Below are positions 1-64,000 of a DNA stretch of 64,000 nt, one piece after another. Each line of letters starts with the position of its first letter. The stretch's first letter is position 1. Position numbers and translations under genes: made by a program. Source of the stretch: a virus. The notes beneath the pieces were generated by a model. The model saw only the letters and a list, made by a program, of their open reading frames with translations, was not told where the DNA came from and made no database searches. The stretch spans positions 1-64,000 of IMG/VR virus record IMGVR_UViG_3300033388_004609; one strand, given 5' to 3'.

Positions 1-615
1 TAATATTTCCGTTCTCATATAATTCCACATCCATGAATTCAATGGATAATCATCATCATCACTATAACAAGCCTCACCTGTAACATGAGTAAAGTTCGCA
101 AGTGCTGTTGGATCCTCAAATAATCCATATACCATAATGAATCTTACATACCTCGCAAAGTTCTGTACTCTCTTAGATGTAAGATAGATATAATTATTAT
201 AACGAAATACTGTAATTGTCTTTGAATTAAATTGTCCATTACCAGCAAACTTTGCCCTTTCAAGATGAACATACGAATAATCATATGCCAACTTATCAAC
301 TGATCCTACTTTAATTATTCCATCAGTATAATGCAATTCAATTGTTTTTGGTAATTCAAGTTTACTCTTAAGTACACTTACACCTGTTACCTTACTTGGA
401 CATTCACTTCTGTCTGCTACCTCTAACTCCATGCATGCCGGTTGAATAATCTGATCATCTATCGTATGATTTTTATTCACTTCGTTCCGAATCCATAATG
501 CTCTTTGGTCATGAACCCATTTTTTAATCATGCGATTACTTAACTCATCATCATCAAACAGTTCTTGTTTTCTAATGTCAAGTCTAATCTGGTATGTCAT
601 TTCATTTAACGTCAT
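1..615 (-). CDS. Partial virion structural (connector/tail-like) protein, C-terminus beyond window
   Basis: An uninterrupted reading frame runs from an ATG at 615 to the window edge (205 codons, no stop), so the gene is cut by the window. The N-terminus (MTLNEMTYQIRLDIRKQ...) has a helical opening followed by a mixed alpha/beta region. In layout it resembles the connector-like proteins at 15.1-17.4 kb, which also open with a short helix around an xNEM/xDEL-type motif and an N-rich helix. It is the last visible gene of the minus-strand virion block, downstream of the lysis genes. A virion role is inferred from position and this resemblance; exact function is unknown. Confidence 0.6.
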   Translation of the reverse strand, partial: MTLNEMTYQIRLDIRKQELFDDDELSNRMIKKWVHDQRALWIRNEVNKNHTIDDQIIQPACMELEVADRSECPSKVTGVSVLKSKLELPKTIELHYTDGIIKVGSVDKLAYDYSYVHLERAKFAGNGQFNSKTITVFRYNNYIYLTSKRVQNFARYVRFIMVYGLFEDPTALANFTHVTGEACYSDDDDYPLNSWMWNYMRTEIL

Positions 616-637
616 CTTCCTATCTTTATTTTAGTCC

Positions 638-805
638 CTAATCGAAATAAATAATAGTTCTATTCATTAAATCATATAAATTGCATTCCGTATAATTCAC
701 CTCTACAGTTGATGAGATTGATACTTCCTGAAAGTATAAAGGCAGACTGGTTGCCATCGATTCCCAATGAGGTATATACTCATAATTTATTAATAGATTT
801 TTCAT
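638..805 (-). CDS. Small hypothetical protein (55 aa)
   Basis: A 55-codon frame starts with ATG at 805, one base after the stop of the upstream gene (806), and ends with TAG. It fills the gap between its neighbours with no loss of phase, which supports it as real. The product is acidic to neutral and contains no signal peptide or recognised motif. Its place between the lysis genes and a structural gene says little about its role. Confidence 0.6.
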   Translation of the reverse strand: MKNLLINYEYIPHWESMATSLPLYFQEVSISSTVEVNYTECNLYDLMNRTIIYFD

Positions 806-1552
806 TTACAATGCTATTACAAGAGCTACTACCGTAGCTATTCCCGTTAAAACTTTCCATATAGTTGTTTTACCTTCCGCATCATCTCTCTGATCCCTCA
901 ACAACTCTTTTTCTTCTTCGTTATTTTTAATAATTTCCTTGTATGTACTTTTCTGTTTAGAAAAACTAATTGCTTCCGAATTCTGTTTAAGAACAATCTT
1001 ATCTTGAATCGCAAGAACAGACTTACAATTATCTACCTGGCTCATAAGATTCTCATTCAATAACCATAATTCATTATTCTCCAAATAATCCAAATGTATA
1101 TTTTTAACTTGTGGTTCATTAAAAGGATATTTATATTCACCTGGATAGGGATAAGCCCTTTGTAGGAACGCGTAACTAGTATCCGAAGGGATATTTAACA
1201 AACTATCCTTTAAGGCTCGTAAATCGTGCCTAATAGCACTCTCACTGTCTTCTAATACTATTGCTTTGTTCTTCCAAAAAATAACTTCTTTCCCAAGACT
1301 ATCAATCTCAAACCTGCTTACAACATTAATACTATCAGATATTGATAAATCCTTTTGTAAAAGAAGATTTTTAAAATCCAATTCTACAAACCGCTTAGCT
1401 AACTGAACTGCCTTATTTCTTTGACAACCATTGCCACCTAAACTCAGTAAAAACAAAACAAGTAATAAAATAGAACCTATAGTCTTTACTCTCTCTACAT
1501 TTTTAGAAACAAAATCAATCAAGATTTTAAACTTCGAAAATATTGTTTTCAT
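806..1552 (-). CDS. Membrane-anchored coiled-coil protein, possible spanin-like lysis protein
   Basis: 248 residues. A hydrophobic segment at about 24-42 ends in GGNGC, and a second hydrophobic segment lies at the extreme C-terminus (about 233-248). Between them is a long charged, helical region rich in Lys, Glu and Gln, as expected for a coiled coil. The gene is in line with the endopeptidase and holin candidate upstream. The anchored-coil architecture next to an endolysin suits a spanin or another envelope-spanning lysis factor. The C-terminal hydrophobic end is unusual for an inner-membrane spanin, so the call is tentative. Confidence 0.5.
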   Translation of the reverse strand: MKTIFSKFKILIDFVSKNVERVKTIGSILLLVLFLLSLGGNGCQRNKAVQLAKRFVELDFKNLLLQKDLSISDSINVVSRFEIDSLGKEVIFWKNKAIVLEDSESAIRHDLRALKDSLLNIPSDTSYAFLQRAYPYPGEYKYPFNEPQVKNIHLDYLENNELWLLNENLMSQVDNCKSVLAIQDKIVLKQNSEAISFSKQKSTYKEIIKNNEEEKELLRDQRDDAEGKTTIWKVLTGIATVVALVIAL

Positions 1553-1558
1553 AATTAT

Positions 1559-1678
1559 TTAATTTAAATATTCTACCATTAAATTTTGTTCCTTATCACT
1601 TATTCCCCACATAAGAATTATCTCATCATGCGCGACTTCAAATTTAAGTAACTCTAATAATCCATCTAAGCTATCCAT
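1559..1678 (-). CDS. Small acidic hypothetical protein (39 aa)
   Basis: A 39-codon frame (ATG at 1678, TAA at 1559-1561) fits exactly into the gap between the endolysin candidate and the membrane-anchored coiled-coil gene. It is acidic and helical (DGLLELLKFE...). No motif is recognised. It is supported by its fit in the operon and by continuous packing, but a short frame like this could occur by chance. Confidence 0.45.
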   Translation of the reverse strand: MDSLDGLLELLKFEVAHDEIILMWGISDKEQNLMVEYLN

Positions 1679-1688
1679 ATTTCATAAT

Positions 1689-2132
1689 TTATGGATTAAA
1701 AAAGTATATTTTCTGCCCTGCATCACGGCAGTCACAATGCACCCAGTTCACACCTGCTTCAAGTCTAATCGGGTACGGTAAATCTTCCTGGTTCCTTACA
1801 AGCCAATTTCGTACTTTCTCGGCTGTCATTCCCTTGACGCTAAAATCAAATGCCTGTGCTGTCGAGTGAGCACTCATTCTTACCTTGTCTAAATTAGTCC
1901 ACATTTTAGCCAGTTGACAAAGATTACAACGAATCCCACTTTGTGTTTGATTACCTCCCCACTCGTAATTATTAATGTATATAGGTCGGTCAATATGTTC
2001 CCTGATCCAGTCTATTGTAATAATAATTCTGGGGTCAAAGAATTGCCATGCCCGGGTACCATATTTTTTGTAAATATGATTACAGACCAATTCATGCAAC
2101 TGAAAAAACTTAGACCTTATTGCCATTTTCAA
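1689..2132 (-). CDS. Endolysin candidate: M15-type D-Ala-D-Ala / peptidoglycan endopeptidase
   Basis: 147 residues with the M15 peptidase signature. His89 and Asp96 lie in SAHSTAQAFD and a second zinc ligand motif WVHCD holds His132 and Asp134, matching the SxHxxGxAxD...HxD zinc site of the VanY/Peptidase_M15_3 family (Gly is replaced by Gln in the first motif). The protein would cut peptide cross-links of peptidoglycan at the end of infection. There is no signal peptide, so it would need a holin; the next gene upstream (2138-2374) has two hydrophobic helices. The start could be M1 or M3. Confidence 0.8.
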   Translation of the reverse strand: MKMAIRSKFFQLHELVCNHIYKKYGTRAWQFFDPRIIITIDWIREHIDRPIYINNYEWGGNQTQSGIRCNLCQLAKMWTNLDKVRMSAHSTAQAFDFSVKGMTAEKVRNWLVRNQEDLPYPIRLEAGVNWVHCDCRDAGQKIYFFNP

Positions 2133-2137
2133 TTATT

Positions 2138-2374
2138 TCATTTTTTAAATGCTGACAACTCAGCTAATTTGTGTAAATATTTAGGTGTAAATACCCCTAT
2201 CAGTAATACAAAATCAAATAAGATAAAATTCATTTCAATTTTTCCTTTATTTAAGAAGAAAATTGCATTGAAAATAAAGAAGCATAACAACAATAAAAAA
2301 CTGTTCAGCCTTGTTGAAGACTTTTGTATTGTCCCGTCTTCTAATTTTTCTTGAAAAAATCCAATTGGTTTCAT
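2138..2374 (-). CDS. Small two-helix membrane protein, probable holin
   Basis: 78 residues. Two hydrophobic segments (about 25-41 and 47-63) are separated by a short charged turn (LNKGKIEMN), with a charged N-terminus and a basic C-terminal end. The gene sits five bases from the M15 endopeptidase start. This size, topology and position are typical of a phage holin, which forms lesions in the inner membrane to release the endolysin. No family-specific motif was recognised. Confidence 0.6.
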   Translation of the reverse strand: MKPIGFFQEKLEDGTIQKSSTRLNSFLLLLCFFIFNAIFFLNKGKIEMNFILFDFVLLIGVFTPKYLHKLAELSAFKK

Positions 2375-2377
2375 AAT

Positions 2378-2716
2378 TTATATTTTTTTAAATATTAATG
2401 TGAATAATTGTATCAAATCAACTCTATCATAAATGAAACAAACAACATAACTGAATCCAAACAGTCCCAACATATACCATTTTACGTTATTGCTTATCCT
2501 GTTTACCTTATCGGTTGTCTTTTTGTTTTCCCTCATTGTTCCGTTAGCTATATCCTGCCTTTTAATCATTGTATCCATCTTCTCTGCTACCCTGTCTATC
2601 TCTGATATTGTCCTTGCGTTGATTGCACTTGTCATGTCCTTTTGATACTGCAAGATTGATTGTTGTTGCAAGTCCAACATTCTTATCATTTGATCATGTG
2701 TAACCGGAGTTTTCAT
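2378..2716 (-). CDS. Coiled-coil protein with C-terminal membrane segment, lysis-associated
   Basis: 112 residues. The first 75 form a Gln/Asp/Lys-rich helix with heptad-like spacing. A hydrophobic segment (about 80-98, MLGLFGFSYVVCFIY) follows, then a short tail. It lies three bases upstream of the holin candidate. It could be a second holin-like component, an antiholin or a spanin-type protein; the sequence alone does not decide. Confidence 0.45.
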   Translation of the reverse strand: MKTPVTHDQMIRMLDLQQQSILQYQKDMTSAINARTISEIDRVAEKMDTMIKRQDIANGTMRENKKTTDKVNRISNNVKWYMLGLFGFSYVVCFIYDRVDLIQLFTLIFKKI

Positions 2717-2757
2717 ATTCTAATTTTTTCACTAACATTTATATAAATAACCATCAT

Positions 2758-4674
2758 TTAATCTTCATTTGATATTACTTCTACATTAGAAATTTCAAAA
2801 GAACCATATTCAGTATCTTCATAATCAGCCCTGCTCGAAGTAGATAACATTAAATATCTATATTTCGTATTAGCTTCTTCAAGTGTGAAATCATCTTCAC
2901 CCCATGGGTTAATATCCTCTCCAATACCTCCACCATATAAAATTTTTGCTAAAGTAGTATAATCGGAATCAGTATAAACTCTTATATAAAATTTATTATC
3001 TTCCGCTCCACCAACAAATGTTCGTTCTACCTCGCAATAATAAGTTGTATTTACAAGAAATTGATTTTGTCCACTATGAGCAACATGATCACCACCTCCA
3101 CACGCAATTATATAGTTAGCTCCTGCACCAGCATCTGTATAATCATAATTGATTTCAATGTTTGGTCCTTCAACATTAAGACCAAGAGTATTTGATACTC
3201 CAATAACACCCTGTAAACTATGGTCTTCCCAGATAGTAGTAACTTTCAAAGCAAACCTCATCACAAAATTTTTCTTGAAATATTCAGCACCAAAATCATA
3301 ATATAAATATGTTGTGGTATGTTCTGGATGAATATCTGTTACAGTTAACTTATCATTTATAACTGTAAAATTAGATTCAGGATCTACTTTAGTATATGTT
3401 GTTAAATCTTCATAATCACCTGCACCACTACCATTATCTTGTCTTATTATATACCCTTTAAAATCGGTTGTGGCTGTTATGTTCCACTTGTTTGCTAAGT
3501 ACGCAGTCACTACATCTCTATCCCTATCAGAGATATCCGAATTATATATGATGACTTCCATTATTTCAGCATCGGCAAAAAGTGATGTTACATTATTATC
3601 AGCCCCTAAAATTATTCCAGATAAGCTATTGCTTCCAACATCTCCACTATCCTCTAAAATTCCATTTATCCAATATTCACCTGAAGCACCATTAAATAAT
3701 CCACAATGAATATTATCATTTGCATTTGTCGTTCCGCCAATTAACAATGAGGTGTAACCATGTATTTCAAAATTATTTCCACTATAACGGAATATGTTTC
3801 TGTTTGGATGTACAGGACTATCTAAAATACGTTCTGCATCACCCAGATCCCCTGTAATCTTATAAACCACAAAAATAGTATTCGGCTGTGATAATGCACT
3901 CCCAAATGCAGCTGATTGTAAAAACGTACTATTAGCAGCAGTAAAAGTCACCCTCCCTGTACTTGCATCGTATGTCGGACGTGTTGCGTCATCGTTCTCA
4001 TTCTTTACATGAACATTTAAACTCCCTTTCCCTTCCCAGTCATCTACATATGTACCGTCAAGTGTGAATTGTGAAGCATCTTTACCGTCAAGCCAGACCT
4101 TGCACTCAGTCGAGATGTTTAATGGTTGGTTGGCATCGTAGGCTCTTATAACCCTTCCATCAGGATACCATTCTTGTATTGACCATTCGTCTATCCAGAC
4201 TATTTCACCAGCGGACATTGCATAACAATTAATTAAACAATTAGTTGCAGAACCAGCTATTATTATATTTTCATGCCATGTAAAAGATGTTGACAGAGAT
4301 ATAGTTCCTCCACCCGAACCACCAGCAGTATTAATATTTAATCTCGGATTACTAACACCATTTCCTTTTGCTTTAATTCTTATTTTATAAGTTTTTCCTA
4401 TTGTAAGATCAGTGTTTATATCTGATAATACATTAAACCCTATATGAGCCCCACTTGAATGATCTACCCATTCAATTTTCAACGCAGAAACCCCGTCTTC
4501 TGTAACCTTTGTTATATTATTATTACTATAAGCTATCCAACTTTCAGTACCACTATCAAACGTACCTTTCCCTGCATCCATCAGAGATTTATCACCCTGA
4601 TAAGTAGTAATTTTCTGCCCCCACCCTGCAAAGGCAAACAGAGAAAAAAGAAATATTAATGCTATCCGTTTCAT
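2758..4674 (-). CDS. Exported LamG-like glycan-binding protein
   Basis: 638 residues beginning with a clear Sec signal peptide (MKRIALIFLFSLFAFAGWGQ, cleavage probably before Lys21 or Gln20). Two domain types are visible. An N-terminal beta-sandwich (about 25-175, GTFDSGTESW...) looks like a carbohydrate-binding module. A concanavalin/LamG-like domain (about 185-400) contains VWLDGKDASQF and a DRDRDVVTAYLANKW ending typical of LamG_3 in bacterial surface proteins. A further beta-rich domain follows. A signal peptide is unexpected for an assembled virion protein. The protein may instead be displayed or released from the infected cell. Confidence 0.6.
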   Translation of the reverse strand: MKRIALIFLFSLFAFAGWGQKITTYQGDKSLMDAGKGTFDSGTESWIAYSNNNITKVTEDGVSALKIEWVDHSSGAHIGFNVLSDINTDLTIGKTYKIRIKAKGNGVSNPRLNINTAGGSGGGTISLSTSFTWHENIIIAGSATNCLINCYAMSAGEIVWIDEWSIQEWYPDGRVIRAYDANQPLNISTECKVWLDGKDASQFTLDGTYVDDWEGKGSLNVHVKNENDDATRPTYDASTGRVTFTAANSTFLQSAAFGSALSQPNTIFVVYKITGDLGDAERILDSPVHPNRNIFRYSGNNFEIHGYTSLLIGGTTNANDNIHCGLFNGASGEYWINGILEDSGDVGSNSLSGIILGADNNVTSLFADAEIMEVIIYNSDISDRDRDVVTAYLANKWNITATTDFKGYIIRQDNGSGAGDYEDLTTYTKVDPESNFTVINDKLTVTDIHPEHTTTYLYYDFGAEYFKKNFVMRFALKVTTIWEDHSLQGVIGVSNTLGLNVEGPNIEINYDYTDAGAGANYIIACGGGDHVAHSGQNQFLVNTTYYCEVERTFVGGAEDNKFYIRVYTDSDYTTLAKILYGGGIGEDINPWGEDDFTLEEANTKYRYLMLSTSSRADYEDTEYGSFEISNVEVISNED

Positions 4675-4676
4675 AT

Positions 4677-5480
4677 CTAATGTTTTACAATGGTTAATGT
4701 CATGTGATTAATATCAAACGTATCTGATGTAGTGTCCGATGTTCCGTATATCTCAATATAATCATTCGTATCCATTTCTAACATCCAATTCAACCCTACA
4801 CAACTATCCTTATTTTGATTAGTAAATTTTCGTGCCATATTTGTAGCTTCTATCGTAGTACCATTTTTTGCTATACGAAATTGGGTTAACTGTTCTGTCT
4901 CCCCACTTTGGATTGATATATTACACGTAATAGTTACATGAATCGTTGGCGTTCCTGTGTAGGTTAACCGCCCATTTGATTCAGTGAAGCTATGTAGATG
5001 CCCTGACGTATAAGCCATTGTGCCTTCGTAGAGCTTCTCGAATGTCCCGCCTGTTCCGATTGTTTGTGTCCCGCCTGTTGAAATGTAAGTTAATCCGCCT
5101 GCATGAGAATTGCTTATAAATCCGGTTACACATAAATCACCTTCAACTTTTACAACATCTTCTTTAATATAGGCAGTATCAGCATGGGTGTTATAAATTT
5201 GTAAACCGTTGTCAAATTCTATTGTATCACCAATATCCAGATCATTTGTAACATCAATAAAATTAGTGATTAATGTATCATAAGTTATCTCTGAACCGTC
5301 TGCGGTTTCTCTCACGGTTGTCCCTCCTGTTGAGGTAGGTGATAATACCTTTACATCAGGAGTTGCCAGATTCGTTTGAAATATTGAATCCGTGACTGTA
5401 ATATTTTTAAAATACTTGTTTTGTCCAAATCCTATTAAAGGAATAAACAATACCATAATAAATAATAATAACTTTTTCAT
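4677..5480 (-). CDS. Exported beta-rich protein of the fibre region
   Basis: 267 residues with a Sec signal peptide (MKKLLLFIMVLFIPLIGFGQ) ending in the GFGQ pattern common in Bacteroidetes exports. The rest is Thr/Ser/Gly-rich and beta-predicted. The C-terminal half resembles the receptor-facing beta domains of fibre proteins (LYEGTMAYTSGHLHSF, ...NDYIEIYGTSDTTSDT). It is two bases from the next exported protein, so the two are probably co-translated. Function is not recognised; a surface or periplasmic location is inferred from the signal. Confidence 0.5.
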   Translation of the reverse strand: MKKLLLFIMVLFIPLIGFGQNKYFKNITVTDSIFQTNLATPDVKVLSPTSTGGTTVRETADGSEITYDTLITNFIDVTNDLDIGDTIEFDNGLQIYNTHADTAYIKEDVVKVEGDLCVTGFISNSHAGGLTYISTGGTQTIGTGGTFEKLYEGTMAYTSGHLHSFTESNGRLTYTGTPTIHVTITCNISIQSGETEQLTQFRIAKNGTTIEATNMARKFTNQNKDSCVGLNWMLEMDTNDYIEIYGTSDTTSDTFDINHMTLTIVKH

Positions 5481-5491
5481 GTCTATAAATT

Positions 5492-6199
5492 TTAACTATA
5501 ATTAATTGCAATATATTCTACTGTACTATTAACTGCTGGTGTTATTTTAAATCCATTTTTTGTTTTATTGGTTAATGCGAAATCTACATTATTCCCGCTA
5601 CCGTCATAACATCTTATCCCTATTGCATAACTTGTTGTACCTAATGCAGAATCAAATGTTATTGCCGTACCAGTCGTAACCACTGCCTCAACTGCTACTT
5701 TTATACTTGATGTATTCCCAAGTATTGCAACATATTCTGCCGTTTCATTAACTGCAGATGTTATCGTATATCCACCAATAGCTTTACTTGTCAAAGAAAA
5801 ATCAATATTATTCCCACTACCATCAAAACACCGTATTAAAGTCCCATAACCTAACCCTGCTAAAACAGATGAGAACGATATTGCTGTCCCGCTTGTTGTT
5901 ACTGCTTCACTAGCAAACCTTGTACTAGCTGATTCTCCAAATATAACAATATAATCTATTGTCCCATTAACAACCGGGGTTATTTTAAATCCAGTAGTTG
6001 CTTTATCCGTAAGCAAAAAATCAATATTGTTACCACTTCCATCATAACATCTTATAAATACAGAATAATCAGTAGATGATAATTTTGTAGAGAAAGTTAT
6101 TGTAGTGCCGGCAGTTGTAACTGCACTACTCCCAGCTCTCCCTCTAAGCGTTACACCTACTGTAAAAGGAATTCCTATACCTATTGCGTTACCAAGCAT
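5492..6199 (-). CDS. Three-fold beta-repeat protein, virion-associated
   Basis: 235 residues built of three tandem copies of about 72 residues. Each runs A-V-T-T-x-G-T-x-I-x-F, then IRC(Y/F)DGSGNN(I/V)DF, then (F/Y)-x-I-T-x-x-V-N-x-T-x-(D/E)-Y-(I/V). Repeats begin near residues 24, 94 and 165. This looks like three copies of one small beta domain. Position among fibre genes suggests a decoration or adhesin-like virion part. No signal peptide is present, unlike the two genes downstream. Confidence 0.55.
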   Translation of the reverse strand: MLGNAIGIGIPFTVGVTLRGRAGSSAVTTAGTTITFSTKLSSTDYSVFIRCYDGSGNNIDFLLTDKATTGFKITPVVNGTIDYIVIFGESASTRFASEAVTTSGTAISFSSVLAGLGYGTLIRCFDGSGNNIDFSLTSKAIGGYTITSAVNETAEYVAILGNTSSIKVAVEAVVTTGTAITFDSALGTTSYAIGIRCYDGSGNNVDFALTNKTKNGFKITPAVNSTVEYIAINYS

Positions 6200-6216
6200 T
6201 TTTTATATTTTAAATT

Positions 6217-6513
6217 TCAAAATAGAGCCCATAAATCATCTGCGACATTAGTACCGGTATCACAAATAATTTTTGTTAGTTTAACCGGGTTGTATCCTAC
6301 TTGTACAGGTATTACTTTCTCATCAACATTAACAGAATCAACAATTGTTAATGCACCTTCTGTTCCGGCAAGAAGTGAAAACGACTTACCAGGATCATAA
6401 TCTGATGTAGAAACATCAATTGCTTGTATATTTCCTGATTGTAAAACTGCATTAGTAAAAGTTTTAAGAACTGTTAATAATTGTGGTGTTACTTCACCTT
6501 TATTTCCTGCCAT
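6217..6513 (-). CDS. Small virion-region protein (98 aa)
   Basis: 98 residues, Thr/Val-rich with mixed alpha/beta prediction and no cysteine pattern beyond a single Cys. Not recognised. It lies between the three-fold repeat protein and a second small protein in the fibre operon, so a minor virion part or fibre chaperone is possible. Confidence 0.45.
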   Translation of the reverse strand: MAGNKGEVTPQLLTVLKTFTNAVLQSGNIQAIDVSTSDYDPGKSFSLLAGTEGALTIVDSVNVDEKVIPVQVGYNPVKLTKIICDTGTNVADDLWALF

Positions 6514-6536
6514 GATATTATATTTTTAATTATTAA

Positions 6537-6830
6537 TTACGTATTATAAGGTTCTAATAATCTGTAACAATGATCTATTATTGCCTGTATATCATTCTCT
6601 GTTAATATATTATATTCATTATTTATTGTTGTATCTCCTACTATATTGTAATCTTGTAGTAATACAACATATTTACTAACAAGAATATTCTTCGTGTTTA
6701 AATGATCAACATACCAAAAATTCCCTGTATGATAAGCCATACTTTTAGCAAGATCATCACCTAACCTACCATGGAACAATTGAATTATTCCAAGATCATT
6801 ATTTAACTGCGACTGATTCAATACTTGCAT
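6537..6830 (-). CDS. Small helical protein overlapping the glycosyltransferase gene
   Basis: 97 residues starting inside the 3' end of the upstream triple-glycosyltransferase gene (32-base overlap), an arrangement typical of translational coupling. The sequence has several short helices (LLQDYNIVGD, NDIQAIIDHCYRLLEPY). Not recognised. The overlap suggests it is made together with the glycosyltransferase. Confidence 0.5.
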   Translation of the reverse strand: MQVLNQSQLNNDLGIIQLFHGRLGDDLAKSMAYHTGNFWYVDHLNTKNILVSKYVVLLQDYNIVGDTTINNEYNILTENDIQAIIDHCYRLLEPYNT

Positions 6831-9192
6831 CTTCGTATAATTTTTCTTTCATTAACTCATCAAGTACATACTCTCTCTCCGGATTAAACTCTTTATCACT
6901 CTCTATCCATCCTCTAATTGCTTCTTTCTCTGCTTTCATGTTATGATGTGCACTCGGGATAACATTATCTTTAAGGAAGTAATGTGACTTCTCTGATTCG
7001 AAAAATGTAAACCCTGTCAATATAATTTTCTTAAAATGTAACCATCTTGCTAACATTATAGCCATAATTCCTACACTTGGGAAAGCATTTATCTCTTCTG
7101 CTACTACAGTAAACATCTTTGCAAATTCATCCTCATCACTATAAGTAATAACATTCATTCCTCTTGCACGAAGATCATTTGCATTTTCATTCCAATATTT
7201 ATGCATTTGTTTTGCTGTAGTGTATTTTTGGTATAATGTATCACTTATTGGCAATATACCAAATATCGGATAAGTTACTTTCTTTTGAGGAATAATCTCA
7301 TGGAATAATGAAGATATATTTAAGTCGGTTCTTTTACCTATCTTCTCGTATCCCTTACCAACCTTAAAATTATTACATCTCATTATAAATGAAAGTGTAA
7401 TCTCTTTTGACAAATTGGTTTTGAATGGTCCATTACCAACAACTGTACATGCATCCATTTCACTAATCATAGGCTTAATTACATCCCTTACAGACCTTTT
7501 AATAACACTTCTATTAACATCTGTCTTAAACCTTCTCGATGCTTGGTTATGTACTATAACGGGATTAGAAGATACTATAAGATCATTATCGAATATCTTT
7601 ATGTAGTCTGCTGGTAATGGTATGTAATCTAAAGTTGAAAATTCACTCATTATCTTTTGGAAATTCTTAGCATCAGGTAAGCTATTTGAATTATTCTCAA
7701 CAATCCACCTGTCAATAAGTCTTTGTACTCTTATGTTATTTGCAAAATACATCGTACCAGTAAGCATCTCATTCCATTCTTTAATCATATAGAATGATAA
7801 ATCTCCACTTACATTATCAAAGAACACCGGTTTCTTTAATACCTCTGCATCTGCATCAAGCCATACAACCGGTTTATTATACTTATTCATCACACTTTTA
7901 ATAACATGTGGTTTCATCTGTGTATTCTTCTCCCATGATCCCTGTGGTTTATAACCAATAAGTTCATATTTTATACCATACTTATCTAATCCTTCTTTAA
8001 GTTTCTCTATCTCTTGTTCATATGGAGTATCTACTGTAAACATGGAAGCAACAACATATCCTGTATACTTACCTTTTACCTTACCCATCTTCTCATGCGT
8101 AAATTCAAGATTCTTTTGTGCCTGCTCCCTTACATTACCAGGTAATCCATTCTGTTTATAATTCAATACTTTTTTATTAGCTCTCTCTGCTTTTTCATAT
8201 TCTCCTGTATAAAAATAACATATCCCTAATTCAAAATCTGTCATGATATCATATTGTACTTTATGAACAAACAACAAATCATTCCCCGGATAAGGCATAC
8301 TTTTTATCTTCTCGAAATACAATTTAGCCTGGTTATACTTTTTTTGCTCCCTACATAATACTCCAAGTGAATATAAACATTCAAACCTATGTGGCCGAAA
8401 ATCATATCCATCCAAGTAAGCTAACTTTGCTTTATCATTCTCTTTCAGGTTAGCAAGCATTATCCCTATTTGATATTTAGAATAATACACCTCTTCGGGC
8501 CATCCACCTTTATTTACTCTTTCCTGATAAAACTTTATCGCCTGTTTGTAATTCTTCATATTAGCATATGTCTGTGCTAAATAAAAATAACTCCTTACCT
8601 CTGATGGATTTTCCAGTATATCCTTCTCAAGTAATTCCTTGTCCCTAACAAGCTTCTCATGACGTGTACCGCCATCAAAATGATGATTAATCCACAAGCT
8701 CCGTAATTCAATTGGTTGGTTTAAAACGTCTGATGTGATGTATTCATGTGTTACTCCTTTATAATACCAATCTTTATGTCCACTAACAAATAATGCCTGT
8801 GCAAAATCTAACCCACCTTCATATCTTAAATGGTACATGTCGGCAGTTAGTTTACTCTTATCAAAATCTTTATTCCAATGTATTGTAAAATCTGCATCTG
8901 CTAATAACAAATAATCTGCTTTACCTTTTGCTTTCCGTACAAGTTCTGTCCTGTTATGTCCAAAATTCACAAATTCACTTTTATATACTTCTCCTTTAAT
9001 ATCATTTAATTCTCTATCAATTATTTCAAGAGTATTATCTGTGCTACCCGTGTCGATTATTACATAATAGTCAATAATCTCCCTACAGGAGTCAATAAGT
9101 CTTTTAATGATTTTTCCTTCATTTTTAACTATCGCACAAAGGCAGATAGTCTTTTCTATTTTCTTTTCATTCTTCATAATATACATCTCCAT
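6799..9192 (-). CDS. Triple glycosyltransferase fusion (GT2 + TPR + nucleotide-sugar transferase + GT29-like)
   Basis: 797 residues holding three catalytic-looking modules. Residues 12-200 are a GT-A family 2 domain: CLCAIVKNEG start, DTGSTDNT at 47-54 and the metal-binding DAD at 99-101. Residues 200-350 are TPR-like helical repeats, a GT2-TPR pairing common in bacteria. Residues 376-550 form a second GT-A-like domain with VWLDADAEV (443-451), resembling Nucleotid_trans/GT77 proteins. Residues 583-760 look like a GT29 sialyltransferase-type domain: VVGNGPF (584-590), MRCNNF (604-609) and SVGIMAI (706-712) followed by ILTGF. Together these could build a short glycan. The gene lies just downstream of the collagen-like fibre and lectin-like gene, so these products or the host surface are likely acceptors (inference). 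The start may be Met6. Confidence 0.75.
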   Translation of the reverse strand: MEMYIMKNEKKIEKTICLCAIVKNEGKIIKRLIDSCREIIDYYVIIDTGSTDNTLEIIDRELNDIKGEVYKSEFVNFGHNRTELVRKAKGKADYLLLADADFTIHWNKDFDKSKLTADMYHLRYEGGLDFAQALFVSGHKDWYYKGVTHEYITSDVLNQPIELRSLWINHHFDGGTRHEKLVRDKELLEKDILENPSEVRSYFYLAQTYANMKNYKQAIKFYQERVNKGGWPEEVYYSKYQIGIMLANLKENDKAKLAYLDGYDFRPHRFECLYSLGVLCREQKKYNQAKLYFEKIKSMPYPGNDLLFVHKVQYDIMTDFELGICYFYTGEYEKAERANKKVLNYKQNGLPGNVREQAQKNLEFTHEKMGKVKGKYTGYVVASMFTVDTPYEQEIEKLKEGLDKYGIKYELIGYKPQGSWEKNTQMKPHVIKSVMNKYNKPVVWLDADAEVLKKPVFFDNVSGDLSFYMIKEWNEMLTGTMYFANNIRVQRLIDRWIVENNSNSLPDAKNFQKIMSEFSTLDYIPLPADYIKIFDNDLIVSSNPVIVHNQASRRFKTDVNRSVIKRSVRDVIKPMISEMDACTVVGNGPFKTNLSKEITLSFIMRCNNFKVGKGYEKIGKRTDLNISSLFHEIIPQKKVTYPIFGILPISDTLYQKYTTAKQMHKYWNENANDLRARGMNVITYSDEDEFAKMFTVVAEEINAFPSVGIMAIMLARWLHFKKIILTGFTFFESEKSHYFLKDNVIPSAHHNMKAEKEAIRGWIESDKEFNPEREYVLDELMKEKLYEDASIESVAVK

Positions 9193-9225
9193 GCTTTTAA
9201 GTTAATAATTTATTCTGTCATTATT

Positions 9226-9744
9226 TTAAGTTTTATAATCATCACATAATTTTGCTGCACTATCTGTATGTCCGGCTTGTGCTATAATTGCAGCAGTATT
9301 AGCCTTTCCTGTCCCAATTGCTGTACCCTGTGCTGCTGGCCCTATTTCTACATCATCTATATTGCTCCATATGTATTCGCTACTTTGATCATTTCGTGCT
9401 GCTTCATAATAAGTCGTACCACCATCAATATAGAAAATCAATCCTTTTTGTGGACCTGTATCTCTTAACGAATAAGCTCCTACTCCTGCAACAAATGAAC
9501 GACAAGCTCTTACCGAAGTAACATATAAAAAATATTTATAAAATATCGCTTGATTATCCAACGAAAATTGATGTCGCCAAACAACACTATTATTATATTC
9601 ACTTGAACTCCAATATTCGCCCCCACTAAAATTACCAACTTCATGTGCATAAAGATTAGTACGCATTGCTGCTAATTCATCTTTTGATGGTAAAAACCAA
9701 TCACTATTACACGTGTGATAAAATGTAGGCATGAAACGTTCCAT
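9226..9744 (-). CDS. Rearranged DUF1566 (Lcl, lectin-fold) protein
   Basis: 172 residues. Residues 15-85 hold the C-terminal half of a DUF1566/Lcl domain: DWFLPSKDEL, GGEYWSSSE and VRACRSF. Residues 92-172 hold what is normally the N-terminal half: DTGPQKGLIFYIDGG, EAARNDQSS, GTGKANT and HTDSAAKLCDDY. In the usual family order CDDY leads directly into the DWFLPSKDEL segment, so this protein appears circularly permuted. DUF1566 folds resemble C-type lectins and occur in phage receptor-binding proteins. The gene abuts the collagen-like fibre (its start coincides with that stop), which suggests a tip or adhesin. Confidence 0.65.
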   Translation of the reverse strand: MERFMPTFYHTCNSDWFLPSKDELAAMRTNLYAHEVGNFSGGEYWSSSEYNNSVVWRHQFSLDNQAIFYKYFLYVTSVRACRSFVAGVGAYSLRDTGPQKGLIFYIDGGTTYYEAARNDQSSEYIWSNIDDVEIGPAAQGTAIGTGKANTAAIIAQAGHTDSAAKLCDDYKT

Positions 9745-12653
9745 TATATCTTAAGTTTTACTAATTCTAATTTCATTGAAATTTTACCATATCTATCACC
9801 AGTAACTTTTAATTGTGGCCAAATTTCACCAGCAGAACCAGTCATATTCAATCTTATATCAGAATCACCAATAACCGGACTTCTAAATGTTACCGAACTA
9901 CCTCCATCAATAAACAATGCTCCTGTTGAATTAATGACACACCCTGCGTACAATTCTCTACAATAATCACCTGTGGTACCTGAATTTCCAGATTCCTGTA
10001 TCCATATAGAATTAATGTCAATAGCAAAACTAGTACCAGTAGGACAAGCAATCTTATTACTTGAATTATTCCCCGGATAAACATCATTATAATATCCTCC
10101 TGTTGTTCCACTTACATTACCATAACAATGTATAGTAGAATATTGAGCATCGCCTGTCTCACTAAATTTACCACTTGATCTTGCAAATTCACTATAATTT
10201 TCAGCTTTAGAATTTTCACCTCCTGCATTTGCATAATTATTACTTACTACATTACTCCTTCCTGACACAATACTAGAATTTCCATTCACATAATTACTGT
10301 AACCACCTACAATATTTTCGATAGAACCACCCGTTACAATATTATTATATCCTCCTACTAAATTATAATGAGATGCTTCACTAATTGTATTCTCTCTACC
10401 GCCAACAATATTATTATGTGAATAATCTATAATATTCGATTGACCACCTATAATATTCTGCGAACCAGAACCAGTAACGCTGCATGATTGTCCAAAAACA
10501 GCATTATATGCACCACCACTAATATAAGCATTTGATCCACCAATAATATTTCCTTCCGCATTTAACCCCGAACAATTACTCTTATTTCCAAAAACAAAAT
10601 TATATGATCCAACACCAGCAGTGGATTCATGACCAATTACGGTATTATATTCTCCCAAAGCTGTAGATCCCGCCCCTGTAATAACCATTGATCCTGTACC
10701 TGATGATTTCTTCCAATAATGTTCTTCTGCTCCACCAGTAGGTCCAGTAGGCCCTGTTACTGTCGAGTCGGCTCCTGTAGGTCCCGTAACTGTTGAGTCT
10801 GCCCCTGTAGGACCGGTATTGCCAGTAGGGCCAGTAACCATCGAATCAGCTCCTGTTGGACCTATTTCCCCCTGAATTCCCGTAGCACCAGTTGGACCAG
10901 TAGTATCTGAATCAGCTCCTGTAGGTCCTCGTTGTACGAATATATCCCAGTAAGTAGCTTCATTCACTCCTACTCCCGGCTCACTACCTGCAGTCGATGT
11001 ATGTGCTAATATACACACGTATCCATTACCGTTACTAAAAACACAGTCATTATATATATATGTTCCTGTTATCCATGTACCCGTCCAATTGTATGTCGCT
11101 CCAGATGATCCTGTAGGACCAGTTACAGTACTGTCTGCTCCAGTTACTCCTGTTGGTCCTATAGCTGCTTGCATAGCCATTACATGAATAGAACCTTCAT
11201 TTATTAATACTGTACCTGTATCAGTATTACTTCTCCTAAATACTCCTGTAAATCCATATGTTCCTGTTGCCAGTGCCATAGATTGATAATGAGCATATAA
11301 TGATTCGGGTTTATTATCTATATGATATTGTAAAAATTCAGGTCCTGTTACTCCATCTATGACCACCGCATATCCTCCTGTTGCTCCTGTAACACCTGTA
11401 CTCTGAACTGTAAGTGTCATTTCTGCATAAACAGGTACATTTGTATCAATTGTTATTGTACCTGTTAATCCGGGTATCTCTGTCCATACACCTGTCTGGC
11501 TCTCGATTGTAGAACTTAATTCCTGATATACATTTGGTACACTACCACCCGTTGCTGATGGTCCAACCGGCCCCAATGGTCCTGTCGGTCCAGGAGCATA
11601 TACCCCGCCGTAAAGATTCACCCACCATTCATTAAATGCACCTGATCCTGTATTACTTATTGAATTAACATTTAATAATCCACTATCAGAATCATAAGTT
11701 ACTACAGTTGCTTTAAATAATTGGCTATCTGAATGAGCAATAACAACATTCTGTCCTACTGAATAAGATCTTCCTGTACTAATAGACATACTCACATTAG
11801 TCGGGTGAGAGGAAGGGATTGTTTCTGTATCTGATGAAGTAGCAGCATATCGATCACCTAATCCATCCTCCCCATCTATCCCTGCTGTACCATCTGTCCC
11901 AGTAGATCCTGTTGGACCAGTAGGACCAGCTACTGTTGAATCAGCTCCTGTTGGGCCTCGTGCTCCAGTAGTTTCTGGAGGTCCAGTAGGTCCTGTTATA
12001 CCTGCTCCTGTAGGACCGGAAGGTCCGGTAGGCCCTGTAGATCCAGCAGCAGTTGAATCTGCACCAGTTGGACCTTTTTGTACAAACATATCCCAATATG
12101 TAGCCTCGTTTGCTCCTATTCCCGGTTCACTGCCTGCAGTTGATGTATGTGCTAATATACAAACATACCCATTACCATTGCTGAAAACACAATCGTTGTA
12201 TATATATGGTCCTGTAACCCATGGTCCAGTCCAATTATATGTTGCTCCAGACGATCCTGTAGGTCCGGTAATTGTGCTATCTGCTCCAGTAGGGCCTGTA
12301 ACTGATGAATCTGCCCCTGTTGGTCCTGTCGGTCCATCGAGCCCCTGTGATCCTGTTATCCCTCGCGATCCTGTTTCTCCTGTATCTCCCTTTGTACCTT
12401 GCAATCCGGTATTTCCTGTTGGTCCCTGACTACCTGTGATACCTGTTGGTCCAGTCGGCCCATCCACACCGGTTACTCCTACCCCAGTAGCACCAATACT
12501 TCCTGTTTCTCCTTTAGAACCTGTAACACCACTTAATGCTTTATCACCACCAAGATAGACAATATTCCCCTTCTCAGTCCTTGCAGCTTCGATATGTGTT
12601 GTACCACCTTCAATATCCGGTGATGATCCAAGAAATTTTGCTCCTGTGGCCAT
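9744..12653 (-). CDS. Thr-rich collagen-like tail fibre with lectin-like modules and YadA-like head repeats
   Basis: 969 residues. Several blocks of Gly-X-Y repeats, dominated by GPTGPTG and GPTGADS, run through about 42-135, 192-270, 505-520 and 575-650. Two near-identical inserted modules of about 56 residues (about 137-192 and 519-575, with NDCVFSNGNGYVCIL and EATYWD) look like small carbohydrate-binding domains. A central beta domain (about 370-500) is C1q/TNF-like in layout. Residues 658-840 carry left-handed beta repeats (N-x-I-x-G-G) of the YadA/Hep_Hag head type. Collagen repeats would trimerise the fibre. Thr in the Y position is the residue O-glycosylated in bacterial collagen-like proteins such as BclA. 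Probably the host-recognition fibre. Confidence 0.8.
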   Translation of the reverse strand: MATGAKFLGSSPDIEGGTTHIEAARTEKGNIVYLGGDKALSGVTGSKGETGSIGATGVGVTGVDGPTGPTGITGSQGPTGNTGLQGTKGDTGETGSRGITGSQGLDGPTGPTGADSSVTGPTGADSTITGPTGSSGATYNWTGPWVTGPYIYNDCVFSNGNGYVCILAHTSTAGSEPGIGANEATYWDMFVQKGPTGADSTAAGSTGPTGPSGPTGAGITGPTGPPETTGARGPTGADSTVAGPTGPTGSTGTDGTAGIDGEDGLGDRYAATSSDTETIPSSHPTNVSMSISTGRSYSVGQNVVIAHSDSQLFKATVVTYDSDSGLLNVNSISNTGSGAFNEWWVNLYGGVYAPGPTGPLGPVGPSATGGSVPNVYQELSSTIESQTGVWTEIPGLTGTITIDTNVPVYAEMTLTVQSTGVTGATGGYAVVIDGVTGPEFLQYHIDNKPESLYAHYQSMALATGTYGFTGVFRRSNTDTGTVLINEGSIHVMAMQAAIGPTGVTGADSTVTGPTGSSGATYNWTGTWITGTYIYNDCVFSNGNGYVCILAHTSTAGSEPGVGVNEATYWDIFVQRGPTGADSDTTGPTGATGIQGEIGPTGADSMVTGPTGNTGPTGADSTVTGPTGADSTVTGPTGPTGGAEEHYWKKSSGTGSMVITGAGSTALGEYNTVIGHESTAGVGSYNFVFGNKSNCSGLNAEGNIIGGSNAYISGGAYNAVFGQSCSVTGSGSQNIIGGQSNIIDYSHNNIVGGRENTISEASHYNLVGGYNNIVTGGSIENIVGGYSNYVNGNSSIVSGRSNVVSNNYANAGGENSKAENYSEFARSSGKFSETGDAQYSTIHCYGNVSGTTGGYYNDVYPGNNSSNKIACPTGTSFAIDINSIWIQESGNSGTTGDYCRELYAGCVINSTGALFIDGGSSVTFRSPVIGDSDIRLNMTGSAGEIWPQLKVTGDRYGKISMKLELVKLKI

Positions 12654-12688
12654 AATTAATATTCTTCAAACATTCTTCAAATATTCTT

Positions 12689-13450
12689 CTAAAACTCTAC
12701 TTCTACTTCTCTAAAGTCAAGTATTTGATTAATCTCAGCAATTATATTATCAAGTGCCGTTTCGTTTGCTGATGTTATAGCACTTTTTAATGATTGTAGT
12801 AATCCATTAGCAGTTATTGCATCTGCAAGATAAAGATCTCTTTCAGTACCACTAGTCATTCTTGCAATATTAGCAAACATTGTTTCTATTCCTGCTTCTG
12901 CATTACAATAAACATATGGATAAAAAGTACTCTTGTACATTACTGTACCGGTAGATGCTCCATCATCAGCAACCCAAGTAGCAGCAACATGGAAATTATT
13001 AGCATCAACTACCGTGGCATAATAATCAGCATTATAGTTTGTAGTCCCAGTAATAGAAGCATACATACCTGTGGTAAGACCGTGTCCTGTAGCATTAATT
13101 AATACTGCACCATCAACAGTTGCACCATAATCAGCATACGAAGCTATTGCAAAATCAACAGTTTTTAATGAATAAACAAAGTTATATAAACCATCTACAT
13201 AGGTCCCTGTTATATCATTGAAATCGAATGTACTTGTTACCGGTGAACTAATCTGTGATAACACATTATTATCAGTATATGTTGCAGAGGGAGTTATTAC
13301 ACGAACTATTGCTTCTGTAAGAGTAGATGAATCCAAGCCGGATACACCATCCCATTTATCTCCATCTCCTGTATCAACACCTGTCTTCTCTTCGATACGG
13401 AATACTTTGCATCGTTGTGCTACCGTTAAATCCAGATCTGGTGTAAACAT
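12689..13450 (-). CDS. Virion structural protein with beta-sandwich insert
   Basis: 253 residues. The central part (about 105-170: GHGLTTGMYASITG...VVDANNFHVAATW) has the pattern of the short beta domain often inserted in phage structural proteins; a related stretch (GDYVRFGV...LDSGTQFSV) is found in the next upstream gene. The C-terminal 60 residues are helical. It is positioned between the fibre and a 429-residue structural protein. A tail or fibre-attachment role is likely, but no family is recognised. Confidence 0.5.
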   Translation of the reverse strand: MFTPDLDLTVAQRCKVFRIEEKTGVDTGDGDKWDGVSGLDSSTLTEAIVRVITPSATYTDNNVLSQISSPVTSTFDFNDITGTYVDGLYNFVYSLKTVDFAIASYADYGATVDGAVLINATGHGLTTGMYASITGTTNYNADYYATVVDANNFHVAATWVADDGASTGTVMYKSTFYPYVYCNAEAGIETMFANIARMTSGTERDLYLADAITANGLLQSLKSAITSANETALDNIIAEINQILDFREVEVEF

Positions 13451-13508
13451 TATTTATTCTCCTTTCTTGTTTAAAAAAAGAGGGAAGAGGAAAAAATCCT
13501 CATTTCTC

Positions 13509-14798
13509 CTATCCGTTTGTCATCGTGGTATAAGCATCCAGAACATCACTTACAATATCCGGAGCTTCAGCGCCTGTAAATCCTGCTTTAAAAGCAAGTA
13601 TTAATTGCTTCTTGCGTCTTGGAGTGGCACCAACACCCTCAGTTGGATGATCACTATAATAAGTCATACTTATCTGATCATAATAACCGCTTGTTGCTGC
13701 ATCACTCTTATGTGCTGACCACATTGGATCTGCATTATAAGGATTACCAGCATTACCCAAAAGATCATATTCCAATTCGGCAATCTCTGCATAATAACCA
13801 TGACCAAGAGACATTTCCGTACTTGTTGCAGATACAGTATCTCCAAATCCATCATCCAATCCTACATCAAAAGATACTTTACTATACCTTTTCTTAGGCA
13901 TACTAAACGCTCTTGCAATACCGGTAAGCTTAAGACCGAAGTCTGCAGCATTAGCAGTTGCAGCTAACAATACCTGGCAATAACCACTACCGGTTGCATA
14001 CGCACCACTCGCGGCTTCAATGGGTCTGTCAACCGAAAACTGTGTACCTGAATCAAGTGATAACACTTTATATATACCATCAGTTAATACATTCTCAGTC
14101 GTGCTTGTAACACCAAACCTTACATAGTCTCCTACTGCCAATTCAGTACCGGTATTATACTGACTGTTCGTTCCAACAGTTACGGCTTTTTCTCCCTTAA
14201 CAATAGTACATGTATGATCAAAGTCATATGCTGTATCTACTGCTACACTATTAAGTAATTCAGACTTAATAGGTTGCACTGCTTGCCTGCGAAGAGTATT
14301 TGACAATATAAGAGCTAATCCATTAGCAATCTCTGCTTGTGTTGCAGCAGCATCAGATTTATAAGCACCATTAAGAATAATCTCTTGACCAAATCCTGTA
14401 AGATCTTGTTCTTTTAACAGTAACCTTATAACATATAAAGTACTGTTATTTACTTCAATGTCATTTGCAGAACCATTATAACCGATATATGAAATCTGTT
14501 CTGCAATAGCAGTATCAGTCTGACCTTTGTAATTCAGAATATTATCCTCTGGAATCAGATCACTCTCAATCAGTTTTGAACCACTACGTTGTATAATCTT
14601 ACAACCGTATTTTTTTACCAAGTCATCTGTTAAAACAGTTGTAGCACTTAGTACGATATTATGACTATTAACAACAGCCATTTCACCATCCGCCAAATAT
14701 GTATCGGTGGCTTCATAAATTGGACTATCGGCAGAAGTTGTAGGGCTTGCTCCGATATCTTTGCCAATCAATAATTGCATTACATCATTTTGTGTCAT
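13509..14798 (-). CDS. Virion structural protein (429 aa), tail/sheath-like position
   Basis: 429 residues, alternating beta strands and short helices, Ala/Thr-rich in the C-terminal half, with no signal peptide and no Cys pairs. It contains a small beta domain (about 195-260, VGTNSQYNTGTELAVGDY) like that in the following gene. It is preceded by an A/T-rich leader and followed at once by other structural genes. It is probably an abundant virion component such as a tail or collar protein. Not recognised by motif. Confidence 0.5.
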   Translation of the reverse strand: MTQNDVMQLLIGKDIGASPTTSADSPIYEATDTYLADGEMAVVNSHNIVLSATTVLTDDLVKKYGCKIIQRSGSKLIESDLIPEDNILNYKGQTDTAIAEQISYIGYNGSANDIEVNNSTLYVIRLLLKEQDLTGFGQEIILNGAYKSDAAATQAEIANGLALILSNTLRRQAVQPIKSELLNSVAVDTAYDFDHTCTIVKGEKAVTVGTNSQYNTGTELAVGDYVRFGVTSTTENVLTDGIYKVLSLDSGTQFSVDRPIEAASGAYATGSGYCQVLLAATANAADFGLKLTGIARAFSMPKKRYSKVSFDVGLDDGFGDTVSATSTEMSLGHGYYAEIAELEYDLLGNAGNPYNADPMWSAHKSDAATSGYYDQISMTYYSDHPTEGVGATPRRKKQLILAFKAGFTGAEAPDIVSDVLDAYTTMTNG

Positions 14799-14857
14799 TT
14801 TCTTAAAGTATTAAATTCAACAATAATAATTTTCTATCTTAAATATATTTAAAGGAA

Positions 14858-15097
14858 CTATTCAAAGTCCCATAAAAATCCTTTGTATTTAGTTTTGTTT
14901 TTCAAAGCACGTAAAAGATTTGGCCTATTCAATTCCAATTTCTTTACTGCATGATCAACAGACAAAAATGCATCAATCACTCCAAGGGATTCAGCATCCA
15001 GCTGAACAATTGGTGCAAGCTTTTCTTTTGTTTCTTTTGTTTCTTTAACAGGTTTTGCTTTTGCTAGCCTGCGTGCTCTTAAATATCTTTTACTCAT
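14858..15097 (-). CDS. Small basic protein with NUMOD1-like DNA-binding C-terminus
   Basis: 79 residues. A Lys/Arg-rich N-terminus (MSKRYLRARRLAKAK) precedes a C-terminal unit, FLSVDHAVKKLEL...NLLRALKNKTKYKGFLW. This matches the NUMOD1 pattern (a helix-turn-helix with an ending GFxW) seen in homing-endonuclease DNA-binding parts and in phage proteins. No nuclease domain is attached. It lies within the virion operon, so it may be a DNA-binding accessory or a remnant of a homing element. Confidence 0.5.
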   Translation of the reverse strand: MSKRYLRARRLAKAKPVKETKETKEKLAPIVQLDAESLGVIDAFLSVDHAVKKLELNRPNLLRALKNKTKYKGFLWDFE

Positions 15098-15100
15098 GGT

Positions 15101-15808
15101 TTAAGTGTTATTAGTTTGTAATTTTCCTTCCTGAGCTAATCTATATTTCAATGTCTCAATAGCAAGATCAACCGCTATTTTTACTATCTCATTATGTACG
15201 CTCTCATTCAACTCACAAGGAACATTAGTGATTATCACAATCTTCTGCGGTCGTTTAATATATCTTATATGATAGTTCGTAATCGTCGTATCACTATCAG
15301 AAATTAATTCATGCATTATTGTACCGGTACTATCACCCTGGTAATCCATCCGCCATATAACCTCTTTCCCGGGTTTCTTAAACGGATTATTAATATCCAT
15401 CAAGTAATTATCATGCTTTACCGGTTTAACCTTTGCCATCTTTGTTGCAGTTTCATCGTTACAATCCGTGTATTGCACCGTACAATCTTCTTTAAGAGAG
15501 TATAAAAAATCACTACTCATCTCTGCAAACACAGCATTATCATGTAATGCAGATGAACTAGTATCAAACTGCCCACCTGTATAATTAGCATCACATATTA
15601 ATTCGTTTAATTCTCTCCTTGTTTTCTCATTTGATTCAAAGAACCTTTTATCATCTGTTCTGTCTTTACTGTATCCCCCTTCAACTATTATTTCCTGTGC
15701 TCTATTTAAAAATGTCTGTATTTCATGTGATTGGAATCTTCCAAATCCATAATTATTAATTTGTCCATAAAGAACATCAAACTCATAATGCATTTCTATT
15801 CCAGTCAT
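15101..15808 (-). CDS. Connector/ring-like virion protein 3 of 3
   Basis: 235 residues. Its opening (MHYEFDVLYGQINNYGFGRFQSHEIQTFLNRAQEIIVEG) parallels the N-termini of the next two upstream genes: a helix, a short loop with E-I-x-x-F-L-N-x-A-Q, and a second helix. A later IRYIKRPQKIVI strand matches LGYIKKPTALIV and LTYLRRPYNFD in the other two. The C-terminal helix also aligns (HNEIVKIAVDLAIETLKYRL). These shared blocks indicate gene duplication. Position downstream of the capsid gene suggests head-tail connector rings, as in crAss-like phages (inference). Confidence 0.6.
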   Translation of the reverse strand: MTGIEMHYEFDVLYGQINNYGFGRFQSHEIQTFLNRAQEIIVEGGYSKDRTDDKRFFESNEKTRRELNELICDANYTGGQFDTSSSALHDNAVFAEMSSDFLYSLKEDCTVQYTDCNDETATKMAKVKPVKHDNYLMDINNPFKKPGKEVIWRMDYQGDSTGTIMHELISDSDTTITNYHIRYIKRPQKIVIITNVPCELNESVHNEIVKIAVDLAIETLKYRLAQEGKLQTNNT

Positions 15809-15814
15809 TTCTTC

Positions 15815-16687
15815 TTATTGTGTTGTTTGTTTTTCCGATTTAATATTCAATCTAAACTTTGCTTCCTCGATATACATTTTTACTGCTAATTGTAAAATGT
15901 CATCATGTGTATGATATGAAAATTCACATTCATCTGTTTCAGATATAGCATCGTATGGCGTACAAACAGAACCGGAAGTTAATGTATTCTGAGAAACAAC
16001 TTTAGTGATATAATCACCTTTTTGATATGTGGCACCCATATATACCGATGTTTCAAGTGCTCTCATTTTTATTCCAGTCCCTATCCCACTTAACAATGTT
16101 CCCCCTGATGCAAATGTTTCATAATTGGTATCAAAATTATATGGTCTCCTTAAATAAGTAAGAGAAACATTAGGCAAAGTAGCAGTATAAGTATCATGGA
16201 TAATATATATTCTATCACTCTCCTCGAATACTACAATAGGATTTCTTAATATAGGATAATTCCATGGAGTAGATATTAAAACATCTATCTCCGAATGTGG
16301 AACTATTCGATTAGGAACATATTTTGCTGAAGCAATCTCAATAGCATCCGATCGCGTTACCTGTGAATCGGATCTCACATAATAAACATAATCATCCAAC
16401 ATATCAATATACTTTGCTTTCCCGCTATAAACACCTAATGTTGCTGGACTAGTAGAAAAAACAACAGTCTTAATGAAATTTTTTAAATCATCCGAACGCT
16501 GTTGAATATATCTAACATTCTCTTCGGTCGTAGGCAAACTAATATATTTCTCTTTAAGATACCTTATCTGTGCTTGAGCAATAAATTTAAATACAGTAAA
16601 TGTGTCAGGTCTTTCTTCAGAAATAAATGCACTACTCATTTCCTGAATAACCCTTTCAAATTGTATTTGAAAATCAATGCCTCTCAT
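15815..16687 (-). CDS. Connector/ring-like virion protein 2 of 3
   Basis: 290 residues, paralogous to its two neighbours. It has an N-terminal helix with FIAQAQIRYLKEKYI, a central beta region with an R-R-P-Y strand after VSLTYL, and a C-terminal helix (HDDILQLAVKMYIEEAKFRL) equivalent to that of the other two. It is the longest of the three. Spacing of six bases or less to both neighbours shows a single operon. Assigned as a connector or tail-adaptor component from location. Confidence 0.6.
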   Translation of the reverse strand: MRGIDFQIQFERVIQEMSSAFISEERPDTFTVFKFIAQAQIRYLKEKYISLPTTEENVRYIQQRSDDLKNFIKTVVFSTSPATLGVYSGKAKYIDMLDDYVYYVRSDSQVTRSDAIEIASAKYVPNRIVPHSEIDVLISTPWNYPILRNPIVVFEESDRIYIIHDTYTATLPNVSLTYLRRPYNFDTNYETFASGGTLLSGIGTGIKMRALETSVYMGATYQKGDYITKVVSQNTLTSGSVCTPYDAISETDECEFSYHTHDDILQLAVKMYIEEAKFRLNIKSEKQTTQ

Positions 16688-16689
16688 TA

Positions 16690-17385
16690 TTATTGTGTTT
16701 TAACTGTTTTTTCTTCAATAACCTTTGTTTCGAATCTTTGATCTTGTGATACCTGCATTGCTTCTCTAACTGCCATATCAACAATTTCCTGATGTGTATA
16801 ATCTTCCAAATCACAACCACCATCAACAATCAATGCAGTAGGTTTTTTAATATATCCTAAATGACATTTATGGTCAGTATCAAGATAACCCGTTGTGTAT
16901 GCATCAAAAATAATATAGACAACATCCCCTGAAACATAATACTTCGGTCGCTTAAAGCGTGGTTTATTAAATCCTGTTGTATCAAATTTCCTCGCATACT
17001 CTATTTTTACAAAATCACACTTAATCCATTCCTTGGTCATAATCGGTTCTGTGCGTGTTACCTGTGCTGATAAATTAATTATAAACATTAAATCAGACGC
17101 ATCAATTGAAAGACTAATTCCTTTTGACCTTGAAAAATACGAATTGTTTGAATATACAGTTGCTAATACTCCAGTCATTAGAGGTCGGAGATCAGCCACC
17201 CGTTTTTGATTATCCTCAAATGCAGGTGGTCTGAATTTCTCTCCAAACATTCTTTCTTTAATGAAATTATCTTGTGCATTATTCAGAAACAACAATATCT
17301 CACTGTCCTCATAACCTGGAGCAGCAAGATTTGTCATCTTGTCATAATACTGACTAAAACTTGTAATCATTTCATTTACCGTCAT
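16690..17385 (-). CDS. Connector/ring-like virion protein 1 of 3
   Basis: 231 residues. N-terminal block MTVNEMITSFSQYYD...DSEILLFLNNAQDNFIKE, then a beta region ending in GYIKKPTALIV and a terminal helix HQEIVDMAVREAMQVS. The other two genes carry the same order of blocks, so the three are homologues, and the partial gene at the left edge has a similar beginning. Located directly after the head gene at 17.4-18.3 kb. A head-completion or ring function is inferred, not shown. Confidence 0.6.
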   Translation of the reverse strand: MTVNEMITSFSQYYDKMTNLAAPGYEDSEILLFLNNAQDNFIKERMFGEKFRPPAFEDNQKRVADLRPLMTGVLATVYSNNSYFSRSKGISLSIDASDLMFIINLSAQVTRTEPIMTKEWIKCDFVKIEYARKFDTTGFNKPRFKRPKYYVSGDVVYIIFDAYTTGYLDTDHKCHLGYIKKPTALIVDGGCDLEDYTHQEIVDMAVREAMQVSQDQRFETKVIEEKTVKTQ

Positions 17386-17391
17386 GATAAA

Positions 17392-18279
17392 TTACTCCTT
17401 AGTATTTTCAACCTGCTGAATTAATTTCATTTCAAAATCCTGATTCCTTGAATCTTTTATAAACTCAATTACATCATCCAATACACCAATTGGCTTATCG
17501 GCACCAGGGACAAAATATAAATGTTTCTGCCTGATAAGTGCCCCGCAATTAGTTGACTTTTGAATAAGTAATTTAACCTCATAATTCTCATCCTTTAATA
17601 TCTCAAGAAATAATTGCAGATCCTCATCAATTACCTTTCCGAGTTCTGCCTTACACCATTCGATCGAAGCATCACGAGGTGGCCTCTTAGCCTCTTTCTT
17701 ATTCAAGTAATAAACATAAAGGAAATCTTTCATTTTCGTTACCGAATAATCAATCTTCCCAAATAATTTATAAGCCTCTTTAACATCCTCAACCTTCGTA
17801 ACCTTCTCTTCAATTTCTTCTCCTTCTGCCACAATAGCAAATTTGTAAGTTCCCTTTTCAAACCTGCTTTTCCAATCTTGTGCAATCCGATTAGTATCTG
17901 ATCGTAAAATTAAATACTTCACAAAATCAATTGGATTAGAGAGATCAAGTGTTAATCCGTTCTTATCAAGAGAAACCGTATTTCCAATCCAGTAATTTTT
18001 CTTAACATGAACATTTAATCTTGATTCATCATCTATACCAACTTCTGCAGCAAATTTCTTCTTATCATCATATTCGTCATCCTTCACAAAATCATATAAA
18101 GGATCAATAATTACGTTCCCGTGTGTTATCGGAACAACGATCCCCATGGTAGCTCCATCATTCATGAAAGAGCTATCATGAGATTCGGGTACCCATCCGC
18201 CTTTTCTACGAATAGGTCTTACTGTAACTTTCTTCTTCCGGAGATCCCGGATTTTTCTACTATAAGCATTTGTCTCCAT
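17392..18279 (-). CDS. Head-region protein following the capsid gene
   Basis: 295 residues. The basic N-terminus (KIRDLRKKKVTVRPIRRKGGW) is followed by a mixed fold with a long helical C-terminal half rich in Lys and Glu. It lies directly after the major capsid gene and before the connector-like genes. A head-auxiliary or head-vertex role is the best guess. No domain is recognised. A candidate Shine-Dalgarno-like stretch (minus-strand AGGAGGTAA) precedes the start. Confidence 0.45.
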   Translation of the reverse strand: METNAYSRKIRDLRKKKVTVRPIRRKGGWVPESHDSSFMNDGATMGIVVPITHGNVIIDPLYDFVKDDEYDDKKKFAAEVGIDDESRLNVHVKKNYWIGNTVSLDKNGLTLDLSNPIDFVKYLILRSDTNRIAQDWKSRFEKGTYKFAIVAEGEEIEEKVTKVEDVKEAYKLFGKIDYSVTKMKDFLYVYYLNKKEAKRPPRDASIEWCKAELGKVIDEDLQLFLEILKDENYEVKLLIQKSTNCGALIRQKHLYFVPGADKPIGVLDDVIEFIKDSRNQDFEMKLIQQVENTKE

Positions 18280-18323
18280 GCTATTTTACCTCCTTATATT
18301 AATTAATAATTCAATTACTTATT

Positions 18324-19808
18324 TTACGCAAGTACACTAGGTTTAATGGTAGCACACCTTGTAGGATCTTTAACCATTACACCACGGGTTGTAGCCCTGT
18401 GAATAGTGTATCCATCTTCCGGTGAAGCCATTGTTCTAGTTTTACCTTGTATCTGAAACGGATCACGAAGACCTGGAATATACCCCATAAAGTCTTCCAT
18501 TCCTTTTTCAAGAACCAACTTAATATTATCCTCACCACCTACACGACCAACATTAAGAATCTGATAAACATAAGACTGAGCAACCCCTTTTCCAGATGGA
18601 TGCAAAATCTTATTTCTCTCTCTGTCGTCAAATGTAGGATCGACCATAACACCAAGTTTAGTACCGTCGGGACCCATATACTCGATAAAGTTTTCATGCA
18701 ATCCCCATCCCTTACCTGTCTTATACAACATATCTAAGTTCCTAAGTGGAGTATAGAGTTGTGTATAATTTTTCAGGGATTTATGGAAATTGTATGCTCC
18801 CCATTTACCGGTACGCATAATAACCTCCCGGCTATCACCGTATCCACCATGAGAATCATCTGTAAGGTCCATAATAGCTTCTGTAAGCCATTCAATATCC
18901 AGATCGAAATCATTGTAGAAAAGCATATTTCCACTTTCGATCTGCTCTTCTAATCCTGCACCTTGTTCAATTATGAACCCGGAACTACCTTTTTGCTTGA
19001 ATGTTCCATCATCAGCTTTATTGGTAGATGCAAAATTAGTCAGTTTGTCAGCCATGTCCTGGAACTGCTGTTCAAATTCCCAGTCAGCATAATCCTGCCA
19101 TGTCTTCATTATTGTTTCTTTACCGTCAGAATCAACTGCTTTCCATGCAAATGCCACGGGACGATTAATCATATTACCCGGCCTGGTATCCTGCATACGA
19201 ATCATAGAGAAAGTGTTCTTCATAGAGAAAGGACTGGTGTAGGAAGGTGTTCCACCCTTGATGGATAGAGTCTTTTCTACAATAGACCATTCTTTTGAGA
19301 ACCGCTTACCTGCTACTAATTCAGCATATGGAATATACAGATCCGGATCACCGGTAAATAATTCGCATTCATAATCCCAATTCGTCCCGTTAGGGGTTGG
19401 AATATCTACAATACGAATAGGATATACGGAATTCTGCTCACCAACAATTAAGTTAGTGTCTGAAAAATACTGCTCAGGAAAAGTCAGTGTAAACCTTGCT
19501 CCGTTTATACCTGTCCTGCTTGTTGCAGAAATTGCAGATCCGTTAACATAACATGCGACTAAAGGAATATTCTTTTTAGAACTTCCTTGTAATCTCCAGC
19601 GGAAATCATCATCCGTTGGTAGTGTCAATGTATTAAATTTATTCAAAAATATCGAAAAATTAATACCTCTATTTGCCTTATATAGCAAACTTACTAACTT
19701 ACTCGTTTCCTGGGGTTGCGTTTGATATATCGCTCCCAAGTGGTTCTTGGTTGTTAAACCAGCCCATTCGGTAGGAAAGTACTCTTGTAATGGTGATACT
19801 TGTTGCAT
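18324..19808 (-). CDS. Major capsid protein
   Basis: 494 residues, the expected size of a large HK97-fold capsid protein. Evidence is positional plus composition: it follows terminase, portal and a scaffold-like gene in the standard order. It has few charged stretches, many aromatic and Gly/Asn residues, and no signal or coiled coil. A segment near residues 300-335 (DFDLDIEWLTEAIMDLTDD) gives a long spine-type helix. There is no visible N-terminal pro-domain. Assignment as capsid is strong from order but not from a motif I can name. Confidence 0.75.
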   Translation of the reverse strand: MQQVSPLQEYFPTEWAGLTTKNHLGAIYQTQPQETSKLVSLLYKANRGINFSIFLNKFNTLTLPTDDDFRWRLQGSSKKNIPLVACYVNGSAISATSRTGINGARFTLTFPEQYFSDTNLIVGEQNSVYPIRIVDIPTPNGTNWDYECELFTGDPDLYIPYAELVAGKRFSKEWSIVEKTLSIKGGTPSYTSPFSMKNTFSMIRMQDTRPGNMINRPVAFAWKAVDSDGKETIMKTWQDYADWEFEQQFQDMADKLTNFASTNKADDGTFKQKGSSGFIIEQGAGLEEQIESGNMLFYNDFDLDIEWLTEAIMDLTDDSHGGYGDSREVIMRTGKWGAYNFHKSLKNYTQLYTPLRNLDMLYKTGKGWGLHENFIEYMGPDGTKLGVMVDPTFDDRERNKILHPSGKGVAQSYVYQILNVGRVGGEDNIKLVLEKGMEDFMGYIPGLRDPFQIQGKTRTMASPEDGYTIHRATTRGVMVKDPTRCATIKPSVLA

Positions 19809-19835
19809 TTATATAAAATTTAAAAATGGTTTTTC

Positions 19836-21104
19836 TTACATGTTTGTCGGGAAAATAATAACATCTTCTTTCTCCTTCTCACTTTCTGTCTTTGGTTTCT
19901 CGACAGTATGTATACCGGATTGATGTTTATCATTCCCGAAACTATTTAATAATTTATTTGTTGCATTACTCTCTGATTTCTTGGCAAACTTATTTAAGTC
20001 TTTATTACCATCAAAAAATCCATTCTTGATAAAATAATTTAGTTTCATCTCAAATACAATTGGATCTTTTGCTCTCACGTCCATAGCTGCACTAATCGGT
20101 ACATCTCTGCCATTCCTACTTTCATATCGTACAGGAACAGTCATCATCTCTTCAATCTTTGTCTTTTCAGCTTTAGTAACTTCTATACCAGGAAATATTT
20201 CCTTAACCTCGGAAACCTTTTTAGAAATATTCTCTCTCGTTTTCTCATTTGCTTTTTCCCTAGCTTCTTTATCCGCTTTAGCTGCTATTTGAATATCTTT
20301 TTCTTCTTTATCGATAGCTGCATTGATATCATTTAATCCATCTTTCGACTCTTCAAACAATTCTTCATCCTGTACAGCCTTCTCAACAAACTTCCCAATC
20401 TTAGCTTCAGTAAATCCTTTCATCCTTAAAGATTCCGAATAGGTTTCTTTTTGAAGTTCTTCATTATCTTTAAGATCCTTTTCACCTATAGAAGCATATC
20501 TATCTTTATAAGACATTATATTACGTACAGTTTCAAAAGGAACACCTTCATCAAGTGATTTAAGAAAATCCTGTGCCATTGGACTGAGAGACTTCTTGTA
20601 TTGATCAATGCCAGTATTGATAGATTCTTTTATCTGCATAGCAATATGTTCATCTATCTTATCAAGAGCCTCTGCCGGCTCTAAATCTTTAATATCATCA
20701 AGATTAAAATTGGGAAGTACACCTTTATCTTGAAGAGACGCAGCATGGAGATGGACAGAAGACTCTCCTTCATTTGGCGTACCCCCCAGTTTCTTGTTGT
20801 CATCTTTTATCTCTTCTGATTTTTGTTCTCCACCTGCTGCTTGTGTATTATCAACCTGAATAGTGTCAGGTTTTTTAGGTTCTTGTTTAACTTCAGGTTT
20901 ATTACCTGGTTCTGTAGGTTCTTCTTTGGTGCCATTTTGTGTACCCTGAGTACCTTCTCCTTTGTCACCTGCATCCGATTGTATCTCCGTTTTAACCTTT
21001 TCTAGTTCTTCAGAGGTTTGATCAACCGTGATCAGATTCTCCTCGATACTATCTGTGTCGATAGTGTCGAAAAGATCATCTTGACTTTGCTGCTTTTGAT
21101 TCAT
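19836..21104 (-). CDS. Scaffold-like protein
   Basis: 422 residues, highly charged. The N-terminal third is low-complexity, rich in Glu, Thr, Pro, Gln and Lys. The remainder is almost entirely helical with many Glu-Lys pairs (KADKEAREKANEKTRENISKKVSEV). This acidic coiled-coil composition and the position between portal and capsid genes are standard for a capsid scaffolding protein. No protease motif is seen. The minus-strand leader holds an AAAGGAG near the start. Confidence 0.65.
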   Translation of the reverse strand: MNQKQQSQDDLFDTIDTDSIEENLITVDQTSEELEKVKTEIQSDAGDKGEGTQGTQNGTKEEPTEPGNKPEVKQEPKKPDTIQVDNTQAAGGEQKSEEIKDDNKKLGGTPNEGESSVHLHAASLQDKGVLPNFNLDDIKDLEPAEALDKIDEHIAMQIKESINTGIDQYKKSLSPMAQDFLKSLDEGVPFETVRNIMSYKDRYASIGEKDLKDNEELQKETYSESLRMKGFTEAKIGKFVEKAVQDEELFEESKDGLNDINAAIDKEEKDIQIAAKADKEAREKANEKTRENISKKVSEVKEIFPGIEVTKAEKTKIEEMMTVPVRYESRNGRDVPISAAMDVRAKDPIVFEMKLNYFIKNGFFDGNKDLNKFAKKSESNATNKLLNSFGNDKHQSGIHTVEKPKTESEKEKEDVIIFPTNM

Positions 21105-21157
21105 AAAAATTTCTCCTTTGCTTTTACAAGTTTAATAATTAGAAAATAAATGCACAA

Positions 21158-21174
21158 CAGTATCACCAATACTG
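21158..21174. repeat. Small hairpin/palindrome in the portal-scaffold gap
   Basis: CAGTAT-CACCA-ATACTG in the 147-base gap before the scaffold gene. No T-run follows on the minus strand, so it is not an ordinary terminator; it may be an RNA processing or regulatory stem. Confidence 0.4.
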
Positions 21175-21251
21175 CCTTTGTTTATATAAGTTTTTCCTTT
21201 ATAGAGATTTTTATATATAATTAAATTATATGTTTTGGGTTTTCCTTAAAA

Positions 21252-23675
21252 TTATTTTTGAGCTTTTGATGTTGCTTTTCTACTCCTTGCAATCTTCTCT
21301 TGTGAATTGATATTCAATTTATTAAGTTCTTTATCCTGCTTTAACTTTGCATTGAATTGTCGACTTTTCTCCTCAAATTCTTTACGTCTTTCTTCTAATT
21401 GTAAACGTAATTTTTCAAGGTCAGCACGATTCTTCTCTAATTGACCACTATCTGAACCCTGGGCCTTTAATATTTCGGCATCAATCTCCATCTGTTTCAT
21501 GGTAATCTCTGCCTGTATTTTATTCATCTCGATTGCGTATGTCTGATCAATTTTCATCTTTTCAAATTGCATCATTGCCTGCTTGGTTCTTTCTTGCGAT
21601 TCCAAAGTTTCTTTTCTTGCAGTATCTTCTCTCTGATCTCTCTCTTTCTCTGATTGTTCAAGTTTTTTAGCCATTGAAGAAACACTTGTATCACGATAGA
21701 TATTTAACACATCAGATAATTTAGCTTTATCATTCTGTAGAGCTGCATGAGCAAATTGCTTAATAGCTTGTATAAGCGCTGCATCATTTGAACTATCCGA
21801 TACATATAATCCATATTCTGATTCAGCCAACATTTTCCTATCTACAGTTACTATATTAGAAATTAATCCGTCATCAACATATTGCAATTTCTTCACACCT
21901 CCATTCTTTGCATCACCCCAACAATGTTTTGCTGTTTCAAGAATTAACATTAATACCCTTATCTTAGTATTATCATGTAACATAAACCACTCTTCCGTTA
22001 TATGAGAAGATTGAGTAACACTTCTTTCTACACCACCAAGTGTTTCACGATTACTTATTTGTCCTTCTCTCTGTGGTGATATGCCGGCAACCTCACTTAA
22101 TTCATTCTTAACATATAATGCCAATTCAAGATTTGCTTTTATGACTCCTTCAGAAGATAGATTTATCGCTTCGGATTTTCTCTGCTTAACAGTACCAACC
22201 AGTCTACCCTTAGCCATACCCTTCTTCCCTTCCTTGAATGAATCCTTAATCATATACCCATTTGCCTCGGCATACATCATAACCAGTTCTTCATCCCATC
22301 CATCAGGTATCTCTGCAAGATCCAGTTCAGCTATTACCCCTTTATTACGCGCAGACGCAAGCTCTGTACGCCTCATATAAACATTATATAGATACTTGTA
22401 AGGTTTTACCCTATCCATAAGAGATATTCCCTCACTGGTATTTATACTATATATTGTACCTACATATGGTGGTAAGCACTTAGAAGGATTACTCATTGAC
22501 GATCCTATCCTTGGTAGAGGCTCCATTCTAACATATATATCCGGGCCTATCTTATACCCTTGCCACCATTCATTAATCCAGAACCATTTAACTTTCCAAC
22601 CAAGATCATCTCTTATAGGAAAATTCTCATCAACAAACGTTTCTCTTTCATCTCCATTCTTATCTATATAAGCAAGTTTACCAACCTTCTTACGTGATTT
22701 CCATACTACACGGGAAACTCTTATATCCCCATCAGCATTATAATGACTACCGTAGCCATGAGTTGTCTTACCATCAACGGTTATGAGTTGGGAGTTTGAG
22801 TGATATGTACTATCCTGGGCACTATCAATAGGACCAACAAGTACAATATCTGCCGGATGTTTTCCAAACCGGCTTTTTTCTTCAAGTTGCGAAACCTGAT
22901 CACTGCTCAAAACATCCCAAAACTCATCGATCACACTACCCACGGATCGAAAACCGTCCTCCACTATTAGATCTGCGTCTTCTATCTTATGACTTTCCCC
23001 CATTCCCATCGTATAAATGTTTAGAGGGTTTTTTCTTGTTGTTATCGGTTCACCATGTATTGCATCTACAGCAAATATTTCTTCTGCAGCTACAAGCACA
23101 TCAAAGAATGATGAACTGAAAATATGTTTTAATTGTTGTGTATGCCAAAAATATGAAAGGATCCTACTACCCATCTTCTCAGAAGCATCTTGGTATTCAT
23201 ATTCCTGGTAATGTTTTAATTGTTCCATTCTTCTTCCTGCTTGCTCTTCCGAATAATCTGAATTACTTATTTCAGAAAACATAAGATCCCTTAATTGCAT
23301 ACCCATCGCATACTCTTTTGCACTTATGGCATCTTCATTAACTGTTCTTAACCGAAAATCAAATCTACGTTTCGCTTCTTCTCCTTTTAAAACATTAAAC
23401 TTTGATAACTCGATAGGATAATTCTGAATCTTCGCGGGAAAATGAACACCTTTAATATTCATAGGATTAAAAACCTTCTCGATCTCCGCTTCGTCAATTA
23501 TTCCAGCTATCAAATTATAATTCACCACAAGGTCCGCTTTACGTTTTCTAATTATTCCAGTTTCGGAAGTAGTAATCGTTAATCCTGCTTCGATATTTTC
23601 TTTTCCCCATGTCTTGTTTTTCTCTGTCATGGTTTTCTTCTGAGCAGGTAAATGATAAAGTTTTGTTTGTAACAT
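21252..23675 (-). CDS. Portal protein
   Basis: 807 residues, directly after the terminase (four bases). The first 560 residues have a mixed fold compatible with a large portal. The C-terminal 190 residues form a long highly charged coiled coil (EKERDQREDTARKETLESQ...) as expected for the portal crown and barrel. The dodecameric portal sits at one capsid vertex, where DNA enters and leaves. The length and long helical C-terminus match portals of crAss-like and related phages (family knowledge), but I see no single diagnostic motif. Confidence 0.7.
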   Translation of the reverse strand: MLQTKLYHLPAQKKTMTEKNKTWGKENIEAGLTITTSETGIIRKRKADLVVNYNLIAGIIDEAEIEKVFNPMNIKGVHFPAKIQNYPIELSKFNVLKGEEAKRRFDFRLRTVNEDAISAKEYAMGMQLRDLMFSEISNSDYSEEQAGRRMEQLKHYQEYEYQDASEKMGSRILSYFWHTQQLKHIFSSSFFDVLVAAEEIFAVDAIHGEPITTRKNPLNIYTMGMGESHKIEDADLIVEDGFRSVGSVIDEFWDVLSSDQVSQLEEKSRFGKHPADIVLVGPIDSAQDSTYHSNSQLITVDGKTTHGYGSHYNADGDIRVSRVVWKSRKKVGKLAYIDKNGDERETFVDENFPIRDDLGWKVKWFWINEWWQGYKIGPDIYVRMEPLPRIGSSMSNPSKCLPPYVGTIYSINTSEGISLMDRVKPYKYLYNVYMRRTELASARNKGVIAELDLAEIPDGWDEELVMMYAEANGYMIKDSFKEGKKGMAKGRLVGTVKQRKSEAINLSSEGVIKANLELALYVKNELSEVAGISPQREGQISNRETLGGVERSVTQSSHITEEWFMLHDNTKIRVLMLILETAKHCWGDAKNGGVKKLQYVDDGLISNIVTVDRKMLAESEYGLYVSDSSNDAALIQAIKQFAHAALQNDKAKLSDVLNIYRDTSVSSMAKKLEQSEKERDQREDTARKETLESQERTKQAMMQFEKMKIDQTYAIEMNKIQAEITMKQMEIDAEILKAQGSDSGQLEKNRADLEKLRLQLEERRKEFEEKSRQFNAKLKQDKELNKLNINSQEKIARSRKATSKAQK

Positions 23676-23679
23676 AATT

Positions 23680-26600
23680 TTAAATTTTTAGTTGTTTTTT
23701 TAATTCTCTCATTTTTAACATTTTTGCAAATGGATCTGCTTTCTCCATGGCTTTATATTTAAACATATCCATTCTTGCAAAAAAACCTGGTACCTCCAAT
23801 GCTTTATGTGATTCCTCCGGATCGAAATGCATCATGTCTTCTTTAAGAAGCATCAACATTCCAAATGCGCTTACTCTGTCAAAATTACCGTCTTTATGCC
23901 AATATATAAATTCCTGTAATAATGGAATAGATCGTATTGTATGTAAATTCATTAACTCACTACTACTGCTAACTTTAGTCACCAAATGTATTAATGATAA
24001 TTCTCTCGCCCATTTATTTATTCCCTGTGTACCAGGAGATCCTTTTCCACGATTAAGTACTACTTTATCAACTACCTTATCAGCTACTACCTTTGGAGTA
24101 TCACAAAGCAAGTATGAAGAGAATGTATTATTCATATAAGTCCCCATACCCTTGCAATCATTCTCGTAATTACACTTAGCATTATAATATATTAGTAACC
24201 TGCGAACATTTTCATAATACATATTCGCTGTCAGTGGCCGACCAGTATATTCTGCAACAATTCTACCTGTCACTTTATTCATGACAAATGTTGAACCAAG
24301 TGAATCTGTTGTTGAGTCATCATGGTCATATGTATCGTTACCAGCTATATAAAGTCCATACGGCACTTCTCCATCCTCTCCTGTTACTGGATGCTCATAG
24401 ATCACTATACACCCTTCTATAAGCTTCTTATCGTTTAAAGGGAATGTTCTAATCGGTCTTGCCTCAGGATCTAGTTTCCATTCAATCTTTTCAGTCTCCG
24501 GGTTAATTACAAGTTTACCAACATACTCTGTGTCTTCGAATTTTTCAGGGTGAGTTCTTACATACGCAAGATGTTCTTTAAGATCATTAATAGGAAAGAT
24601 AGTACCACCAATACGCATACATGCTTCCTGTGGTGTCTTGGGTTCTTCTGCAATGTGTCTTATTATTGCTTCGGGATTCTTTGTTTCATTTCTTACTTTA
24701 TCCCTATCAGCCTCTATTAGTTTATCTGCAAGTTCTGTATCTGAATTACCATCCTTATCCATGGTCCCTTCAAGATTCTTTAATACAGAAGAAAAGAAAC
24801 CAGACTTCGATCCAGCAGTTGTAGTATCCCATATATTAGGAACCATATGAACATTATATCCACCACCTTCATAATAAAGTTGCTCTAACCCCATAAAGTC
24901 TTGATTTTCAGTTCCTCCAGTTTGTTTGGTTATAAAATTGTTTGAGATATATGTATTTGTGTAAGCTGTATGAAGATTATAAATATTCTGCATCCCTATA
25001 TATTCAACCTTTGTAACAGATTCGGTTCTAAAATTAGTCATTCCTTTTTTGCCAATAAAAAAATGACCTTTATCATTATCAGGATTCAATTCGAAAACAC
25101 CTTTATTAATTCTGCTTCTATCTATAGAATTAGATTCATGTATCCGTCTCAAGACTTCCACTTTTTTCTTAGACAAAAGTTTAATATTCTTTTCGAAATT
25201 CTTTACATCATTTATATTTGTAATATACAATCTATAAACATATTCTTTACCACCACTATATCCGCTAGTTCTCTTCTCTTTGATTATATTACCATGAATG
25301 CCAAACTTCGTCAACTGATAATAAACCTCCTTAAGTAAAGGTTTAATATTACTCGTCAATACTACTCGAACTGTTTTCTTTTGCTTAGTCCATGTCACAT
25401 GACCATCTGCATCAAAATAGCCTGCAAGTAAATCAGAAAGTGATTTTTTATTATATTCGTGAATATTCTTAGGGAGCCTTTTATCATCTTTTACTTGTCC
25501 GTATATACCAATATCTTTTAATACATGTGAAAAGTTCTTTATTCCTACCGAATCATGCACTCCTCCATTACTCATAAATTTTGATTTGTATATAGAGGTA
25601 TCATAATTTTTCTTAACATATTTTAATATTGAATCGTCTGCACATGACAATTGAGGAGTTGCTCCTTTTGTATAATTTCCATCACCAATTAATAATCCTA
25701 TTAATCGAGCATCTTTTATATTCTTTTTCCCAAATACAGGAACTTCATCAATCTTTAATAATTGATCTCCTGGTTTTATATTTTTTGTTAATGTAAACGA
25801 AACTCTTCTTCCTGCCTGAAATTTTCCATCCATATATTTATACCATTGAGGTCTTGTCCACATTAATGGATGATCTCCTGAACATTCTATATAATTTTCT
25901 CCTGAAGTTGTTATTCTATAACATGGCTTTTTTTCAGGAGGTTTAAACCATTTTATTTTTTCTTTATAGGACTTATAACCATCGTAACCTATAATTCCAT
26001 CCTCTTGTTGTAAATCTTCAATATTTATTAGTTTTCCATCTTTCGTCCATACTTTAGTTCCTGCACAAACACAGCCGAAGGATGCTTGCAAACCAAAAGT
26101 AAGTCTTCCTTGTTGCATACTTTTTAAGGAGATGTTCCATGCTTTTAATAAGTTAGGATTTTTTCCGCTCTCTTCATACAGTATTAATTTTCCACGCTTG
26201 CCACGTGCTTTGTTCCAATTGTTTTTTAGACTTACTCCTATTATCTCTGACTTAAATCCTTTCTCTATTTTTAATCCATTCCTCTGAATATAGTAAGAAG
26301 CTCTTCTATGCATTACACTATTATGGACCTGTCGTCTTTTTCCCCATGGAGTATGATTTTCTATATGAGTCATCATATCCCATGCCTTGGTTATTATACC
26401 ATCTTCAATAAGATAATCTTTATCATCCGCAAAACAATAACTTTTACTTCCTGGAATAAGATAATAATTACGATTACACATACCGCCACCTTTAAGACTA
26501 AATCCTCTCCCCCTGGTTTTGATTACCACTGCATGTTCACCACTCTCTTCTGCATCATTCAGATAATGAAAATATGTATAATCATTATCCCAAAAATGAG

Positions 26601-26973
26601 GAAATTGATCCTCCCTATCAGCTTGTGTCTGTTTGGTTAATTCATCAAATCCCCTTTTGTTATCATCTATTTTTTCTCTCTCTACAGCAATAGGTATTGG
26701 ACAATAATTTAGATAGAAATAAAAATAACCAGGAATCCAATCTCTTCCAATATCATATCCAAAGACTGATCTCCTGGCTTCTTCTTCCCAGAATTTATAG
26801 TACATACTATTGGGGTGAGAATTTACAGGGTAATTAGTGTATCTTCCAAACTCTTCAAAATGCAGAGCAGAAGCACGCCATTCATCGGTATTATAATGTT
26901 TAGTATTCTTATAATAACCTGATGTGATTATATCGCTTTTAGGTTGCACCGGTGATAAAATGTCACTGGTCAT
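23680..26973 (-). CDS. terL: Terminase large subunit interrupted by an intein
   Basis: 1097 residues, of which 301-684 are an intein, leaving a 713-residue terminase. N-extein: an ATPase with the Walker A-like KTRGRGFS (152-159) and Walker B LILYEE (263-268). Directly after comes the LTFGLQASFG motif, which joins to TGGTEN once the intein is removed, giving the coupling-motif region. C-extein: contains nuclease-type acidic residues (YIAGNDTYDHDD, about 910-921) fitting an RNase H-like nuclease. The protein packages DNA into the prohead together with a small subunit and portal. Four bases separate it from the portal gene. Confidence 0.85.
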   Translation of the reverse strand: MTSDILSPVQPKSDIITSGYYKNTKHYNTDEWRASALHFEEFGRYTNYPVNSHPNSMYYKFWEEEARRSVFGYDIGRDWIPGYFYFYLNYCPIPIAVEREKIDDNKRGFDELTKQTQADREDQFPHFWDNDYTYFHYLNDAEESGEHAVVIKTRGRGFSLKGGGMCNRNYYLIPGSKSYCFADDKDYLIEDGIITKAWDMMTHIENHTPWGKRRQVHNSVMHRRASYYIQRNGLKIEKGFKSEIIGVSLKNNWNKARGKRGKLILYEESGKNPNLLKAWNISLKSMQQGRLTFGLQASFGCVCAGTKVWTKDGKLINIEDLQQEDGIIGYDGYKSYKEKIKWFKPPEKKPCYRITTSGENYIECSGDHPLMWTRPQWYKYMDGKFQAGRRVSFTLTKNIKPGDQLLKIDEVPVFGKKNIKDARLIGLLIGDGNYTKGATPQLSCADDSILKYVKKNYDTSIYKSKFMSNGGVHDSVGIKNFSHVLKDIGIYGQVKDDKRLPKNIHEYNKKSLSDLLAGYFDADGHVTWTKQKKTVRVVLTSNIKPLLKEVYYQLTKFGIHGNIIKEKRTSGYSGGKEYVYRLYITNINDVKNFEKNIKLLSKKKVEVLRRIHESNSIDRSRINKGVFELNPDNDKGHFFIGKKGMTNFRTESVTKVEYIGMQNIYNLHTAYTNTYISNNFITKQTGGTENQDFMGLEQLYYEGGGYNVHMVPNIWDTTTAGSKSGFFSSVLKNLEGTMDKDGNSDTELADKLIEADRDKVRNETKNPEAIIRHIAEEPKTPQEACMRIGGTIFPINDLKEHLAYVRTHPEKFEDTEYVGKLVINPETEKIEWKLDPEARPIRTFPLNDKKLIEGCIVIYEHPVTGEDGEVPYGLYIAGNDTYDHDDSTTDSLGSTFVMNKVTGRIVAEYTGRPLTANMYYENVRRLLIYYNAKCNYENDCKGMGTYMNNTFSSYLLCDTPKVVADKVVDKVVLNRGKGSPGTQGINKWARELSLIHLVTKVSSSSELMNLHTIRSIPLLQEFIYWHKDGNFDRVSAFGMLMLLKEDMMHFDPEESHKALEVPGFFARMDMFKYKAMEKADPFAKMLKMRELKKQLKI
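24922..26073 (-). other. Intein with LAGLIDADG homing endonuclease inside terL
   Basis: 384 codons in frame within terL. Block A is CVCAGTKV at intein residues 1-8; block B holds CSGDHPL around residue 64 with the conserved His. Two LAGLIDADG motifs lie at about 124-132 (LIGLLIGDG) and 215-225 (LLAGYFDADGH). The C-terminal block runs YNLHTAYTNTYISNNFITKQ and is followed by Thr as the +1 nucleophile. The last intein residue is Gln and the penultimate residue is Lys, unlike the usual His-Asn. Splicing would restore a FG-TGG junction in the ATPase coupling region. Confidence 0.85.
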
Positions 26974-26979
26974 AATATG

Positions 26980-27534
26980 TTATTTTATATCTTTAAGCCA
27001 GGTGGCTTTCTCTTTATCTTCAAACATTCCTGCTTTTCCTCCACCCCGGATTATCATCTCTTCTTCTTCATGAAACACTTTCCTCTCCCATTTCTCCAAC
27101 TTCTCAAGTATTACTTCTATATCTTTTAAACTCTTCGTGATCTTTGCAGGTTCATAATCTTTTTTCTTTACTGGGTTATATTTTAAACTTTCAAGATAAG
27201 CTATAAGAGAATCTACTGTCATTCTAATAGACTTAAGGTATCTCATAGAGGAAGTAAGTTGTAATTTTTCATACTTTTCTATTGCTTCTATAACGGTATC
27301 ATCAGGAATATACTTTTTATCTTTCATGATATCTTTAGCAATATTCTCCTCTTTCTCTAAGCCAAAGGTATTATATTCTGACTTATAATCAGCAATAAAA
27401 TATATATATGCAAATTCTTGTTTAGCTTTTTTCTTGGTTTTTGAAGGATCACGATCCCATATTTTTTTAAATTCCGGCACCAACATTAACATTGGATCAG
27501 GTACCATTTCGTTATTCTCGTTATAATTAAACAT
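26980..27534 (-). CDS. Helical protein upstream of terL, possible packaging factor
   Basis: 184 residues, largely helical and strongly charged, with many Lys and Glu residues and a long central helix (TVIEAIEKYEKLQLTSSMRYLKSIRM). It ends seven bases before the terL start, the usual place of a small terminase subunit. No helix-turn-helix is obvious, so the DNA-recognition role might lie in the preceding gene. Assigned as a packaging accessory by position only. Confidence 0.4.
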   Translation of the reverse strand: MFNYNENNEMVPDPMLMLVPEFKKIWDRDPSKTKKKAKQEFAYIYFIADYKSEYNTFGLEKEENIAKDIMKDKKYIPDDTVIEAIEKYEKLQLTSSMRYLKSIRMTVDSLIAYLESLKYNPVKKKDYEPAKITKSLKDIEVILEKLEKWERKVFHEEEEMIIRGGGKAGMFEDKEKATWLKDIK

Positions 27535-27537
27535 ATC

Positions 27538-27804
27538 TTATCTATTTAGTGCTATACGTTTCTGTTCTTTCAAATAATATTTGCGACTTATATATTTTAA
27601 TCGTTTTTTATTGACCTTGAATAATCCAAACAATGGTAATCTGACTGATGGCAAAAATCCCTTTTCTTCATCTGCCATATTTATTACTTCCTTCACCCCT
27701 TCAAATTGCGACATCACTATCATATATATTGTTGTCTTTCTAAGACCATGTTTCTCTGCTAATCTGGATAACTCTTTGTCTGTCCATTTACTCTTCATGA
27801 CCAT
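27538..27804 (-). CDS. Small helix-turn-helix protein, candidate small terminase subunit
   Basis: 88 residues. A helix-turn-helix-like start (WTDKELSRLAEKHGLRKTTIYMIVMSQF) is followed by a basic C-terminus (KRLKYISRKYYLKEQKR). DNA binding is plausible. Its gene is three bases upstream of the previous entry and two genes from terL. A small terminase subunit or a DNA-binding head protein are both possible. Confidence 0.45.
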   Translation of the reverse strand: MVMKSKWTDKELSRLAEKHGLRKTTIYMIVMSQFEGVKEVINMADEEKGFLPSVRLPLFGLFKVNKKRLKYISRKYYLKEQKRIALNR

Positions 27805-28201
27805 TAATCTTAAATTTGAAACTTAATAGTTGAGTTTCGTTACTATATACAATGAATGGTTTATTTATAGTTTTCCCATTAAGAATTCTCATTTTTCTTA
27901 ACATTGAAAAGTAATTATTTAATTGATGAATTTTTATTCCAAGGTCAAAACATATATTTTCTTTTATATGTTTTCCGAATACAACATCCCATTTTACATT
28001 ATCAGGTAAGTCTTTATTAAGATCATTATGATATAGTAATTTGGCATATATTTTCAACGGGATATCACTTAATCTGATTTTCTTTTTATTCACCTTAGAT
28101 AGTATAGCATCTAGTACAGGACGCTTTAACGTGAGGTATTCAAGAAAGAATTTTTCTTTGGTTGTGGGAATAATAATCTCTTCTACCGATGCTCCTAACA
28201 T
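27788..28201 (-). CDS. Winged-helix-like DNA-binding protein at head of the virion operon
   Basis: 137 residues. It contains IRLSDIPLKIYAKLLYH and a later LGIKIHQLNNYFSMLRKMRILNGKTI segment that reads like a winged helix (recognition helix plus wing). The C-terminus overlaps the next start by 17 bases, so the two are translationally coupled. It is the first gene after the 28.27-kb promoter, a good place for a regulator or terminase partner. Function not recognised. Confidence 0.45.
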   Translation of the reverse strand: MLGASVEEIIIPTTKEKFFLEYLTLKRPVLDAILSKVNKKKIRLSDIPLKIYAKLLYHNDLNKDLPDNVKWDVVFGKHIKENICFDLGIKIHQLNNYFSMLRKMRILNGKTINKPFIVYSNETQLLSFKFKINGHEE

Positions 28202-28269
28202 ATCCTAACGAAATTATACATTTAGTACAAATGAAAAAATACTGTTGTACAAAATGAAATTATATGTTT

Positions 28270-28301
28270 CAAAGATATATTATAAAAAAACAACAGCCAA
28301 A
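28270..28301 (-). promoter_or_regulatory. Bacteroidetes-type promoter for the virion operon
   Basis: On the minus strand TTTG (28301-28298), a 20-base spacer and TATCTTTG (28277-28270) match the TTTG-N19-TAnnTTTG consensus. Transcription should begin about 60 bases upstream of the gene starting at 28201. The -33 element overlaps the stem of the terminator of the small RNA upstream. Confidence 0.65.
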
Positions 28302-28330
28302 TAAAAATATAATATTCTTATCTGGCTGCT
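28284..28330 (-). terminator. Intrinsic terminator of the small RNA
   Basis: Minus-strand AGCAGCCAGATAA pairs with TTATTTGGCTGTT (one or two G-U pairs), with a 13-base A/T loop and a run of seven T after the stem. It ends the small RNA and overlaps the -33 box of the next promoter. Confidence 0.75.
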
Positions 28331-28385
28331 ATCCTAAAAGTTCGAAATCTCCTTGCTGCGTCTCAAACTTTCCTAGGTACTGCTT
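28284..28385 (-). ncRNA. Candidate phage small RNA (about 100 nt) with own promoter and terminator
   Basis: Between a promoter (-7 at 28391-28398) and an intrinsic terminator (stem 28330-28291, then seven U) there is no reading frame but two stems. Hairpin 1 occupies 28377-28333: CCTA pairs with TAGG, and AAAGTTTG with CGAACTTT. Its loop exposes CAGCAAGGAGATT, an SD-like sequence. The second hairpin is the terminator. Length, promoter and terminator make this a small RNA rather than a leader, because the terminator precedes the next promoter. Its target is unknown. Confidence 0.6.
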
Positions 28386-28390
28386 TACGT

Positions 28391-28420
28391 CAAAGATACA
28401 ATTTAAAAACTATTCGCAAC
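28391..28420 (-). promoter_or_regulatory. Promoter of the candidate small RNA
   Basis: Minus-strand GTTG at 28420-28417, an 18-base spacer and TATCTTTG at 28398-28391 fit the Bacteroidetes promoter pattern. The -33 element abuts the stop of the upstream co-chaperonin gene. The -7 octamer is identical to that of the promoter at 28.27 kb and to one at 41.34 kb. Confidence 0.6.
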
Positions 28421-28830
28421 TAATAAACAATACCAAAAACTTCATGTGCTTTAATCATGTAATAAAGTTTCTTATTAACTATTACCGGTTCACCTGTACT
28501 ACCCCTATAATATATCTTCTGACCTACTTTAACCGGCATAGGCATAATTACACCTTCCTCGATAGATCGTCCGGGACCGACAGCCTTAACACTTGCCTGG
28601 TTAGGATGTTTATCCCACTTACCAAGGAACTTTGACGAAGCATCTGCATAGGTCGTATACTCTTCTCTTCGTTGCTTTTCAATCTCTAATATATTACTTG
28701 GTTTTGCTGCATCAACCGACACAAGACCAAGTTTCTGTATCTTGCTTTCTTCTTTAGACTTAATGTTTATTCTCTCAATCACTATCCAGTCCTCGACCGG
28801 GTGTAGTGGAAATTTAATTGGATCTTTCAT
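28420..28830 (-). CDS. GroES-like co-chaperonin
   Basis: 136 residues. The start (HPVEDWIVIERI) and the second half (VKAVGPGRSIEEG...VKVGQKIYYRGSTGEPVIVNKKLYYMIKAHEVFGIV) follow the GroES/Cpn10 pattern: VxxVGPGR, VxxGDxVxY, then the DDIxA-type terminal strand. The middle (residues 25-70) is an insertion where the mobile loop would be, longer than in GroES (about 97 residues). It may work with the host GroEL on capsid folding, as T4 Gp31 does. It is in line with the SSB-like gene upstream. Confidence 0.7.
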   Translation of the reverse strand: MKDPIKFPLHPVEDWIVIERINIKSKEESKIQKLGLVSVDAAKPSNILEIEKQRREEYTTYADASSKFLGKWDKHPNQASVKAVGPGRSIEEGVIMPMPVKVGQKIYYRGSTGEPVIVNKKLYYMIKAHEVFGIVY

Positions 28831-28848
28831 ACTGCGTTTTTATTAATA

Positions 28849-29388
28849 TTAAAATGGTAAATCTGTATTTTCATTATTGCAATCCTCCGGTTCTTCTTTA
28901 TTTTCTTTTTCTACAATCTTTGCTTCGCTTACTTGTGGTTCTTTCTTACCAAACAATTCATCATCTACTGCATCCTCGTTAGCTCCACCACCCAGTATAT
29001 CATTACTCTCTCCATTCATAGATAATACCTCTCCCGGTCTTATAACATCTCCTAACGTGCTATGATTGGTACCATCAAGTAAATCTATCGTTAATACATC
29101 AAGGTTGGTAAAGTACATCATTTTCCCATCCTTATTTTCCCACTTCCTGCCGGTAAGTCTATACTCAATCATCACCTTATCTCCTTCCTTTATTTCAGAA
29201 AGCCTTGTAGTCATATTCTGTACACACTGGAACTTCACAAATTCTTCATTAGGTTCTCCTTTATAATTAAGATCCTCTATTACTAACAGAAATTCCTGTT
29301 TACGAAAAGTAGATGACACCTCTTTTATTGGTAATTTTTTCTCAATTACTCCAACTATTCTGAATTTATTTTCTTCCATTGCTATCAA
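28849..29388 (-). CDS. Single-stranded DNA-binding protein (DUF3127-like) with SSB-type tip
   Basis: 179 residues. Residues 5-110 form an OB-fold-like unit (RIVGVIEKKL, FLLVIEDL, KEGDKVMIEYRLTGRKWENKDGKMMYFTNLDV), matching the Bacteroidetes DUF3127 family. The C-terminal 60 residues are acidic and end in NTDLPF, like the DIPF tip with which SSB recruits replication and repair proteins. It probably coats phage ssDNA. It is read with the co-chaperonin gene and lies on the arm opposite to most replication genes. The start could be Met1 or Met4. Confidence 0.7.
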   Translation of the reverse strand: MIAMEENKFRIVGVIEKKLPIKEVSSTFRKQEFLLVIEDLNYKGEPNEEFVKFQCVQNMTTRLSEIKEGDKVMIEYRLTGRKWENKDGKMMYFTNLDVLTIDLLDGTNHSTLGDVIRPGEVLSMNGESNDILGGGANEDAVDDELFGKKEPQVSEAKIVEKENKEEPEDCNNENTDLPF

Positions 29389-29421
29389 ATTAAATATTTA
29401 TAAAAGTACAAAAAATATCAA

Positions 29422-30531
29422 TTAAGGGAAAGCTTTACACATAGAATCATTGATTATTACTTTCTCAACTATTTCATTATAACTACCGAATGTGCATCTA
29501 GGACAATCTTTTACTTTAATATCGCGTATCATTTTTCTATGAAATTCTGTATTCCATACTTTAAGTATCTCTACTGGATCCGGATCATGCTTGCATAATA
29601 TTAAATCCTTTCTTCCGCGCATGTCAAAACATGTATGAACATTACCATCAGCACCAAATGTAGGTAACAAAGGAATCGCCCAACATCGTGAGAAATTTAC
29701 TTTACGTGAGAAATCCGGATTGAACTTATGTCTTATTCCATACACTCTAAAATATTTTGTTTCAAGTTTCATCCCTTCATTTAATTGCTTATTTATCCTA
29801 TCAATTAAACTTGTATAATCCGGTTTTCTTATTACATGAGGTAGATTATCCCATCCTGCCGGTCTTAAATGAAAATCATGTACTCCTATTTCTTTAGCCA
29901 ATTTTATTGCATCATATATCTCTAATGCATTACCAGGAGTTAAAAGAAATTTGAATGCCACATCACATTTCGAATTAGTATCTCTAATCCTTTTTACAAC
30001 TTTCTTAATATTTTCTATTACTAATTTAAACATTCCACCACCATTAAGTCCCTTAAGTTTATTATATGTTTCTGTTGTTGCTGCATCTACAGAGAATCCT
30101 ATCCATCTTGCTGTACGTGCTATTGCTTCTATATGATACTCCTTCATAATAGATCCATTAGTAATAATTCCTATCTCCATACCATGATAATACATTCTAT
30201 TATACAAACTTACCAAATTAGGATTCATAAAACTCTCACCGCCACCAGCGATGCATGCTGAATTAGGAGTCTTATGTCTTGTTGAATTTCTCCAATCAGC
30301 TAAAAAATCCACTAATTTTATCATATGTTTCTCTGACATATCCATCCCACTTTCATGTATCATCTTCCAAGCATTACAATGCGGACATTTAAAATTGCAT
30401 CTATTTGAAGGATCAATATCTACGGTTATCGGTGGTAAGTAATCTTCTTTAGCACACCCTTCAAGATGTTTTCTCCACAATAACACTTTTGCACTATTAA
30501 ACGGATTCCAAGGATTAGACCATTCTTTCAT
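29422..30531 (-). CDS. Radical SAM enzyme with SPASM-type C-terminus
   Basis: 369 residues. The SAM-cluster motif CNFKCPHC (CxxxCxxC) is at about 48-55; the barrel includes GGGESFMNP (about 111-119). A C-terminal cysteine region (CWAIPLLPTFGADGNVHTCFD, then CPRC near the end) is typical of SPASM/twitch auxiliary clusters. Such enzymes modify peptides, cofactors or sugars. It lies in an island with glycosyl- and methyltransferases, so modification of a sugar or of a virion peptide is possible. Substrate unknown. Confidence 0.8.
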   Translation of the reverse strand: MKEWSNPWNPFNSAKVLLWRKHLEGCAKEDYLPPITVDIDPSNRCNFKCPHCNAWKMIHESGMDMSEKHMIKLVDFLADWRNSTRHKTPNSACIAGGGESFMNPNLVSLYNRMYYHGMEIGIITNGSIMKEYHIEAIARTARWIGFSVDAATTETYNKLKGLNGGGMFKLVIENIKKVVKRIRDTNSKCDVAFKFLLTPGNALEIYDAIKLAKEIGVHDFHLRPAGWDNLPHVIRKPDYTSLIDRINKQLNEGMKLETKYFRVYGIRHKFNPDFSRKVNFSRCWAIPLLPTFGADGNVHTCFDMRGRKDLILCKHDPDPVEILKVWNTEFHRKMIRDIKVKDCPRCTFGSYNEIVEKVIINDSMCKAFP

Positions 30532-30536
30532 AATCT

Positions 30537-31232
30537 TTACTTTAAAATATCATTTAAATAATGTAATGAAGTTTTTAGTTGGCTATCATCAGTATCGTAA
30601 TCGTAAATAATTTTCTTTGCTTTTTCATTAACATGTAACTTTTTAGATAACACATTAGTAATCTCTTGTACTGTTATATTGTCGCTACTATACAACCTTA
30701 TTATTTCATTCCTTTTAGAATACAAATATTCTTTGATTTTCTTTGCTACTTCTGTTACAGCAATTAATTGCAGTTTTGAATCAGGGGTTAAATATACTTC
30801 CTGATTTGTCACTATATCGTTAACTACACCTTTTCTTGCATCCTTACCTATAACAGCACAGCAACGTATCACTAACCAATTATCACAATATCTTTCAACT
30901 ATTTGTTCTGCCAGATATCTATTAAGCCCATATATATCAATATTCTTTTCTGCATCAATAGTTGATATGTATATATATTTATCATATTTGAAATGACTAA
31001 ACGAATCTATCACAGTTGTCACAGATGTCTTAAAATCCCTTTCTGGATATCTGTTTGCCAGGAACTTTGTACTATTACCATTTGCATTAATTAGTATATC
31101 AAACTCTTCGCCAACGTGGCTACGATAATTACTTTTCGTAATCTCTATTATTTCAAAATCTTTTTTAAGCGATAAAGCAATATTTTTGCCTATAAATCCA
31201 AGTGCTCCTATTATTCCTATTTTCATAATCAA
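30537..31232 (-). CDS. Nucleotide-sugar epimerase/dehydratase-like (extended SDR)
   Basis: 231 residues, shorter than typical 300-residue members. The Rossmann motif GALGFIG is at residues 9-15, after MKIGII. The active-site-like YGLNRYLAE (about 106-114) has Arg where the family has Lys in YxxxK, a possible loss of catalysis or a shift of substrate. It would act on an NDP-sugar for the neighbouring glycosyltransferases. It ends a few bases before the radical SAM start. The start could be Met1 or Met3. Confidence 0.65.
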   Translation of the reverse strand: MIMKIGIIGALGFIGKNIALSLKKDFEIIEITKSNYRSHVGEEFDILINANGNSTKFLANRYPERDFKTSVTTVIDSFSHFKYDKYIYISTIDAEKNIDIYGLNRYLAEQIVERYCDNWLVIRCCAVIGKDARKGVVNDIVTNQEVYLTPDSKLQLIAVTEVAKKIKEYLYSKRNEIIRLYSSDNITVQEITNVLSKKLHVNEKAKKIIYDYDTDDSQLKTSLHYLNDILK

Positions 31233-31256
31233 ATAATTTCATATTTCAAAAATTCA

Positions 31257-32075
31257 TCATTCATAATTACAATTTAATTTAATCCATTCAAAAGGAATTA
31301 TATTAATATTTGAATTATTGCGATCTATTGTCCATTGATTCGGTACTATAATAATTTTATTCGGATTATTGATTAACCATGAACCCCACCAACTAAATGA
31401 ACTATTAGCAATTATTGAATGCTTACACTTACTCATAAGATATATGGTTTCATAATCCGTAAATTTCTCAAGTGTAACATCAATAACTTCTCCGAATTCG
31501 TTCTTCATCCATTGATAATCATCACTAACTCCCACAATTAATGAATCAGGAAACCATTTATTCATCATAGATAGTGCCCTTATATAATAATTTTTTTTTT
31601 TTTTTTCATGAGCTTTTCTAGCGGCAACATCCACAACTATCTCATTCCTGCGTATATGCATAAAAATAGGTTCTTTGTTTCCAGTAATACGTTCCTCCAT
31701 TGCTAGTAATTGAGTAGTTATGTACTCTTCTTTTAATATAAACTCTTTTAATATTACATTTCTATATTGTTTAAAGTATTCTTCGGCTTGCCAATAACCA
31801 TCAAGTATTACATTTTCATTACCGAATTTTTGTATTAGGTCTATATCCCATGCAAATATTCTCTCTTTTATCAATCTTGCATCCTTTGACTTTCCGCGAT
31901 TATTAGCAATATTAAATTTATCAAGAACAAATGGATAAGGGTATTTTCTGCGGGGATTATTATACGATGAAATATCCAATATCATACTTGTATCATTAAA
32001 TAAAGATAATGCTCTTGCTGTAGCGTATTGAAACATCTGATTTCCTAATCCTCCTTTAATTTTTATTGTTATCAT
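31257..32075 (-). CDS. GT11 fucosyltransferase-like with A16 tract
   Basis: 272 residues. Family GT11 (alpha-1,2-fucosyltransferase) signatures are present: start IKGGLGNQMFQYATARAL, the sugar-nucleotide motif HIRRNE, and SSFSWWGSWL near the end. A run of 16 A (31606-31591 on the minus strand) encodes Glu-Lys4-Asn at about residues 156-161; such a tract slips easily and could turn the gene on and off. Fucosylation of a surface or virion glycan is the likely function. Confidence 0.85.
   Translation of the reverse strand: MITIKIKGGLGNQMFQYATARALSLFNDTSMILDISSYNNPRRKYPYPFVLDKFNIANNRGKSKDARLIKERIFAWDIDLIQKFGNENVILDGYWQAEEYFKQYRNVILKEFILKEEYITTQLLAMEERITGNKEPIFMHIRRNEIVVDVAARKAHEKKKKNYYIRALSMMNKWFPDSLIVGVSDDYQWMKNEFGEVIDVTLEKFTDYETIYLMSKCKHSIIANSSFSWWGSWLINNPNKIIIVPNQWTIDRNNSNINIIPFEWIKLNCNYE
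31591..31606. repeat. Homopolymer tract of 16 T (16 A in coding strand) inside the GT11 gene
   Basis: Sixteen consecutive T on the plus strand code for a Glu-Lys4-Asn run in the fucosyltransferase-like gene. Homopolymers this long change length by slippage in bacteria and would shift the frame. See findings. Confidence 0.85.
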
Positions 32076-32081
32076 TATTGA

Positions 32082-32648
32082 TTATTTTGATTTTTGAAAC
32101 ACCATTATTGTATTGGCAAACCAGGACAATGTACTATGAGTTCTTAAAAATAATGTAGTAGTGTTATCGTAGTTGAATTTATTATCGACCATTTTACTTA
32201 TAATATAATCGTTATTTCTATTATTCACATGACCAAATCCGCCTTGTCCTTCTTTTGCCCAACTTAAAATAACTCTATCTCTTGCTGAATTAATAATATT
32301 TTCTAAAAATACCGATTCATACTCTTCCGGTATATGCTCTCCAACCTCTAAACATAATACAAGATCATGTTTACCAAGATCAGTTGGAATTGTAAAATCC
32401 TGAACAAAACATGTATTACCGGATAATTCTTTCGTATAAGGATTACCATCGTAACCATAACAAACAAACCCATTGTTATTGAGATAATTGGTATAATCTC
32501 CGTTGCCACAACCAATATCAATGATTGTAAGGGGTTGCCAATTATTTAATAGTAGTATAATTGCTTTACATAATATTTCATCAAATGCATGCTCTGAATT
32601 ATCATTCATAAGCCAATACCCTTTTTTATGTATTTTATTTACTTCCAT
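32082..32648 (-). CDS. SAM-dependent methyltransferase (class I)
   Basis: 188 residues. Motif I IDIGCGNGDYTNYL (about 43-56), acidic GYDGNPY after the second strand, and LCLEVGEHIPEEY (post-II motif) identify a Rossmann methyltransferase of the SAM type 11/23 group. Its place between a glycosyltransferase and a B12-radical SAM gene suggests methylation of a sugar or small molecule rather than DNA. Overlaps the upstream gene by 10 bases. Confidence 0.75.
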   Translation of the reverse strand: MEVNKIHKKGYWLMNDNSEHAFDEILCKAIILLLNNWQPLTIIDIGCGNGDYTNYLNNNGFVCYGYDGNPYTKELSGNTCFVQDFTIPTDLGKHDLVLCLEVGEHIPEEYESVFLENIINSARDRVILSWAKEGQGGFGHVNNRNNDYIISKMVDNKFNYDNTTTLFLRTHSTLSWFANTIMVFQKSK

Positions 32649-33892
32649 ACTTCCAATGCTTTTTTATTATAATTATCTATATCTTTTGAAACCTCGTTTC
32701 TCAGTATATTATAATTATTCTTAGCAATTCGTGGACAAAAATAATTATATGGACTTTGATGTGAGAACATAGCCAACTCATAGGTTTTCCCAATTAATCC
32801 ATATTCTTGACAAGTATCGTATAGTGCAGTACCTTTATATGGAGTAAAGAAACTTAACGTAATCCTGAACGGTTCAAGACTCTTAATAAATTTTATAGTG
32901 TTTAATATTGTTAATTCCGTGTCATGAGGAAATCCGATAATACAATATGCCTTCCATTGAATCTCATGCTTATTAAGTAATTCAGCAGCTATCCGGAATT
33001 GCTCAACTGTTTCTCCTTTACTTATTGTTTTTAATATATCACTATTTGAACTCTCAACACCTATACTCATTTGTCCACAATTAGCATCTTTCATCATTAC
33101 TATCTTTTCTTCAGTAAGTATATCGGCCCGGGTATCACATCTCCACTTTACCGGTAAATCATAATTTGCACAAAATTCCTGTAATCTTTTTCCGTTTAGA
33201 GTAAATACTTCATCCCAAAAGGTAAAGTAATCTGTTTTGAATCTTTTATAAATATAAGTCATTTCCGATAATAACCTAGGAACAGATTTGTATGTTACAC
33301 GTCTTTTCCACATTACCTTTGATGCACAAAAGGCACAATTGAACGGACAACCTCTTGAAGACAATAAATGTCCATAACCATTAGGAGAATATTTATCTAA
33401 TAATATATCATAATCAGCAAATGGAAGATTATCCAAATGTGATATCCGCCCTCCATTCGATTCATATTCTCCTTTGAATACTTCTACATCTTTAGGATAT
33501 GCATCTATCTCTGCCATTGGATGATTACCACCTACAATAACATCTATACCATATTGTTTGGCAATTTTAATTATCATCAGTGCAGACCGATACTTAACAT
33601 TCAAAACGTTAATACCTATCTGATCGGGTTGGATATCTTTTATTAAAGTATGGAGTTCCTGCCAAATAGGATGTTCTTCGTTATCAACATTGTCAATATA
33701 CCGATCATAATCATCAGATCTTCCGGCATAACCTTTATAATTTGTACCAGGACCAATCTCCATATTTTTTAAATAAACTTCCTTGCCTTGCTTCTTCATG
33801 AAGGATCCTACAGCAAGTAATGATAATGGTACATAATCTTGTTCAAGACCTATAAATCTATAGAATGGAGGATTGATTAATAATACTTTCAA
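32639..33892 (-). CDS. B12-binding radical SAM enzyme
   Basis: 417 residues. The N-terminal cobalamin-binding-type domain (LLINPPFYRFIGLEQDYVPLSLLAVGSF, GINVLNVKY, VGGNHPMAEI) is followed by the radical SAM motif GCPFNCAFC (about 178-186), an iron-sulphur cluster site. Members of this family methylate unreactive carbons or rearrange sugars and lipids. The host must supply cobalamin; gut Bacteroidetes usually do. It overlaps the GT25 gene by four bases (ATGA), so they are co-translated. Confidence 0.8.
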   Translation of the reverse strand: MKVLLINPPFYRFIGLEQDYVPLSLLAVGSFMKKQGKEVYLKNMEIGPGTNYKGYAGRSDDYDRYIDNVDNEEHPIWQELHTLIKDIQPDQIGINVLNVKYRSALMIIKIAKQYGIDVIVGGNHPMAEIDAYPKDVEVFKGEYESNGGRISHLDNLPFADYDILLDKYSPNGYGHLLSSRGCPFNCAFCASKVMWKRRVTYKSVPRLLSEMTYIYKRFKTDYFTFWDEVFTLNGKRLQEFCANYDLPVKWRCDTRADILTEEKIVMMKDANCGQMSIGVESSNSDILKTISKGETVEQFRIAAELLNKHEIQWKAYCIIGFPHDTELTILNTIKFIKSLEPFRITLSFFTPYKGTALYDTCQEYGLIGKTYELAMFSHQSPYNYFCPRIAKNNYNILRNEVSKDIDNYNKKALEVWK

Positions 33893-34560
33893 ATTATCTT
33901 TTGTTTGAATTGTTTAACATAATCCCTGTGTCCGTGTTGTATATCACTATAATCTGCTTTTTGCCATACTAGCGGTGGATTAAATGCAAATGCCTGGCAT
34001 TCTTTCTGCATTGTACATAAAAATCCATCTGCCGAATTTGTTAAGTATGGCCTATCGCTTGTCATTCTCTTTAGTACTCTCGAAAAGATTCTGTTATGCA
34101 AAGCATATGCATGCGTTGACATCATATCAAAAACTTTTATAATATGATCATTGTTGTCATTTATACTTACTGGCCTTATGCCATTCATGTTATACAATCC
34201 TCCAAGATAAAGCATGTCCCAATAATAAGGAACTTCTTTTATTCTATCTTCAAATACCATATTAAAAAAATCAATGAATTCACAATCATCCTCAAGTATT
34301 AATATAGATTCATATTTTTTATGTATTGCTTCCTTAATGATTGTTATTTGTGTTGATGTACCCCCAGCCACTCCATCAAACCCTCTCATTGGATGAGGGT
34401 ATTTGTCTCTCATCCAGCCCCACTCATTACCTTCTATACCTCTGAATACCTTTGCTTTTATACCAAGATTCCTGAATGTCTTTTTCATAGCAAGAAATCT
34501 ATCCCTTCTTCTTTTAAGGTTTATACAATATATCTTATCAAAGTACCTGTTCAGTGTCAT
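33889..34560 (-). CDS. GT25 glycosyltransferase (LPS/collagen galactosyltransferase family)
   Basis: 223 residues. FDKIYCINLKRRRDRFLAM (about 7-25) and LILEDDCEFID (about 93-103) are the family 25 signatures; the EDD site coordinates metal and sugar nucleotide. Bacterial GT25 adds sugars to lipopolysaccharide; eukaryotic and giant-virus members act on collagen hydroxylysine. Here the same phage encodes a collagen-like fibre. It overlaps the upstream gene by about 22 bases. Confidence 0.8.
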   Translation of the reverse strand: MTLNRYFDKIYCINLKRRRDRFLAMKKTFRNLGIKAKVFRGIEGNEWGWMRDKYPHPMRGFDGVAGGTSTQITIIKEAIHKKYESILILEDDCEFIDFFNMVFEDRIKEVPYYWDMLYLGGLYNMNGIRPVSINDNNDHIIKVFDMMSTHAYALHNRIFSRVLKRMTSDRPYLTNSADGFLCTMQKECQAFAFNPPLVWQKADYSDIQHGHRDYVKQFKQKII

Positions 34561-35008
34561 TTTGTAATCCTATTTGTTTTAAGATTATTTTCAACTCAGA
34601 AAGGTTTTTAATTGTTCCAGAAAATTGAATATAGTTAACATAGTCATCTTTTATTTCAACAAATATATTATCTCCATTTCTGACATAACGCAATCTATAA
34701 TTCCCTTTTTTAAAAACCAAGTCAGGCTTACCTGAGCCTTTACCAGTTATAGCTTCGGCATAAAAGCCCCATCCCAAACTTTCAATATCTTTTTTATCCA
34801 GATATTTAACACGAATCATTCCGAGATTATTATCGAGATTATATTTAATGAAATCAAGAGTATAAGGTTCTGACTTACCATATACTTGTTTAAACCATTC
34901 TTTAGGAGGACGTATTGCTAATGTTCCTGCAACAATATCGTTGTTTACTTCAAATTCAAATCCTGCATAGAATTCTGAAATTATTGGTGTATAGTATTTG
35001 TTTTTCAT
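34538..35008 (-). CDS. Hypothetical protein (156 aa)
   Basis: 156 residues, mixed beta/alpha, with a moderately basic N-terminal half and an acidic middle. The opening (MKNKYYTPIISEFYAGFEFEV...) is seen in many phage hypothetical proteins of Bacteroidetes. No motif is recognised. Its end overlaps the GT25 start, so it belongs to the same transcript. Confidence 0.5.
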   Translation of the reverse strand: MKNKYYTPIISEFYAGFEFEVNNDIVAGTLAIRPPKEWFKQVYGKSEPYTLDFIKYNLDNNLGMIRVKYLDKKDIESLGWGFYAEAITGKGSGKPDLVFKKGNYRLRYVRNGDNIFVEIKDDYVNYIQFSGTIKNLSELKIILKQIGLQNDTEQVL

Positions 35009-35013
35009 AATAA

Positions 35014-35130
35014 TTAATTATTTGAGAATTTTAATTTACAAATAAATTTTTTCCCTTTAGCCACAGCATTCGATATCAATTTCAATCTAAATGCTTTTAG
35101 CATTTTTCTTAATGACAACTCTATCTTCAT
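35014..35130 (-). CDS. Basic microprotein (38 aa), paralogous to the one at 54.6 kb
   Basis: ATG at 35130 overlaps the upstream stop by four bases (ATGA). The 38-residue product is very basic and ends KGKKFICKLKFSNN. An equal-length protein on the other arm (54610-54726) ends KGKIFICKLQFSNN and shares MKI-LS-RKM at its start, so both are real and homologous. The Cys and terminal hydrophobic stretch are conserved. Function unknown; nucleic-acid or membrane binding is possible. Confidence 0.7.
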   Translation of the reverse strand: MKIELSLRKMLKAFRLKLISNAVAKGKKFICKLKFSNN

Positions 35131-35348
35131 TTCAACTTTGTTATATCAATATTATTATCTGCCAACTTTTTGAACAGTCTAGCATTTTCAAGTATATTAA
35201 AAAACAATTCAATTATAGCCAGAACAAGAATCATACTGAGGTTTCTTCCGGTATCCAGATATACTATAAATGCTGATATAAACGTTACTAACATCATTAA
35301 ACTCACTGATTGAGATAGTATGTAGCGATACAATTTATATTTTTTCAT
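35127..35348 (-). CDS. Small two-helix membrane protein
   Basis: 73 residues with two hydrophobic helices (about 13-30 and 38-52) flanked by charged residues (MKKYKLYRY start, ENARLFKKL). Unrecognised. Overlaps the microprotein gene downstream. Could influence the host envelope. Confidence 0.55.
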   Translation of the reverse strand: MKKYKLYRYILSQSVSLMMLVTFISAFIVYLDTGRNLSMILVLAIIELFFNILENARLFKKLADNNIDITKLK

Positions 35349-35350
35349 TA

Positions 35351-35692
35351 TTAGTTTTTTATTATTGAGTAAATTTTATCAACAAGCCATTCAAGTAAAT
35401 AACATTCAGTTTCATCATTTTCTATATCAAGTTCAACCCCTCTTTCTCTAAAAATAATATTTACCATATGTTTGCATTCATGTGCAATACATCCTATTTT
35501 GATTTTCATATCATTCCTAAAGAATAATGTGAATTTATTTGCTTCACTATTCCATAGAGCTCTTCCAGATGTCATTTCGTAAAGTTTACCAAACCCATAC
35601 TGAATATTTATTTCATTTAATTCATCATAATTACCGTAATAAACTATTATCTGTACACAATATAAAGGTACTTTTACTACTCTCTTCTTCAT
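35351..35692 (-). CDS. Small zinc metallopeptidase-like protein (HExxH)
   Basis: 113 residues when started at the ATG at 35692, which follows the TAG of the upstream gene. The motif IAHECKHMV is a full HExxH zinc site. A later acidic stretch (DENDETECYLLEWLVDKI) could supply the third ligand. Compact zincin-like proteins of this kind are common in phages and have no established substrate. A longer 126-residue version would begin at 35731 inside the preceding gene. Confidence 0.65.
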   Translation of the reverse strand: MKKRVVKVPLYCVQIIVYYGNYDELNEINIQYGFGKLYEMTSGRALWNSEANKFTLFFRNDMKIKIGCIAHECKHMVNIIFRERGVELDIENDETECYLLEWLVDKIYSIIKN

Positions 35693-35693
35693 A

Positions 35694-35837
35694 CTACTTA
35701 GTTCTAATTGATTCATCAGGTGAAGTTGCAAAGTCCGGACGGTCAGTATTATTCATACTGAATATCATTACTAACCATATCAAAGCAATTATTATTGCTA
35801 TTATAAAACATCCTATATTCTTTGTTTTTTCTTTCAT
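35694..35837 (-). CDS. Small single-pass membrane protein (47 aa)
   Basis: ATG at 35837, TAG at 35694-35696. The product has MKEKTKN, one hydrophobic helix of about 18 residues and an acidic, Thr-rich outside part ending DESIRTK. It fills the gap exactly between the metallopeptidase and the following gene upstream. Function unknown. Confidence 0.6.
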   Translation of the reverse strand: MKEKTKNIGCFIIAIIIALIWLVMIFSMNNTDRPDFATSPDESIRTK

Positions 35838-35844
35838 TATACTA

Positions 35845-36165
35845 TTAGTGATAACCATGTTTTAAAAAATAGTTACGACAAAGTTCTATTGTTATATTCT
35901 TTCTATCGATTTTTATAAAATCATTATTTATCATGTAACTCAAATTATGTTCTATGTTAAGTCTGCTTAATATTCTATCAAGTAAACACATATTCGCTTC
36001 ACGTGATTCCGGATGAGAATGATTGCTATGATCTCTTACTTTAACAATATATCCTGAAAACAACCAATCTATTGCAGCATTTATTTGTCTTGTCGAGTTT
36101 CCATGACTTCTTCCTGTTATTTCTAAAACTCCAATTCTTGTATCTTTCGTTATTTTTTGTTTCAT
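35845..36165 (-). CDS. Hypothetical protein (106 aa)
   Basis: 106 residues, His- and Arg-rich, containing RDHSNHSHPESREANMCLLDRIL. The combination of a conserved His cluster and helical C-terminus could fit a nucleic-acid-binding fold, but I recognise no family. Stop and start overlap with the zinc-ribbon gene upstream (position 36165). Confidence 0.5.
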   Translation of the reverse strand: MKQKITKDTRIGVLEITGRSHGNSTRQINAAIDWLFSGYIVKVRDHSNHSHPESREANMCLLDRILSRLNIEHNLSYMINNDFIKIDRKNITIELCRNYFLKHGYH

Positions 36166-36374
36166 TAATTATTTGTCTTTTTTTCTAAACTAGTATAACT
36201 CATACAATTATTACACCATATATCTTGATGTGTTTCTCCGTCTGGATAACCATCGCAATTAGAAGAAGTTATTTCACCTGTTTTGAGATTTTTCCAAACT
36301 AATATTCTAACATCATCACTATTGCATTTAACACATCTCCAACTAATATTCTTAATCATTATTTTTTCTTTCAC
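36165..36374 (-). CDS. Small zinc-ribbon protein
   Basis: 69 residues with two Cys pairs, WRCVKC (about 12-17) and WCNNC (about 53-57), separated by an SSNCDGYPDG stretch. This is a zinc-ribbon arrangement. Small zinc-ribbon proteins are common in phage early regions and may bind nucleic acid or host proteins. Confidence 0.6.
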   Translation of the reverse strand: MKEKIMIKNISWRCVKCNSDDVRILVWKNLKTGEITSSNCDGYPDGETHQDIWCNNCMSYTSLEKKTNN

Positions 36375-36559
36375 AATTGTTTCATTTTTATATGATTTAG
36401 TAATTTAAATTTGAATCCAAAAAATTGTAATATTTTTCTCCACAAATTAAACTTATACACTTTAATTACTTTATACTTTATATAATCTGCATTAGTTATT
36501 ACATCTCCCTTTTTAGTCCAATTTGGTGTTATGCGTATTTTTACAATATTTCTTCTCAT
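36371..36559 (-). CDS. Small basic hypothetical protein (62 aa)
   Basis: 62 residues, basic, with KIRITPNWTKKGDVITNADYIKYKVIKVYKF and a C-terminal hydrophobic to basic segment. The four-base overlap with the zinc-ribbon gene downstream implies coupled translation. Not recognised. Confidence 0.5.
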   Translation of the reverse strand: MRRNIVKIRITPNWTKKGDVITNADYIKYKVIKVYKFNLWRKILQFFGFKFKLLNHIKMKQL

Positions 36560-36562
36560 TAT

Positions 36563-36715
36563 TTAATTCATTATTATATTAAATACTAAAGGTTTCTCAT
36601 TCACCTTTTGTATACGAAGCAGGTATACTACTCCCTGGTCCCAGGTATACAGTCTACCTCGGATATGCTCTTGTATAAGAGTTCTCGGTTTTGTATGTAG
36701 TTTAAATTTCTGCAT
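36563..36715 (-). CDS. Small protein (50 aa), possible relative of the next upstream gene
   Basis: ATG at 36715, TAA at 36563-36565. The sequence RLYTWDQGVVYLL...EKPLVFNI parallels KLYSTWQAGIICYSG...KLRVLTFS in the 62-residue protein upstream (36749-36937), so this frame rather than the overlapping one is probably the coding one. Basic, no motif. Confidence 0.5.
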   Translation of the reverse strand: MQKFKLHTKPRTLIQEHIRGRLYTWDQGVVYLLRIQKVNEKPLVFNIIMN

Positions 36716-36748
36716 ACAGTCATCACTTTTATTGATTCGGACATATAT

Positions 36749-36937
36749 TTAATTTACACTAAATGTTAAAACTCTCAGTTTCTTTTTTGTTTCCAAAGGA
36801 TATCCACTATAACATATTATTCCGGCTTGCCATGTTGAATATAATTTCATATTCTTAAATCCTTTTACCTCAATCCTTCCATCTTCAATAGTAAATGGTT
36901 CATCTCTACCCGGCATCTGGTATTTCTTTCTTTTCAT
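36749..36937 (-). CDS. Small hypothetical protein (62 aa)
   Basis: 62 residues, basic N-terminus (MKRKKYQMPGRDEPF), mixed charge. Shares a short C-terminal pattern with the next downstream gene. The start overlaps the 3' end of the HTH gene upstream by about 32 bases. Function unknown. Confidence 0.5.
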   Translation of the reverse strand: MKRKKYQMPGRDEPFTIEDGRIEVKGFKNMKLYSTWQAGIICYSGYPLETKKKLRVLTFSVN

Positions 36938-37133
36938 TTCTAAATCCCTGTTTTCCTTTTATTATTGTTTTTGTTTTGAATAATAAATGTTTTGAATTAT
37001 TATAAAATGTTTTTTTGTTACGCAACCAATTAGATAACGTGTGATAACTAATTCCACTAAAATCTGCAACACTTTTCAAATTTGTTGCCACAATTCCCTT
37101 CTTCTTTATTTTATCAAAATATCCAAATGCCAT
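36906..37133 (-). CDS. Small helix-turn-helix regulator
   Basis: 75 residues. NLKSVADFSGISYHTLSNWLRNKKTF is a clear helix-turn-helix (Ser-Gly-Ile turn, recognition helix YHTLSNWLR). The C-terminal part is very basic. The gene has its own promoter with an operator-like inverted repeat just upstream (37185-37211), the expected layout for an autoregulated transcription factor. It is a candidate reader of the repeated operator in this genome. Confidence 0.65.
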   Translation of the reverse strand: MAFGYFDKIKKKGIVATNLKSVADFSGISYHTLSNWLRNKKTFYNNSKHLLFKTKTIIKGKQGFRNEKKEIPDAG

Positions 37134-37159
37134 GTTGCTTTTTCTTTAATCTGTCGGTA

Positions 37160-37190
37160 CAAATATAAACTAATAATTTAAAATAACAAA
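37160..37190 (-). promoter_or_regulatory. Promoter for the HTH gene
   Basis: Minus-strand TTTG at 37190-37187, exactly 19 bases, then TATATTTG at 37167-37160; a match to the Bacteroidetes consensus. The TTTG lies inside one arm of the operator repeat, so a bound protein would block or alter recognition. Confidence 0.7.
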
Positions 37191-37211
37191 CTAGCACTCT
37201 AAGAGTTTGTT
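37185..37211. repeat. Operator-like inverted repeat, copy A
   Basis: Perfect 8-bp inverted repeat AACAAACT-N11-AGTTTGTT, overlapping the 3' end of the Rha gene and the -33 box of the HTH promoter. Best copy of a five-member family (see also 41371, 42083, 42803, 43728). Confidence 0.7.
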
Positions 37212-37993
37212 AATTTCCTTAATTCCTTGTCGATTATCATATGAATAAATCGCCTTCCTTTTTCTGTCCATCGTGAATCAATAGAGGTATATATTACATT
37301 ATCTTTCTCGAATGTTGTTGTCCTAGTTAATGTGTAATCTCTATTTTGGTAAAGTGCAAATAACACCCAATGTTTATCTCTTTTATAGATTATTCTCTTT
37401 TCATTAAGAATTCTATTCAACTTTATTGCACTCATCCCAAGTTCTTTAGCTATCGTAGTAGCAGTATAACCTGTCTTGCTTTGTAGTACCTTATCATGGT
37501 ATACAACCTTTGGGTGGTATTCATAGATAGCATACTTTTGTTTGGCTATAATGGACTTACTTTTATCTACAGTGCTCTCTAATGCTCTTATACGGTCTGA
37601 GAGGATACTCATGGCCCGGTTCAGTATATAGTCATCATTCTTTAGTAATGCTTCACGCTTATTGAATTCTTTAATAAACATCTCTTTAAAACCACTTGCT
37701 TTCTTGCCGGTAAAACCCATTCCTAAAAAACTAAACCCGTCTCTAGTTATTTCATATGCTGGCATCTTTTTATTTTGAGAACTAGTATAAGAGGATAAGC
37801 CAAAATTGCGTTCTCTAAATTCCTTACTACAAGTTAGTCCACCAATATCTCGTAACACATCTCTATGGTTTTTTCCAAAGATTTTTGCAATAATAAGAGA
37901 AGTAGTAACATCTTTTCCTTTATCATTCCTAGATACTAATTGAATTACATTTTTCTGAATTACTTCTTTACTAAATAAGTCTGGTTCACTCAT
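37199..37993 (-). CDS. Rha-type phage regulator with KilAC/ANT C-terminal domain
   Basis: 264 residues. The N-terminal part matches phage Rha (VTTSLIIAKIFGKNHRDVLRDI...FRERNF...YEITRDGFSFLGMGFTGKKA). The C-terminal part matches the KilAC/ANT antirepressor domain (AKELGMSAIKLNRILNE...HWVLFALYQNRDYTLTRT). Such proteins act as regulators of phage development, often in Rha/ANT fusions. The stop lies inside the operator-like repeat of the HTH gene downstream. Not evidence by itself of lysogeny: no integrase is seen. Confidence 0.8.
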   Translation of the reverse strand: MSEPDLFSKEVIQKNVIQLVSRNDKGKDVTTSLIIAKIFGKNHRDVLRDIGGLTCSKEFRERNFGLSSYTSSQNKKMPAYEITRDGFSFLGMGFTGKKASGFKEMFIKEFNKREALLKNDDYILNRAMSILSDRIRALESTVDKSKSIIAKQKYAIYEYHPKVVYHDKVLQSKTGYTATTIAKELGMSAIKLNRILNEKRIIYKRDKHWVLFALYQNRDYTLTRTTTFEKDNVIYTSIDSRWTEKGRRFIHMIIDKELRKLTNS

Positions 37994-38448
37994 TTTGTTT
38001 TCTCCTTTATAATTTCCAATGGTGTTCTTTTATCATTTATTCCTAATTCTGCAGTCCCATCCAGTATTCCTTGTAAATCCAAATATCCTCTACCCAATGC
38101 TAAGACAGCTAATAATTGCCGGATAATAAAATCAATAAACTGGTCTTCTTCAATTTTGAGTTTTCTTTTTTCTTTTTTTTCATTTACAAAAGTACTTTCA
38201 TTTGTCAAACGAAGATATAGTTTCTGAATTGTTGGGAAAGTACCATTCTCTGATTTGTAAAAAAAATGAGATATATATTCTAAATATATCGTTTTGTGAT
38301 TCTCGTATTTTATCTTACGTTTAAAATACAATCCTTCGTATTTAAGAATAAATAGTTTCTTCGTTTTATTGGACATCTCGGAACGAAAGATCAATCCATC
38401 AATCAAACTATTAATATAATTAATTGTTTTTACGTTATCAAATTTCAT
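37990..38448 (-). CDS. Hypothetical protein (152 aa)
   Basis: 152 residues, Lys-rich and helical, with a C-terminal block LALGRGYLDLQGILDGTAELGIND. Overlaps the Rha gene start by four bases (ATGA), so probably made with it; a partner or regulator of Rha is possible. Not recognised. Confidence 0.5.
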   Translation of the reverse strand: MKFDNVKTINYINSLIDGLIFRSEMSNKTKKLFILKYEGLYFKRKIKYENHKTIYLEYISHFFYKSENGTFPTIQKLYLRLTNESTFVNEKKEKRKLKIEEDQFIDFIIRQLLAVLALGRGYLDLQGILDGTAELGINDKRTPLEIIKEKTK

Positions 38449-38450
38449 AA

Positions 38451-38717
38451 TTAATCCTCCTGTTTATTAAATAATTTCTCCATGTATTCTTTTGTGCCAA
38501 CAGAGATACCTCTTACTAATTCCTTGTCTTTCTCAATAGCTATCCCCCATCCCATCTCTAATGAAGCCAAGCTGATTAATATTAGAGGGTGTATTTCTTT
38601 GCCTTTTTTAAATTTCAATTCTTTGTAATTAATTAAAGAACTCTCAAGCATTTTCTTTAATGTTTCTTCTGGTGTTAATTGTGATGTGATATAATCATAT
38701 AATTCATCAAGTGTCAT
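38451..38717 (-). CDS. Small helical protein (88 aa)
   Basis: 88 residues, helical and mildly acidic at both ends. Three bases from the next gene, so in the same operon. Not recognised. Confidence 0.5.
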   Translation of the reverse strand: MTLDELYDYITSQLTPEETLKKMLESSLINYKELKFKKGKEIHPLILISLASLEMGWGIAIEKDKELVRGISVGTKEYMEKLFNKQED

Positions 38718-38763
38718 GTTTCTTTATTAAATAACAAAATTACATTCGATATGTTTATTAATT

Positions 38764-39078
38764 TTATTTACATCTCCCATACAACTCAATACCTTTAAAA
38801 GCATCGTTACCTGTATCCTCTTTAGTTAATACTTCCACTCTATAGCCATTAACCATAACAACTGTAAAAAGAGCAGATACATTTATGATTTTATCCGGAA
38901 CAGAGAAGTACTTTATTTCTGCTTTAAACATCATTTTATGAATTGGATCACAAATAATAAATTCCGGAACAAGGCCCGAATCTATAATTTTATAAAACGA
39001 TTCTTCAATACTATTACATATGATTGTTCTCCCACTATTAACTTGTTTATCGTATTTTTTTATATCTGTGATTATCAT
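38764..39078 (-). CDS. Hypothetical protein (104 aa)
   Basis: 104 residues, beta-rich in the second half (IINVSALFTVVMVNGYRVEV). Not recognised. Its neighbours are small phage genes, including an ASCH-like protein upstream. Confidence 0.45.
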   Translation of the reverse strand: MIITDIKKYDKQVNSGRTIICNSIEESFYKIIDSGLVPEFIICDPIHKMMFKAEIKYFSVPDKIINVSALFTVVMVNGYRVEVLTKEDTGNDAFKGIELYGRCK

Positions 39079-39089
39079 AATATTAATTA

Positions 39090-39428
39090 TTAAATATATT
39101 CAAACTCAATTCTATTCACCAATGTATTAAACGCGCACTTCATATTCTTCATAAACATTTCAATAAAGTCCTGTCTGCTATAATCCGAGAATCCTTCTTT
39201 GACAACATCCTCTTGTGTAATCTTGTATAACCTTTCTTGTCGCACATCAATAATTCTTATCTGGCAAATCTTCTCAATTTTACCTCCTTTCCCTAATCCC
39301 TGGCATTTTACACAGGCATTAAGAACGTCACCCACTTTAAGAAATCTCCATCCTAATCTGCGGGTAACAGTCTTTGTACTATCTCTAACCTGTTGTGTAG
39401 TCAGAAAGAAACTTATATTGCGTGGCAT
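39090..39428 (-). CDS. ASCH-like domain protein
   Basis: 112 residues. The pattern SFFLTTQQVRDSTKTVTRRLGWRFLKVGD (about 6-34) and a following IRIIDVRQERLYKITQEDVVKEGFSDYSRQDFIEMF is that of phage ASCH-superfamily proteins. The ASCH fold (a PUA-like barrel) binds RNA or nucleotides. Phage copies are of unknown exact role. Length matches the family. Confidence 0.7.
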   Translation of the reverse strand: MPRNISFFLTTQQVRDSTKTVTRRLGWRFLKVGDVLNACVKCQGLGKGGKIEKICQIRIIDVRQERLYKITQEDVVKEGFSDYSRQDFIEMFMKNMKCAFNTLVNRIEFEYI

Positions 39429-39432
39429 AATT

Positions 39433-39843
39433 TTACTCTTTTGTCATTATTGCTCTTAATTGCAAGATCTTCTCATATTCTTTTGGAAAAGTCTTTTGTC
39501 GCCACTTTTCTCTTTTAGCTTCATATTCAGAATATCCATCCAGATCAAATTCCGCATATTTTAATTGTGGGTTTGTACTGAATATCCCATCTAATGAGAA
39601 GTGTGTATAATTAGGCCAACCACCATTGATTAATTTATGTACACCTATCCCAAAATGATTAGCAATCATAAATACTCGTTCTTTCTTATATGTAATCTGA
39701 ATTGCCGGAATACAAGCTTTGTCACCATATTGCAAAAAGCATTCGTAATTGTACCAATAAATAGGTTTTTCTTTATTTCTTTTTACAATACAATTTCCAA
39801 ATTTGACCTTTATATTCTCTCCTTGCCATTGATACTTTCCCAT
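39433..39843 (-). CDS. Hypothetical protein (136 aa)
   Basis: 136 residues, Tyr/Phe/Trp-rich, including GVHKLINGGWPNYTHFSLDG. Four bases before the ASCH-like gene. Not recognised; the aromatic richness suggests a compact beta fold. Confidence 0.5.
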   Translation of the reverse strand: MGKYQWQGENIKVKFGNCIVKRNKEKPIYWYNYECFLQYGDKACIPAIQITYKKERVFMIANHFGIGVHKLINGGWPNYTHFSLDGIFSTNPQLKYAEFDLDGYSEYEAKREKWRQKTFPKEYEKILQLRAIMTKE

Positions 39844-39848
39844 ATCAC

Positions 39849-40466
39849 TTACACAATTGGTTGATTGCTTTCCTCTCCTTCATTACCATCTGGTTCTTTA
39901 TCAGCATACTGCCTTTCATTTGTATTAGCATCATCGAGATCACTGTCTTTTACATCATCCGGAATATCAACTTTTTCAAGATCAGGTTTTTCTTCTTGTT
40001 TGATTACTTGTTCATCAATCTCATCAGGATCTTCAAAGTCAAGTGTAGCTTGCTTAATCATTTTCCCTTCGAAGAGATACTTGCCAGCTTCGTTTACAAC
40101 GATATCTACAACAGTCTGCAGATCACTCTCGAATCCATAAGCATCCTTAGACAAGTCGATAGCATCTGAATTAATTGCCAGTTTCTTCTCTGATGGTGCA
40201 GTTAGTATACCTTTTAATACTACAATAGTATCTGACTTGATCGCGAACCCTGTTGAGATTACATTAGAGGCTTTCTCTTGTGGTACCAGGTGTACCTTTG
40301 CAAGATACTCATTAAAGCTCTGTATAGCGTTAATAAGGTCCGGGTGGGGTGAATTTTTCTTATCCTCGATGTTAACATTACGATCTGTTTTCATATCGTA
40401 ATAACTAATCTCGATACCTGCTTTGAGGATCTTTACTGATAAAATACTGTAATTTTTCTTGTTCAT
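39849..40466 (-). CDS. Acidic-tailed hypothetical protein (205 aa)
   Basis: 205 residues. The first 130 are mixed alpha/beta with a short repeat-like beta region; the C-terminal 60 are strongly acidic (DPDEIDEQVIKQ...DVKDSDLDDANTNERQ), typical of proteins that bind basic partners or mimic DNA. Location in the early arm. Family not recognised. Confidence 0.5.
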   Translation of the reverse strand: MNKKNYSILSVKILKAGIEISYYDMKTDRNVNIEDKKNSPHPDLINAIQSFNEYLAKVHLVPQEKASNVISTGFAIKSDTIVVLKGILTAPSEKKLAINSDAIDLSKDAYGFESDLQTVVDIVVNEAGKYLFEGKMIKQATLDFEDPDEIDEQVIKQEEKPDLEKVDIPDDVKDSDLDDANTNERQYADKEPDGNEGEESNQPIV

Positions 40467-40488
40467 AATAAATTGTTTTAAATTATAA

Positions 40489-41082
40489 TTAGTACCATTT
40501 TTCTTTAAACTCTTTTCTTATTTGCTCCATTACATTACCACCGGCATACTTAGCAGTTTTTTCATTATGAATGACATAAGCACTACAACCAAGTGTCGGG
40601 GACATCATCTTAAAACTACAACAGGCTATAACATTTGTTTCTTTAATTATGAATTCTTCTTTGTTTAACATAAAATGTTTTTCTTGTAGCTTATCACACA
40701 TCTTAAGATAATGACTATATTTAATTGCAATCTTCTCTAGATCTTCTTTAGTTATATGTTTGTTAATACTAGACCAATCCGGATGCTTATCAATAAATTG
40801 GGTTGTTCTCCTCCATTCTTCATATATTTTCTCTCTATCATATGCTAATCTTACACGCTCATATTCCCGGTAATGTTTTTTATCTTCCACTTCCTGCTGG
40901 TGTCTTAATAGTGGGGTATCTTCTTCAAACGAAACGCGTTCTCCATTAACAATATAATTTTCGTCATCAATCTTTATGAGATCGTTTTTACTTTTCCAGG
41001 GGTTTCCCTTTTGGGTTCCTTTCTTATTGTATAAAAACCATACAAATAAGAATGTAAAAATTATTACTATTCCATATTCCAT
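40489..41082 (-). CDS. Membrane-anchored hypothetical protein (197 aa)
   Basis: 197 residues with a hydrophobic N-terminal helix (MEYGIVIIFTFLFVWFLY) followed by a long helical, charged part and a C-terminal domain containing NVIACCSFKMM and YVIHNEKTAKYAGG. The start does not overlap the next gene. Unknown; a membrane-bound inhibitor of host functions or of superinfection is a possibility. Confidence 0.5.
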   Translation of the reverse strand: MEYGIVIIFTFLFVWFLYNKKGTQKGNPWKSKNDLIKIDDENYIVNGERVSFEEDTPLLRHQQEVEDKKHYREYERVRLAYDREKIYEEWRRTTQFIDKHPDWSSINKHITKEDLEKIAIKYSHYLKMCDKLQEKHFMLNKEEFIIKETNVIACCSFKMMSPTLGCSAYVIHNEKTAKYAGGNVMEQIRKEFKEKWY

Positions 41083-41083
41083 A

Positions 41084-41311
41084 TTATTTTCCTTTCATAA
41101 TATCCCATTGATATAATTCATTTATCTCATTCTCTTCTGAAGGAGTAAGTAGTTTTGAAATTTCGCTGATAAATTCCTTATCTAATTCTTGTTGCTTGAA
41201 ATACATATAGGCTGCACTTGCAATATCTATCCCATAATCAGGGATTAATTCAAGGAATTCTTTTACTTCTTTTTCTGCTTTATTCATTACATAGTTTGTT
41301 AAATAAGACAT
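41084..41311 (-). CDS. Small helical protein (75 aa), first gene of a promoter-driven unit
   Basis: Start chosen at the ATG at 41311; an in-frame TTG upstream (41344) would lie within the promoter's -7 box and is less likely. The product (MSYLTNYVMNKAEKEVKEFLE...) is helical and acidic. Directly downstream of the 41.34-kb promoter. Function unknown. Confidence 0.55.
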   Translation of the reverse strand: MSYLTNYVMNKAEKEVKEFLELIPDYGIDIASAAYMYFKQQELDKEFISEISKLLTPSEENEINELYQWDIMKGK

Positions 41312-41332
41312 ACTAGCATTCGATAACTTTGT

Positions 41333-41363
41333 CAAAGATAACAAACTTTAATTAGAAACCAAA
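41333..41363 (-). promoter_or_regulatory. Promoter at 41.34 kb
   Basis: Minus-strand TTTG at 41363-41360, a 19-base spacer and TATCTTTG at 41340-41333. The operator-like repeat (copy B) lies just upstream, at 41371-41396. Confidence 0.7.
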
Positions 41364-41370
41364 TAAAAAG

Positions 41371-41396
41371 ACAAACATACCGAGCGGCAGTTTGTT
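41371..41396. repeat. Operator-like inverted repeat, copy B
   Basis: Minus strand AACAAACT-N11-TGTTTGT. It lies beside the 41.34-kb promoter. Copy B also overlaps the last bases of the Tat-exported gene, as copy A overlaps its upstream gene. Confidence 0.6.
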
Positions 41397-41829
41397 ATTC
41401 GTACATGAATCGTACTTCATATCCGTCCACAAAACCAATATTTCTTGGCTTAAGATCATACGGACTATCTAATCCATATTGGCAATGAAACCCAATTACC
41501 TTTTTACCTTTCATCTTCATCATAATATTATAATCCGCAGGTTTACACCAGATCAATTGATTATCATCATCTATATATTCATATACCTTACGGAATTCTA
41601 ACTCCTTACCGCCAACAGTAAACGTAGTAGTTTTACATGATCCGAGATTCCCTATCTCTAAAAAATCTAACATAGAATATAAATGATTCGATACATGATG
41701 CTTTAAAGAATCTGCATCGACAAGGAACCATCTTATCCTCCCTTTTGTATCTGCCGGGAATAATACCGGTACGGTCATTGCTATCGCTACAGTAGTTATA
41801 CCGGCCTTAATAAATTTTCTTCTGTCCAT
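41395..41829 (-). CDS. Protein with Tat-type signal, exported (144 aa)
   Basis: 144 residues. MDRRKFIKAG starts with a twin-arginine motif (RRxFIK), followed by a hydrophobic stretch (ITTVAIAMTVPVLFPA) and an apparent cleavage region: a Tat or Sec/Tat export signal. The mature part is basic-acidic mixed, with two Cys (SCKTTTF, WCKPAD). A Tat substrate made by a phage would be exported folded to the periplasm. Function not recognised. Confidence 0.6.
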   Translation of the reverse strand: MDRRKFIKAGITTVAIAMTVPVLFPADTKGRIRWFLVDADSLKHHVSNHLYSMLDFLEIGNLGSCKTTTFTVGGKELEFRKVYEYIDDDNQLIWCKPADYNIMMKMKGKKVIGFHCQYGLDSPYDLKPRNIGFVDGYEVRFMYE

Positions 41830-41837
41830 AACAATCT

Positions 41838-42053
41838 TTATTTTAAATTAATAATAGTATATCCATCCCGCATACTTTTATATAATCCAAAAAACATCCA
41901 GAAGCGATGCCACCTGGTTATTTTCCTATACGGATCAGAACCAATACTATACCGACCTGGTTTAGGTGCAACAAAATTAAATCTCCTGCGATTATTCTCA
42001 CCACGCAACAAATCCTCTTTGTAATTCTTCGGTGTCTCTAGTTTTTTATTCAT
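41838..42053 (-). CDS. Small basic protein (71 aa) at the end of the minus-strand arm
   Basis: Started at the ATG at 42053 (an earlier in-frame codon at 42071 adds six residues). Very basic with many Arg and Trp/Phe (GENNRRRFNFVAPKPGRYS, RKITRWHRFW), suggesting nucleic-acid or membrane interaction. It is the last minus-strand gene before the switch region. Not recognised. Confidence 0.5.
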   Translation of the reverse strand: MNKKLETPKNYKEDLLRGENNRRRFNFVAPKPGRYSIGSDPYRKITRWHRFWMFFGLYKSMRDGYTIINLK

Positions 42054-42082
42054 ACCACAAATATATAACAATATTCCAAATT

Positions 42083-42108
42083 AACAAATTTACAAGGTGC
42101 TAGTTTGT
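42083..42108. repeat. Operator-like inverted repeat, copy C
   Basis: AACAAATT-N11-AGTTTGT on the plus strand, 14 bases upstream of the -33 box of the plus-strand tRNA promoter. Matches copy A in the GTGCTAGTTTGT half. Confidence 0.6.
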
Positions 42109-42121
42109 CTTTTATAAAATA

Positions 42122-42152
42122 ATTGCTTGTATCAAATATTTTATTATATTTG
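42122..42152 (+). promoter_or_regulatory. Promoter for the tRNA operon
   Basis: ATTG at 42122-42125, a 19-base spacer and TATATTTG at 42145-42152; the element is followed by TACCGA, the same as after the HTH promoter. Transcription would start near 42157 and run through the leader ORF and tRNAs. Confidence 0.65.
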
Positions 42153-42159
42153 TACCGAT

Positions 42160-42240
42160 ATGAAAAAGAAACTACATACTCTCGTTTTATTACAGCCCCA
42201 TTTGCCACGTGGCCATAATAAGGAGAGGTATATGTTTTAA
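42160..42240 (+). CDS. Short leader ORF upstream of the tRNA cluster
   Basis: 26 codons (MKKKLHTLVLLQPHLPRGHNKERYMF) starting at the predicted transcription start, so it would be nearly leaderless, and followed 27 bases later by a terminator hairpin. The layout is that of a leader peptide with attenuation, but the frame is short and could be coincidental. Confidence 0.35.
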   Translation: MKKKLHTLVLLQPHLPRGHNKERYMF

Positions 42241-42267
42241 ACAATATAAGATATTAATCAATTAATG

Positions 42268-42296
42268 TGCCTCTGAATATTCAGGGGCATTTTTAT
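42268..42296 (+). terminator. Intrinsic terminator/attenuator before the tRNAs
   Basis: TGCCTCTG pairs with CAGGGGCA (one G-U), with a six-base A/T loop and a T-rich tail. It lies 5 bases before the first tRNA, so read-through would be needed to make the tRNAs from the 42.15-kb promoter. Confidence 0.65.
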
Positions 42297-42300
42297 TTTA

Positions 42301-42373
42301 CGGGAGTCTGGTGTAATCAGGTAGCATACCTGCCTTGGAAGCAGGAGGCGCAGTTCAAATCTGAGGTTCCCGA
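42301..42373 (+). tRNA. tRNA-Pro (anticodon UGG)
   Basis: CGGGAGT pairs with GTTCCCG (with G-U pairs); anticodon stem CCTGC/GCAGG with loop CTTGGAA (anticodon TGG); T loop TTCAAAT with one mismatched stem pair. No encoded CCA. Reads CCA and wobble codons. Confidence 0.7.
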
Positions 42374-42375
42374 CT

Positions 42376-42451
42376 GTGACTGATCCCGAAGTGGTCGAGG
42401 GGCCGGATTGTGATTCCGGTATCAGTGGGTTCGAGTCCCACCAGTCACCCA
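42376..42451 (+). tRNA. tRNA-His (anticodon GUG)
   Basis: GTGACTG pairs with CAGTCAC; the first G can be the G-1 paired with C73 that identifies tRNA-His. Anticodon stem CCGGA/TCCGG with loop TTGTGAT (GTG). T arm GTGGG-TTCGAGT-CCCAC. CCA is encoded (42449-42451). Confidence 0.85.
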
Positions 42452-42453
42452 TT

Positions 42454-42525
42454 GGCCTTGTGGTGTAATGAATAGCATGTAACGCTTCGAATGTTATGGT
42501 TCTGGTTTGAATCCCGCCAAGGCCT
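42454..42525 (+). tRNA. tRNA-Arg-like (anticodon UCG), poor T stem
   Basis: Acceptor GGCCTTG/CAAGGCC and anticodon stem TAACG/TGTTA with loop CTTCGAA (anticodon TCG) are good. The T arm (TCTGG-TTTGAAT-CCCGC) has two mismatches and the D loop lacks the usual GG, so it may be degenerate. Confidence 0.5.
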
Positions 42526-42532
42526 CTCTATT

Positions 42533-42606
42533 GTCCCTTTAGCCCAATTGGTAGAGGCATCAGGTTTAAGCCCTGTGTAGTCTGGGTTCGAATCCCAGAA
42601 GGGACA
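42533..42606 (+). tRNA. tRNA with Leu anticodon UAA but class I variable loop
   Basis: GTCCCTT/AAGGGAC acceptor; anticodon loop TTTAAGC (anticodon TAA, reads UUA); T arm CTGGG-TTCGAAT-CCCAG. The variable loop is only five bases, whereas bacterial tRNA-Leu normally has a long class II arm. No encoded CCA. Confidence 0.75.
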
Positions 42607-42612
42607 CACAAT

Positions 42613-42686
42613 GCTAAAGTGTGCTAACTGGCAAAGCAGCGATACTTAGAATATCGTGGATGTGAGTTCGAATCTCACCTTTAGCA
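42613..42686 (+). tRNA. tRNA with Leu anticodon UAG but class I variable loop
   Basis: GCTAAAG/CTTTAGC acceptor; anticodon stem CGATA/TATCG with loop CTTAGAA (anticodon TAG, reads CUA); T arm GTGAG-TTCGAAT-CTCAC. All canonical except the short variable loop, as in the preceding tRNA. Confidence 0.75.
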
Positions 42687-42692
42687 CAAAAT

Positions 42693-42764
42693 TGTCCTTT
42701 AGTATAATGGTCAGTACACAAGGCTTTGATCCTTGAAATCCCGGTTCGAGTCCGGGAAGGACAT
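42693..42764 (+). tRNA. tRNA-Gln (anticodon UUG)
   Basis: TGTCCTT/AAGGACA with the U1-A72 pair typical of tRNA-Gln; anticodon stem CAAGG/CCTTG, loop CTTTGAT (TTG); T arm CCCGG-TTCGAGT-CCGGG. Reads CAA, the favoured Gln codon in an AT-rich genome. Confidence 0.85.
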
Positions 42765-42802
42765 CTATACCTATCTTAAATATAATATATAAACACTATT
42801 TT

Positions 42803-42829
42803 AACAAACTCTCCGAGTGTAAAGTTGTT
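42803..42829. repeat. Operator-like inverted repeat, copy D
   Basis: AACAAACT-N11-AAGTTGTTA after the last tRNA and just before the C-rich region. The right arm departs from the consensus by one base (GTTGTT for GTTTGT). Confidence 0.5.
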
Positions 42830-43082
42830 AATCACCCACTATAAAAACACTCCCCACCCATAAAATTACATTAACGTCTCGGCCAAACAAACACCCACCC
42901 ACACAAATACCCCCACCCTTTACTGTAACCCCCGTAAACACCCCCACCCCCTTTACATTATACCCCCCAATACCCCCATACCTCATCCAACTAAAAATTC
43001 TGTGAGGGTACAGGATGTCGGGTACCACCTCATATGAACCCCTACACGGTTCGGCTCCGCCGGGATGGGCGGGTGGCAAATC
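42830..43082. other. C-rich, G-quadruplex-prone intergenic region
   Basis: About 140 bases (42833-42985) consist largely of CCC and CCCC runs with A/T between, in a genome that is otherwise AT-rich. The minus strand therefore has many GGG-GGGGG runs at short intervals, enough for several G-quadruplexes. Next comes a 90-base G/C-rich part with a hairpin (GAGG-GTAC...GTAC-CA-CCTC, about 43001-43032) and a CGGC-TCC-GCCG stem (about 43053). No convincing coding frame. Could be a replication, recombination or packaging signal, or a structured RNA. Confidence 0.5.
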
Positions 43083-43084
43083 GT

Positions 43085-43115
43085 TTTGGCTTGCAATTAT
43101 ATACTCATATTTAGA
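43085..43115 (+). promoter_or_regulatory. Weak promoter upstream of first plus-strand protein gene
   Basis: TTTG at 43085-43088 followed by 19 bases and TATTTAGA, a partial match to TAnnTTTG. Spacing is right but the -7 element is imperfect, so the call is tentative. It precedes the gene at 43204 by about 90 bases. Confidence 0.3.
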
Positions 43116-43203
43116 AAAAACTTTTATTGTGTACACTATATAATATATGGTGTGCAATTTTTATAATTACTTACTATTATTTATTAATTAAATTTAATTT
43201 GTT

Positions 43204-43608
43204 ATGACAGATCAAGAAATTAAAACAGCTATCAAAGAAATGAAAGCTAAAATTAAACACGCGGAAGACAATCCAAATGTATTGACAGGTGCGCCAACTA
43301 TTCCGGACGGTTCATATGTAGCAACCTTTGTATTGAATAAAGATGTGCCAACCTTTGAAGTAACACCATTACCAGGTACGAAATTTTCTAAATCATCTGT
43401 TGCAATGGACTTAACAGCGGTTGAGAGTGGAGATAAGTTACCCAAACAGGACGTTTCCTACAATACTACATTGAAAGAAATACTCTTAAATGCAAAGTAT
43501 TGGAACCAGAAATTCATGGTACATACTGAAGGGCGTATATCCTCAAAGAATAATCCTTATCAGGTTATTATCTTTGATGGTGTGCTAGAAACTGCCGGAG
43601 TTGAATAG
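43204..43608 (+). CDS. Hypothetical protein (134 aa), first gene of the plus arm
   Basis: 134 residues. A helical start (DQEIKTAIKEMKAKIKHAED) precedes a beta-rich main part (GSYVATFVLNKDVPTFEVTPLPG, AMDLTAVESGD). The codon use and composition (more Pro and Thr than neighbours) differ from the small proteins downstream. It is isolated: C-rich region before it, terminator after it. A regulator or anti-host protein is possible; no family recognised. Confidence 0.6.
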   Translation: MTDQEIKTAIKEMKAKIKHAEDNPNVLTGAPTIPDGSYVATFVLNKDVPTFEVTPLPGTKFSKSSVAMDLTAVESGDKLPKQDVSYNTTLKEILLNAKYWNQKFMVHTEGRISSKNNPYQVIIFDGVLETAGVE

Positions 43609-43627
43609 TAATCACAAATGACAAAAT

Positions 43628-43660
43628 AGGTAGGTGGTAAAACATCTACCTGTTTTTTTT
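43628..43660 (+). terminator. Intrinsic terminator after the 43.2-kb gene
   Basis: AGGTAGGTG pairs with CATCTACCT (one G-U), with a loop of GTAAAA, followed by eight T (43653-43660). It isolates the first plus-strand gene from the rest of the arm. Confidence 0.8.
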
Positions 43661-43727
43661 AAAAAAATAAGTTAATCTTTGACTAAAGCACAAGCTAAAA
43701 TATGTTTGTCTCCACGTACTGTAGACT

Positions 43728-43753
43728 AACAAATTTACACGGCGCTAGTATGT
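43728..43753. repeat. Operator-like inverted repeat, copy E
   Basis: AACAAATT-N11-AGTATGT; the right half GCTAGT(A/T)TGTCTTTT matches copy C closely. An extra GTTTGTC half-site lies at 43704-43710. Confidence 0.55.
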
Positions 43754-43949
43754 CTTTTTTATTTTTCAATTTTTCATTAAAAAGGACTAAAGGAAAATAA
43801 GACAATTTTATTAAGTAATTAATAATCAACAATAAAACAAAATAAGCTACAAAATAACTACTTTACACCTATATATATAAGGCATAATTAAGGACAATTT
43901 ATCGTAGATAATCAACTATTTTTATTAGCTGATACCACTAAAAAGACTA

Positions 43950-44048
43950 ATGGCAAAAGCTCGCAAACCCCTATGTTCACTGGTCTTTGCGCTAACTAAT
44001 ATATTGACTGCTGGCTTTTATTTTCTTATAGTATATATATTAGTATAA
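43950..44048 (+). CDS. Small membrane peptide (32 aa)
   Basis: 32 codons: a basic start (MAKARKP) followed by about 25 hydrophobic residues. This positive-inside single-helix shape occurs in phage-encoded membrane peptides. The frame lies in an otherwise low-coding gap, so confidence is limited. Confidence 0.4.
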   Translation: MAKARKPLCSLVFALTNILTAGFYFLIVYILV

Positions 44049-44105
44049 GTAGTAGTAGATAAGATTGATAACAATAATAATAGTGATTTTTCTATATTTT
44101 TATTG

Positions 44106-44135
44106 TTTGGTAAAGTAGAACATTTTATATTTTTT
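44106..44135 (+). promoter_or_regulatory. Candidate promoter for the plus arm
   Basis: TTTG at 44106-44109, 18 bases, then TATTTTTT (44128-44135); seven of eight positions match TAnnTTTG. It lies about 95 bases before the first small gene of the operon. Confidence 0.4.
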
Positions 44136-44230
44136 TACGAATATTTAAGAAAAAGTATAACTAATTCCGTTATTTGAGGGAGCAAAGATTTTAAGTCTAT
44201 CTTATAGTTATCAAACTAAATTATACAATT

Positions 44231-44371
44231 ATGAAAACATTAATAATGATTACAAGGTACATTAACCGTCTTATAGACGATAATTGGAATACTGAACGTA
44301 AAAGAATATTAATTGAAAAACTATTAAAAAAACATCTGAACTCTTCCGAGAGTAGAACTTTTTATTATTAA
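44231..44371 (+). CDS. Small basic protein (46 aa)
   Basis: ATG at 44231, TAA at 44369-44371. Basic helical product (MKTLIMITRYINRLIDD..., KRILIEKLLKKHL). It is the first short gene downstream of the candidate promoter and is followed by tightly packed genes. Unknown function. Confidence 0.5.
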   Translation: MKTLIMITRYINRLIDDNWNTERKRILIEKLLKKHLNSSESRTFYY

Positions 44372-44390
44372 TCACTTAAACTAATCAATC

Positions 44391-44636
44391 ATGGAAACTT
44401 TATTATTAACTTTTGTATTAAGTAACACTTCACTCATCATCCTTGTAAGCATATTATGGTACGTTTTAGGACTACTTTATGTTTTCTTGGTAAAATACCA
44501 TAGCGATGGTATAATAAGCCTGTGTGATCTTGTATTAAGCCTATTAACAGCTTTTCTTGGTCCTCTTATCATTTTTATTTATTTAATGATTAAATACGAA
44601 TGGTTTGATAACATTATAATTTATAGAAAGAAATGA
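44391..44636 (+). CDS. Membrane protein with two or three helices (81 aa)
   Basis: 81 residues, almost entirely hydrophobic: segments at about 3-20, 22-36 and 46-68, then a polar C-terminal tail (KYEWFDNIIIYRKK). Overlaps the next gene by four bases (ATGA). No family recognised; an envelope or superinfection role is possible. Confidence 0.55.
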   Translation: METLLLTFVLSNTSLIILVSILWYVLGLLYVFLVKYHSDGIISLCDLVLSLLTAFLGPLIIFIYLMIKYEWFDNIIIYRKK

Positions 44637-44908
44637 AACACACTAAAGGAGAATGGAAAATTGATAAAGGCATAAGTTATTATTTTGTGAAATCCGGAGA
44701 AAACCGTATTGCAATGATTGATAGTTTAGAAGGTTCTGCACTAATAGAATATAAAGCAAATGCAAAACTTATTGCTGCTGCTCCTGAATTATTAGAAGCT
44801 CTTAAAACAATTAAAGGAGCTTTTTATAGTGATGGGGAATCTTATAAAGAACAAGTAGATGACTTAAAAGCAATAGCAAATGAAGCAATCAAAAAAGCTA
44901 CACAATGA
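44633..44908 (+). CDS. Common phage small protein with NAKLIAAAPELLEAL motif
   Basis: 91 residues. The segment NAKLIAAAPELLEALK is the hallmark of a widespread but functionally unassigned phage protein family. The N-terminal part (HTKGEWKIDKG...RIAMIDSLEG) also matches its general layout (GxW...IA..). It starts within the previous stop, implying coupled translation. Confidence 0.7.
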   Translation: MKHTKGEWKIDKGISYYFVKSGENRIAMIDSLEGSALIEYKANAKLIAAAPELLEALKTIKGAFYSDGESYKEQVDDLKAIANEAIKKATQ

Positions 44909-45120
44909 AAATAACAACTAAAAATGAAATAAGGAAGTTTGCTACTAAACGTGGTGAAACATCACATTATAGCGGTAAGCTAAGAAAGTTTTTCTTCCGT
45001 AAATTCAGTAATCCATCAATGATTAATATTCCATTTAATCAAGTTCGCCACAAATCACATCTAAGTAAACAACAGCTCACACCAAGACAAGAGCTGGTTC
45101 GTAAAAGGAAAGGAAAATGA
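44905..45120 (+). CDS. Very basic small protein (71 aa)
   Basis: 71 residues, about one third Lys/Arg, with His pairs (RHKSHLSKQQLTPRQE) and FFFRKF. It starts inside the previous stop codon. Likely nucleic-acid binding by charge. Not recognised. Confidence 0.5.
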   Translation: MKITTKNEIRKFATKRGETSHYSGKLRKFFFRKFSNPSMINIPFNQVRHKSHLSKQQLTPRQELVRKRKGK

Positions 45121-45121
45121 A

Positions 45122-45343
45122 ATGTATCTTAAATTTATTAAATTTTTAAAAAGGCATGAAGCTTTTACGGAATTTAAAAAAAGTTGTAAAAAATATCATG
45201 GTCCTAGTAAAAAAACCGTGAAAGATATTTGTGATGAACGGTGGCCAAAATATTACCTTTTCCTTGCTTTCCCTTGGGCCAAGTCTAATAAAGGTTATAG
45301 TTTTTGGAGTAATTTAAATGAAAAATGGAAGAAATTATTATGA
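45122..45343 (+). CDS. Small basic aromatic protein (73 aa)
   Basis: 73 residues rich in Lys, Phe and Trp (YLKFIKFLKRHEAF, FLAFPWAKSNKGYSFW). Two bases from the previous gene and overlapped by the next (ATGA). Not recognised. Confidence 0.5.
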   Translation: MYLKFIKFLKRHEAFTEFKKSCKKYHGPSKKTVKDICDERWPKYYLFLAFPWAKSNKGYSFWSNLNEKWKKLL

Positions 45344-45513
45344 GAAAAGCAATGGAATCTTGCGTATTAGCAGTTAATAAGTACCTAGAAGATAAAGTAG
45401 TGAAAATGACTGAGAGTGAACTCCTATCTAATATGCATCCCGAAGAAAGAGAATCATTTAATAATAGAATATATATTAATTCATTCAAAAAAACAGAAAG
45501 GATAAACCAATGA
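45340..45513 (+). CDS. Small helical protein (57 aa)
   Basis: The ATG at 45340 overlaps the previous stop and is preferred to an earlier in-frame ATG at 45325. Product MRKAMESCVLAVNKYLED... is helical and amphipathic. No family recognised. Confidence 0.5.
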   Translation: MRKAMESCVLAVNKYLEDKVVKMTESELLSNMHPEERESFNNRIYINSFKKTERINQ

Positions 45514-45608
45514 AAACAAAAAGCATTTACAAATGGATCTTTTTATTATATACAACATTTTTCTTAATAGCAACAGCTATAAGTATAGTTTTGCAAATAA
45601 TAAAATAA
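45510..45608 (+). CDS. Small single-pass membrane protein (32 aa)
   Basis: ATG at 45510 overlaps the previous stop. A basic N-terminus (MKTKSIYKW) and one helix of about 21 hydrophobic residues. It is the last gene before the tmRNA and its coding 3' end contains part of the tmRNA promoter. Confidence 0.5.
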   Translation: MKTKSIYKWIFLLYTTFFLIATAISIVLQIIK

Positions 45609-45621
45609 TACTTTATCTTTA
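45590..45621 (+). promoter_or_regulatory. tmRNA promoter
   Basis: TTTG at 45590-45593, 20 bases, then TATCTTTA at 45614-45621; consistent with the TTTG-N19-TAnnTTTG consensus with one change at the last base. Transcription would start about 5 bases before the mature 5' end. Confidence 0.55.
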
Positions 45622-45632
45622 GCAAGGTAAAT

Positions 45633-45934
45633 GGGGCTGACAGGTTTTGATTTATTGTAGTAAGTAATTAATGCAAGCAGTGGTAAAACCCGGGAATCAC
45701 TTTAAACAACTCGGGGAATAAACAAAAGGCAATACCATAAGTACGCCTGTTGCAAATGAGCTTAAGTTAGCTGCATAGCAACCGGGAATGTTAAGATGCC
45801 TGGGAACAAAAAGAATTAACAGCTTTTTTGTTTTATTTTTTTCATAATTTTAGTTTAGGTGAATACTCATAAAGCTTGTAAACATTAGTTAAATACACAA
45901 TGAAAACAAAAGGGTTCGATTCCCTTCGGCTCCA
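45633..45934 (+). ncRNA. ssrA: Phage-encoded tmRNA
   Basis: Both halves of the tRNA-like domain are present. GGGGCTG at the 5' end (45633-45639) pairs with CGGCTCC (45927-45933), followed by discriminator A. The T arm is AAGGG-TTCGATT-CCCTT at 45910-45926. About 300 bases lie between. The tag reading frame ends ...VANELKLAA-stop (GCA at 45752 to TAG at 45776-45778), with the LAA ending that targets proteases; the exact resume codon is uncertain. It would rescue stalled ribosomes and tag the stalled peptide. Confidence 0.85.
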
Positions 45935-45976
45935 CTACATAAATTACCATTTAAATAATCACTTTATTAATTTTAT

Positions 45977-46008
45977 AAGAGAGTAGCAGTTCTGTTACTC
46001 TCTTTTTT
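45977..46008 (+). terminator. Intrinsic terminator downstream of tmRNA
   Basis: AAGAGAGTAGCAG pairs with CTGTTACTCTCTT (one G-U) around a two-base centre, followed by T6. The stem is among the most stable in the window and closes the tmRNA transcript. Confidence 0.85.
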
Positions 46009-46029
46009 ATCCACTAAACTATAAGTATT

Positions 46030-46293
46030 ATGAAAAAAACAATTAGATTATTTTGCTCGACCAAAGAGAAAGCAGAACAGAATTTGAAAAAACTCTCTCT
46101 TGGTCAACTACAAGCTATGATCGAGGATCAGAGTTTTGTAGATGTAATTACTTTTAATAGCGAAAAAGAATATCAAAATGCTAAATCTTCTTTAACTAAA
46201 AGGTATAATCTCACAAATGCTAAACAAGTCCTATTAGTTATAAACCATGCTCAGAGGACATTTAAGAAAGAACTGGAGGTATGTGATGTTTAA
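46030..46293 (+). CDS. Small basic protein (87 aa)
   Basis: 87 residues, mixed charge, with a regular helical pattern (FCSTKEKAEQNLKKLSLGQLQAMIED). No motif is recognised. Its 3' end overlaps the next start. Confidence 0.5.
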   Translation: MKKTIRLFCSTKEKAEQNLKKLSLGQLQAMIEDQSFVDVITFNSEKEYQNAKSSLTKRYNLTNAKQVLLVINHAQRTFKKELEVCDV

Positions 46294-46507
46294 GGCAGGA
46301 TCAAAGACATTAACTGGATTTGAGGTCTTAGGACCTATCTATGGCTTTCAAGTAGTTAATGATGTAGACTATGAAGAATTCGTTAAAAAACCTTGGGAAA
46401 AGAACAAATTAAAGATTCTTAAGAACCGATACCAGAAACAATGTCGTGAAGAAGGTAAACAATACAAAGGGTTGTCAAATAAACACTTAGTAGCTAAAAT
46501 TAACTAA
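46286..46507 (+). CDS. Small hypothetical protein (73 aa)
   Basis: Start chosen at ATG 46286: a GGAGG lies 7 bases upstream, a rare clear Shine-Dalgarno in this genome. An upstream in-frame ATG at 46247 is less likely. The C-terminal half is basic (ILKNRYQKQCREEGKQY). Not recognised. Confidence 0.5.
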   Translation: MFKAGSKTLTGFEVLGPIYGFQVVNDVDYEEFVKKPWEKNKLKILKNRYQKQCREEGKQYKGLSNKHLVAKIN

Positions 46508-46510
46508 ATT

Positions 46511-46927
46511 ATGAATAATAAAGAAAGAAGTATAGTTGCTTGCAAAAAACAAGCTAATAAATATCGCAATCCTAAAGTAGGTGATGAATTTTTCAACTGT
46601 GAAACTTGCTATATGTGTTTTGTACATCATTCTAAAAATAGACGTAGTTGTGCAGGTTGTCCTTTAGCCACCATAAATTATGGTAGTTTTGAATGTAAGA
46701 AATTTGCTACTTATGAAAAAGCATCAACAGCTCTTTTTAGAGCCAATGGCTTTTACATGGAACATGAACAAAAAATCACACACGAAACACCTATCAGTGA
46801 ATTATCCGAAGCTTTTGAGAAAAGAGCAAAATTTTATGATTGGCTTGGTATAGAACTTAAAAAATATCCATCTAAACAATTTACTAAAAAAGGATGGAAA
46901 GACTTTAATCTTGATATTAATTTGTAA
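46511..46927 (+). CDS. Cys-rich zinc-binding-like protein (138 aa)
   Basis: 138 residues. Six Cys in CETCYMCFVHHSKNRRSCAGC (about 31-51), plus a later SFECKKF, with two His, suggest one or two zinc sites. The remainder is helical and basic. Followed by a strong terminator. Unknown function; a nucleic-acid-binding protein is likely from the zinc and charge pattern. Confidence 0.5.
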   Translation: MNNKERSIVACKKQANKYRNPKVGDEFFNCETCYMCFVHHSKNRRSCAGCPLATINYGSFECKKFATYEKASTALFRANGFYMEHEQKITHETPISELSEAFEKRAKFYDWLGIELKKYPSKQFTKKGWKDFNLDINL

Positions 46928-46945
46928 AAGAAAAATTTAATTTAT

Positions 46946-46976
46946 ACCCTTGGGAGATAATCCCAAGGGTTTTTTT
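46946..46976 (+). terminator. Intrinsic terminator
   Basis: ACCCTTGGGA/TCCCAAGGGT is a perfect 10-bp stem with a GATAA loop followed by seven T. Confidence 0.9.
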
Positions 46977-46997
46977 AACTTTATATTATCGAAAAAA

Positions 46998-47258
46998 ATG
47001 AAAATAAATTATCAAACAATAATAGATTTAGGTTTTGAAAGAGAAGATATTAACGATTCTAATTTTTATGATCAATATGGATTTCAATACTTTGTTGTAA
47101 CTAAAAAACTAGACAAAAGACTTCATCTCGATTGGGATTGTAATACCGGAACTGTTACTATGATAAGATTGAATAAGGAACATTTTATAATAGGTAAAAT
47201 GCAAATGGAAACATTAGAGGATGTAAAACATATTATTGAATTTTTTAAAAATAATTAA
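46998..47258 (+). CDS. Small hypothetical protein (86 aa)
   Basis: Start at ATG 46998: an earlier in-frame ATG (46950) would lie inside the terminator stem. The product MKINYQTIIDLGFEREDINDS... has a helical start and a beta-rich middle (DWDCNTGTVTMIRL). Resembles small phage proteins of unknown role. Confidence 0.5.
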   Translation: MKINYQTIIDLGFEREDINDSNFYDQYGFQYFVVTKKLDKRLHLDWDCNTGTVTMIRLNKEHFIIGKMQMETLEDVKHIIEFFKNN

Positions 47259-47260
47259 TT

Positions 47261-47533
47261 ATGAACAATAAAAAGAAAATACGAATTATTAAGCACGAAT
47301 TAATGGAACCTTACTTTATACAAGTAACTGAAAATTCCTACGATACATGTAAATTGGTTAATAGTAAAGAAGGCAAGGTATCTAAAGCATTATCTTTTCA
47401 TTCAAGCGTTACAACAGCTCTTAAAGACATAATAGACCGCAAAAGCAAAGAATTTGAAGGAGAAATTTACTTATCAGAGTATGTTAAGAAACTTGAGAAA
47501 TTAAATAATCAAATTTTAAATATTAATAACTAA
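47261..47533 (+). CDS. Small hypothetical protein (90 aa)
   Basis: 90 residues. Beta-rich N-terminal half (YFIQVTENSYDTCKLV) and a helical C-terminus. Common small phage protein shape; unknown. Confidence 0.45.
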   Translation: MNNKKKIRIIKHELMEPYFIQVTENSYDTCKLVNSKEGKVSKALSFHSSVTTALKDIIDRKSKEFEGEIYLSEYVKKLEKLNNQILNINN

Positions 47534-47539
47534 AAAATC

Positions 47540-47926
47540 ATGAAAATATATTATGCAAAATCGAAACAAGTATCAAAACAACAAGCAGAAAAAGAACTTG
47601 AGTTTTTAACAAACACATTTAAAGAATCAACCATCTCTTATTATAAAGATGGACCTTATGATCCTAAAGTATTAGATAGCTCAGATATGCTTATAGTCAC
47701 TTCTACCGACTACAAATTTTTAGTGGGTAGAGGTATAGCAAATCAGGTAATAAGTGCTGAAAACGCCGGAAAACCTATTTATATACTCGATAAAGATAAT
47801 GAAGAAGGATTTTGTTTCAGACTTTATGATGGATATGATATTGTAGACCATAAAATATGGACAGATGGATACGTAAAAATTCATCCTGGAGAAATAATTA
47901 ACATCCATAAATTATCAGTAAAATGA
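47540..47926 (+). CDS. Nucleoside deoxyribosyltransferase-like/NDT-fold protein
   Basis: 128 residues. The arrangement SSDMLIVTSTDYKFLVGRGIANQVISAENAGKPIYIL (about 47-83) is that of the Rossmann-like fold of nucleoside 2-deoxyribosyltransferases: strand, Gly-rich turn, helix with conserved Glu, GKPIYxL strand. A role in nucleotide metabolism or in sensing nucleotides is possible. It overlaps the DnaA-like gene by four bases. Confidence 0.5.
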   Translation: MKIYYAKSKQVSKQQAEKELEFLTNTFKESTISYYKDGPYDPKVLDSSDMLIVTSTDYKFLVGRGIANQVISAENAGKPIYILDKDNEEGFCFRLYDGYDIVDHKIWTDGYVKIHPGEIINIHKLSVK

Positions 47927-48375
47927 CAATAGAAAAAGATAAGTTAAAAGCATTTATTCATAACCTATGGATAAAGAGTCGATACTCATTTAATGAACAA
48001 ACTGCACAAAAAGAATTGGATACTTTAATTGAAGAATTACCTGTTATTCACAAAATAACTACTCTAGAAGATTTATTAAATTATATAACAAATTACTTCC
48101 AACAAGATATATCTAATATATGCTCTTATTCAATGAAAGGAGAATATGTTAGAGTAAAACAAATTTATTGTTATATGGCAAGGCAACTATTTACAAGGAC
48201 TTCTTTAGGTACAATAGGTAAAACAATACGTATTGACTATGACCATTCAACAGTATTACATGGTATAAGAACTATAGAAAATGAACTGAATAATGATAAA
48301 TTTTTACGAAAAGATATAAAATTATTATTTAATGGACTTAAAATAGTGAGAAATACCGAAAGTGAAAAAAAATAA
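47923..48375 (+). CDS. DnaA domain IV-like DNA-binding protein
   Basis: 150 residues. Residues 75-140 match DnaA domain IV: VRVKQIYCYMARQLFTRTSLGTIGKTI followed by DYDHSTVLHGIRTIENEL, where the DHSTVLH motif contacts the DnaA box. No AAA+ domain is attached. The N-terminal half is a helical region of other type. It may bind origins, compete with host DnaA, or act in place of an initiator. It is two genes upstream of the helicase. Confidence 0.75.
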   Translation: MTIEKDKLKAFIHNLWIKSRYSFNEQTAQKELDTLIEELPVIHKITTLEDLLNYITNYFQQDISNICSYSMKGEYVRVKQIYCYMARQLFTRTSLGTIGKTIRIDYDHSTVLHGIRTIENELNNDKFLRKDIKLLFNGLKIVRNTESEKK

Positions 48376-48841
48376 ACAATGCTCTATTAAAGGTTGTACT
48401 AATATCACATTTTCGAAAGATAAATGTTTATATCATTATAGAATGGGTTTAAAGCCTCTTAGACGAACTCCATTAAAGCATGGAGATACTCGTATTGCTA
48501 AACGATCGAAGAAACGTCAATATGAAGAAGATATACTTTACAAGGAAGCCAAGAGAATACGCAAGAGAGAGCTTATCTTACTAAACAGATGGTTTTGCTT
48601 GTTTTGTGGTAAAAAGCTCCCTCAGTGTCCTACTTGGCACCATACCAGAGGTCGGGATGGAGAACTTTTAATTAAAAAAGAATTTCTTTATCCTGCTCAT
48701 TTTAAATGTCATGTTACTCAATACCATCAATTGCCAATTAGTAAAATACCATGGTGGAATAATTACGTTAAACGTATAAAAGTATGGGATCCGGAATTGT
48801 ATAAAAAGGAACTAATTAAAATAGACAAAGCAAATGACTAA
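48362..48841 (+). CDS. HNH-like nuclease or zinc-finger protein (159 aa)
   Basis: 159 residues with a GTG start at 48362 overlapping the 3' end of the DnaA-like gene. An N-terminal Cys cluster (CSIKGC...KCLYHY) is followed by FCLFCGKKLPQCPTWHHTRGRDGELLI and FKCHVTQYH, the CxxC...HH...CxxxxxxH pattern of HNH-related phage nucleases. The protein is very basic. Overlaps the helicase gene at its end. Confidence 0.6.
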   Translation: MKKNKQCSIKGCTNITFSKDKCLYHYRMGLKPLRRTPLKHGDTRIAKRSKKRQYEEDILYKEAKRIRKRELILLNRWFCLFCGKKLPQCPTWHHTRGRDGELLIKKEFLYPAHFKCHVTQYHQLPISKIPWWNNYVKRIKVWDPELYKKELIKIDKAND

Positions 48842-50606
48842 AAAACAAAATATAACATCTGACTTCGATATTGATAAAGTACCACCTCAAAATATAGAAA
48901 TGGAAATGAACGTTCTTGGATTAATGATAATGTATAAAGATGTAGCACTAAAATTATGTATGAGAATGAAGCCAGTATATTTCTACATAGATACACATCA
49001 GAAAATATTCCAAGCAATATTGGATCTCATTAATAAAGGTAGAGGAGGAGTTGATCTCTTAACAGTACAAGAACAACTTAAAAAAAATAATAATCTTGAT
49101 ATAATAGGTGGCCCGCATTATTTAACAAGTTTAACCAGCAATGTTACAGGATCAGGAAATGCAGATATTTATTCGATGGTTGTAACAGAAGAATATTGGA
49201 AAAGAGAATTAATAAGAATAGGGAGTGAAATGAATAATAAAGGATTTAATAATTCTTTAGATCCTCTCGATATTGCTGAAGATGCAGAAAAAGAATTGAG
49301 GGAAATATTTAATGTTACCGATACTCACAAAAATTCATTTCACGAAGCTCTCGAATCAACAATTACTGATATTCGAAGAAAAGCACAAGGAGAAACATCA
49401 GCATATCTTAAAACCGGTGATAAAGCTCTTGATAAAGAAGTATCGTTAAGAAGAGGTTTTGTAGTTGTTTTAGCTGGCGCAGAAGGCTCGGGGAAAACAA
49501 AATATGTTATCCATCTTACAAGGGGAATGTTAGATATTAAAGAAAATAATTTGTGCGTGTTATGGTTTACTATGGAAGATGACAGAAAACAAATAATAAG
49601 AAGTTTTATTTCAATGGATACTAAACTAACCACTAAAGAACTACAAAGCATCAATTATACACTTACACAAGGTGACATAACAAAAATAGATGATGTCAGT
49701 CATGGCTTTTTTGAATATGATATAGAATTCATTGATCGGCAAACAAATATTCATCAAATAATATCACAATCAAAAAGATTTGTTGATGAGCGAATAAACA
49801 AAGCACCATTAATCATAATAGACAATTTGGGATTAATAGAGGTTGAATCAGGTTTTACACCTGTCGAAAGAGATGATTATCTTACCGGTAAAATAAAGGA
49901 CTTATCAGCCGAGTTAGATGCTTGTATTATACTTGTACATCATTTTAATAAAGAAGCTTCAAAAAAAGCTAACATACGTGAAGGATATCGACCAAGAAAA
50001 GATCATATAAAAGGATCAACAAGAATACTCGATTATGTTCAACAAGCATTACTTGTAAATTTACCAAGAAAATATAAAGATCTTGTTTACGAAGAGAAAG
50101 ACAAACAAATAATAATGCCTGTACTTACTAAAATGGATGAAGAAGCATTTTTCGAGCATTTCTGGCCACTTAATCCTAAAGGTGATAGCTTTACTAAATC
50201 ATTAGCTGATGTACCTAAAGCTACTTGGAATGAACTTTTAACAACAGTCAGACATAAGAAAACAATTAAAGGAAAGCCTATCACTGCAGGATTTATACTT
50301 AAAAAATATATTGAATATATAAATTTTATTAATGATACAAATGCTGATCGGGAAAAGAAATTCCACAGTCAAAAGATAAGTATTTATCAATTTCTAAAGA
50401 AAGGTAAATACAATGAAAGTTTCGCACCCGAAAAATCATCTAAAAGCTTTTATTTATATGGTGGTAACCCAAAGTTAAAAGATAAAATAGAAGAATTATT
50501 TATTGTTGAAGCTGTTAAAAATAGAGATGGTGGTACTACTGATGACCAAGTGATATTTAGATATTTTGGAGATCTTAATTATAACATATTCACAGAGATC
50601 CCATGA
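48834..50606 (+). CDS. dnaB: DnaB-type replicative helicase
   Basis: 590 residues. N-terminal DnaB domain (IEMEMNVLGLMIMYKDVALKLC...FYIDTHQKIFQAILDL, residues 21-66), linker, then RecA-like ATPase with Walker A AGAEGSGKT (214-222) and Walker B LIIIDNLGLIE (about 327-337), followed by QALLV and basic motifs. It is about 100 residues longer than host DnaB, with the extra part at the C-terminus (about 500-590). It unwinds DNA for phage replication. No separate primase is visible in this window. Confidence 0.9.
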   Translation: MTKKQNITSDFDIDKVPPQNIEMEMNVLGLMIMYKDVALKLCMRMKPVYFYIDTHQKIFQAILDLINKGRGGVDLLTVQEQLKKNNNLDIIGGPHYLTSLTSNVTGSGNADIYSMVVTEEYWKRELIRIGSEMNNKGFNNSLDPLDIAEDAEKELREIFNVTDTHKNSFHEALESTITDIRRKAQGETSAYLKTGDKALDKEVSLRRGFVVVLAGAEGSGKTKYVIHLTRGMLDIKENNLCVLWFTMEDDRKQIIRSFISMDTKLTTKELQSINYTLTQGDITKIDDVSHGFFEYDIEFIDRQTNIHQIISQSKRFVDERINKAPLIIIDNLGLIEVESGFTPVERDDYLTGKIKDLSAELDACIILVHHFNKEASKKANIREGYRPRKDHIKGSTRILDYVQQALLVNLPRKYKDLVYEEKDKQIIMPVLTKMDEEAFFEHFWPLNPKGDSFTKSLADVPKATWNELLTTVRHKKTIKGKPITAGFILKKYIEYINFINDTNADREKKFHSQKISIYQFLKKGKYNESFAPEKSSKSFYLYGGNPKLKDKIEELFIVEAVKNRDGGTTDDQVIFRYFGDLNYNIFTEIP

Positions 50607-50803
50607 AAAAACAAACATTTACCAAACATCATTACGGAAATCAGCAAAATTTATCCGATGATGAATATTACTACCAAAAATGGATAGCAGAAAATGACAT
50701 TACTGATAGTGATTATAAAAAAACCACAAATTTTGGATGTGGTAATATATTCTTGCTTGTATTTATTTTAGTAGTTTTGGCTATAATTTCACATTATTGT
50801 TAA
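50603..50803 (+). CDS. Small tail-anchored membrane protein (66 aa)
   Basis: 66 residues. Polar N-terminal half (KHHYGNQQNLSDDEYYYQ) and a C-terminal helix (FLLVFILVVLAIISH) of membrane type. Overlaps the helicase stop. Unknown. Confidence 0.5.
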   Translation: MKKQTFTKHHYGNQQNLSDDEYYYQKWIAENDITDSDYKKTTNFGCGNIFLLVFILVVLAIISHYC

Positions 50804-50817
50804 CTAAAATCAATGTT

Positions 50818-51003
50818 ATGGATTATAATAAACTTGATGAACTATATAAAAAGACAGAAGTACTTCTTAGTGATTGTACAAACTATCTTAATAATGAATC
50901 TGACCACTATAAATCAATTTCTAATCATTTAAAAAACATAATGAAAGAAATTAATATTGCAAGAATAAAATCAATAACTAATAAAATTAATAATGATGAT
51001 TGA
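50818..51003 (+). CDS. Small helical protein (61 aa)
   Basis: Started at the ATG at 50818 rather than an earlier in-frame one (50797) that overlaps the previous gene. Helical, Asn-rich (DYNKLDELYKKTE...). No motif. Confidence 0.45.
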   Translation: MDYNKLDELYKKTEVLLSDCTNYLNNESDHYKSISNHLKNIMKEINIARIKSITNKINNDD

Positions 51004-51018
51004 TAATAAATTAAAACA

Positions 51019-51130
51019 ATGAAAAAATTAGATCGTTTTGCTATCTACGTGATAGCTTGTTTTTTGGGTAGGAATTGCTGGTATATCTTTAGGTATTGGG
51101 ATTAGTTATGTGCTTCTTGTAAAAGACTAA
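51019..51130 (+). pseudogene. Small membrane-protein frame broken by one base
   Basis: The frame from ATG 51019 gives MKKLDRFAIYVIACFLG and then runs out at a TAG at 51103. After the T6-G3 tract the +1 frame continues VGIAGISLGIGISYVLLVKD to a TAA at 51128, which would complete a natural single-pass membrane protein of 36 residues. One extra base in TTTTTTGGG would explain it. It could be a true frameshift, sequencing error or programmed slippage. Confidence 0.45.
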
Positions 51131-51132
51131 TC

Positions 51133-51336
51133 ATGAAAAATTTAATTAAAATTATTATTCTCTTATTTTTTGTTTCGTTAGCTTTTCTATTTCTGATTAT
51201 CCCTATAATAGGATATGGAGATTGGGTTATTACTTGGTTTTGGACAGAACACATAATAATAACTGCTATTTTATTTGGACTTCCATTAGGTTTTATAATT
51301 AATTGGATTGATAAAAAACTTAAAAAACAAATCTAA
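51133..51336 (+). CDS. Small two-helix membrane protein (67 aa)
   Basis: 67 residues, two hydrophobic helices (about 6-25 and 40-56) with a WVITWFWTEH loop and basic C-terminus (DKKLKKQI). Close to the previous broken frame; both are membrane proteins. Unknown. Confidence 0.55.
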   Translation: MKNLIKIIILLFFVSLAFLFLIIPIIGYGDWVITWFWTEHIIITAILFGLPLGFIINWIDKKLKKQI

Positions 51337-51354
51337 AACAACGGGAGGATTAAT

Positions 51355-51708
51355 ATGGCACTATCAGCAACAGAATTAAGAATCGGAAATTATCTGGAAT
51401 ATAAGAAACGAATTATACAGTTTGAAATTCAAGATTTTAGGGAAGCTTCAAATAATAGCCAATTTTTAGATTTATTTATAACTCCTATTTTAATAACTAA
51501 GCAGTGGTTAAAAGATTTTGGATTTATAACAGAAAATGGTCAAGATTGGTTTATCCCTGGAAATGCAGTCTACAAATTTTTATTAGAAGGCGCATATATT
51601 TATTATTCAACAAATACGCCCGGCATTAATATAAAAATCAAATATATCCACCGATTACAGAACTTATATTTTACATTAACAGGGAAAGAATTAAAACTAA
51701 AACAATGA
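51355..51708 (+). CDS. Hypothetical protein (117 aa)
   Basis: 117 residues preceded by a GGGAGG about 8 bases before the ATG. The layout (ATELRIGNYLEYKKR..., TKQWLKDFGF, IKIKYIHRLQNLYFTLTGKEL) matches a widespread Bacteroidetes phage/mobile-element protein seen as 'ELRIGNxV...VHxLQNLYFALTGxEL'. Function unknown but the family is common in phages. Confidence 0.6.
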   Translation: MALSATELRIGNYLEYKKRIIQFEIQDFREASNNSQFLDLFITPILITKQWLKDFGFITENGQDWFIPGNAVYKFLLEGAYIYYSTNTPGINIKIKYIHRLQNLYFTLTGKELKLKQ

Positions 51709-52265
51709 AAAAACTATTATTTCTAACAACAGCATTAATCTTATTCTCATGTGAGAAAATGGATTGGGATCATGGAACTAAATACGTTATTAAAAAAGGG
51801 CAACATAAGTCCATTGTAAATATAGTTCCATTGTATGGTGGCGGGATAAAGTCATCTTGTAGATTTGATTCATCTGCGATTTATGATCTCGGCAATGAAA
51901 ACCAGGGTGATTGGAATAAATTAATTGGATTTTCAGAAGATATTAGAATACATGATAATTCAGCACGAATATCTTGGCGTTGGAATATTGAACGAGAACA
52001 AATAGATTTAGGATACTACTGTTATGTGAACAGCGAAGTGATAAAAGGTCATTTATACTGGTTGGATATTAATGAGCCGATTCAGTTTATGATTCGGGAT
52101 GACCAGGAAAAGCAGAACTATGTAATTGATATTTTCGGAAATTATAAAACCGTACATCATGGACAAAAATTTGACGATAAGAAGTTTTGGAGTTATCCCT
52201 GGTTTGGTGGGGATGAGGTTGCTCCACATGACATAACGGTTACTTTTGGCAGATATGAACTTTAG
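51705..52265 (+). CDS. Lipoprotein-like protein (186 aa)
   Basis: 186 residues. MKKLLFLTTALILFSC gives a short lipoprotein signal with a lipobox-like LFSC; the mature protein would start at Cys16. The mature part is beta-rich and Trp-rich with a DITVTFGRYEL end. A phage-encoded lipoprotein may act at the outer membrane, for example in superinfection exclusion. No family recognised. Confidence 0.6.
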   Translation: MKKLLFLTTALILFSCEKMDWDHGTKYVIKKGQHKSIVNIVPLYGGGIKSSCRFDSSAIYDLGNENQGDWNKLIGFSEDIRIHDNSARISWRWNIEREQIDLGYYCYVNSEVIKGHLYWLDINEPIQFMIRDDQEKQNYVIDIFGNYKTVHHGQKFDDKKFWSYPWFGGDEVAPHDITVTFGRYEL

Positions 52266-52279
52266 ATAAATTTTAAACT

Positions 52280-52651
52280 ATGAAAACGATAAAATTTAGA
52301 GGCAAAAGAAATGATAATAGGGAATGGGTTTATGGATTATTAACTTTTATTGGAGAGGGATATTCTAAAATATGTGTAATTCTCTCTAATAAATTTGAAG
52401 CAGATTATCGGGTTATACCAAAAACAGTTGGACAACTTATCGGGCCTAAGGATAAGCAAGGCAAAGATATTTATGAAGGAGATATCTATATATGGTATCA
52501 GCCATTAGTAAAAAACGGGAAGCAAATATTCAAAAAACATACTGGTATTGTAGGATACACAATCCCTGAATTACATAAAGTATTATGTATCTCTGAATCC
52601 ATGAGAGGTATTGAAGTAATCGGGAATATTCATGAAAACTCTAAGCCATGA
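52280..52651 (+). CDS. YopX-like protein
   Basis: 123 residues. The start (MKTIKFRGKRNDNREWVYG), the middle QLIGPKDKQGKDIYEGDIY and the end (IEVIGNIHEN) are diagnostic of the YopX family (PF09643), common in phages. Function unknown. Confidence 0.85.
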   Translation: MKTIKFRGKRNDNREWVYGLLTFIGEGYSKICVILSNKFEADYRVIPKTVGQLIGPKDKQGKDIYEGDIYIWYQPLVKNGKQIFKKHTGIVGYTIPELHKVLCISESMRGIEVIGNIHENSKP

Positions 52652-52803
52652 TGAAACATAAAGATAAACTATTGTTTATTGATTGGTTAAATAAATATTT
52701 CACATTTGCTGGTAATGATGATTTATACAAACGAAAGGATAATGGGAAAGTAGAGCCGCAGCGGAAATTATACAAGGATTATTTAAGAGCCTATAAATTA
52801 TGA
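52648..52803 (+). CDS. Small basic protein (51 aa)
   Basis: 51 residues (MMKHKDKLLFIDWLNKYF...), overlapping the YopX stop by four bases. Helical and basic. A 12-residue echo of its start (MMGHKEKL) follows immediately after its stop, the sign of a local duplication. Unknown. Confidence 0.5.
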   Translation: MMKHKDKLLFIDWLNKYFTFAGNDDLYKRKDNGKVEPQRKLYKDYLRAYKL

Positions 52804-52989
52804 TGGGGCATAAAGAAAAATTAAAGGGAGGTATGTAATACGATGTAATATTTGCACGTAAAATTTACTGTTATTTGTTTAATAATAGCAAATTGAAAAG
52901 ATTTGCGAAAAATGCAATTAATCGGCGAAATAGGAAGAAATCAAAATTAAAATTAAATCATGAAAAAGAAAATGATTACAGGGTATAGT
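52800..52989 (+). pseudogene. Interrupted short frame (duplicate start, basic tail)
   Basis: From ATG 52800 the frame MMGHKEKLKGGM stops at a TAA (52836-52838). The same frame then stays open to a TAG at 52987-52989, coding for a strongly basic segment (NSKLKRFAKNAINRRNRK). A stop here breaks what may have been a 60-residue basic protein. Evidence is limited to frame continuity. Confidence 0.3.
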
Positions 52990-53145
52990 TTTTATCAAGA
53001 ACCCGATGAGTACGTAATAAAGATTTTTGAATCAGCATCCATAGGTTATTATCATGTAATTATAGATTCCGCATTTCAGAATAATGAGTATTTTCACTTA
53101 ACTAAAGAGGAAATAGAAAACAGATTCGGAGGGATTAAATTATGA
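52960..53145 (+). CDS. Small hypothetical protein (61 aa)
   Basis: 61 residues (MKKKMITGYSFYQEPDEYVIKIFESAS...). Mixed fold, ends inside the next start (ATGA). Not recognised. Confidence 0.5.
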   Translation: MKKKMITGYSFYQEPDEYVIKIFESASIGYYHVIIDSAFQNNEYFHLTKEEIENRFGGIKL

Positions 53146-53303
53146 AAAATGTAATTAAAAAGTGGGAACTCATTTTAGATAAGGATAAAGGGAAAGATAT
53201 AACTTATGGAAGGAAAGTACTAAAAGAAATACTTAATGACTTCAAAAATGAAAACAGAACTAGGGAAAATAGTAATCGGAATCGATCAAAAGATTTACTT
53301 TGA
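53142..53303 (+). CDS. Small helical protein (53 aa)
   Basis: 53 residues, ATG overlapping the previous stop. Helical, basic (KNVIKKWELILDKDKGKDITYG). Its 3' third overlaps the next gene in another frame by over 50 bases; both frames have plausible codon use, so one may be shorter than shown. Confidence 0.4.
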   Translation: MKNVIKKWELILDKDKGKDITYGRKVLKEILNDFKNENRTRENSNRNRSKDLL

Positions 53304-53577
53304 GTATTATAAATTGAAAAAACCAATCTTTGAAGCTCATCAAAAAGATGTTGCTTATTTTCAAAAAAATGTAGAAAGATATAAAGCTCCAAATATGATG
53401 CTTGAAATGGATAGATACAAAGCCTCAAAACAACAAATTGAGGTTAGTAATTTCTGGCGGGAATTTCCAAGTGGTATTCGTATGATAATCAAAAAAGGGA
53501 TGGTTCATATTAAAGATAATCAGAGATGCAAAGCAGAAGTAAACGGAACAGCAAAAATTATTGAATTAATAAAGTAA
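53248..53577 (+). CDS. Hypothetical protein (109 aa)
   Basis: Start chosen at the ATG at 53248 (an in-frame ATG at 53236 also exists). Helical first half (LKKPIFEAHQKDVAYFQKNVERYK) and a short beta part at the end. Overlaps the upstream gene in a different frame. Not recognised. Confidence 0.45.
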   Translation: MKTELGKIVIGIDQKIYFEYYKLKKPIFEAHQKDVAYFQKNVERYKAPNMMLEMDRYKASKQQIEVSNFWREFPSGIRMIIKKGMVHIKDNQRCKAEVNGTAKIIELIK

Positions 53578-53581
53578 AGCT

Positions 53582-53731
53582 ATGAAAGAATGGATTATGG
53601 ATAGTCAGCAAGAAGAGGAGATAAGGGAGGAAATAGAGTATTTAGAAGAAAAAAGATATTCTTATGGATGGACGAGGGGAGATGCGGAGCGTTATCATTC
53701 TCTAAAAAAGAAATTAGGTGAAGACGAATAA
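53582..53731 (+). CDS. Small charged helical protein (49 aa)
   Basis: 49 residues with a run of Glu (EEEIREEIEYLEE) followed by a basic end. Highly charged single helix. Unknown. Confidence 0.5.
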   Translation: MKEWIMDSQQEEEIREEIEYLEEKRYSYGWTRGDAERYHSLKKKLGEDE

Positions 53732-53755
53732 TTGAATTAACTAAAGAATAAATAT

Positions 53756-53917
53756 ATGAGCAAGAAACGAAAATGGATAGATGTGGCAAAAGAACAACCG
53801 CCAAAAGGTGCTGTAATTCTTGGTAAAATATTATCAGGTTCTAAGATAATTAAAGTTGAGGTTACAGGTAATATTTGGGATTATGGAATTAGCAAATGGA
53901 AATATTTTGATAACTAA
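53756..53917 (+). CDS. DUF551-like small protein (53 aa)
   Basis: 53 residues. WIDVAKEQPPKGAVILGKIL is the WIxVxxxxPxxGxxVLV signature of DUF551, a small domain widespread in phages. Function unknown. Confidence 0.65.
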   Translation: MSKKRKWIDVAKEQPPKGAVILGKILSGSKIIKVEVTGNIWDYGISKWKYFDN

Positions 53918-53924
53918 CTAAACA

Positions 53925-54314
53925 ATGAAAGTAGAAGATAGAGAAATTATAAGAATGAAGTTTAATAATAAATGTGCTTATTGTGGATGTGAGCTTCAAA
54001 AGGGATGGCACGTTGATGAATTATATCCTGTTATAAGAAACTACAAATGGAACAAGGATAAAACAAGATACATTCATGATGGAACGTATATGAACCCTAA
54101 AAATCTTAATATAGACAATCAAATGCCGTCTTGTCCGAGTTGTAATATTAACAAACACTCTATGACATTAGAAGATTTTAGGCATTTAATTGAGAATTTT
54201 ATTATATCATTAAACAGAGATTCAACACAATATAAAATAGCAAAGAGATATGGATTGATAAAAGAAGAAATTAAACCAGTTGTATTTTATTTTGAAAAAT
54301 TAACTAAAGAATAA
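53925..54314 (+). CDS. HNH endonuclease
   Basis: 129 residues. CAYCGCELQKGWHVDELYPV (about 16-35), NPKNLNIDNQMPSCPSCNINKH and a following DFRHLIEN give the HNH fold: two CxxC zinc pairs with the HVDELYPV catalytic His replacing the usual HxxP. Free-standing HNH proteins are common in phages as homing or packaging nucleases. No intron boundary seen nearby. Confidence 0.75.
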   Translation: MKVEDREIIRMKFNNKCAYCGCELQKGWHVDELYPVIRNYKWNKDKTRYIHDGTYMNPKNLNIDNQMPSCPSCNINKHSMTLEDFRHLIENFIISLNRDSTQYKIAKRYGLIKEEIKPVVFYFEKLTKE

Positions 54315-54318
54315 AATC

Positions 54319-54603
54319 ATGAAAGCAACAGATTTGCTCGAAAAGCTAAACAAACTTAATCGTATATACGGTACAATGAATGCTGAAATTGAGGCATATG
54401 ATGTAGAAATTCGTGTGTCGATTTGGGAAAATTGGCAAAAAAAGAAAGTAAAAATACAACTCAATTTAATTAACCAATTCAAAACAGATGCTTGTTTAGA
54501 TATTGCTTCAAAAGCATGGTTACAGGCATTATCGAAGATGAATGACCCATTAAAGAAACCAGGATTTAAAAAATGGTATGAAAAATACATAAAAAATAAT
54601 TGA
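54319..54603 (+). CDS. Hypothetical protein (94 aa)
   Basis: 94 residues, helical, with several Trp and Lys (SIWENWQKKKVKIQLN). Not recognised. Sits between the HNH gene and the basic microprotein. Confidence 0.45.
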   Translation: MKATDLLEKLNKLNRIYGTMNAEIEAYDVEIRVSIWENWQKKKVKIQLNLINQFKTDACLDIASKAWLQALSKMNDPLKKPGFKKWYEKYIKNN

Positions 54604-54609
54604 ATTGTT

Positions 54610-54726
54610 ATGAAAATAAAATTATCTAAAAGGAAAATGATGAGAGTATTTAGAAAAGGATTGCTAAGAAGTGCTGTTCGGAAAGGGAAAATATTTATTT
54701 GTAAATTACAATTTTCTAATAATTAA
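54610..54726 (+). CDS. Basic microprotein (38 aa), paralogous to the one at 35.0 kb
   Basis: ATG at 54610, TAA at 54724-54726. Shares length and sequence (MKI-LS-RKM...KGKxFICKLxFSNN) with 35014-35130 on the other strand. About a third Lys/Arg, one Cys. Its recurrence on both arms of the genome supports a real, useful product. Function unknown. Confidence 0.7.
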   Translation: MKIKLSKRKMMRVFRKGLLRSAVRKGKIFICKLQFSNN

Positions 54727-54737
54727 AAAAACAAAAA

Positions 54738-54926
54738 ATGGAACCAGAAGAATTATTATTTGAAATTGACCAGCTACGGATAAAGTATAAAGGTCAAAAG
54801 TTTGATATTGAAAAAGGTAGTCCGTATATTGAAGAGTCTTGTGAATTAATTGACCAATTCAAAAAAGAAATAGAAAAAATAAATGTGAAAAATGCAGATA
54901 TAATTTCGAAGACAAAGACAAACTAA
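54738..54926 (+). CDS. Small acidic helical protein (62 aa)
   Basis: 62 residues (EPEELLFEIDQLRIKY...). Helical, acidic, no motif. Spaced 11 bases from the microprotein gene. Confidence 0.45.
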   Translation: MEPEELLFEIDQLRIKYKGQKFDIEKGSPYIEESCELIDQFKKEIEKINVKNADIISKTKTN

Positions 54927-54991
54927 GTCCTTATCATGATGTTGAAAAATACTATTCTACTGAATAAAACAACTAACTAAACAATAAAGCT

Positions 54992-55216
54992 ATGGAACAA
55001 ATTAAGGAAATAAATGAATGGTATAATTTGGTACATGTCAAATGGAATAATAAAATTCAACCAGGAACATATTGCCATACAATTCAAGAGGCATTAGAAT
55101 TTATTAAAATATTATCTGAATACAATAGTACTGGCACGTATCACATTATTACTCCGTATTACAAATACAGAGTAGTGAATTTATCCACTATGGAAATTAA
55201 ATTAACTAAACAATGA
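54992..55216 (+). CDS. Small hypothetical protein (74 aa)
   Basis: 74 residues with two similar beta halves (YNLVHVKWNNKIQPGTYCHTIQEALEFIKIL, YHIITPYYKYRVVNLS). Not recognised. Confidence 0.45.
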   Translation: MEQIKEINEWYNLVHVKWNNKIQPGTYCHTIQEALEFIKILSEYNSTGTYHIITPYYKYRVVNLSTMEIKLTKQ

Positions 55217-55220
55217 AAAT

Positions 55221-55532
55221 ATGATAAAAATATTCGAAAAAGAAACTCAAAAGTATTTAAAAACTTGCGGTGTTTCACAAAAAGAAATTGACAAAATTAA
55301 ATTCACAGAATTAAAGAAAGCTGTATTAGCTAAAATTGATACAGTAAGATCATTAATTACTGAAAATGAATTTGGTAAAATCAGCAAATATACTGGTCAT
55401 TCACCTGCAGGTGATGATATGGGTTGTGACAATGATTATATATCTTTTGACGAATTTTTACCAGAAGACAATTACGGAACAGATATTTCCAACGTGTGTT
55501 GCTTATTAGCTGATCTTATAAAACTTAAATAA
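55221..55532 (+). CDS. Small hypothetical protein (103 aa)
   Basis: 103 residues: helical start (EKETQKYLKTCGVSQKEIDKI) and an acidic C-terminus ending LLADLIKLK. Precedes the recombination module. Not recognised. Confidence 0.45.
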   Translation: MIKIFEKETQKYLKTCGVSQKEIDKIKFTELKKAVLAKIDTVRSLITENEFGKISKYTGHSPAGDDMGCDNDYISFDEFLPEDNYGTDISNVCCLLADLIKLK

Positions 55533-55554
55533 TAACCAAAAATCATTAAATATT

Positions 55555-57204
55555 ATGAAAAAAACAGATCCAAAAACAATTGAAATTCCTCTCTATTTTC
55601 ACAATTACAAGCTCTTAGAAGATAAAAGATTCTTACTTAAAGGTTCAGCTATCTATTTTGTACAAGGACCTAATAGAGTAGGCAAAACAAGCTTTCTTAA
55701 AGCATTAGCAGCTATACAGGGAGCAAAAGAAACAACTAAAGAACCGGTAACACGTGGTAAAGAAGATGGTTATAATGAATTCGTAATACCAGGAGCAGAT
55801 GGTAAAATGTACGTTATTAAACACTCGTTTGACAATAAGAAAAATAAATTCATTGCTATAGATGAAGAAGGAAACAAAATAAGTAGTGTTACTGATATCA
55901 GAAAGATATTTAATTATACTCACTTTACTGTTGATGATTTTTTTAAGTTATCTACTACTGCAGAAGGACGTAGAAAACAAAAAGAAATTATATTACAACT
56001 TTTGACTGATAAGGAAAAAACAGAATATAGCGAACTTGACGATTTAGAAACTGTAAAATACAATGAAAGAACATCTATTAATAGAGATAAAGAAGTACAA
56101 GAAGCTACATTAAAAAACTCTTTAGTAACAGATGATGAATCAAAATCACTTGAAAAACTTGAAGTAACAGAAAAAGAAATTGCCAAATGTGGATTATACA
56201 AAGCAAAACTTCATGAACTGGATAAAGATATATCTTCCTCTGATGCAAGAATTAATAAATTACATGATATCATTCTTCAAATTAAGGAAAATCTAAAACA
56301 ACACGAGGATGAACTTGCTAACGAAGAAAAAACTTTATCTTATAATATGGCTTCTTTAAAAGAAATAGAATCCAAACTTAATATACAACTTATAATTGAT
56401 AATAAGGTTCAGGTTTTTGAGTTCGATGAAATGTATGATCAATTAAATAGTAGTAAAACTTCATTGCAAAATATCGCATATAAAAAAGAAAATTATGATA
56501 AAACTACTGAAAAACTAAAAGAGATTAATTCTAATTGGAGTGAACTCAATGAAAAAATTGACAGGATAAGAAACAGGAAATCTGAAATAATATCTAAATC
56601 TAACCTACCATTAGATAATATATCGTTTGAAGAAGGTTACCTCACAGTAGATGGATTCACGTTTACCGAAGACCAGGTATGTGAAAGTGATGGGATAATA
56701 CTCATAGCTAAAATAATGTCAGAAATTAACCCAGGTCCTATACAACTAATAGGAGATGCTTCAGTACTTGATTTTAACCGCTTAGAAGAACTTAATAAGA
56801 TAGCAGAAGATAAAGGGAAGGTCTTATTTGTTGATGAAGTTGTACGCGATCTTAAAGACATTAGAGTAGTTGGTTATGAAGATATTAAAAACGGGGTAAA
56901 ACAACTAAATACACACGTGGTACCACCAACTACCGAAAAGAAAGAAAATTCTGTTCCTAATAAGCAATCGAAACCAATAGAACCAACCCCTGCCCCTAAA
57001 CCAGAAAAAAACATTTCTGAAGAAAAGTCTGGGAATAGAAATTCTAGTGAAATATTCGAAAAAGCTAAAGAAAAGCACAGACAATCGTTAGGCGAAACTA
57101 TTAAAGAAACTACCGAATATATTAATGATAAAGAAGAAGAACGAAGTAAAGAAAAATCAGAAGAACAATCGGAAGAACAATCAGAGGAAACAGATTTATT
57201 TTAA
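55555..57204 (+). CDS. SMC/RecF-type ATPase of the recombination module
   Basis: 549 residues. Walker A GPNRVGKTS at 38-46, a long coiled-coil-like middle (about 170-350) and a Walker B-like LFVDEV near 425 after PIQLIGDA. This is the layout of an AAA_23/SbcC or RecF-like protein. The last 100 residues are low-complexity Glu/Ser/Lys (EKSEEQSEEQSEET). It precedes the OB-fold and nuclease genes and probably works with them in DNA repair or recombination. Confidence 0.7.
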   Translation: MKKTDPKTIEIPLYFHNYKLLEDKRFLLKGSAIYFVQGPNRVGKTSFLKALAAIQGAKETTKEPVTRGKEDGYNEFVIPGADGKMYVIKHSFDNKKNKFIAIDEEGNKISSVTDIRKIFNYTHFTVDDFFKLSTTAEGRRKQKEIILQLLTDKEKTEYSELDDLETVKYNERTSINRDKEVQEATLKNSLVTDDESKSLEKLEVTEKEIAKCGLYKAKLHELDKDISSSDARINKLHDIILQIKENLKQHEDELANEEKTLSYNMASLKEIESKLNIQLIIDNKVQVFEFDEMYDQLNSSKTSLQNIAYKKENYDKTTEKLKEINSNWSELNEKIDRIRNRKSEIISKSNLPLDNISFEEGYLTVDGFTFTEDQVCESDGIILIAKIMSEINPGPIQLIGDASVLDFNRLEELNKIAEDKGKVLFVDEVVRDLKDIRVVGYEDIKNGVKQLNTHVVPPTTEKKENSVPNKQSKPIEPTPAPKPEKNISEEKSGNRNSSEIFEKAKEKHRQSLGETIKETTEYINDKEEERSKEKSEEQSEEQSEETDLF

Positions 57205-57225
57205 TAATTTAATAAACATACAATT

Positions 57226-57858
57226 ATGAAAGGAACAATTGATAAAATTGAATTTAATAGAAAATTTGAAACAAACACCGGTAGAATAATCTTCTATTTT
57301 AATATTTGGATTACTGATGAAACAGGAAAAGAATTAAACGGACAATTCTCAACAGTTAAAGAGGATCAGGATAAGTTTATTATCGGCAAAGAATATGAAC
57401 TCACAATAGAAGTTAAATCTACTAAAAACGGAGAATATAATTTCTTTAATAAAGCAAAAACGGACAAGAATCCTAAGTCTCCGGTAAAAGGTAAAGCATG
57501 GAAAAGAGATGTGTCAGTAAGAAGGTCAATCATTGCTCAATCATCACTTGATTATGCCGTAGCTGCTCTTAATGCTATCGTTAATACTTGGCCAGAACTT
57601 GGAATACAAGATAAAATAACCAGCTTATCTCAAATTACTGGTATAGCTAATAATATGATGAAATGGGTAGCTATTAATTCAGGAGCCAATGAACAAATGG
57701 AAATTATTTGTCAATCATCATTAAAGAAAGCTGTTGCTGTTATTCCCATCAAAAGCTTAAATATTAAATCTACCGATGATATCCTTAAAGCAGCTGGAGA
57801 ATTTAAGAAAATTGCACTAGCTGGTGTTGAAAAATTAACTCCACTAATTCCGGAATAA
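57226..57858 (+). CDS. OB-fold-like protein of the recombination module
   Basis: 210 residues. The first 90 (MKGTIDKIEFNRKFETNTGRIIFYFNIWITDE...IGKEYELTIEVKSTKNGEYNFF) have the strand pattern of an OB-fold. The rest is helical. It overlaps the nuclease gene by one base (57858). Its place between the ATPase and a RecB-like nuclease suggests a DNA-binding partner. Not recognised by family name. Confidence 0.5.
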   Translation: MKGTIDKIEFNRKFETNTGRIIFYFNIWITDETGKELNGQFSTVKEDQDKFIIGKEYELTIEVKSTKNGEYNFFNKAKTDKNPKSPVKGKAWKRDVSVRRSIIAQSSLDYAVAALNAIVNTWPELGIQDKITSLSQITGIANNMMKWVAINSGANEQMEIICQSSLKKAVAVIPIKSLNIKSTDDILKAAGEFKKIALAGVEKLTPLIPE

Positions 57859-58772
57859 TGGATTTTATAAAACATCCAATCAGTCAATCATTAATAAAGA
57901 AAGTACTTTATAATGGTGAAGAAAGAGAGGTTTGTCCTTATCAATTATATAATGTTGACATTCTTCATAAATTTAAAAGAGAAACTTCATTACCTATGCA
58001 TTGTGGCAATTACTTTGAAACACAATGCATAGGTTCCAGTGCTGGTGGTAAAGCAACAAATGATTTACCTAGAAAACTTCTTAATAAAAATCAACAAACA
58101 GAAAATAGAGTACGCGAAAGAGAAGGGAAACCCTTACTTAAAGGGGAGAAAAGAAGTGATCAATTACGTATTGACGAACAAATATTAAGATTTAAGTCGT
58201 TATGTACAAAATATCAAATAATAGTAGCTAATAATAATGTTCAAATTCCTATTATTATACCATGGGAAAAAGATAAAAATATACTTCTTACCATGCAACT
58301 TGATATATTTCCTACTCCAATATTCTATAAAAAAGAATTACATATTGCAGTAATAGATCTTAAGCTTACTGGTGATCTTAATTCGTCCTATGGAGAATAC
58401 TGTTACGCTACTCCTGAACACTTAGACCTTATACAAGGGAAAATGTATCATTATGGAGTAAGACATATAGATCATGCTCTAAATCCCCATTTAAACAATG
58501 TACTATCTCCTGATGTTGAAGAAGTGATTAAACAAAGCTGTTTATTCTTTTTATGGATATTCAATTATAAGAAACCAACATTAGAAGATAAATTTATTGA
58601 AGTTGTTTGGGATAAAACAAAAGAAGCAGAACTACACGAGAGTATCCGAAAAACAATATCTATGCTTGAAATGTTTGAAGCACAAGCATGGCCATTAGTA
58701 CCATCATATAACCGATGTAAAAAATGTCCTATAAAAGAATGTGAAGGTAGAGAATATTATGAGGCAATATAA
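57858..58772 (+). CDS. PD-(D/E)XK nuclease (RecB/Cas4-like)
   Basis: 304 residues. The motif AVIDLKLTGDL (about 170-180) supplies the D-x-K of the PD-(D/E)XK site; a QGKMYHYG helix follows. The C-terminus has four Cys in NRCKKCPIKEC, with an earlier Cys in EVCPYQLY, a possible 4Fe-4S cluster as in Cas4 and AddB. Probably an exonuclease for recombination. Confidence 0.7.
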   Translation: MDFIKHPISQSLIKKVLYNGEEREVCPYQLYNVDILHKFKRETSLPMHCGNYFETQCIGSSAGGKATNDLPRKLLNKNQQTENRVREREGKPLLKGEKRSDQLRIDEQILRFKSLCTKYQIIVANNNVQIPIIIPWEKDKNILLTMQLDIFPTPIFYKKELHIAVIDLKLTGDLNSSYGEYCYATPEHLDLIQGKMYHYGVRHIDHALNPHLNNVLSPDVEEVIKQSCLFFLWIFNYKKPTLEDKFIEVVWDKTKEAELHESIRKTISMLEMFEAQAWPLVPSYNRCKKCPIKECEGREYYEAI

Positions 58773-58791
58773 TCAATAATAACAAAATATT

Positions 58792-59007
58792 ATGAAAAAA
58801 ACGATTGTAAATTATGACAAAGAAGAAAGTATAATCATAGATTGTACAATGATTAATGAAAAAGAACATAAGCAAGCAAGAGAAGAAATTGAAAAACTTG
58901 GTTTTTCTTTTGAAACTATTGATTCAGATTCTTTCCGTGCTATTTATACAGGTAACGGATTACCAATGATATTAAAAAGATTAGAGAATATTGGATACAC
59001 TTTTTAA
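58792..59007 (+). CDS. Small hypothetical protein (71 aa)
   Basis: 71 residues (MKKTIVNYDKEESIIIDCTMINEKEHKQ...). Beta-alpha-beta layout. Not recognised. Confidence 0.45.
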   Translation: MKKTIVNYDKEESIIIDCTMINEKEHKQAREEIEKLGFSFETIDSDSFRAIYTGNGLPMILKRLENIGYTF

Positions 59008-59046
59008 ATAATCATTTTTTGTAGCTAGAAATCTAAAAATATTTTT

Positions 59047-59265
59047 ATGATAAAAGATGTAGTTTATACAGAAGAAACAACTTATACCGGTCGTAATGGA
59101 CAGGGTAAACAAATAGGATTAGCATTTACTCATAATGGTAGTTGCTTATTATTAGAACCTATTAACTCAAAAAATAAGATTGCTAAATGTCAAATGAATA
59201 TTCCTTATGAGGATATGACTGAAGTAATTGAAATGTTACAAGAAGCTTATTTAATTCAAAAATAA
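59047..59265 (+). CDS. Small hypothetical protein (72 aa)
   Basis: 72 residues with a strand-rich centre (GLAFTHNGSCLLLEPINSKN) and a C-terminal helix. Not recognised. Confidence 0.45.
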   Translation: MIKDVVYTEETTYTGRNGQGKQIGLAFTHNGSCLLLEPINSKNKIAKCQMNIPYEDMTEVIEMLQEAYLIQK

Positions 59266-59275
59266 ATAAATTATT

Positions 59276-60178
59276 ATGGAAAACAGAAAATTAAATTTCA
59301 AAGACAACAAAGTAGAACATCTAACACTTGAAGAACTAAAAAGTACAGTAAGCGAAAAGAGAACAACTGGTTATCCTATACATGGAATACAACATTATGA
59401 ACTCCTTGATGCAATACAGAACAGATTGGATGTATCAGGACTTGAGTATAACCTAGCACCAATATCTGTAGTTAGTGGTGGAGAAAGAAAAAGTCCCGGT
59501 GTAACAGTGTTTGATGAACTGGTAGAGAAACATGGAGAAGGATCATTACAATCTCACTTACTCCGAAGGCTCATAACAATGTTTTTAATCACTTCTAACA
59601 ACACGGAAGAGTATAACTATGGATTAGCTGTAGCTTTCCATCAAAGTGGCATACAGGTCGCCTATGGACCTAATATACGTACTTGTGATAACATGTGTAT
59701 CCTTAATGCAGAATCAATGATGGCTACATATGGCCCAGGTAAAATGAAACATGAAAAAATGCTTGAAGTAGTTGGTGAATGGTTAACAAATTTTGAAATA
59801 CATAGAGAAAGGGATATTAAAATTCTTGAGAGAATGAAAGAAATCCAATGTACATATCGCGATGTTGCAGAATTAACTGGTCATTTAATGTTCATGAGAG
59901 TAGGATCAGCATCAAAAGAAATTGAATCAACAATCCATCAACCTCTTAACCAAGGTCAAATAACAGTATTCACAGAGAAATATTTGAAATATTATCAAGA
60001 AAAGAAAGCAATTTCCGATGAAGAAACAGAAATTACTTTATATGAATTGTTCAATCTTGCAACAGAAATGCACAAAGCCGGTAGAACAGATTTACCTTTA
60101 ATTATACAATCTAATTATGCTCTCGGTAAGTTTCTTATTGAAAAATACAGACTTGCCGAAAAACAAGTTACTGATTAG
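59276..60178 (+). CDS. DUF932/plasmid-phage-like protein, tentative
   Basis: 300 residues. The middle (NYGLAVAFHQSGIQVAYGPNIRTCDNMCIL) and the end (LYELFNLATEMHKAGR...QSNYALGKFLIEKY) have the general pattern of DUF932-type proteins of phages and plasmids. Cys residues in TCDNMC may bind a metal. The reading is tentative. Followed at once by a terminator. Confidence 0.45.
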   Translation: MENRKLNFKDNKVEHLTLEELKSTVSEKRTTGYPIHGIQHYELLDAIQNRLDVSGLEYNLAPISVVSGGERKSPGVTVFDELVEKHGEGSLQSHLLRRLITMFLITSNNTEEYNYGLAVAFHQSGIQVAYGPNIRTCDNMCILNAESMMATYGPGKMKHEKMLEVVGEWLTNFEIHRERDIKILERMKEIQCTYRDVAELTGHLMFMRVGSASKEIESTIHQPLNQGQITVFTEKYLKYYQEKKAISDEETEITLYELFNLATEMHKAGRTDLPLIIQSNYALGKFLIEKYRLAEKQVTD

Positions 60179-60200
60179 TTAGTTGTTTTTTTCAGTTTAT

Positions 60201-60235
60201 GAGGGGTTTCTTGAAAAGGAAACTCCTCTTTTTTT
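60201..60235 (+). terminator. Intrinsic terminator
   Basis: GAGGGGTTTC pairs with GAAACTCCTC (one G-U), loop TTGAAAAG, then T7. It ends the transcript coming from the recombination module. Confidence 0.85.
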
Positions 60236-60254
60236 AACTAATAAACAAAATAAA

Positions 60255-60530
60255 ATGAATATATATAGAACATTAGACAAGAAAGAAACGAAAGAGTTTC
60301 AACAGTGGGCTAAGGAAAATTATGTACCAGGCACAACAATAAGTCCTGTATGGCACCCTGTTATTAAAGAAGAATGTAAAAAAATGAACACTAAAGAATA
60401 TCTTATAGATAAATATAAAGGAGAATTTGATGTAGAAATAATATTAGATTCAAATCCTGCATCACGTAACCAAGTAGAAAGCTTTGCTCAACAAGAAGTA
60501 GAGGAACAACCCGAAAAACAATTATTTTAA
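60255..60530 (+). CDS. Hypothetical protein (91 aa)
   Basis: Started at the ATG at 60255, since an upstream in-frame start (60183) would place the frame through the terminator stem. Product MNIYRTLDKKETKEFQQWAKENYVPG... has a helical start and an acidic C-terminal tail ending EEQPEKQLF. Not recognised. Confidence 0.5.
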   Translation: MNIYRTLDKKETKEFQQWAKENYVPGTTISPVWHPVIKEECKKMNTKEYLIDKYKGEFDVEIILDSNPASRNQVESFAQQEVEEQPEKQLF

Positions 60531-60532
60531 TT

Positions 60533-61396
60533 ATGGACAAATTTAACAGAACTTGGATTAAAGAAAATGCCTTAGAAGAAATACAACACTATGAAGCAGG
60601 TGTATTGACTTTAAGAGGACTGCATTACCGTCTTGTTGCCCGGGGAATGACTAATACATTACTTCATTACAAAAGGGTTGTTGCTGCTTTAATTGAAGCA
60701 AGGTGGGACAGAGAAGTATCGTTTGATACATTTTCGGATCACGATAGACAGATGTTGGGGGAAACAAGGCATGAAGAAGTTTTTTTAACTGCCGAGATCA
60801 GAAAAGCAAAAAGAGAAATAAAACTTTGGATGAATGTGTATAATAGAAATAGATGGGAACACCAAGAATATTATCCAGAAGTATTTATTGAGAAAAAAGC
60901 ATTGCAGGGAGTGTTTCAACCTATCTGTAGAAGGTATGGAGTATCACTTGGAGCATGCAAGGGATATCCTTCATTAACTTTTATTTATGATGCTTACATA
61001 AGGTTTCAAGAAGCTGAAAATACTCACAAACCACTAATCTTATATTTCGGTGATTATGATCCGTCCGGAGAAGATATTCCACGAAGTATTGAAGAAAACC
61101 TCTCAAGGATGGGAGTCGCTGTTGAAGTAAGAAGAATTGCACTGATGAAAAATCAAGTAGTTGAAATGAATTTACCTCCGGCACCTGTTAAAAGGGGAGA
61201 CTCACGTTCTGCAAAATGGAATGGATTAGGGCAGGTTGAGTTAGATGCAATAGAACCGAATACTTTACAAACCATGTGTAAAAATGCTATTGAATCTGTA
61301 TTTGATTATAATGTTTATAATAAATTGATTAAAAAACAAGAAGAAGAAACAGAAGTTTACAAATATGAATTAAAAGAATATATAAAGAGCTTGTAA
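60533..61396 (+). CDS. TOPRIM-domain protein (Spo11/Topo VIA-like)
   Basis: 287 residues. LILYFGDYDPSGEDIPRSIEENL (about 163-185) is the DxD segment of a TOPRIM domain as in topoisomerase VI A/Spo11 and related phage/plasmid proteins; a further QVELDAIEP follows. The N-terminal half is helical (HYEAGVLTLRGLHYRLVARGM). A role in DNA topology, primase-like synthesis or cleavage is possible. The partner Topo VIB subunit is not seen. Confidence 0.65.
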   Translation: MDKFNRTWIKENALEEIQHYEAGVLTLRGLHYRLVARGMTNTLLHYKRVVAALIEARWDREVSFDTFSDHDRQMLGETRHEEVFLTAEIRKAKREIKLWMNVYNRNRWEHQEYYPEVFIEKKALQGVFQPICRRYGVSLGACKGYPSLTFIYDAYIRFQEAENTHKPLILYFGDYDPSGEDIPRSIEENLSRMGVAVEVRRIALMKNQVVEMNLPPAPVKRGDSRSAKWNGLGQVELDAIEPNTLQTMCKNAIESVFDYNVYNKLIKKQEEETEVYKYELKEYIKSL

Positions 61397-61416
61397 TCAT
61401 ATAAATAACAACTAAA

Positions 61417-61626
61417 ATGAAACTAAATTTTAATGAATGTAAAACAATGATGACTTTACATAACTTCGAAGGAAACATTGCTATGTGTGGTGGTAAGGTG
61501 ATTACTAAGGAACTTAACACTATTGAGAACACAGGATCTGTTACATTTGAAGTAGACAATGTAAAAGAATTCAAAGAAAAATTCAAATTAACAAATGCTT
61601 ATAAATTTTTAAGCCAAGAATTATGA
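61417..61626 (+). CDS. Small hypothetical protein (69 aa)
   Basis: 69 residues, beta-rich with KLNFNECKTMMTL... Not recognised. Its 3' end is 22 bases before the next gene. Confidence 0.45.
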   Translation: MKLNFNECKTMMTLHNFEGNIAMCGGKVITKELNTIENTGSVTFEVDNVKEFKEKFKLTNAYKFLSQEL

Positions 61627-61648
61627 AAATCTATAAGTTTTAAATGAT

Positions 61649-61945
61649 ATGGATATAGAAGAAAAAGCACTTGAATGTATTGCGGCAAAAATGTCAGCCG
61701 ATCATATACTATCACTTGATGGGGTCTATGATATTATAGAAATGTCATTGCATAATGAAATAATGGAATTACTAGAAGAATACAAAAATGCTCCAGATAA
61801 AGTAGACTATACTAAAGAAGTAAAGCACTCATTAGTACCCACTAAAATAAATAATGCAAAAATCGGAAATATAAAATATTCATGGAAATCCCCAACAAAA
61901 AAAGACAAATGGTGTGGATGGATTAAAACTGGATTCATAACATGA
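61649..61945 (+). CDS. Hypothetical protein (98 aa)
   Basis: 98 residues, acidic helical first half (DIEEKALECIAAKMSADHIL) and basic beta-like second half (KIGNIKYSWKSPTKKD). The end overlaps the next gene by four bases. Not recognised. Confidence 0.45.
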   Translation: MDIEEKALECIAAKMSADHILSLDGVYDIIEMSLHNEIMELLEEYKNAPDKVDYTKEVKHSLVPTKINNAKIGNIKYSWKSPTKKDKWCGWIKTGFIT

Positions 61946-62208
61946 AATGTTTAAGTTTGTTCCCTTTCAGTAATATAATTATTGCTGAAAACATGGATGT
62001 ATATGAAGTATATGTAGAAAACAATCAAGTGTTTTTGCACTTTCCAGATGTTAATGAATCTTATGAAGAATATCTTGTAAGAAAATTACCGATGAAAGCA
62101 AATATTAATTGGGATAAAACCTATGGTGACGATGGAAATAATAATTGGTTTTGTGACTATTTACCATGGATTGATGGAGAGAATGGAAAATTAATTTGGA
62201 ATTATTAA
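61942..62208 (+). CDS. Hypothetical protein (88 aa)
   Basis: 88 residues, Asn/Asp-rich beta layout with GDDGNNNWFCDY. Not recognised. Coupled with the previous gene by overlap. Confidence 0.45.
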   Translation: MKCLSLFPFSNIIIAENMDVYEVYVENNQVFLHFPDVNESYEEYLVRKLPMKANINWDKTYGDDGNNNWFCDYLPWIDGENGKLIWNY

Positions 62209-62224
62209 TTAATCTATATATATC

Positions 62225-62413
62225 ATGAAAACATTTACAGTTTATGCAAACATTAAGATTAAACTAAAAGCCGAACACAGAAGCGAGGTTAGTAATATTC
62301 TTGAAAACATGGATTATTCATTTACAGACCCACGAATAGATATACCCACAGATGAAATAGAAATGGATACTGAAATTTGGTTATGGATTGATGAAAACGG
62401 AGAACCTTATTAA
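62225..62413 (+). CDS. Small acidic protein (62 aa)
   Basis: 62 residues: a basic first third and acidic rest (TDEIEMDTEIWLWIDENGE). Not recognised. Confidence 0.45.
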   Translation: MKTFTVYANIKIKLKAEHRSEVSNILENMDYSFTDPRIDIPTDEIEMDTEIWLWIDENGEPY

Positions 62414-62444
62414 AAGTATTTAAACCACTTAATACTTACATATT

Positions 62445-62633
62445 ATGGAACATCTTTGTATTTGTAATAATTGCGGAAACATACTGTTTGATGAAAACCC
62501 ACAAGTAGGTGCAAAATTACACCCAATAAAAGGAAACGAACTTCATATGAAGCAAATAAAGGACGAAGTGACTGGAGAATATTTCTGGGCTTGTCCTATA
62601 TGTGAAACAGATAATTTTTTAATGGATATTTAA
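62445..62633 (+). CDS. Small zinc-ribbon protein (62 aa)
   Basis: 62 residues. CICNNCGNILF and WACPICETDNF give two Cys pairs of a zinc ribbon. Small phage zinc ribbons often bind nucleic acid or RNA polymerase; no specific family. Confidence 0.6.
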   Translation: MEHLCICNNCGNILFDENPQVGAKLHPIKGNELHMKQIKDEVTGEYFWACPICETDNFLMDI

Positions 62634-62699
62634 TAAAAAAATGCAAATAAAATATATGAAAAAGTAATTTTATTTATAAACTTTAATATTTAATATATT

Positions 62700-62975
62700 A
62701 TGAAAGAAAAAATATTTAAACAATTAGATGAAATAGATCAAACTATTTCTGAATTAAAACATTTAATAAATCAATCAAATTTTCGTATTCCAACAATTTA
62801 TTTAACAATTTATAAAGGAGTTATTGTCGAAGTACATGCAACCGAAAAAATTCTATTATCTATCCAGAATAGAGACAACTTGGAAAAAGTTGATAAAGAT
62901 GATGTTACTGTTTGGGAACATATGATTGAGCAAGGTCTTAATTCAGGTGAACTTGTAAAAATTGATACACCATGA
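62700..62975 (+). CDS. Small helical protein (91 aa)
   Basis: 91 residues, helical coiled-coil-like beginning (IFKQLDEIDQTISELKHLIN). Overlaps the RadC-like start by four bases. Not recognised. Confidence 0.45.
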   Translation: MKEKIFKQLDEIDQTISELKHLINQSNFRIPTIYLTIYKGVIVEVHATEKILLSIQNRDNLEKVDKDDVTVWEHMIEQGLNSGELVKIDTP

Positions 62976-63460
62976 ATAAAAAGGAAATGCTTAAACAAGC
63001 TAGAGATTGTTCCGTCATGTCTGTAGCTGATGTAGAATTACAGTATACGAAACGAGAAGTTACAACGAAGTTGTTAAAAATTAGCAATTCACAAAACGTT
63101 CATAAATTCTTTATGGATAATTATTATAATTCATCTTCTATGTTAGTAAAAGAGTTCTTTTTTATAATACTTTTGAATAGAAGTAATAAAGTAGTTTCGG
63201 TGAATAAAATATCAGAAGGTGGTATCAATGGTACCGTAGTGGATATAAGACTTATTGTTTCAGCAGCGTTAATAAATTTATCTTCCAGTGTGATTGCAGT
63301 ACATAACCATCCGTCAGGTAATAAGCATCCAAGTAAAAGTGACAAAGTAATAACGGATAAAATAAATAAAGCTCTTACATTAATAGATGTTAAATTATTA
63401 GATCATTTAATTGTAACAGAAGATTCTTACTATTCTATGGCAGACGAAGGAGACATTTAA
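62972..63460 (+). CDS. RadC-like JAB domain protein
   Basis: 162 residues. HNHPSGNKHPSKSD (111-124) is the JAMM/MPN+ motif HxHPSGxxxPSxxD typical of the RadC family, with Glu61 as the fourth site. The N-terminal HhH part of full-length RadC is absent or reduced. Family members are linked to mobile DNA and anti-restriction or repair; the biochemical role in phages is unsettled. Confidence 0.85.
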   Translation: MNKKEMLKQARDCSVMSVADVELQYTKREVTTKLLKISNSQNVHKFFMDNYYNSSSMLVKEFFFIILLNRSNKVVSVNKISEGGINGTVVDIRLIVSAALINLSSSVIAVHNHPSGNKHPSKSDKVITDKINKALTLIDVKLLDHLIVTEDSYYSMADEGDI

Positions 63461-63471
63461 AATAAATTATT

Positions 63472-63654
63472 ATGATAAACAATTATATACCAGAAGATCT
63501 TCTATGTGTAAAATGTAATGAACAACTAGAAGAAACAGATGAAGGAGAATTTCACAATATGACATGGAGTACATATGTATGCCCAAAATGCGGAGAAATA
63601 TATTCTGATGAACCAGATTATGATGTAATAACAGGTGGAATAGATGATTATTAA
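63472..63654 (+). CDS. Small zinc-ribbon protein (60 aa)
   Basis: 60 residues. LCVKCNEQL and YVCPKCGEIY give two CxxC pairs. Acidic between and after them. Probably a zinc-bound fold. Confidence 0.6.
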   Translation: MINNYIPEDLLCVKCNEQLEETDEGEFHNMTWSTYVCPKCGEIYSDEPDYDVITGGIDDY

Positions 63655-63671
63655 TTAAAAACTTAAATAAA

Positions 63672-63989
63672 ATGAAAATCAAGTTTAAACAGTGGGAATG
63701 TAATGTATTTCCTACTTATTATAGTACTGGTTCTAAAATAAAAAGAAAAGCAATCGTATTAAAAGACGACGAAGGTGTTGTAACTACTGCAACAGTTAAT
63801 ATGCCTGGATATCCATGTGATGATGATCAAATATATGTAAAAAACTATTCAGAAAATGAAGGTATGTTGCAAGCTCTTATTGATCATGAGTTAGTATTAG
63901 TAGAACCGGTTAATGAATTAAAAGCTGGTTTTGTAACAATACCATTGATGACACTTACAACTAAAGCAATGAAATTATGGCAAGATTAA
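63672..63989 (+). CDS. Hypothetical protein (105 aa)
   Basis: 105 residues, beta-rich in its first half (KFKQWECNVFPTYYSTGSKI) and ending in a short helix. Last complete gene of the window. Not recognised. Confidence 0.45.
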   Translation: MKIKFKQWECNVFPTYYSTGSKIKRKAIVLKDDEGVVTTATVNMPGYPCDDDQIYVKNYSENEGMLQALIDHELVLVEPVNELKAGFVTIPLMTLTTKAMKLWQD

Positions 63990-64000
63990 CTAAATTTGAA

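Follow-up and report, generated by a model that had tools for sequence, protein, structure and literature searches.

In numerous phages and bacteria that are unrelated to one another, genes for one type of glycosyltransferase adjoin genes for Thr-rich collagen-like proteins. The phage described here therefore most likely glycosylates its own collagen-like fibre through the fused enzyme encoded beside it. Among the explanations compared in this computational analysis, self-glycosylation of the fibre was the best supported, on the basis of the computed domains of the enzyme, its relatives and its genomic coupling. The window (the whole stretch of 64,000 nucleotides that was analyzed) is part of an IMG/VR virus record of 86,348 bases.

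The fibre and the fused glycosyltransferase

When the capsid, portal and terminase proteins were compared with PHROGs, crAss-type families (11589, 6547 and 6681) were matched at about 1e-98 or better. The capsid protein shares 38 % identity with those of Cellulophaga phi14:2 and Bacteroides DAC15. With a capsid, portal and terminase of this type, the phage is a divergent crAss-like phage (Crassvirales). The host is probably a member of the Bacteroidota, with the nearest cellular GT2-TPR sequence in the tree described below coming from Mucilaginibacter, but one related contig belongs to a Cloacimonadota MAG.

The fibre consists of a conserved N-terminal anchor, interrupted Gly-X-Thr blocks, two CBM_5/12-like modules (two copies of CBM_5_12 in Pfam) and a C-terminal beta-roll head (Table 1). 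It matched Pfam Collagen (PF01391) at 1.7e-10 with 40.9 bits, above the curated cut-off of 27.2 bits, and phage tail-fibre PHROGs at 1.4e-37. When runs of at least three triplets were counted, 70 Gly-X-Y triplets were obtained, of which 38 have Thr and two have Lys at the Y position. The register is broken by 'GADSTVT' inserts, the longest unbroken run is 19 triplets and the blocks do not make up one long rod. A 30-bp tandem repeat was found by TRF inside the collagen block with GPTGAD/STVT repeats. No other collagen-type protein was found in the 86,348-base record.

Table 1 Features of the fibre locus and the GT25 gene, in window coordinates
Feature	Position	Strand	Basis or remark
Conserved protein, 97 aa	6537..6830	-	Start overlaps the end of the enzyme gene; syntenic in L464, L014 and L011
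Fused glycosyltransferase, 797 aa	6799..9192	-	ORF call, Pfam, AF2
Sialyltransferase-like domain	6802..7515	-	GT29 by Pfam, Cst-I/Cst-II-like fold
GT-A-like middle domain, WxDxD motif	7537..8061	-	
TPR domain, predicted fibre-peptide binder	8077..8652	-	
GT2 domain, SunS/GmaR-like, DTGSTD and DAD motifs; putative initiating transferase for fibre Thr/Ser	8653..9153	-	
Protein of 172 aa, weak Lcl_C-like match (PHROG 4245)	9226..9744	-	
Collagen-like fibre, 969 aa	9744..12653	-	Pfam/PHROG, triplet counts, relatives
Beta-roll repeats of the fibre head (LbR-like)	10212..10472	-	Pfam, below cut-off
Collagen block, residues about 586-645, GPTGAD/STVT repeats	10719..10898	-	Regex and TRF
Collagen block 2, residues about 194-267	11853..12074	-	Regex and second Pfam stretch
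Collagen block 1 (longest), residues about 42-138	12240..12530	-	Regex and Pfam Collagen 59-115
GT25 enzyme, 223 aa; judged outside the fibre system	33889..34560	-	Pfam 1.9e-9

Exactly one gene, encoding the 172-aa protein, lies between the fibre and the enzyme. The domains of the enzyme follow in the order GT2, TPR, GT-A-like and sialyltransferase-like; Pfam matched GT2 (9e-10), TPR and GT29 (4e-8, above cut-off), and the AF2 model has a pLDDT of 81.6. The original prediction of a fibre with long repeats, followed one gene downstream by a triple glycosyltransferase, was therefore borne out for the size and collagen repeats of the fibre, for the gene order and for the three glycosyltransferase domains, to which TPRs are added; the repeats themselves proved to be interrupted blocks.

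The top structural matches of the GT2-TPR part were SunS/ThuS (Foldseek E 1e-17), and a profile of 23 members of the enzyme family matched GmaR at 1.2e-19 and SunS at 4e-18. SunS, ThuS and GmaR are peptide or protein glycosyltransferases. By profile and modelled fold, the enzyme is placed in this peptide-glycosylating GT2-TPR group. It was also considered as a SunS peptide S-glycosyltransferase; its TIGR04195 score is 33.4 bits against a curated cut-off of 350 bits, and it is therefore not a SunS. PBCV-1 A64R (2p6w) was among the fold matches of the enzyme at 1.5e-8, a match that is not attributable to one domain. For the middle domain, a profile search for relatives of solved structure found no sequence link.

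When the C-terminal domain was modelled alone (moderate quality, pLDDT 68), Foldseek places 1-17 were all sialyltransferases, with Cst-I first at 7e-5. Pfam GT29 (PF00777) was matched by all five members compared, and the domain of the window scored 35.9 bits against the 23-bit cut-off. Comparison with characterised enzymes thus agrees with the GT29-like character predicted originally, and the domain, with its Pfam score above cut-off and its sialyltransferase fold, is of the GT29/GT42 type. His residues at 183, 195 and 196 of sequence A3 are invariant and are candidates for the catalytic base. A CMP-sugar synthetase was considered as the supplier of the donor and searched for in the phage; none was found, and any capping donor would therefore come from the host. 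Other GT2-TPR phage loci (L018, L032/L033, L034, L037 and L047) encode homologues of the middle domain as genes of their own, and L048 does so for the C-terminal domain; the crAss-like protein thus unites in one chain enzymes made separately by other phages.

Comparison with close relatives points to the part of the fibre that is modified. Between the window and L464, the enzyme shares 93 % identity and the flanking structural proteins 94-99 %, whereas the fibre shares 49 %. L001, L011 and L014, whose enzymes have 52-57 % identity, likewise combine this synteny with diverged fibres, and in all four relatives the enzyme has kept a Thr-rich collagen-like gene as its neighbour. Constant among these fibres are the N-terminal anchor and the Gly-X-Thr repeats. 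In view of the conserved enzyme and the diverged fibre of the window and L464, the acceptor is therefore probably the shared rod of Gly-X-Thr repeats, not the receptor-binding head. In L464 an unrelated 281-aa gene stands in place of the 172-aa gene, which was therefore considered as a swappable fibre-tip or accessory gene.

Enzyme and collagen genes in other phages and in bacteria

A search of the viral contigs with the fibre itself gave no matches because the fibre is too variable. When an alignment of the enzyme was used, 80 loci were found, of which 44 remained after dereplication at 70 % identity. A collagen-like ORF was present within 10 kb of the enzyme in 32 of the 44 loci (within 3 kb in 25); the 60 ORFs of this kind share the strand of the enzyme without exception. 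The density of collagen ORFs within 3 kb is five times that at 3-10 kb. Three sets of viral control loci were put through the same scoring. Relatives of the GT25 of the window had a collagen-like ORF nearby in 0/30 loci (Fisher p 3e-11 against the enzyme), relatives of its GT11 in 1/36 with none within 3 kb (p 2e-11), and random 14-mer loci in 1/120 over 1.08 Mb (p 6e-23). In the reverse test, the enzyme was found in 19 of 120 GPTGPTG loci and in none of 120 random loci; in the other 101 GPT-collagen phage loci it was not seen within the DNA stretch examined per locus.

Twelve of the 44 viral loci have no collagen ORF within 10 kb, and a viral sub-clade (L042, L053, L071, L078 and L088) has none within 5 kb of the enzyme, so some members of the family probably modify something else.

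In bacterial genomes, a collagen-like ORF was found within 8 kb of an enzyme relative in 46 of 80 loci and, under a stricter Y=Thr rule with dereplication, in 26 of 55 (25 of these within 3 kb); the random-locus control covers viral contigs. When a tree of 104 sequences was drawn, no large branch lacked the pairing, viral sequences were interspersed with cellular ones, and at least 25 changes of the collagen-adjacency label were forced by well-supported branches. The pairing is thus scattered over the tree and is therefore not an accident of one lineage.

The collagens near the enzyme are also rich in Thr. The median Y=Thr fraction was 0.575 for collagens within 3 kb of the enzyme, against 0.20 where phage collagens lacked it (p=8e-6), the two sets being sampled differently, with the enzyme-free collagens drawn by a Y-neutral DNA pattern; inside the pattern-selected (GPX) sample alone the contrast gave p=0.066. 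Four enzyme-linked collagens (the first ORF of L020, and those of L048, L057 and L068) have little or no Y-Thr. Collagens of E. coli prophages have charged triplets, and the recombinant protein is unglycosylated and stable without Thr glycans (PMC3368898), which fits the link between Thr-rich collagens and the enzyme.

The GT25 enzyme and other possible targets

The GT25 enzyme at 33.9-34.6 kb was confirmed by Pfam, and its best relatives in the PDB are human procollagen galactosyltransferase 1 (8e-4) and mimivirus R655 (0.02). These relatives favour the part that the original prediction gave it, as a collagen galactosyltransferase cooperating on the fibre, a reading which we now regard as very improbable. 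In addition to the lack of collagen genes in the 30 control loci, GT25 is absent from five crAss-like relatives (three of them fragments) that retain the fused enzyme, and Pfam describes the family as one of LPS biosynthesis. Its gene lies in a cassette (29.4-35.0 kb) with two radical SAM enzymes, an epimerase-like protein, GT11 and a methyltransferase. In the relatives, a different cassette follows the same SSB-like gene, with nucleotide-sugar-dehydrogenase-like, methyltransferase-like, radical SAM and further glycosyltransferase-like genes (names read off the sequences). Hydroxylysine chemistry on the fibre was also considered and rejected, with Lys at Y in 2/70 triplets and no match to PF13640, the single 2OG-Fe(II) hydroxylase family searched. 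Since collagen linkage and a hydroxylase match are lacking and acceptor Lys are few, GT25 was set apart from the fibre. The prediction of a self-glycosylating fibre accordingly has strong support for the adjacent fused enzyme, with the peptide-glycosyltransferase group, the pairing with Thr-rich collagens and the direct biochemical precedent of SgtA (see below) behind it, and loses the share of GT25.

The fused enzyme might instead modify host LPS or capsule against superinfection, its proximity to the fibre reflecting a shared host-interaction module. Such a role is common among phage glycosyltransferases and is the default assignment in PMC7029224 and PMC10202952, and Cst-like sialyltransferases act on lipo-oligosaccharide. 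We nevertheless consider it unlikely. The GT25 and GT11 relatives lack the collagen link (0/30 and 1/36), so a generic module effect fails to explain the 32/44 loci and the 60/60 ORFs on the same strand. Moreover, the N-terminal half of the enzyme falls in the peptide-glycosyltransferase group and carries TPRs, the same pairing is found on bacterial chromosomes, and the linked collagens are Thr-rich. In the case of another virion protein as the target (the 172-aa or 97-aa neighbour, the capsid or another tail protein), the probability appears smaller still. Glycans have been described on the capsid and tail tube of some mycobacteriophages (Freeman et al. 2023, as cited in PMC12619734 and PMC11256854), synteny with the enzyme extends to the 97-aa gene, and some family members have no collagen nearby; however, the partner common to the lineages is the collagen ORF and not either small neighbour, and the 172-aa gene is swapped between the window and L464. 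Addition of sugar to modified phage bases, a known role of some phage glycosyltransferases, is hardly credible here, as the enzyme gene lies in the structural module, its relatives are GT2-TPR peptide glycosyltransferases and DNA-glycosylation relatives are absent among its matches.

Proposed mechanism and comparison with known systems

For glycosylation of the fibre by the fused enzyme, we infer the acceptor, the order of the steps and the identities of the sugars as follows. The TPR domain would hold the unfolded fibre chain while the GT2 domain puts a first sugar, O-linked GlcNAc by analogy with SgtA, on Y-position Thr and some Ser of the Gly-X-Thr repeats. Addition of a second sugar would fall to the GT-A-like domain, after which a CMP-activated acidic sugar from the host may be placed as a cap by the sialyltransferase-like domain. 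For the fused domains, extension and capping is a reasonable but tentative reading.

The favoured role of the glycan is stabilisation of the predicted rod. Glycosylated Thr would keep the triple-helical rod stable and hydrated in an organism that lacks hydroxyproline, which is at least as plausible as the masking or changed receptor binding suggested originally; glycan display, masking or binding is a second possibility. A broader proposal is put forward as possible but less likely than not: that glycosylation of Y-Thr by a dedicated GT2-TPR enzyme functionally replaces hydroxyproline in the collagen fibres of phages of many lineages, and that the crAss-like lineage described here has fused initiation, extension and sialic-acid-like capping in one protein to make a sialylated triple-helical fibre.

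The usual roles given to phage glycosyltransferases are protection of DNA and alteration of the host surface. The pairing of the enzyme with Thr-rich collagens recurs among phages and across many bacterial phyla, and would serve as a rule from which glycosylated phage fibres, and the enzyme responsible for each, could be predicted. It may also explain the stability of Gly-Pro-Thr collagens that lack hydroxyproline. Glycans on the fibre would matter for receptor binding and environmental stability and, in the case of gut phages, for visibility to the immune system. Our search of the openly accessible literature did not turn up a description of any phage that glycosylates its collagen fibre, although one may exist; measured against the literature searched, the new features are carriage by a phage, the fusion of three domains and the presence of a domain resembling sialyltransferases.

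Among known systems, the E. coli prophage collagens (EPcl) are likewise phage collagen-like fibres but differ in the charged X/Y triplets and the glycan-free stability of the recombinant protein mentioned above (PMC3368898). In the mycobacteriophages, as presented in the two citing papers, phage-encoded glycosyltransferases also decorate virion proteins; there, however, the sites are C-termini of capsid and tail-tube proteins and not collagen repeats, and the likeness drawn is one of role. Mimivirus collagen modification and the self-glycosylated capsid of PBCV-1 are further cases in which virus enzymes glycosylate a virus structural protein, but these are eukaryotic viruses, and for the hydroxylysine chemistry of mimivirus no counterpart was found in the phage. 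SunS/ThuS and the flagellin glycosyltransferase GmaR share the GT2 fold and motifs and were the top structural and profile matches of the enzyme; the predicted acceptor differs from theirs, and the enzyme reached 33 bits against the 350-bit cut-off for TIGR04195.

The closest parallel is SgtA of C. difficile, which consists of GT2 followed by four TPRs and is encoded immediately upstream of bclA3 (PMC7157674). In the presence of UDP-GlcNAc and Mn2+, SgtA modifies Thr (and Ser) of Gly-Pro-Thr collagen peptides with beta-O-GlcNAc (PMC7157674), its target being Thr of the collagen-like spore protein BclA3. On its own it adds a single sugar. The N-terminal 370 residues of the phage enzyme have the same layout (GT2 with DxGSTD and DxD, then TPRs), a comparison at the level of layout only; the gene likewise adjoins a Gly-Pro-Thr collagen gene, one gene away in the phage, and Thr residues are the predicted acceptors. 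It differs in that GT2-TPR is fused to two more glycosyltransferase domains, is carried by a crAss-like phage and has a tail fibre as its presumed substrate. By this analogy, the best reading of the phage system is that of a phage-borne, fused variant of SgtA-BclA3.

Fibre module and host

When the window was compared with L464, a phage contig (JAGHCS010000009.1) whose enzyme region is 93 % identical, the fibre and the gene following it (window 9226-12653; L464 4514-7971) were found to be swapped or strongly diverged, whereas the proteins neighbouring them share 94-99 % identity. These two genes are a host-range module adjoining the conserved glycosyltransferase. The following gene shares a single base with the stop codon of the fibre gene, and its 172-aa product may be another protein of the tip or of receptor binding. 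A fibre relative of 1717 aa was also observed in L001 (567-5720), and contains a very long beta-roll with repeated units of the NAVFG/NLVGG type. The L464 contig was placed in a MAG labelled Candidatus Cloacimonadota, an assignment that either points to the host or results from faulty binning.

Other features of the window

The tRNA gene cluster is positioned where the two gene arms switch. One of the two radical SAM enzymes in the variable cassette has a weak match to a B12-binding domain, and a different sugar/radical SAM cassette occupies the equivalent position in the relatives L544 and L545. Among relatives, the large terminase subunit of G002 (1081 aa) is similar in length to the insertion-bearing protein of the window; those of G005 (711 aa) and G001 (705 aa) are uninterrupted.

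Coordinates of features in the window and of GT2-TPR fusions in other phages
Feature	Location	Strand	Content
172-aa protein	window 9226-9744	-	weak Lcl_C-like match
Terminase large subunit	window 23680-26973	-	intein-like insertion at residues about 330-680
Variable cassette	window 29422-35008	-	radical SAM (two), methyltransferase, epimerase-like protein, GT11, GT25
Six tRNA genes	window 42301-42765	+	Pro, His, Arg, Leu, Leu, Gln
GT2-TPR fusion	L028 7178-11968		
GT2-TPR fusion	L031 9032-11113		
GT2-TPR fusion	L025 8828-11965		

GT2-TPR enzymes in other phages and bacteria

In the phages L028, L031 and L025, GT2-TPR, the N-terminal part of the enzyme, has other fusion partners (additional GT2 domains, GT17); therefore, collagen-linked glycosyltransferases have been fused more than once. 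Collagen genes were absent within 5 kb of GT2-TPR in one viral sub-clade (L042, L053, L071, L078 and L088). Bacterial GT2-TPR genes adjoin Thr-rich collagen-like genes (e.g. loci L481, L512, L521, L525, L538 and L541), and this pairing spans many phyla (Bacteroidota, Pseudomonadota, Myxococcota, Actinomycetota and Verrucomicrobiota). It is suggested that the two genes form a general bacterial collagen-glycosylation pair.
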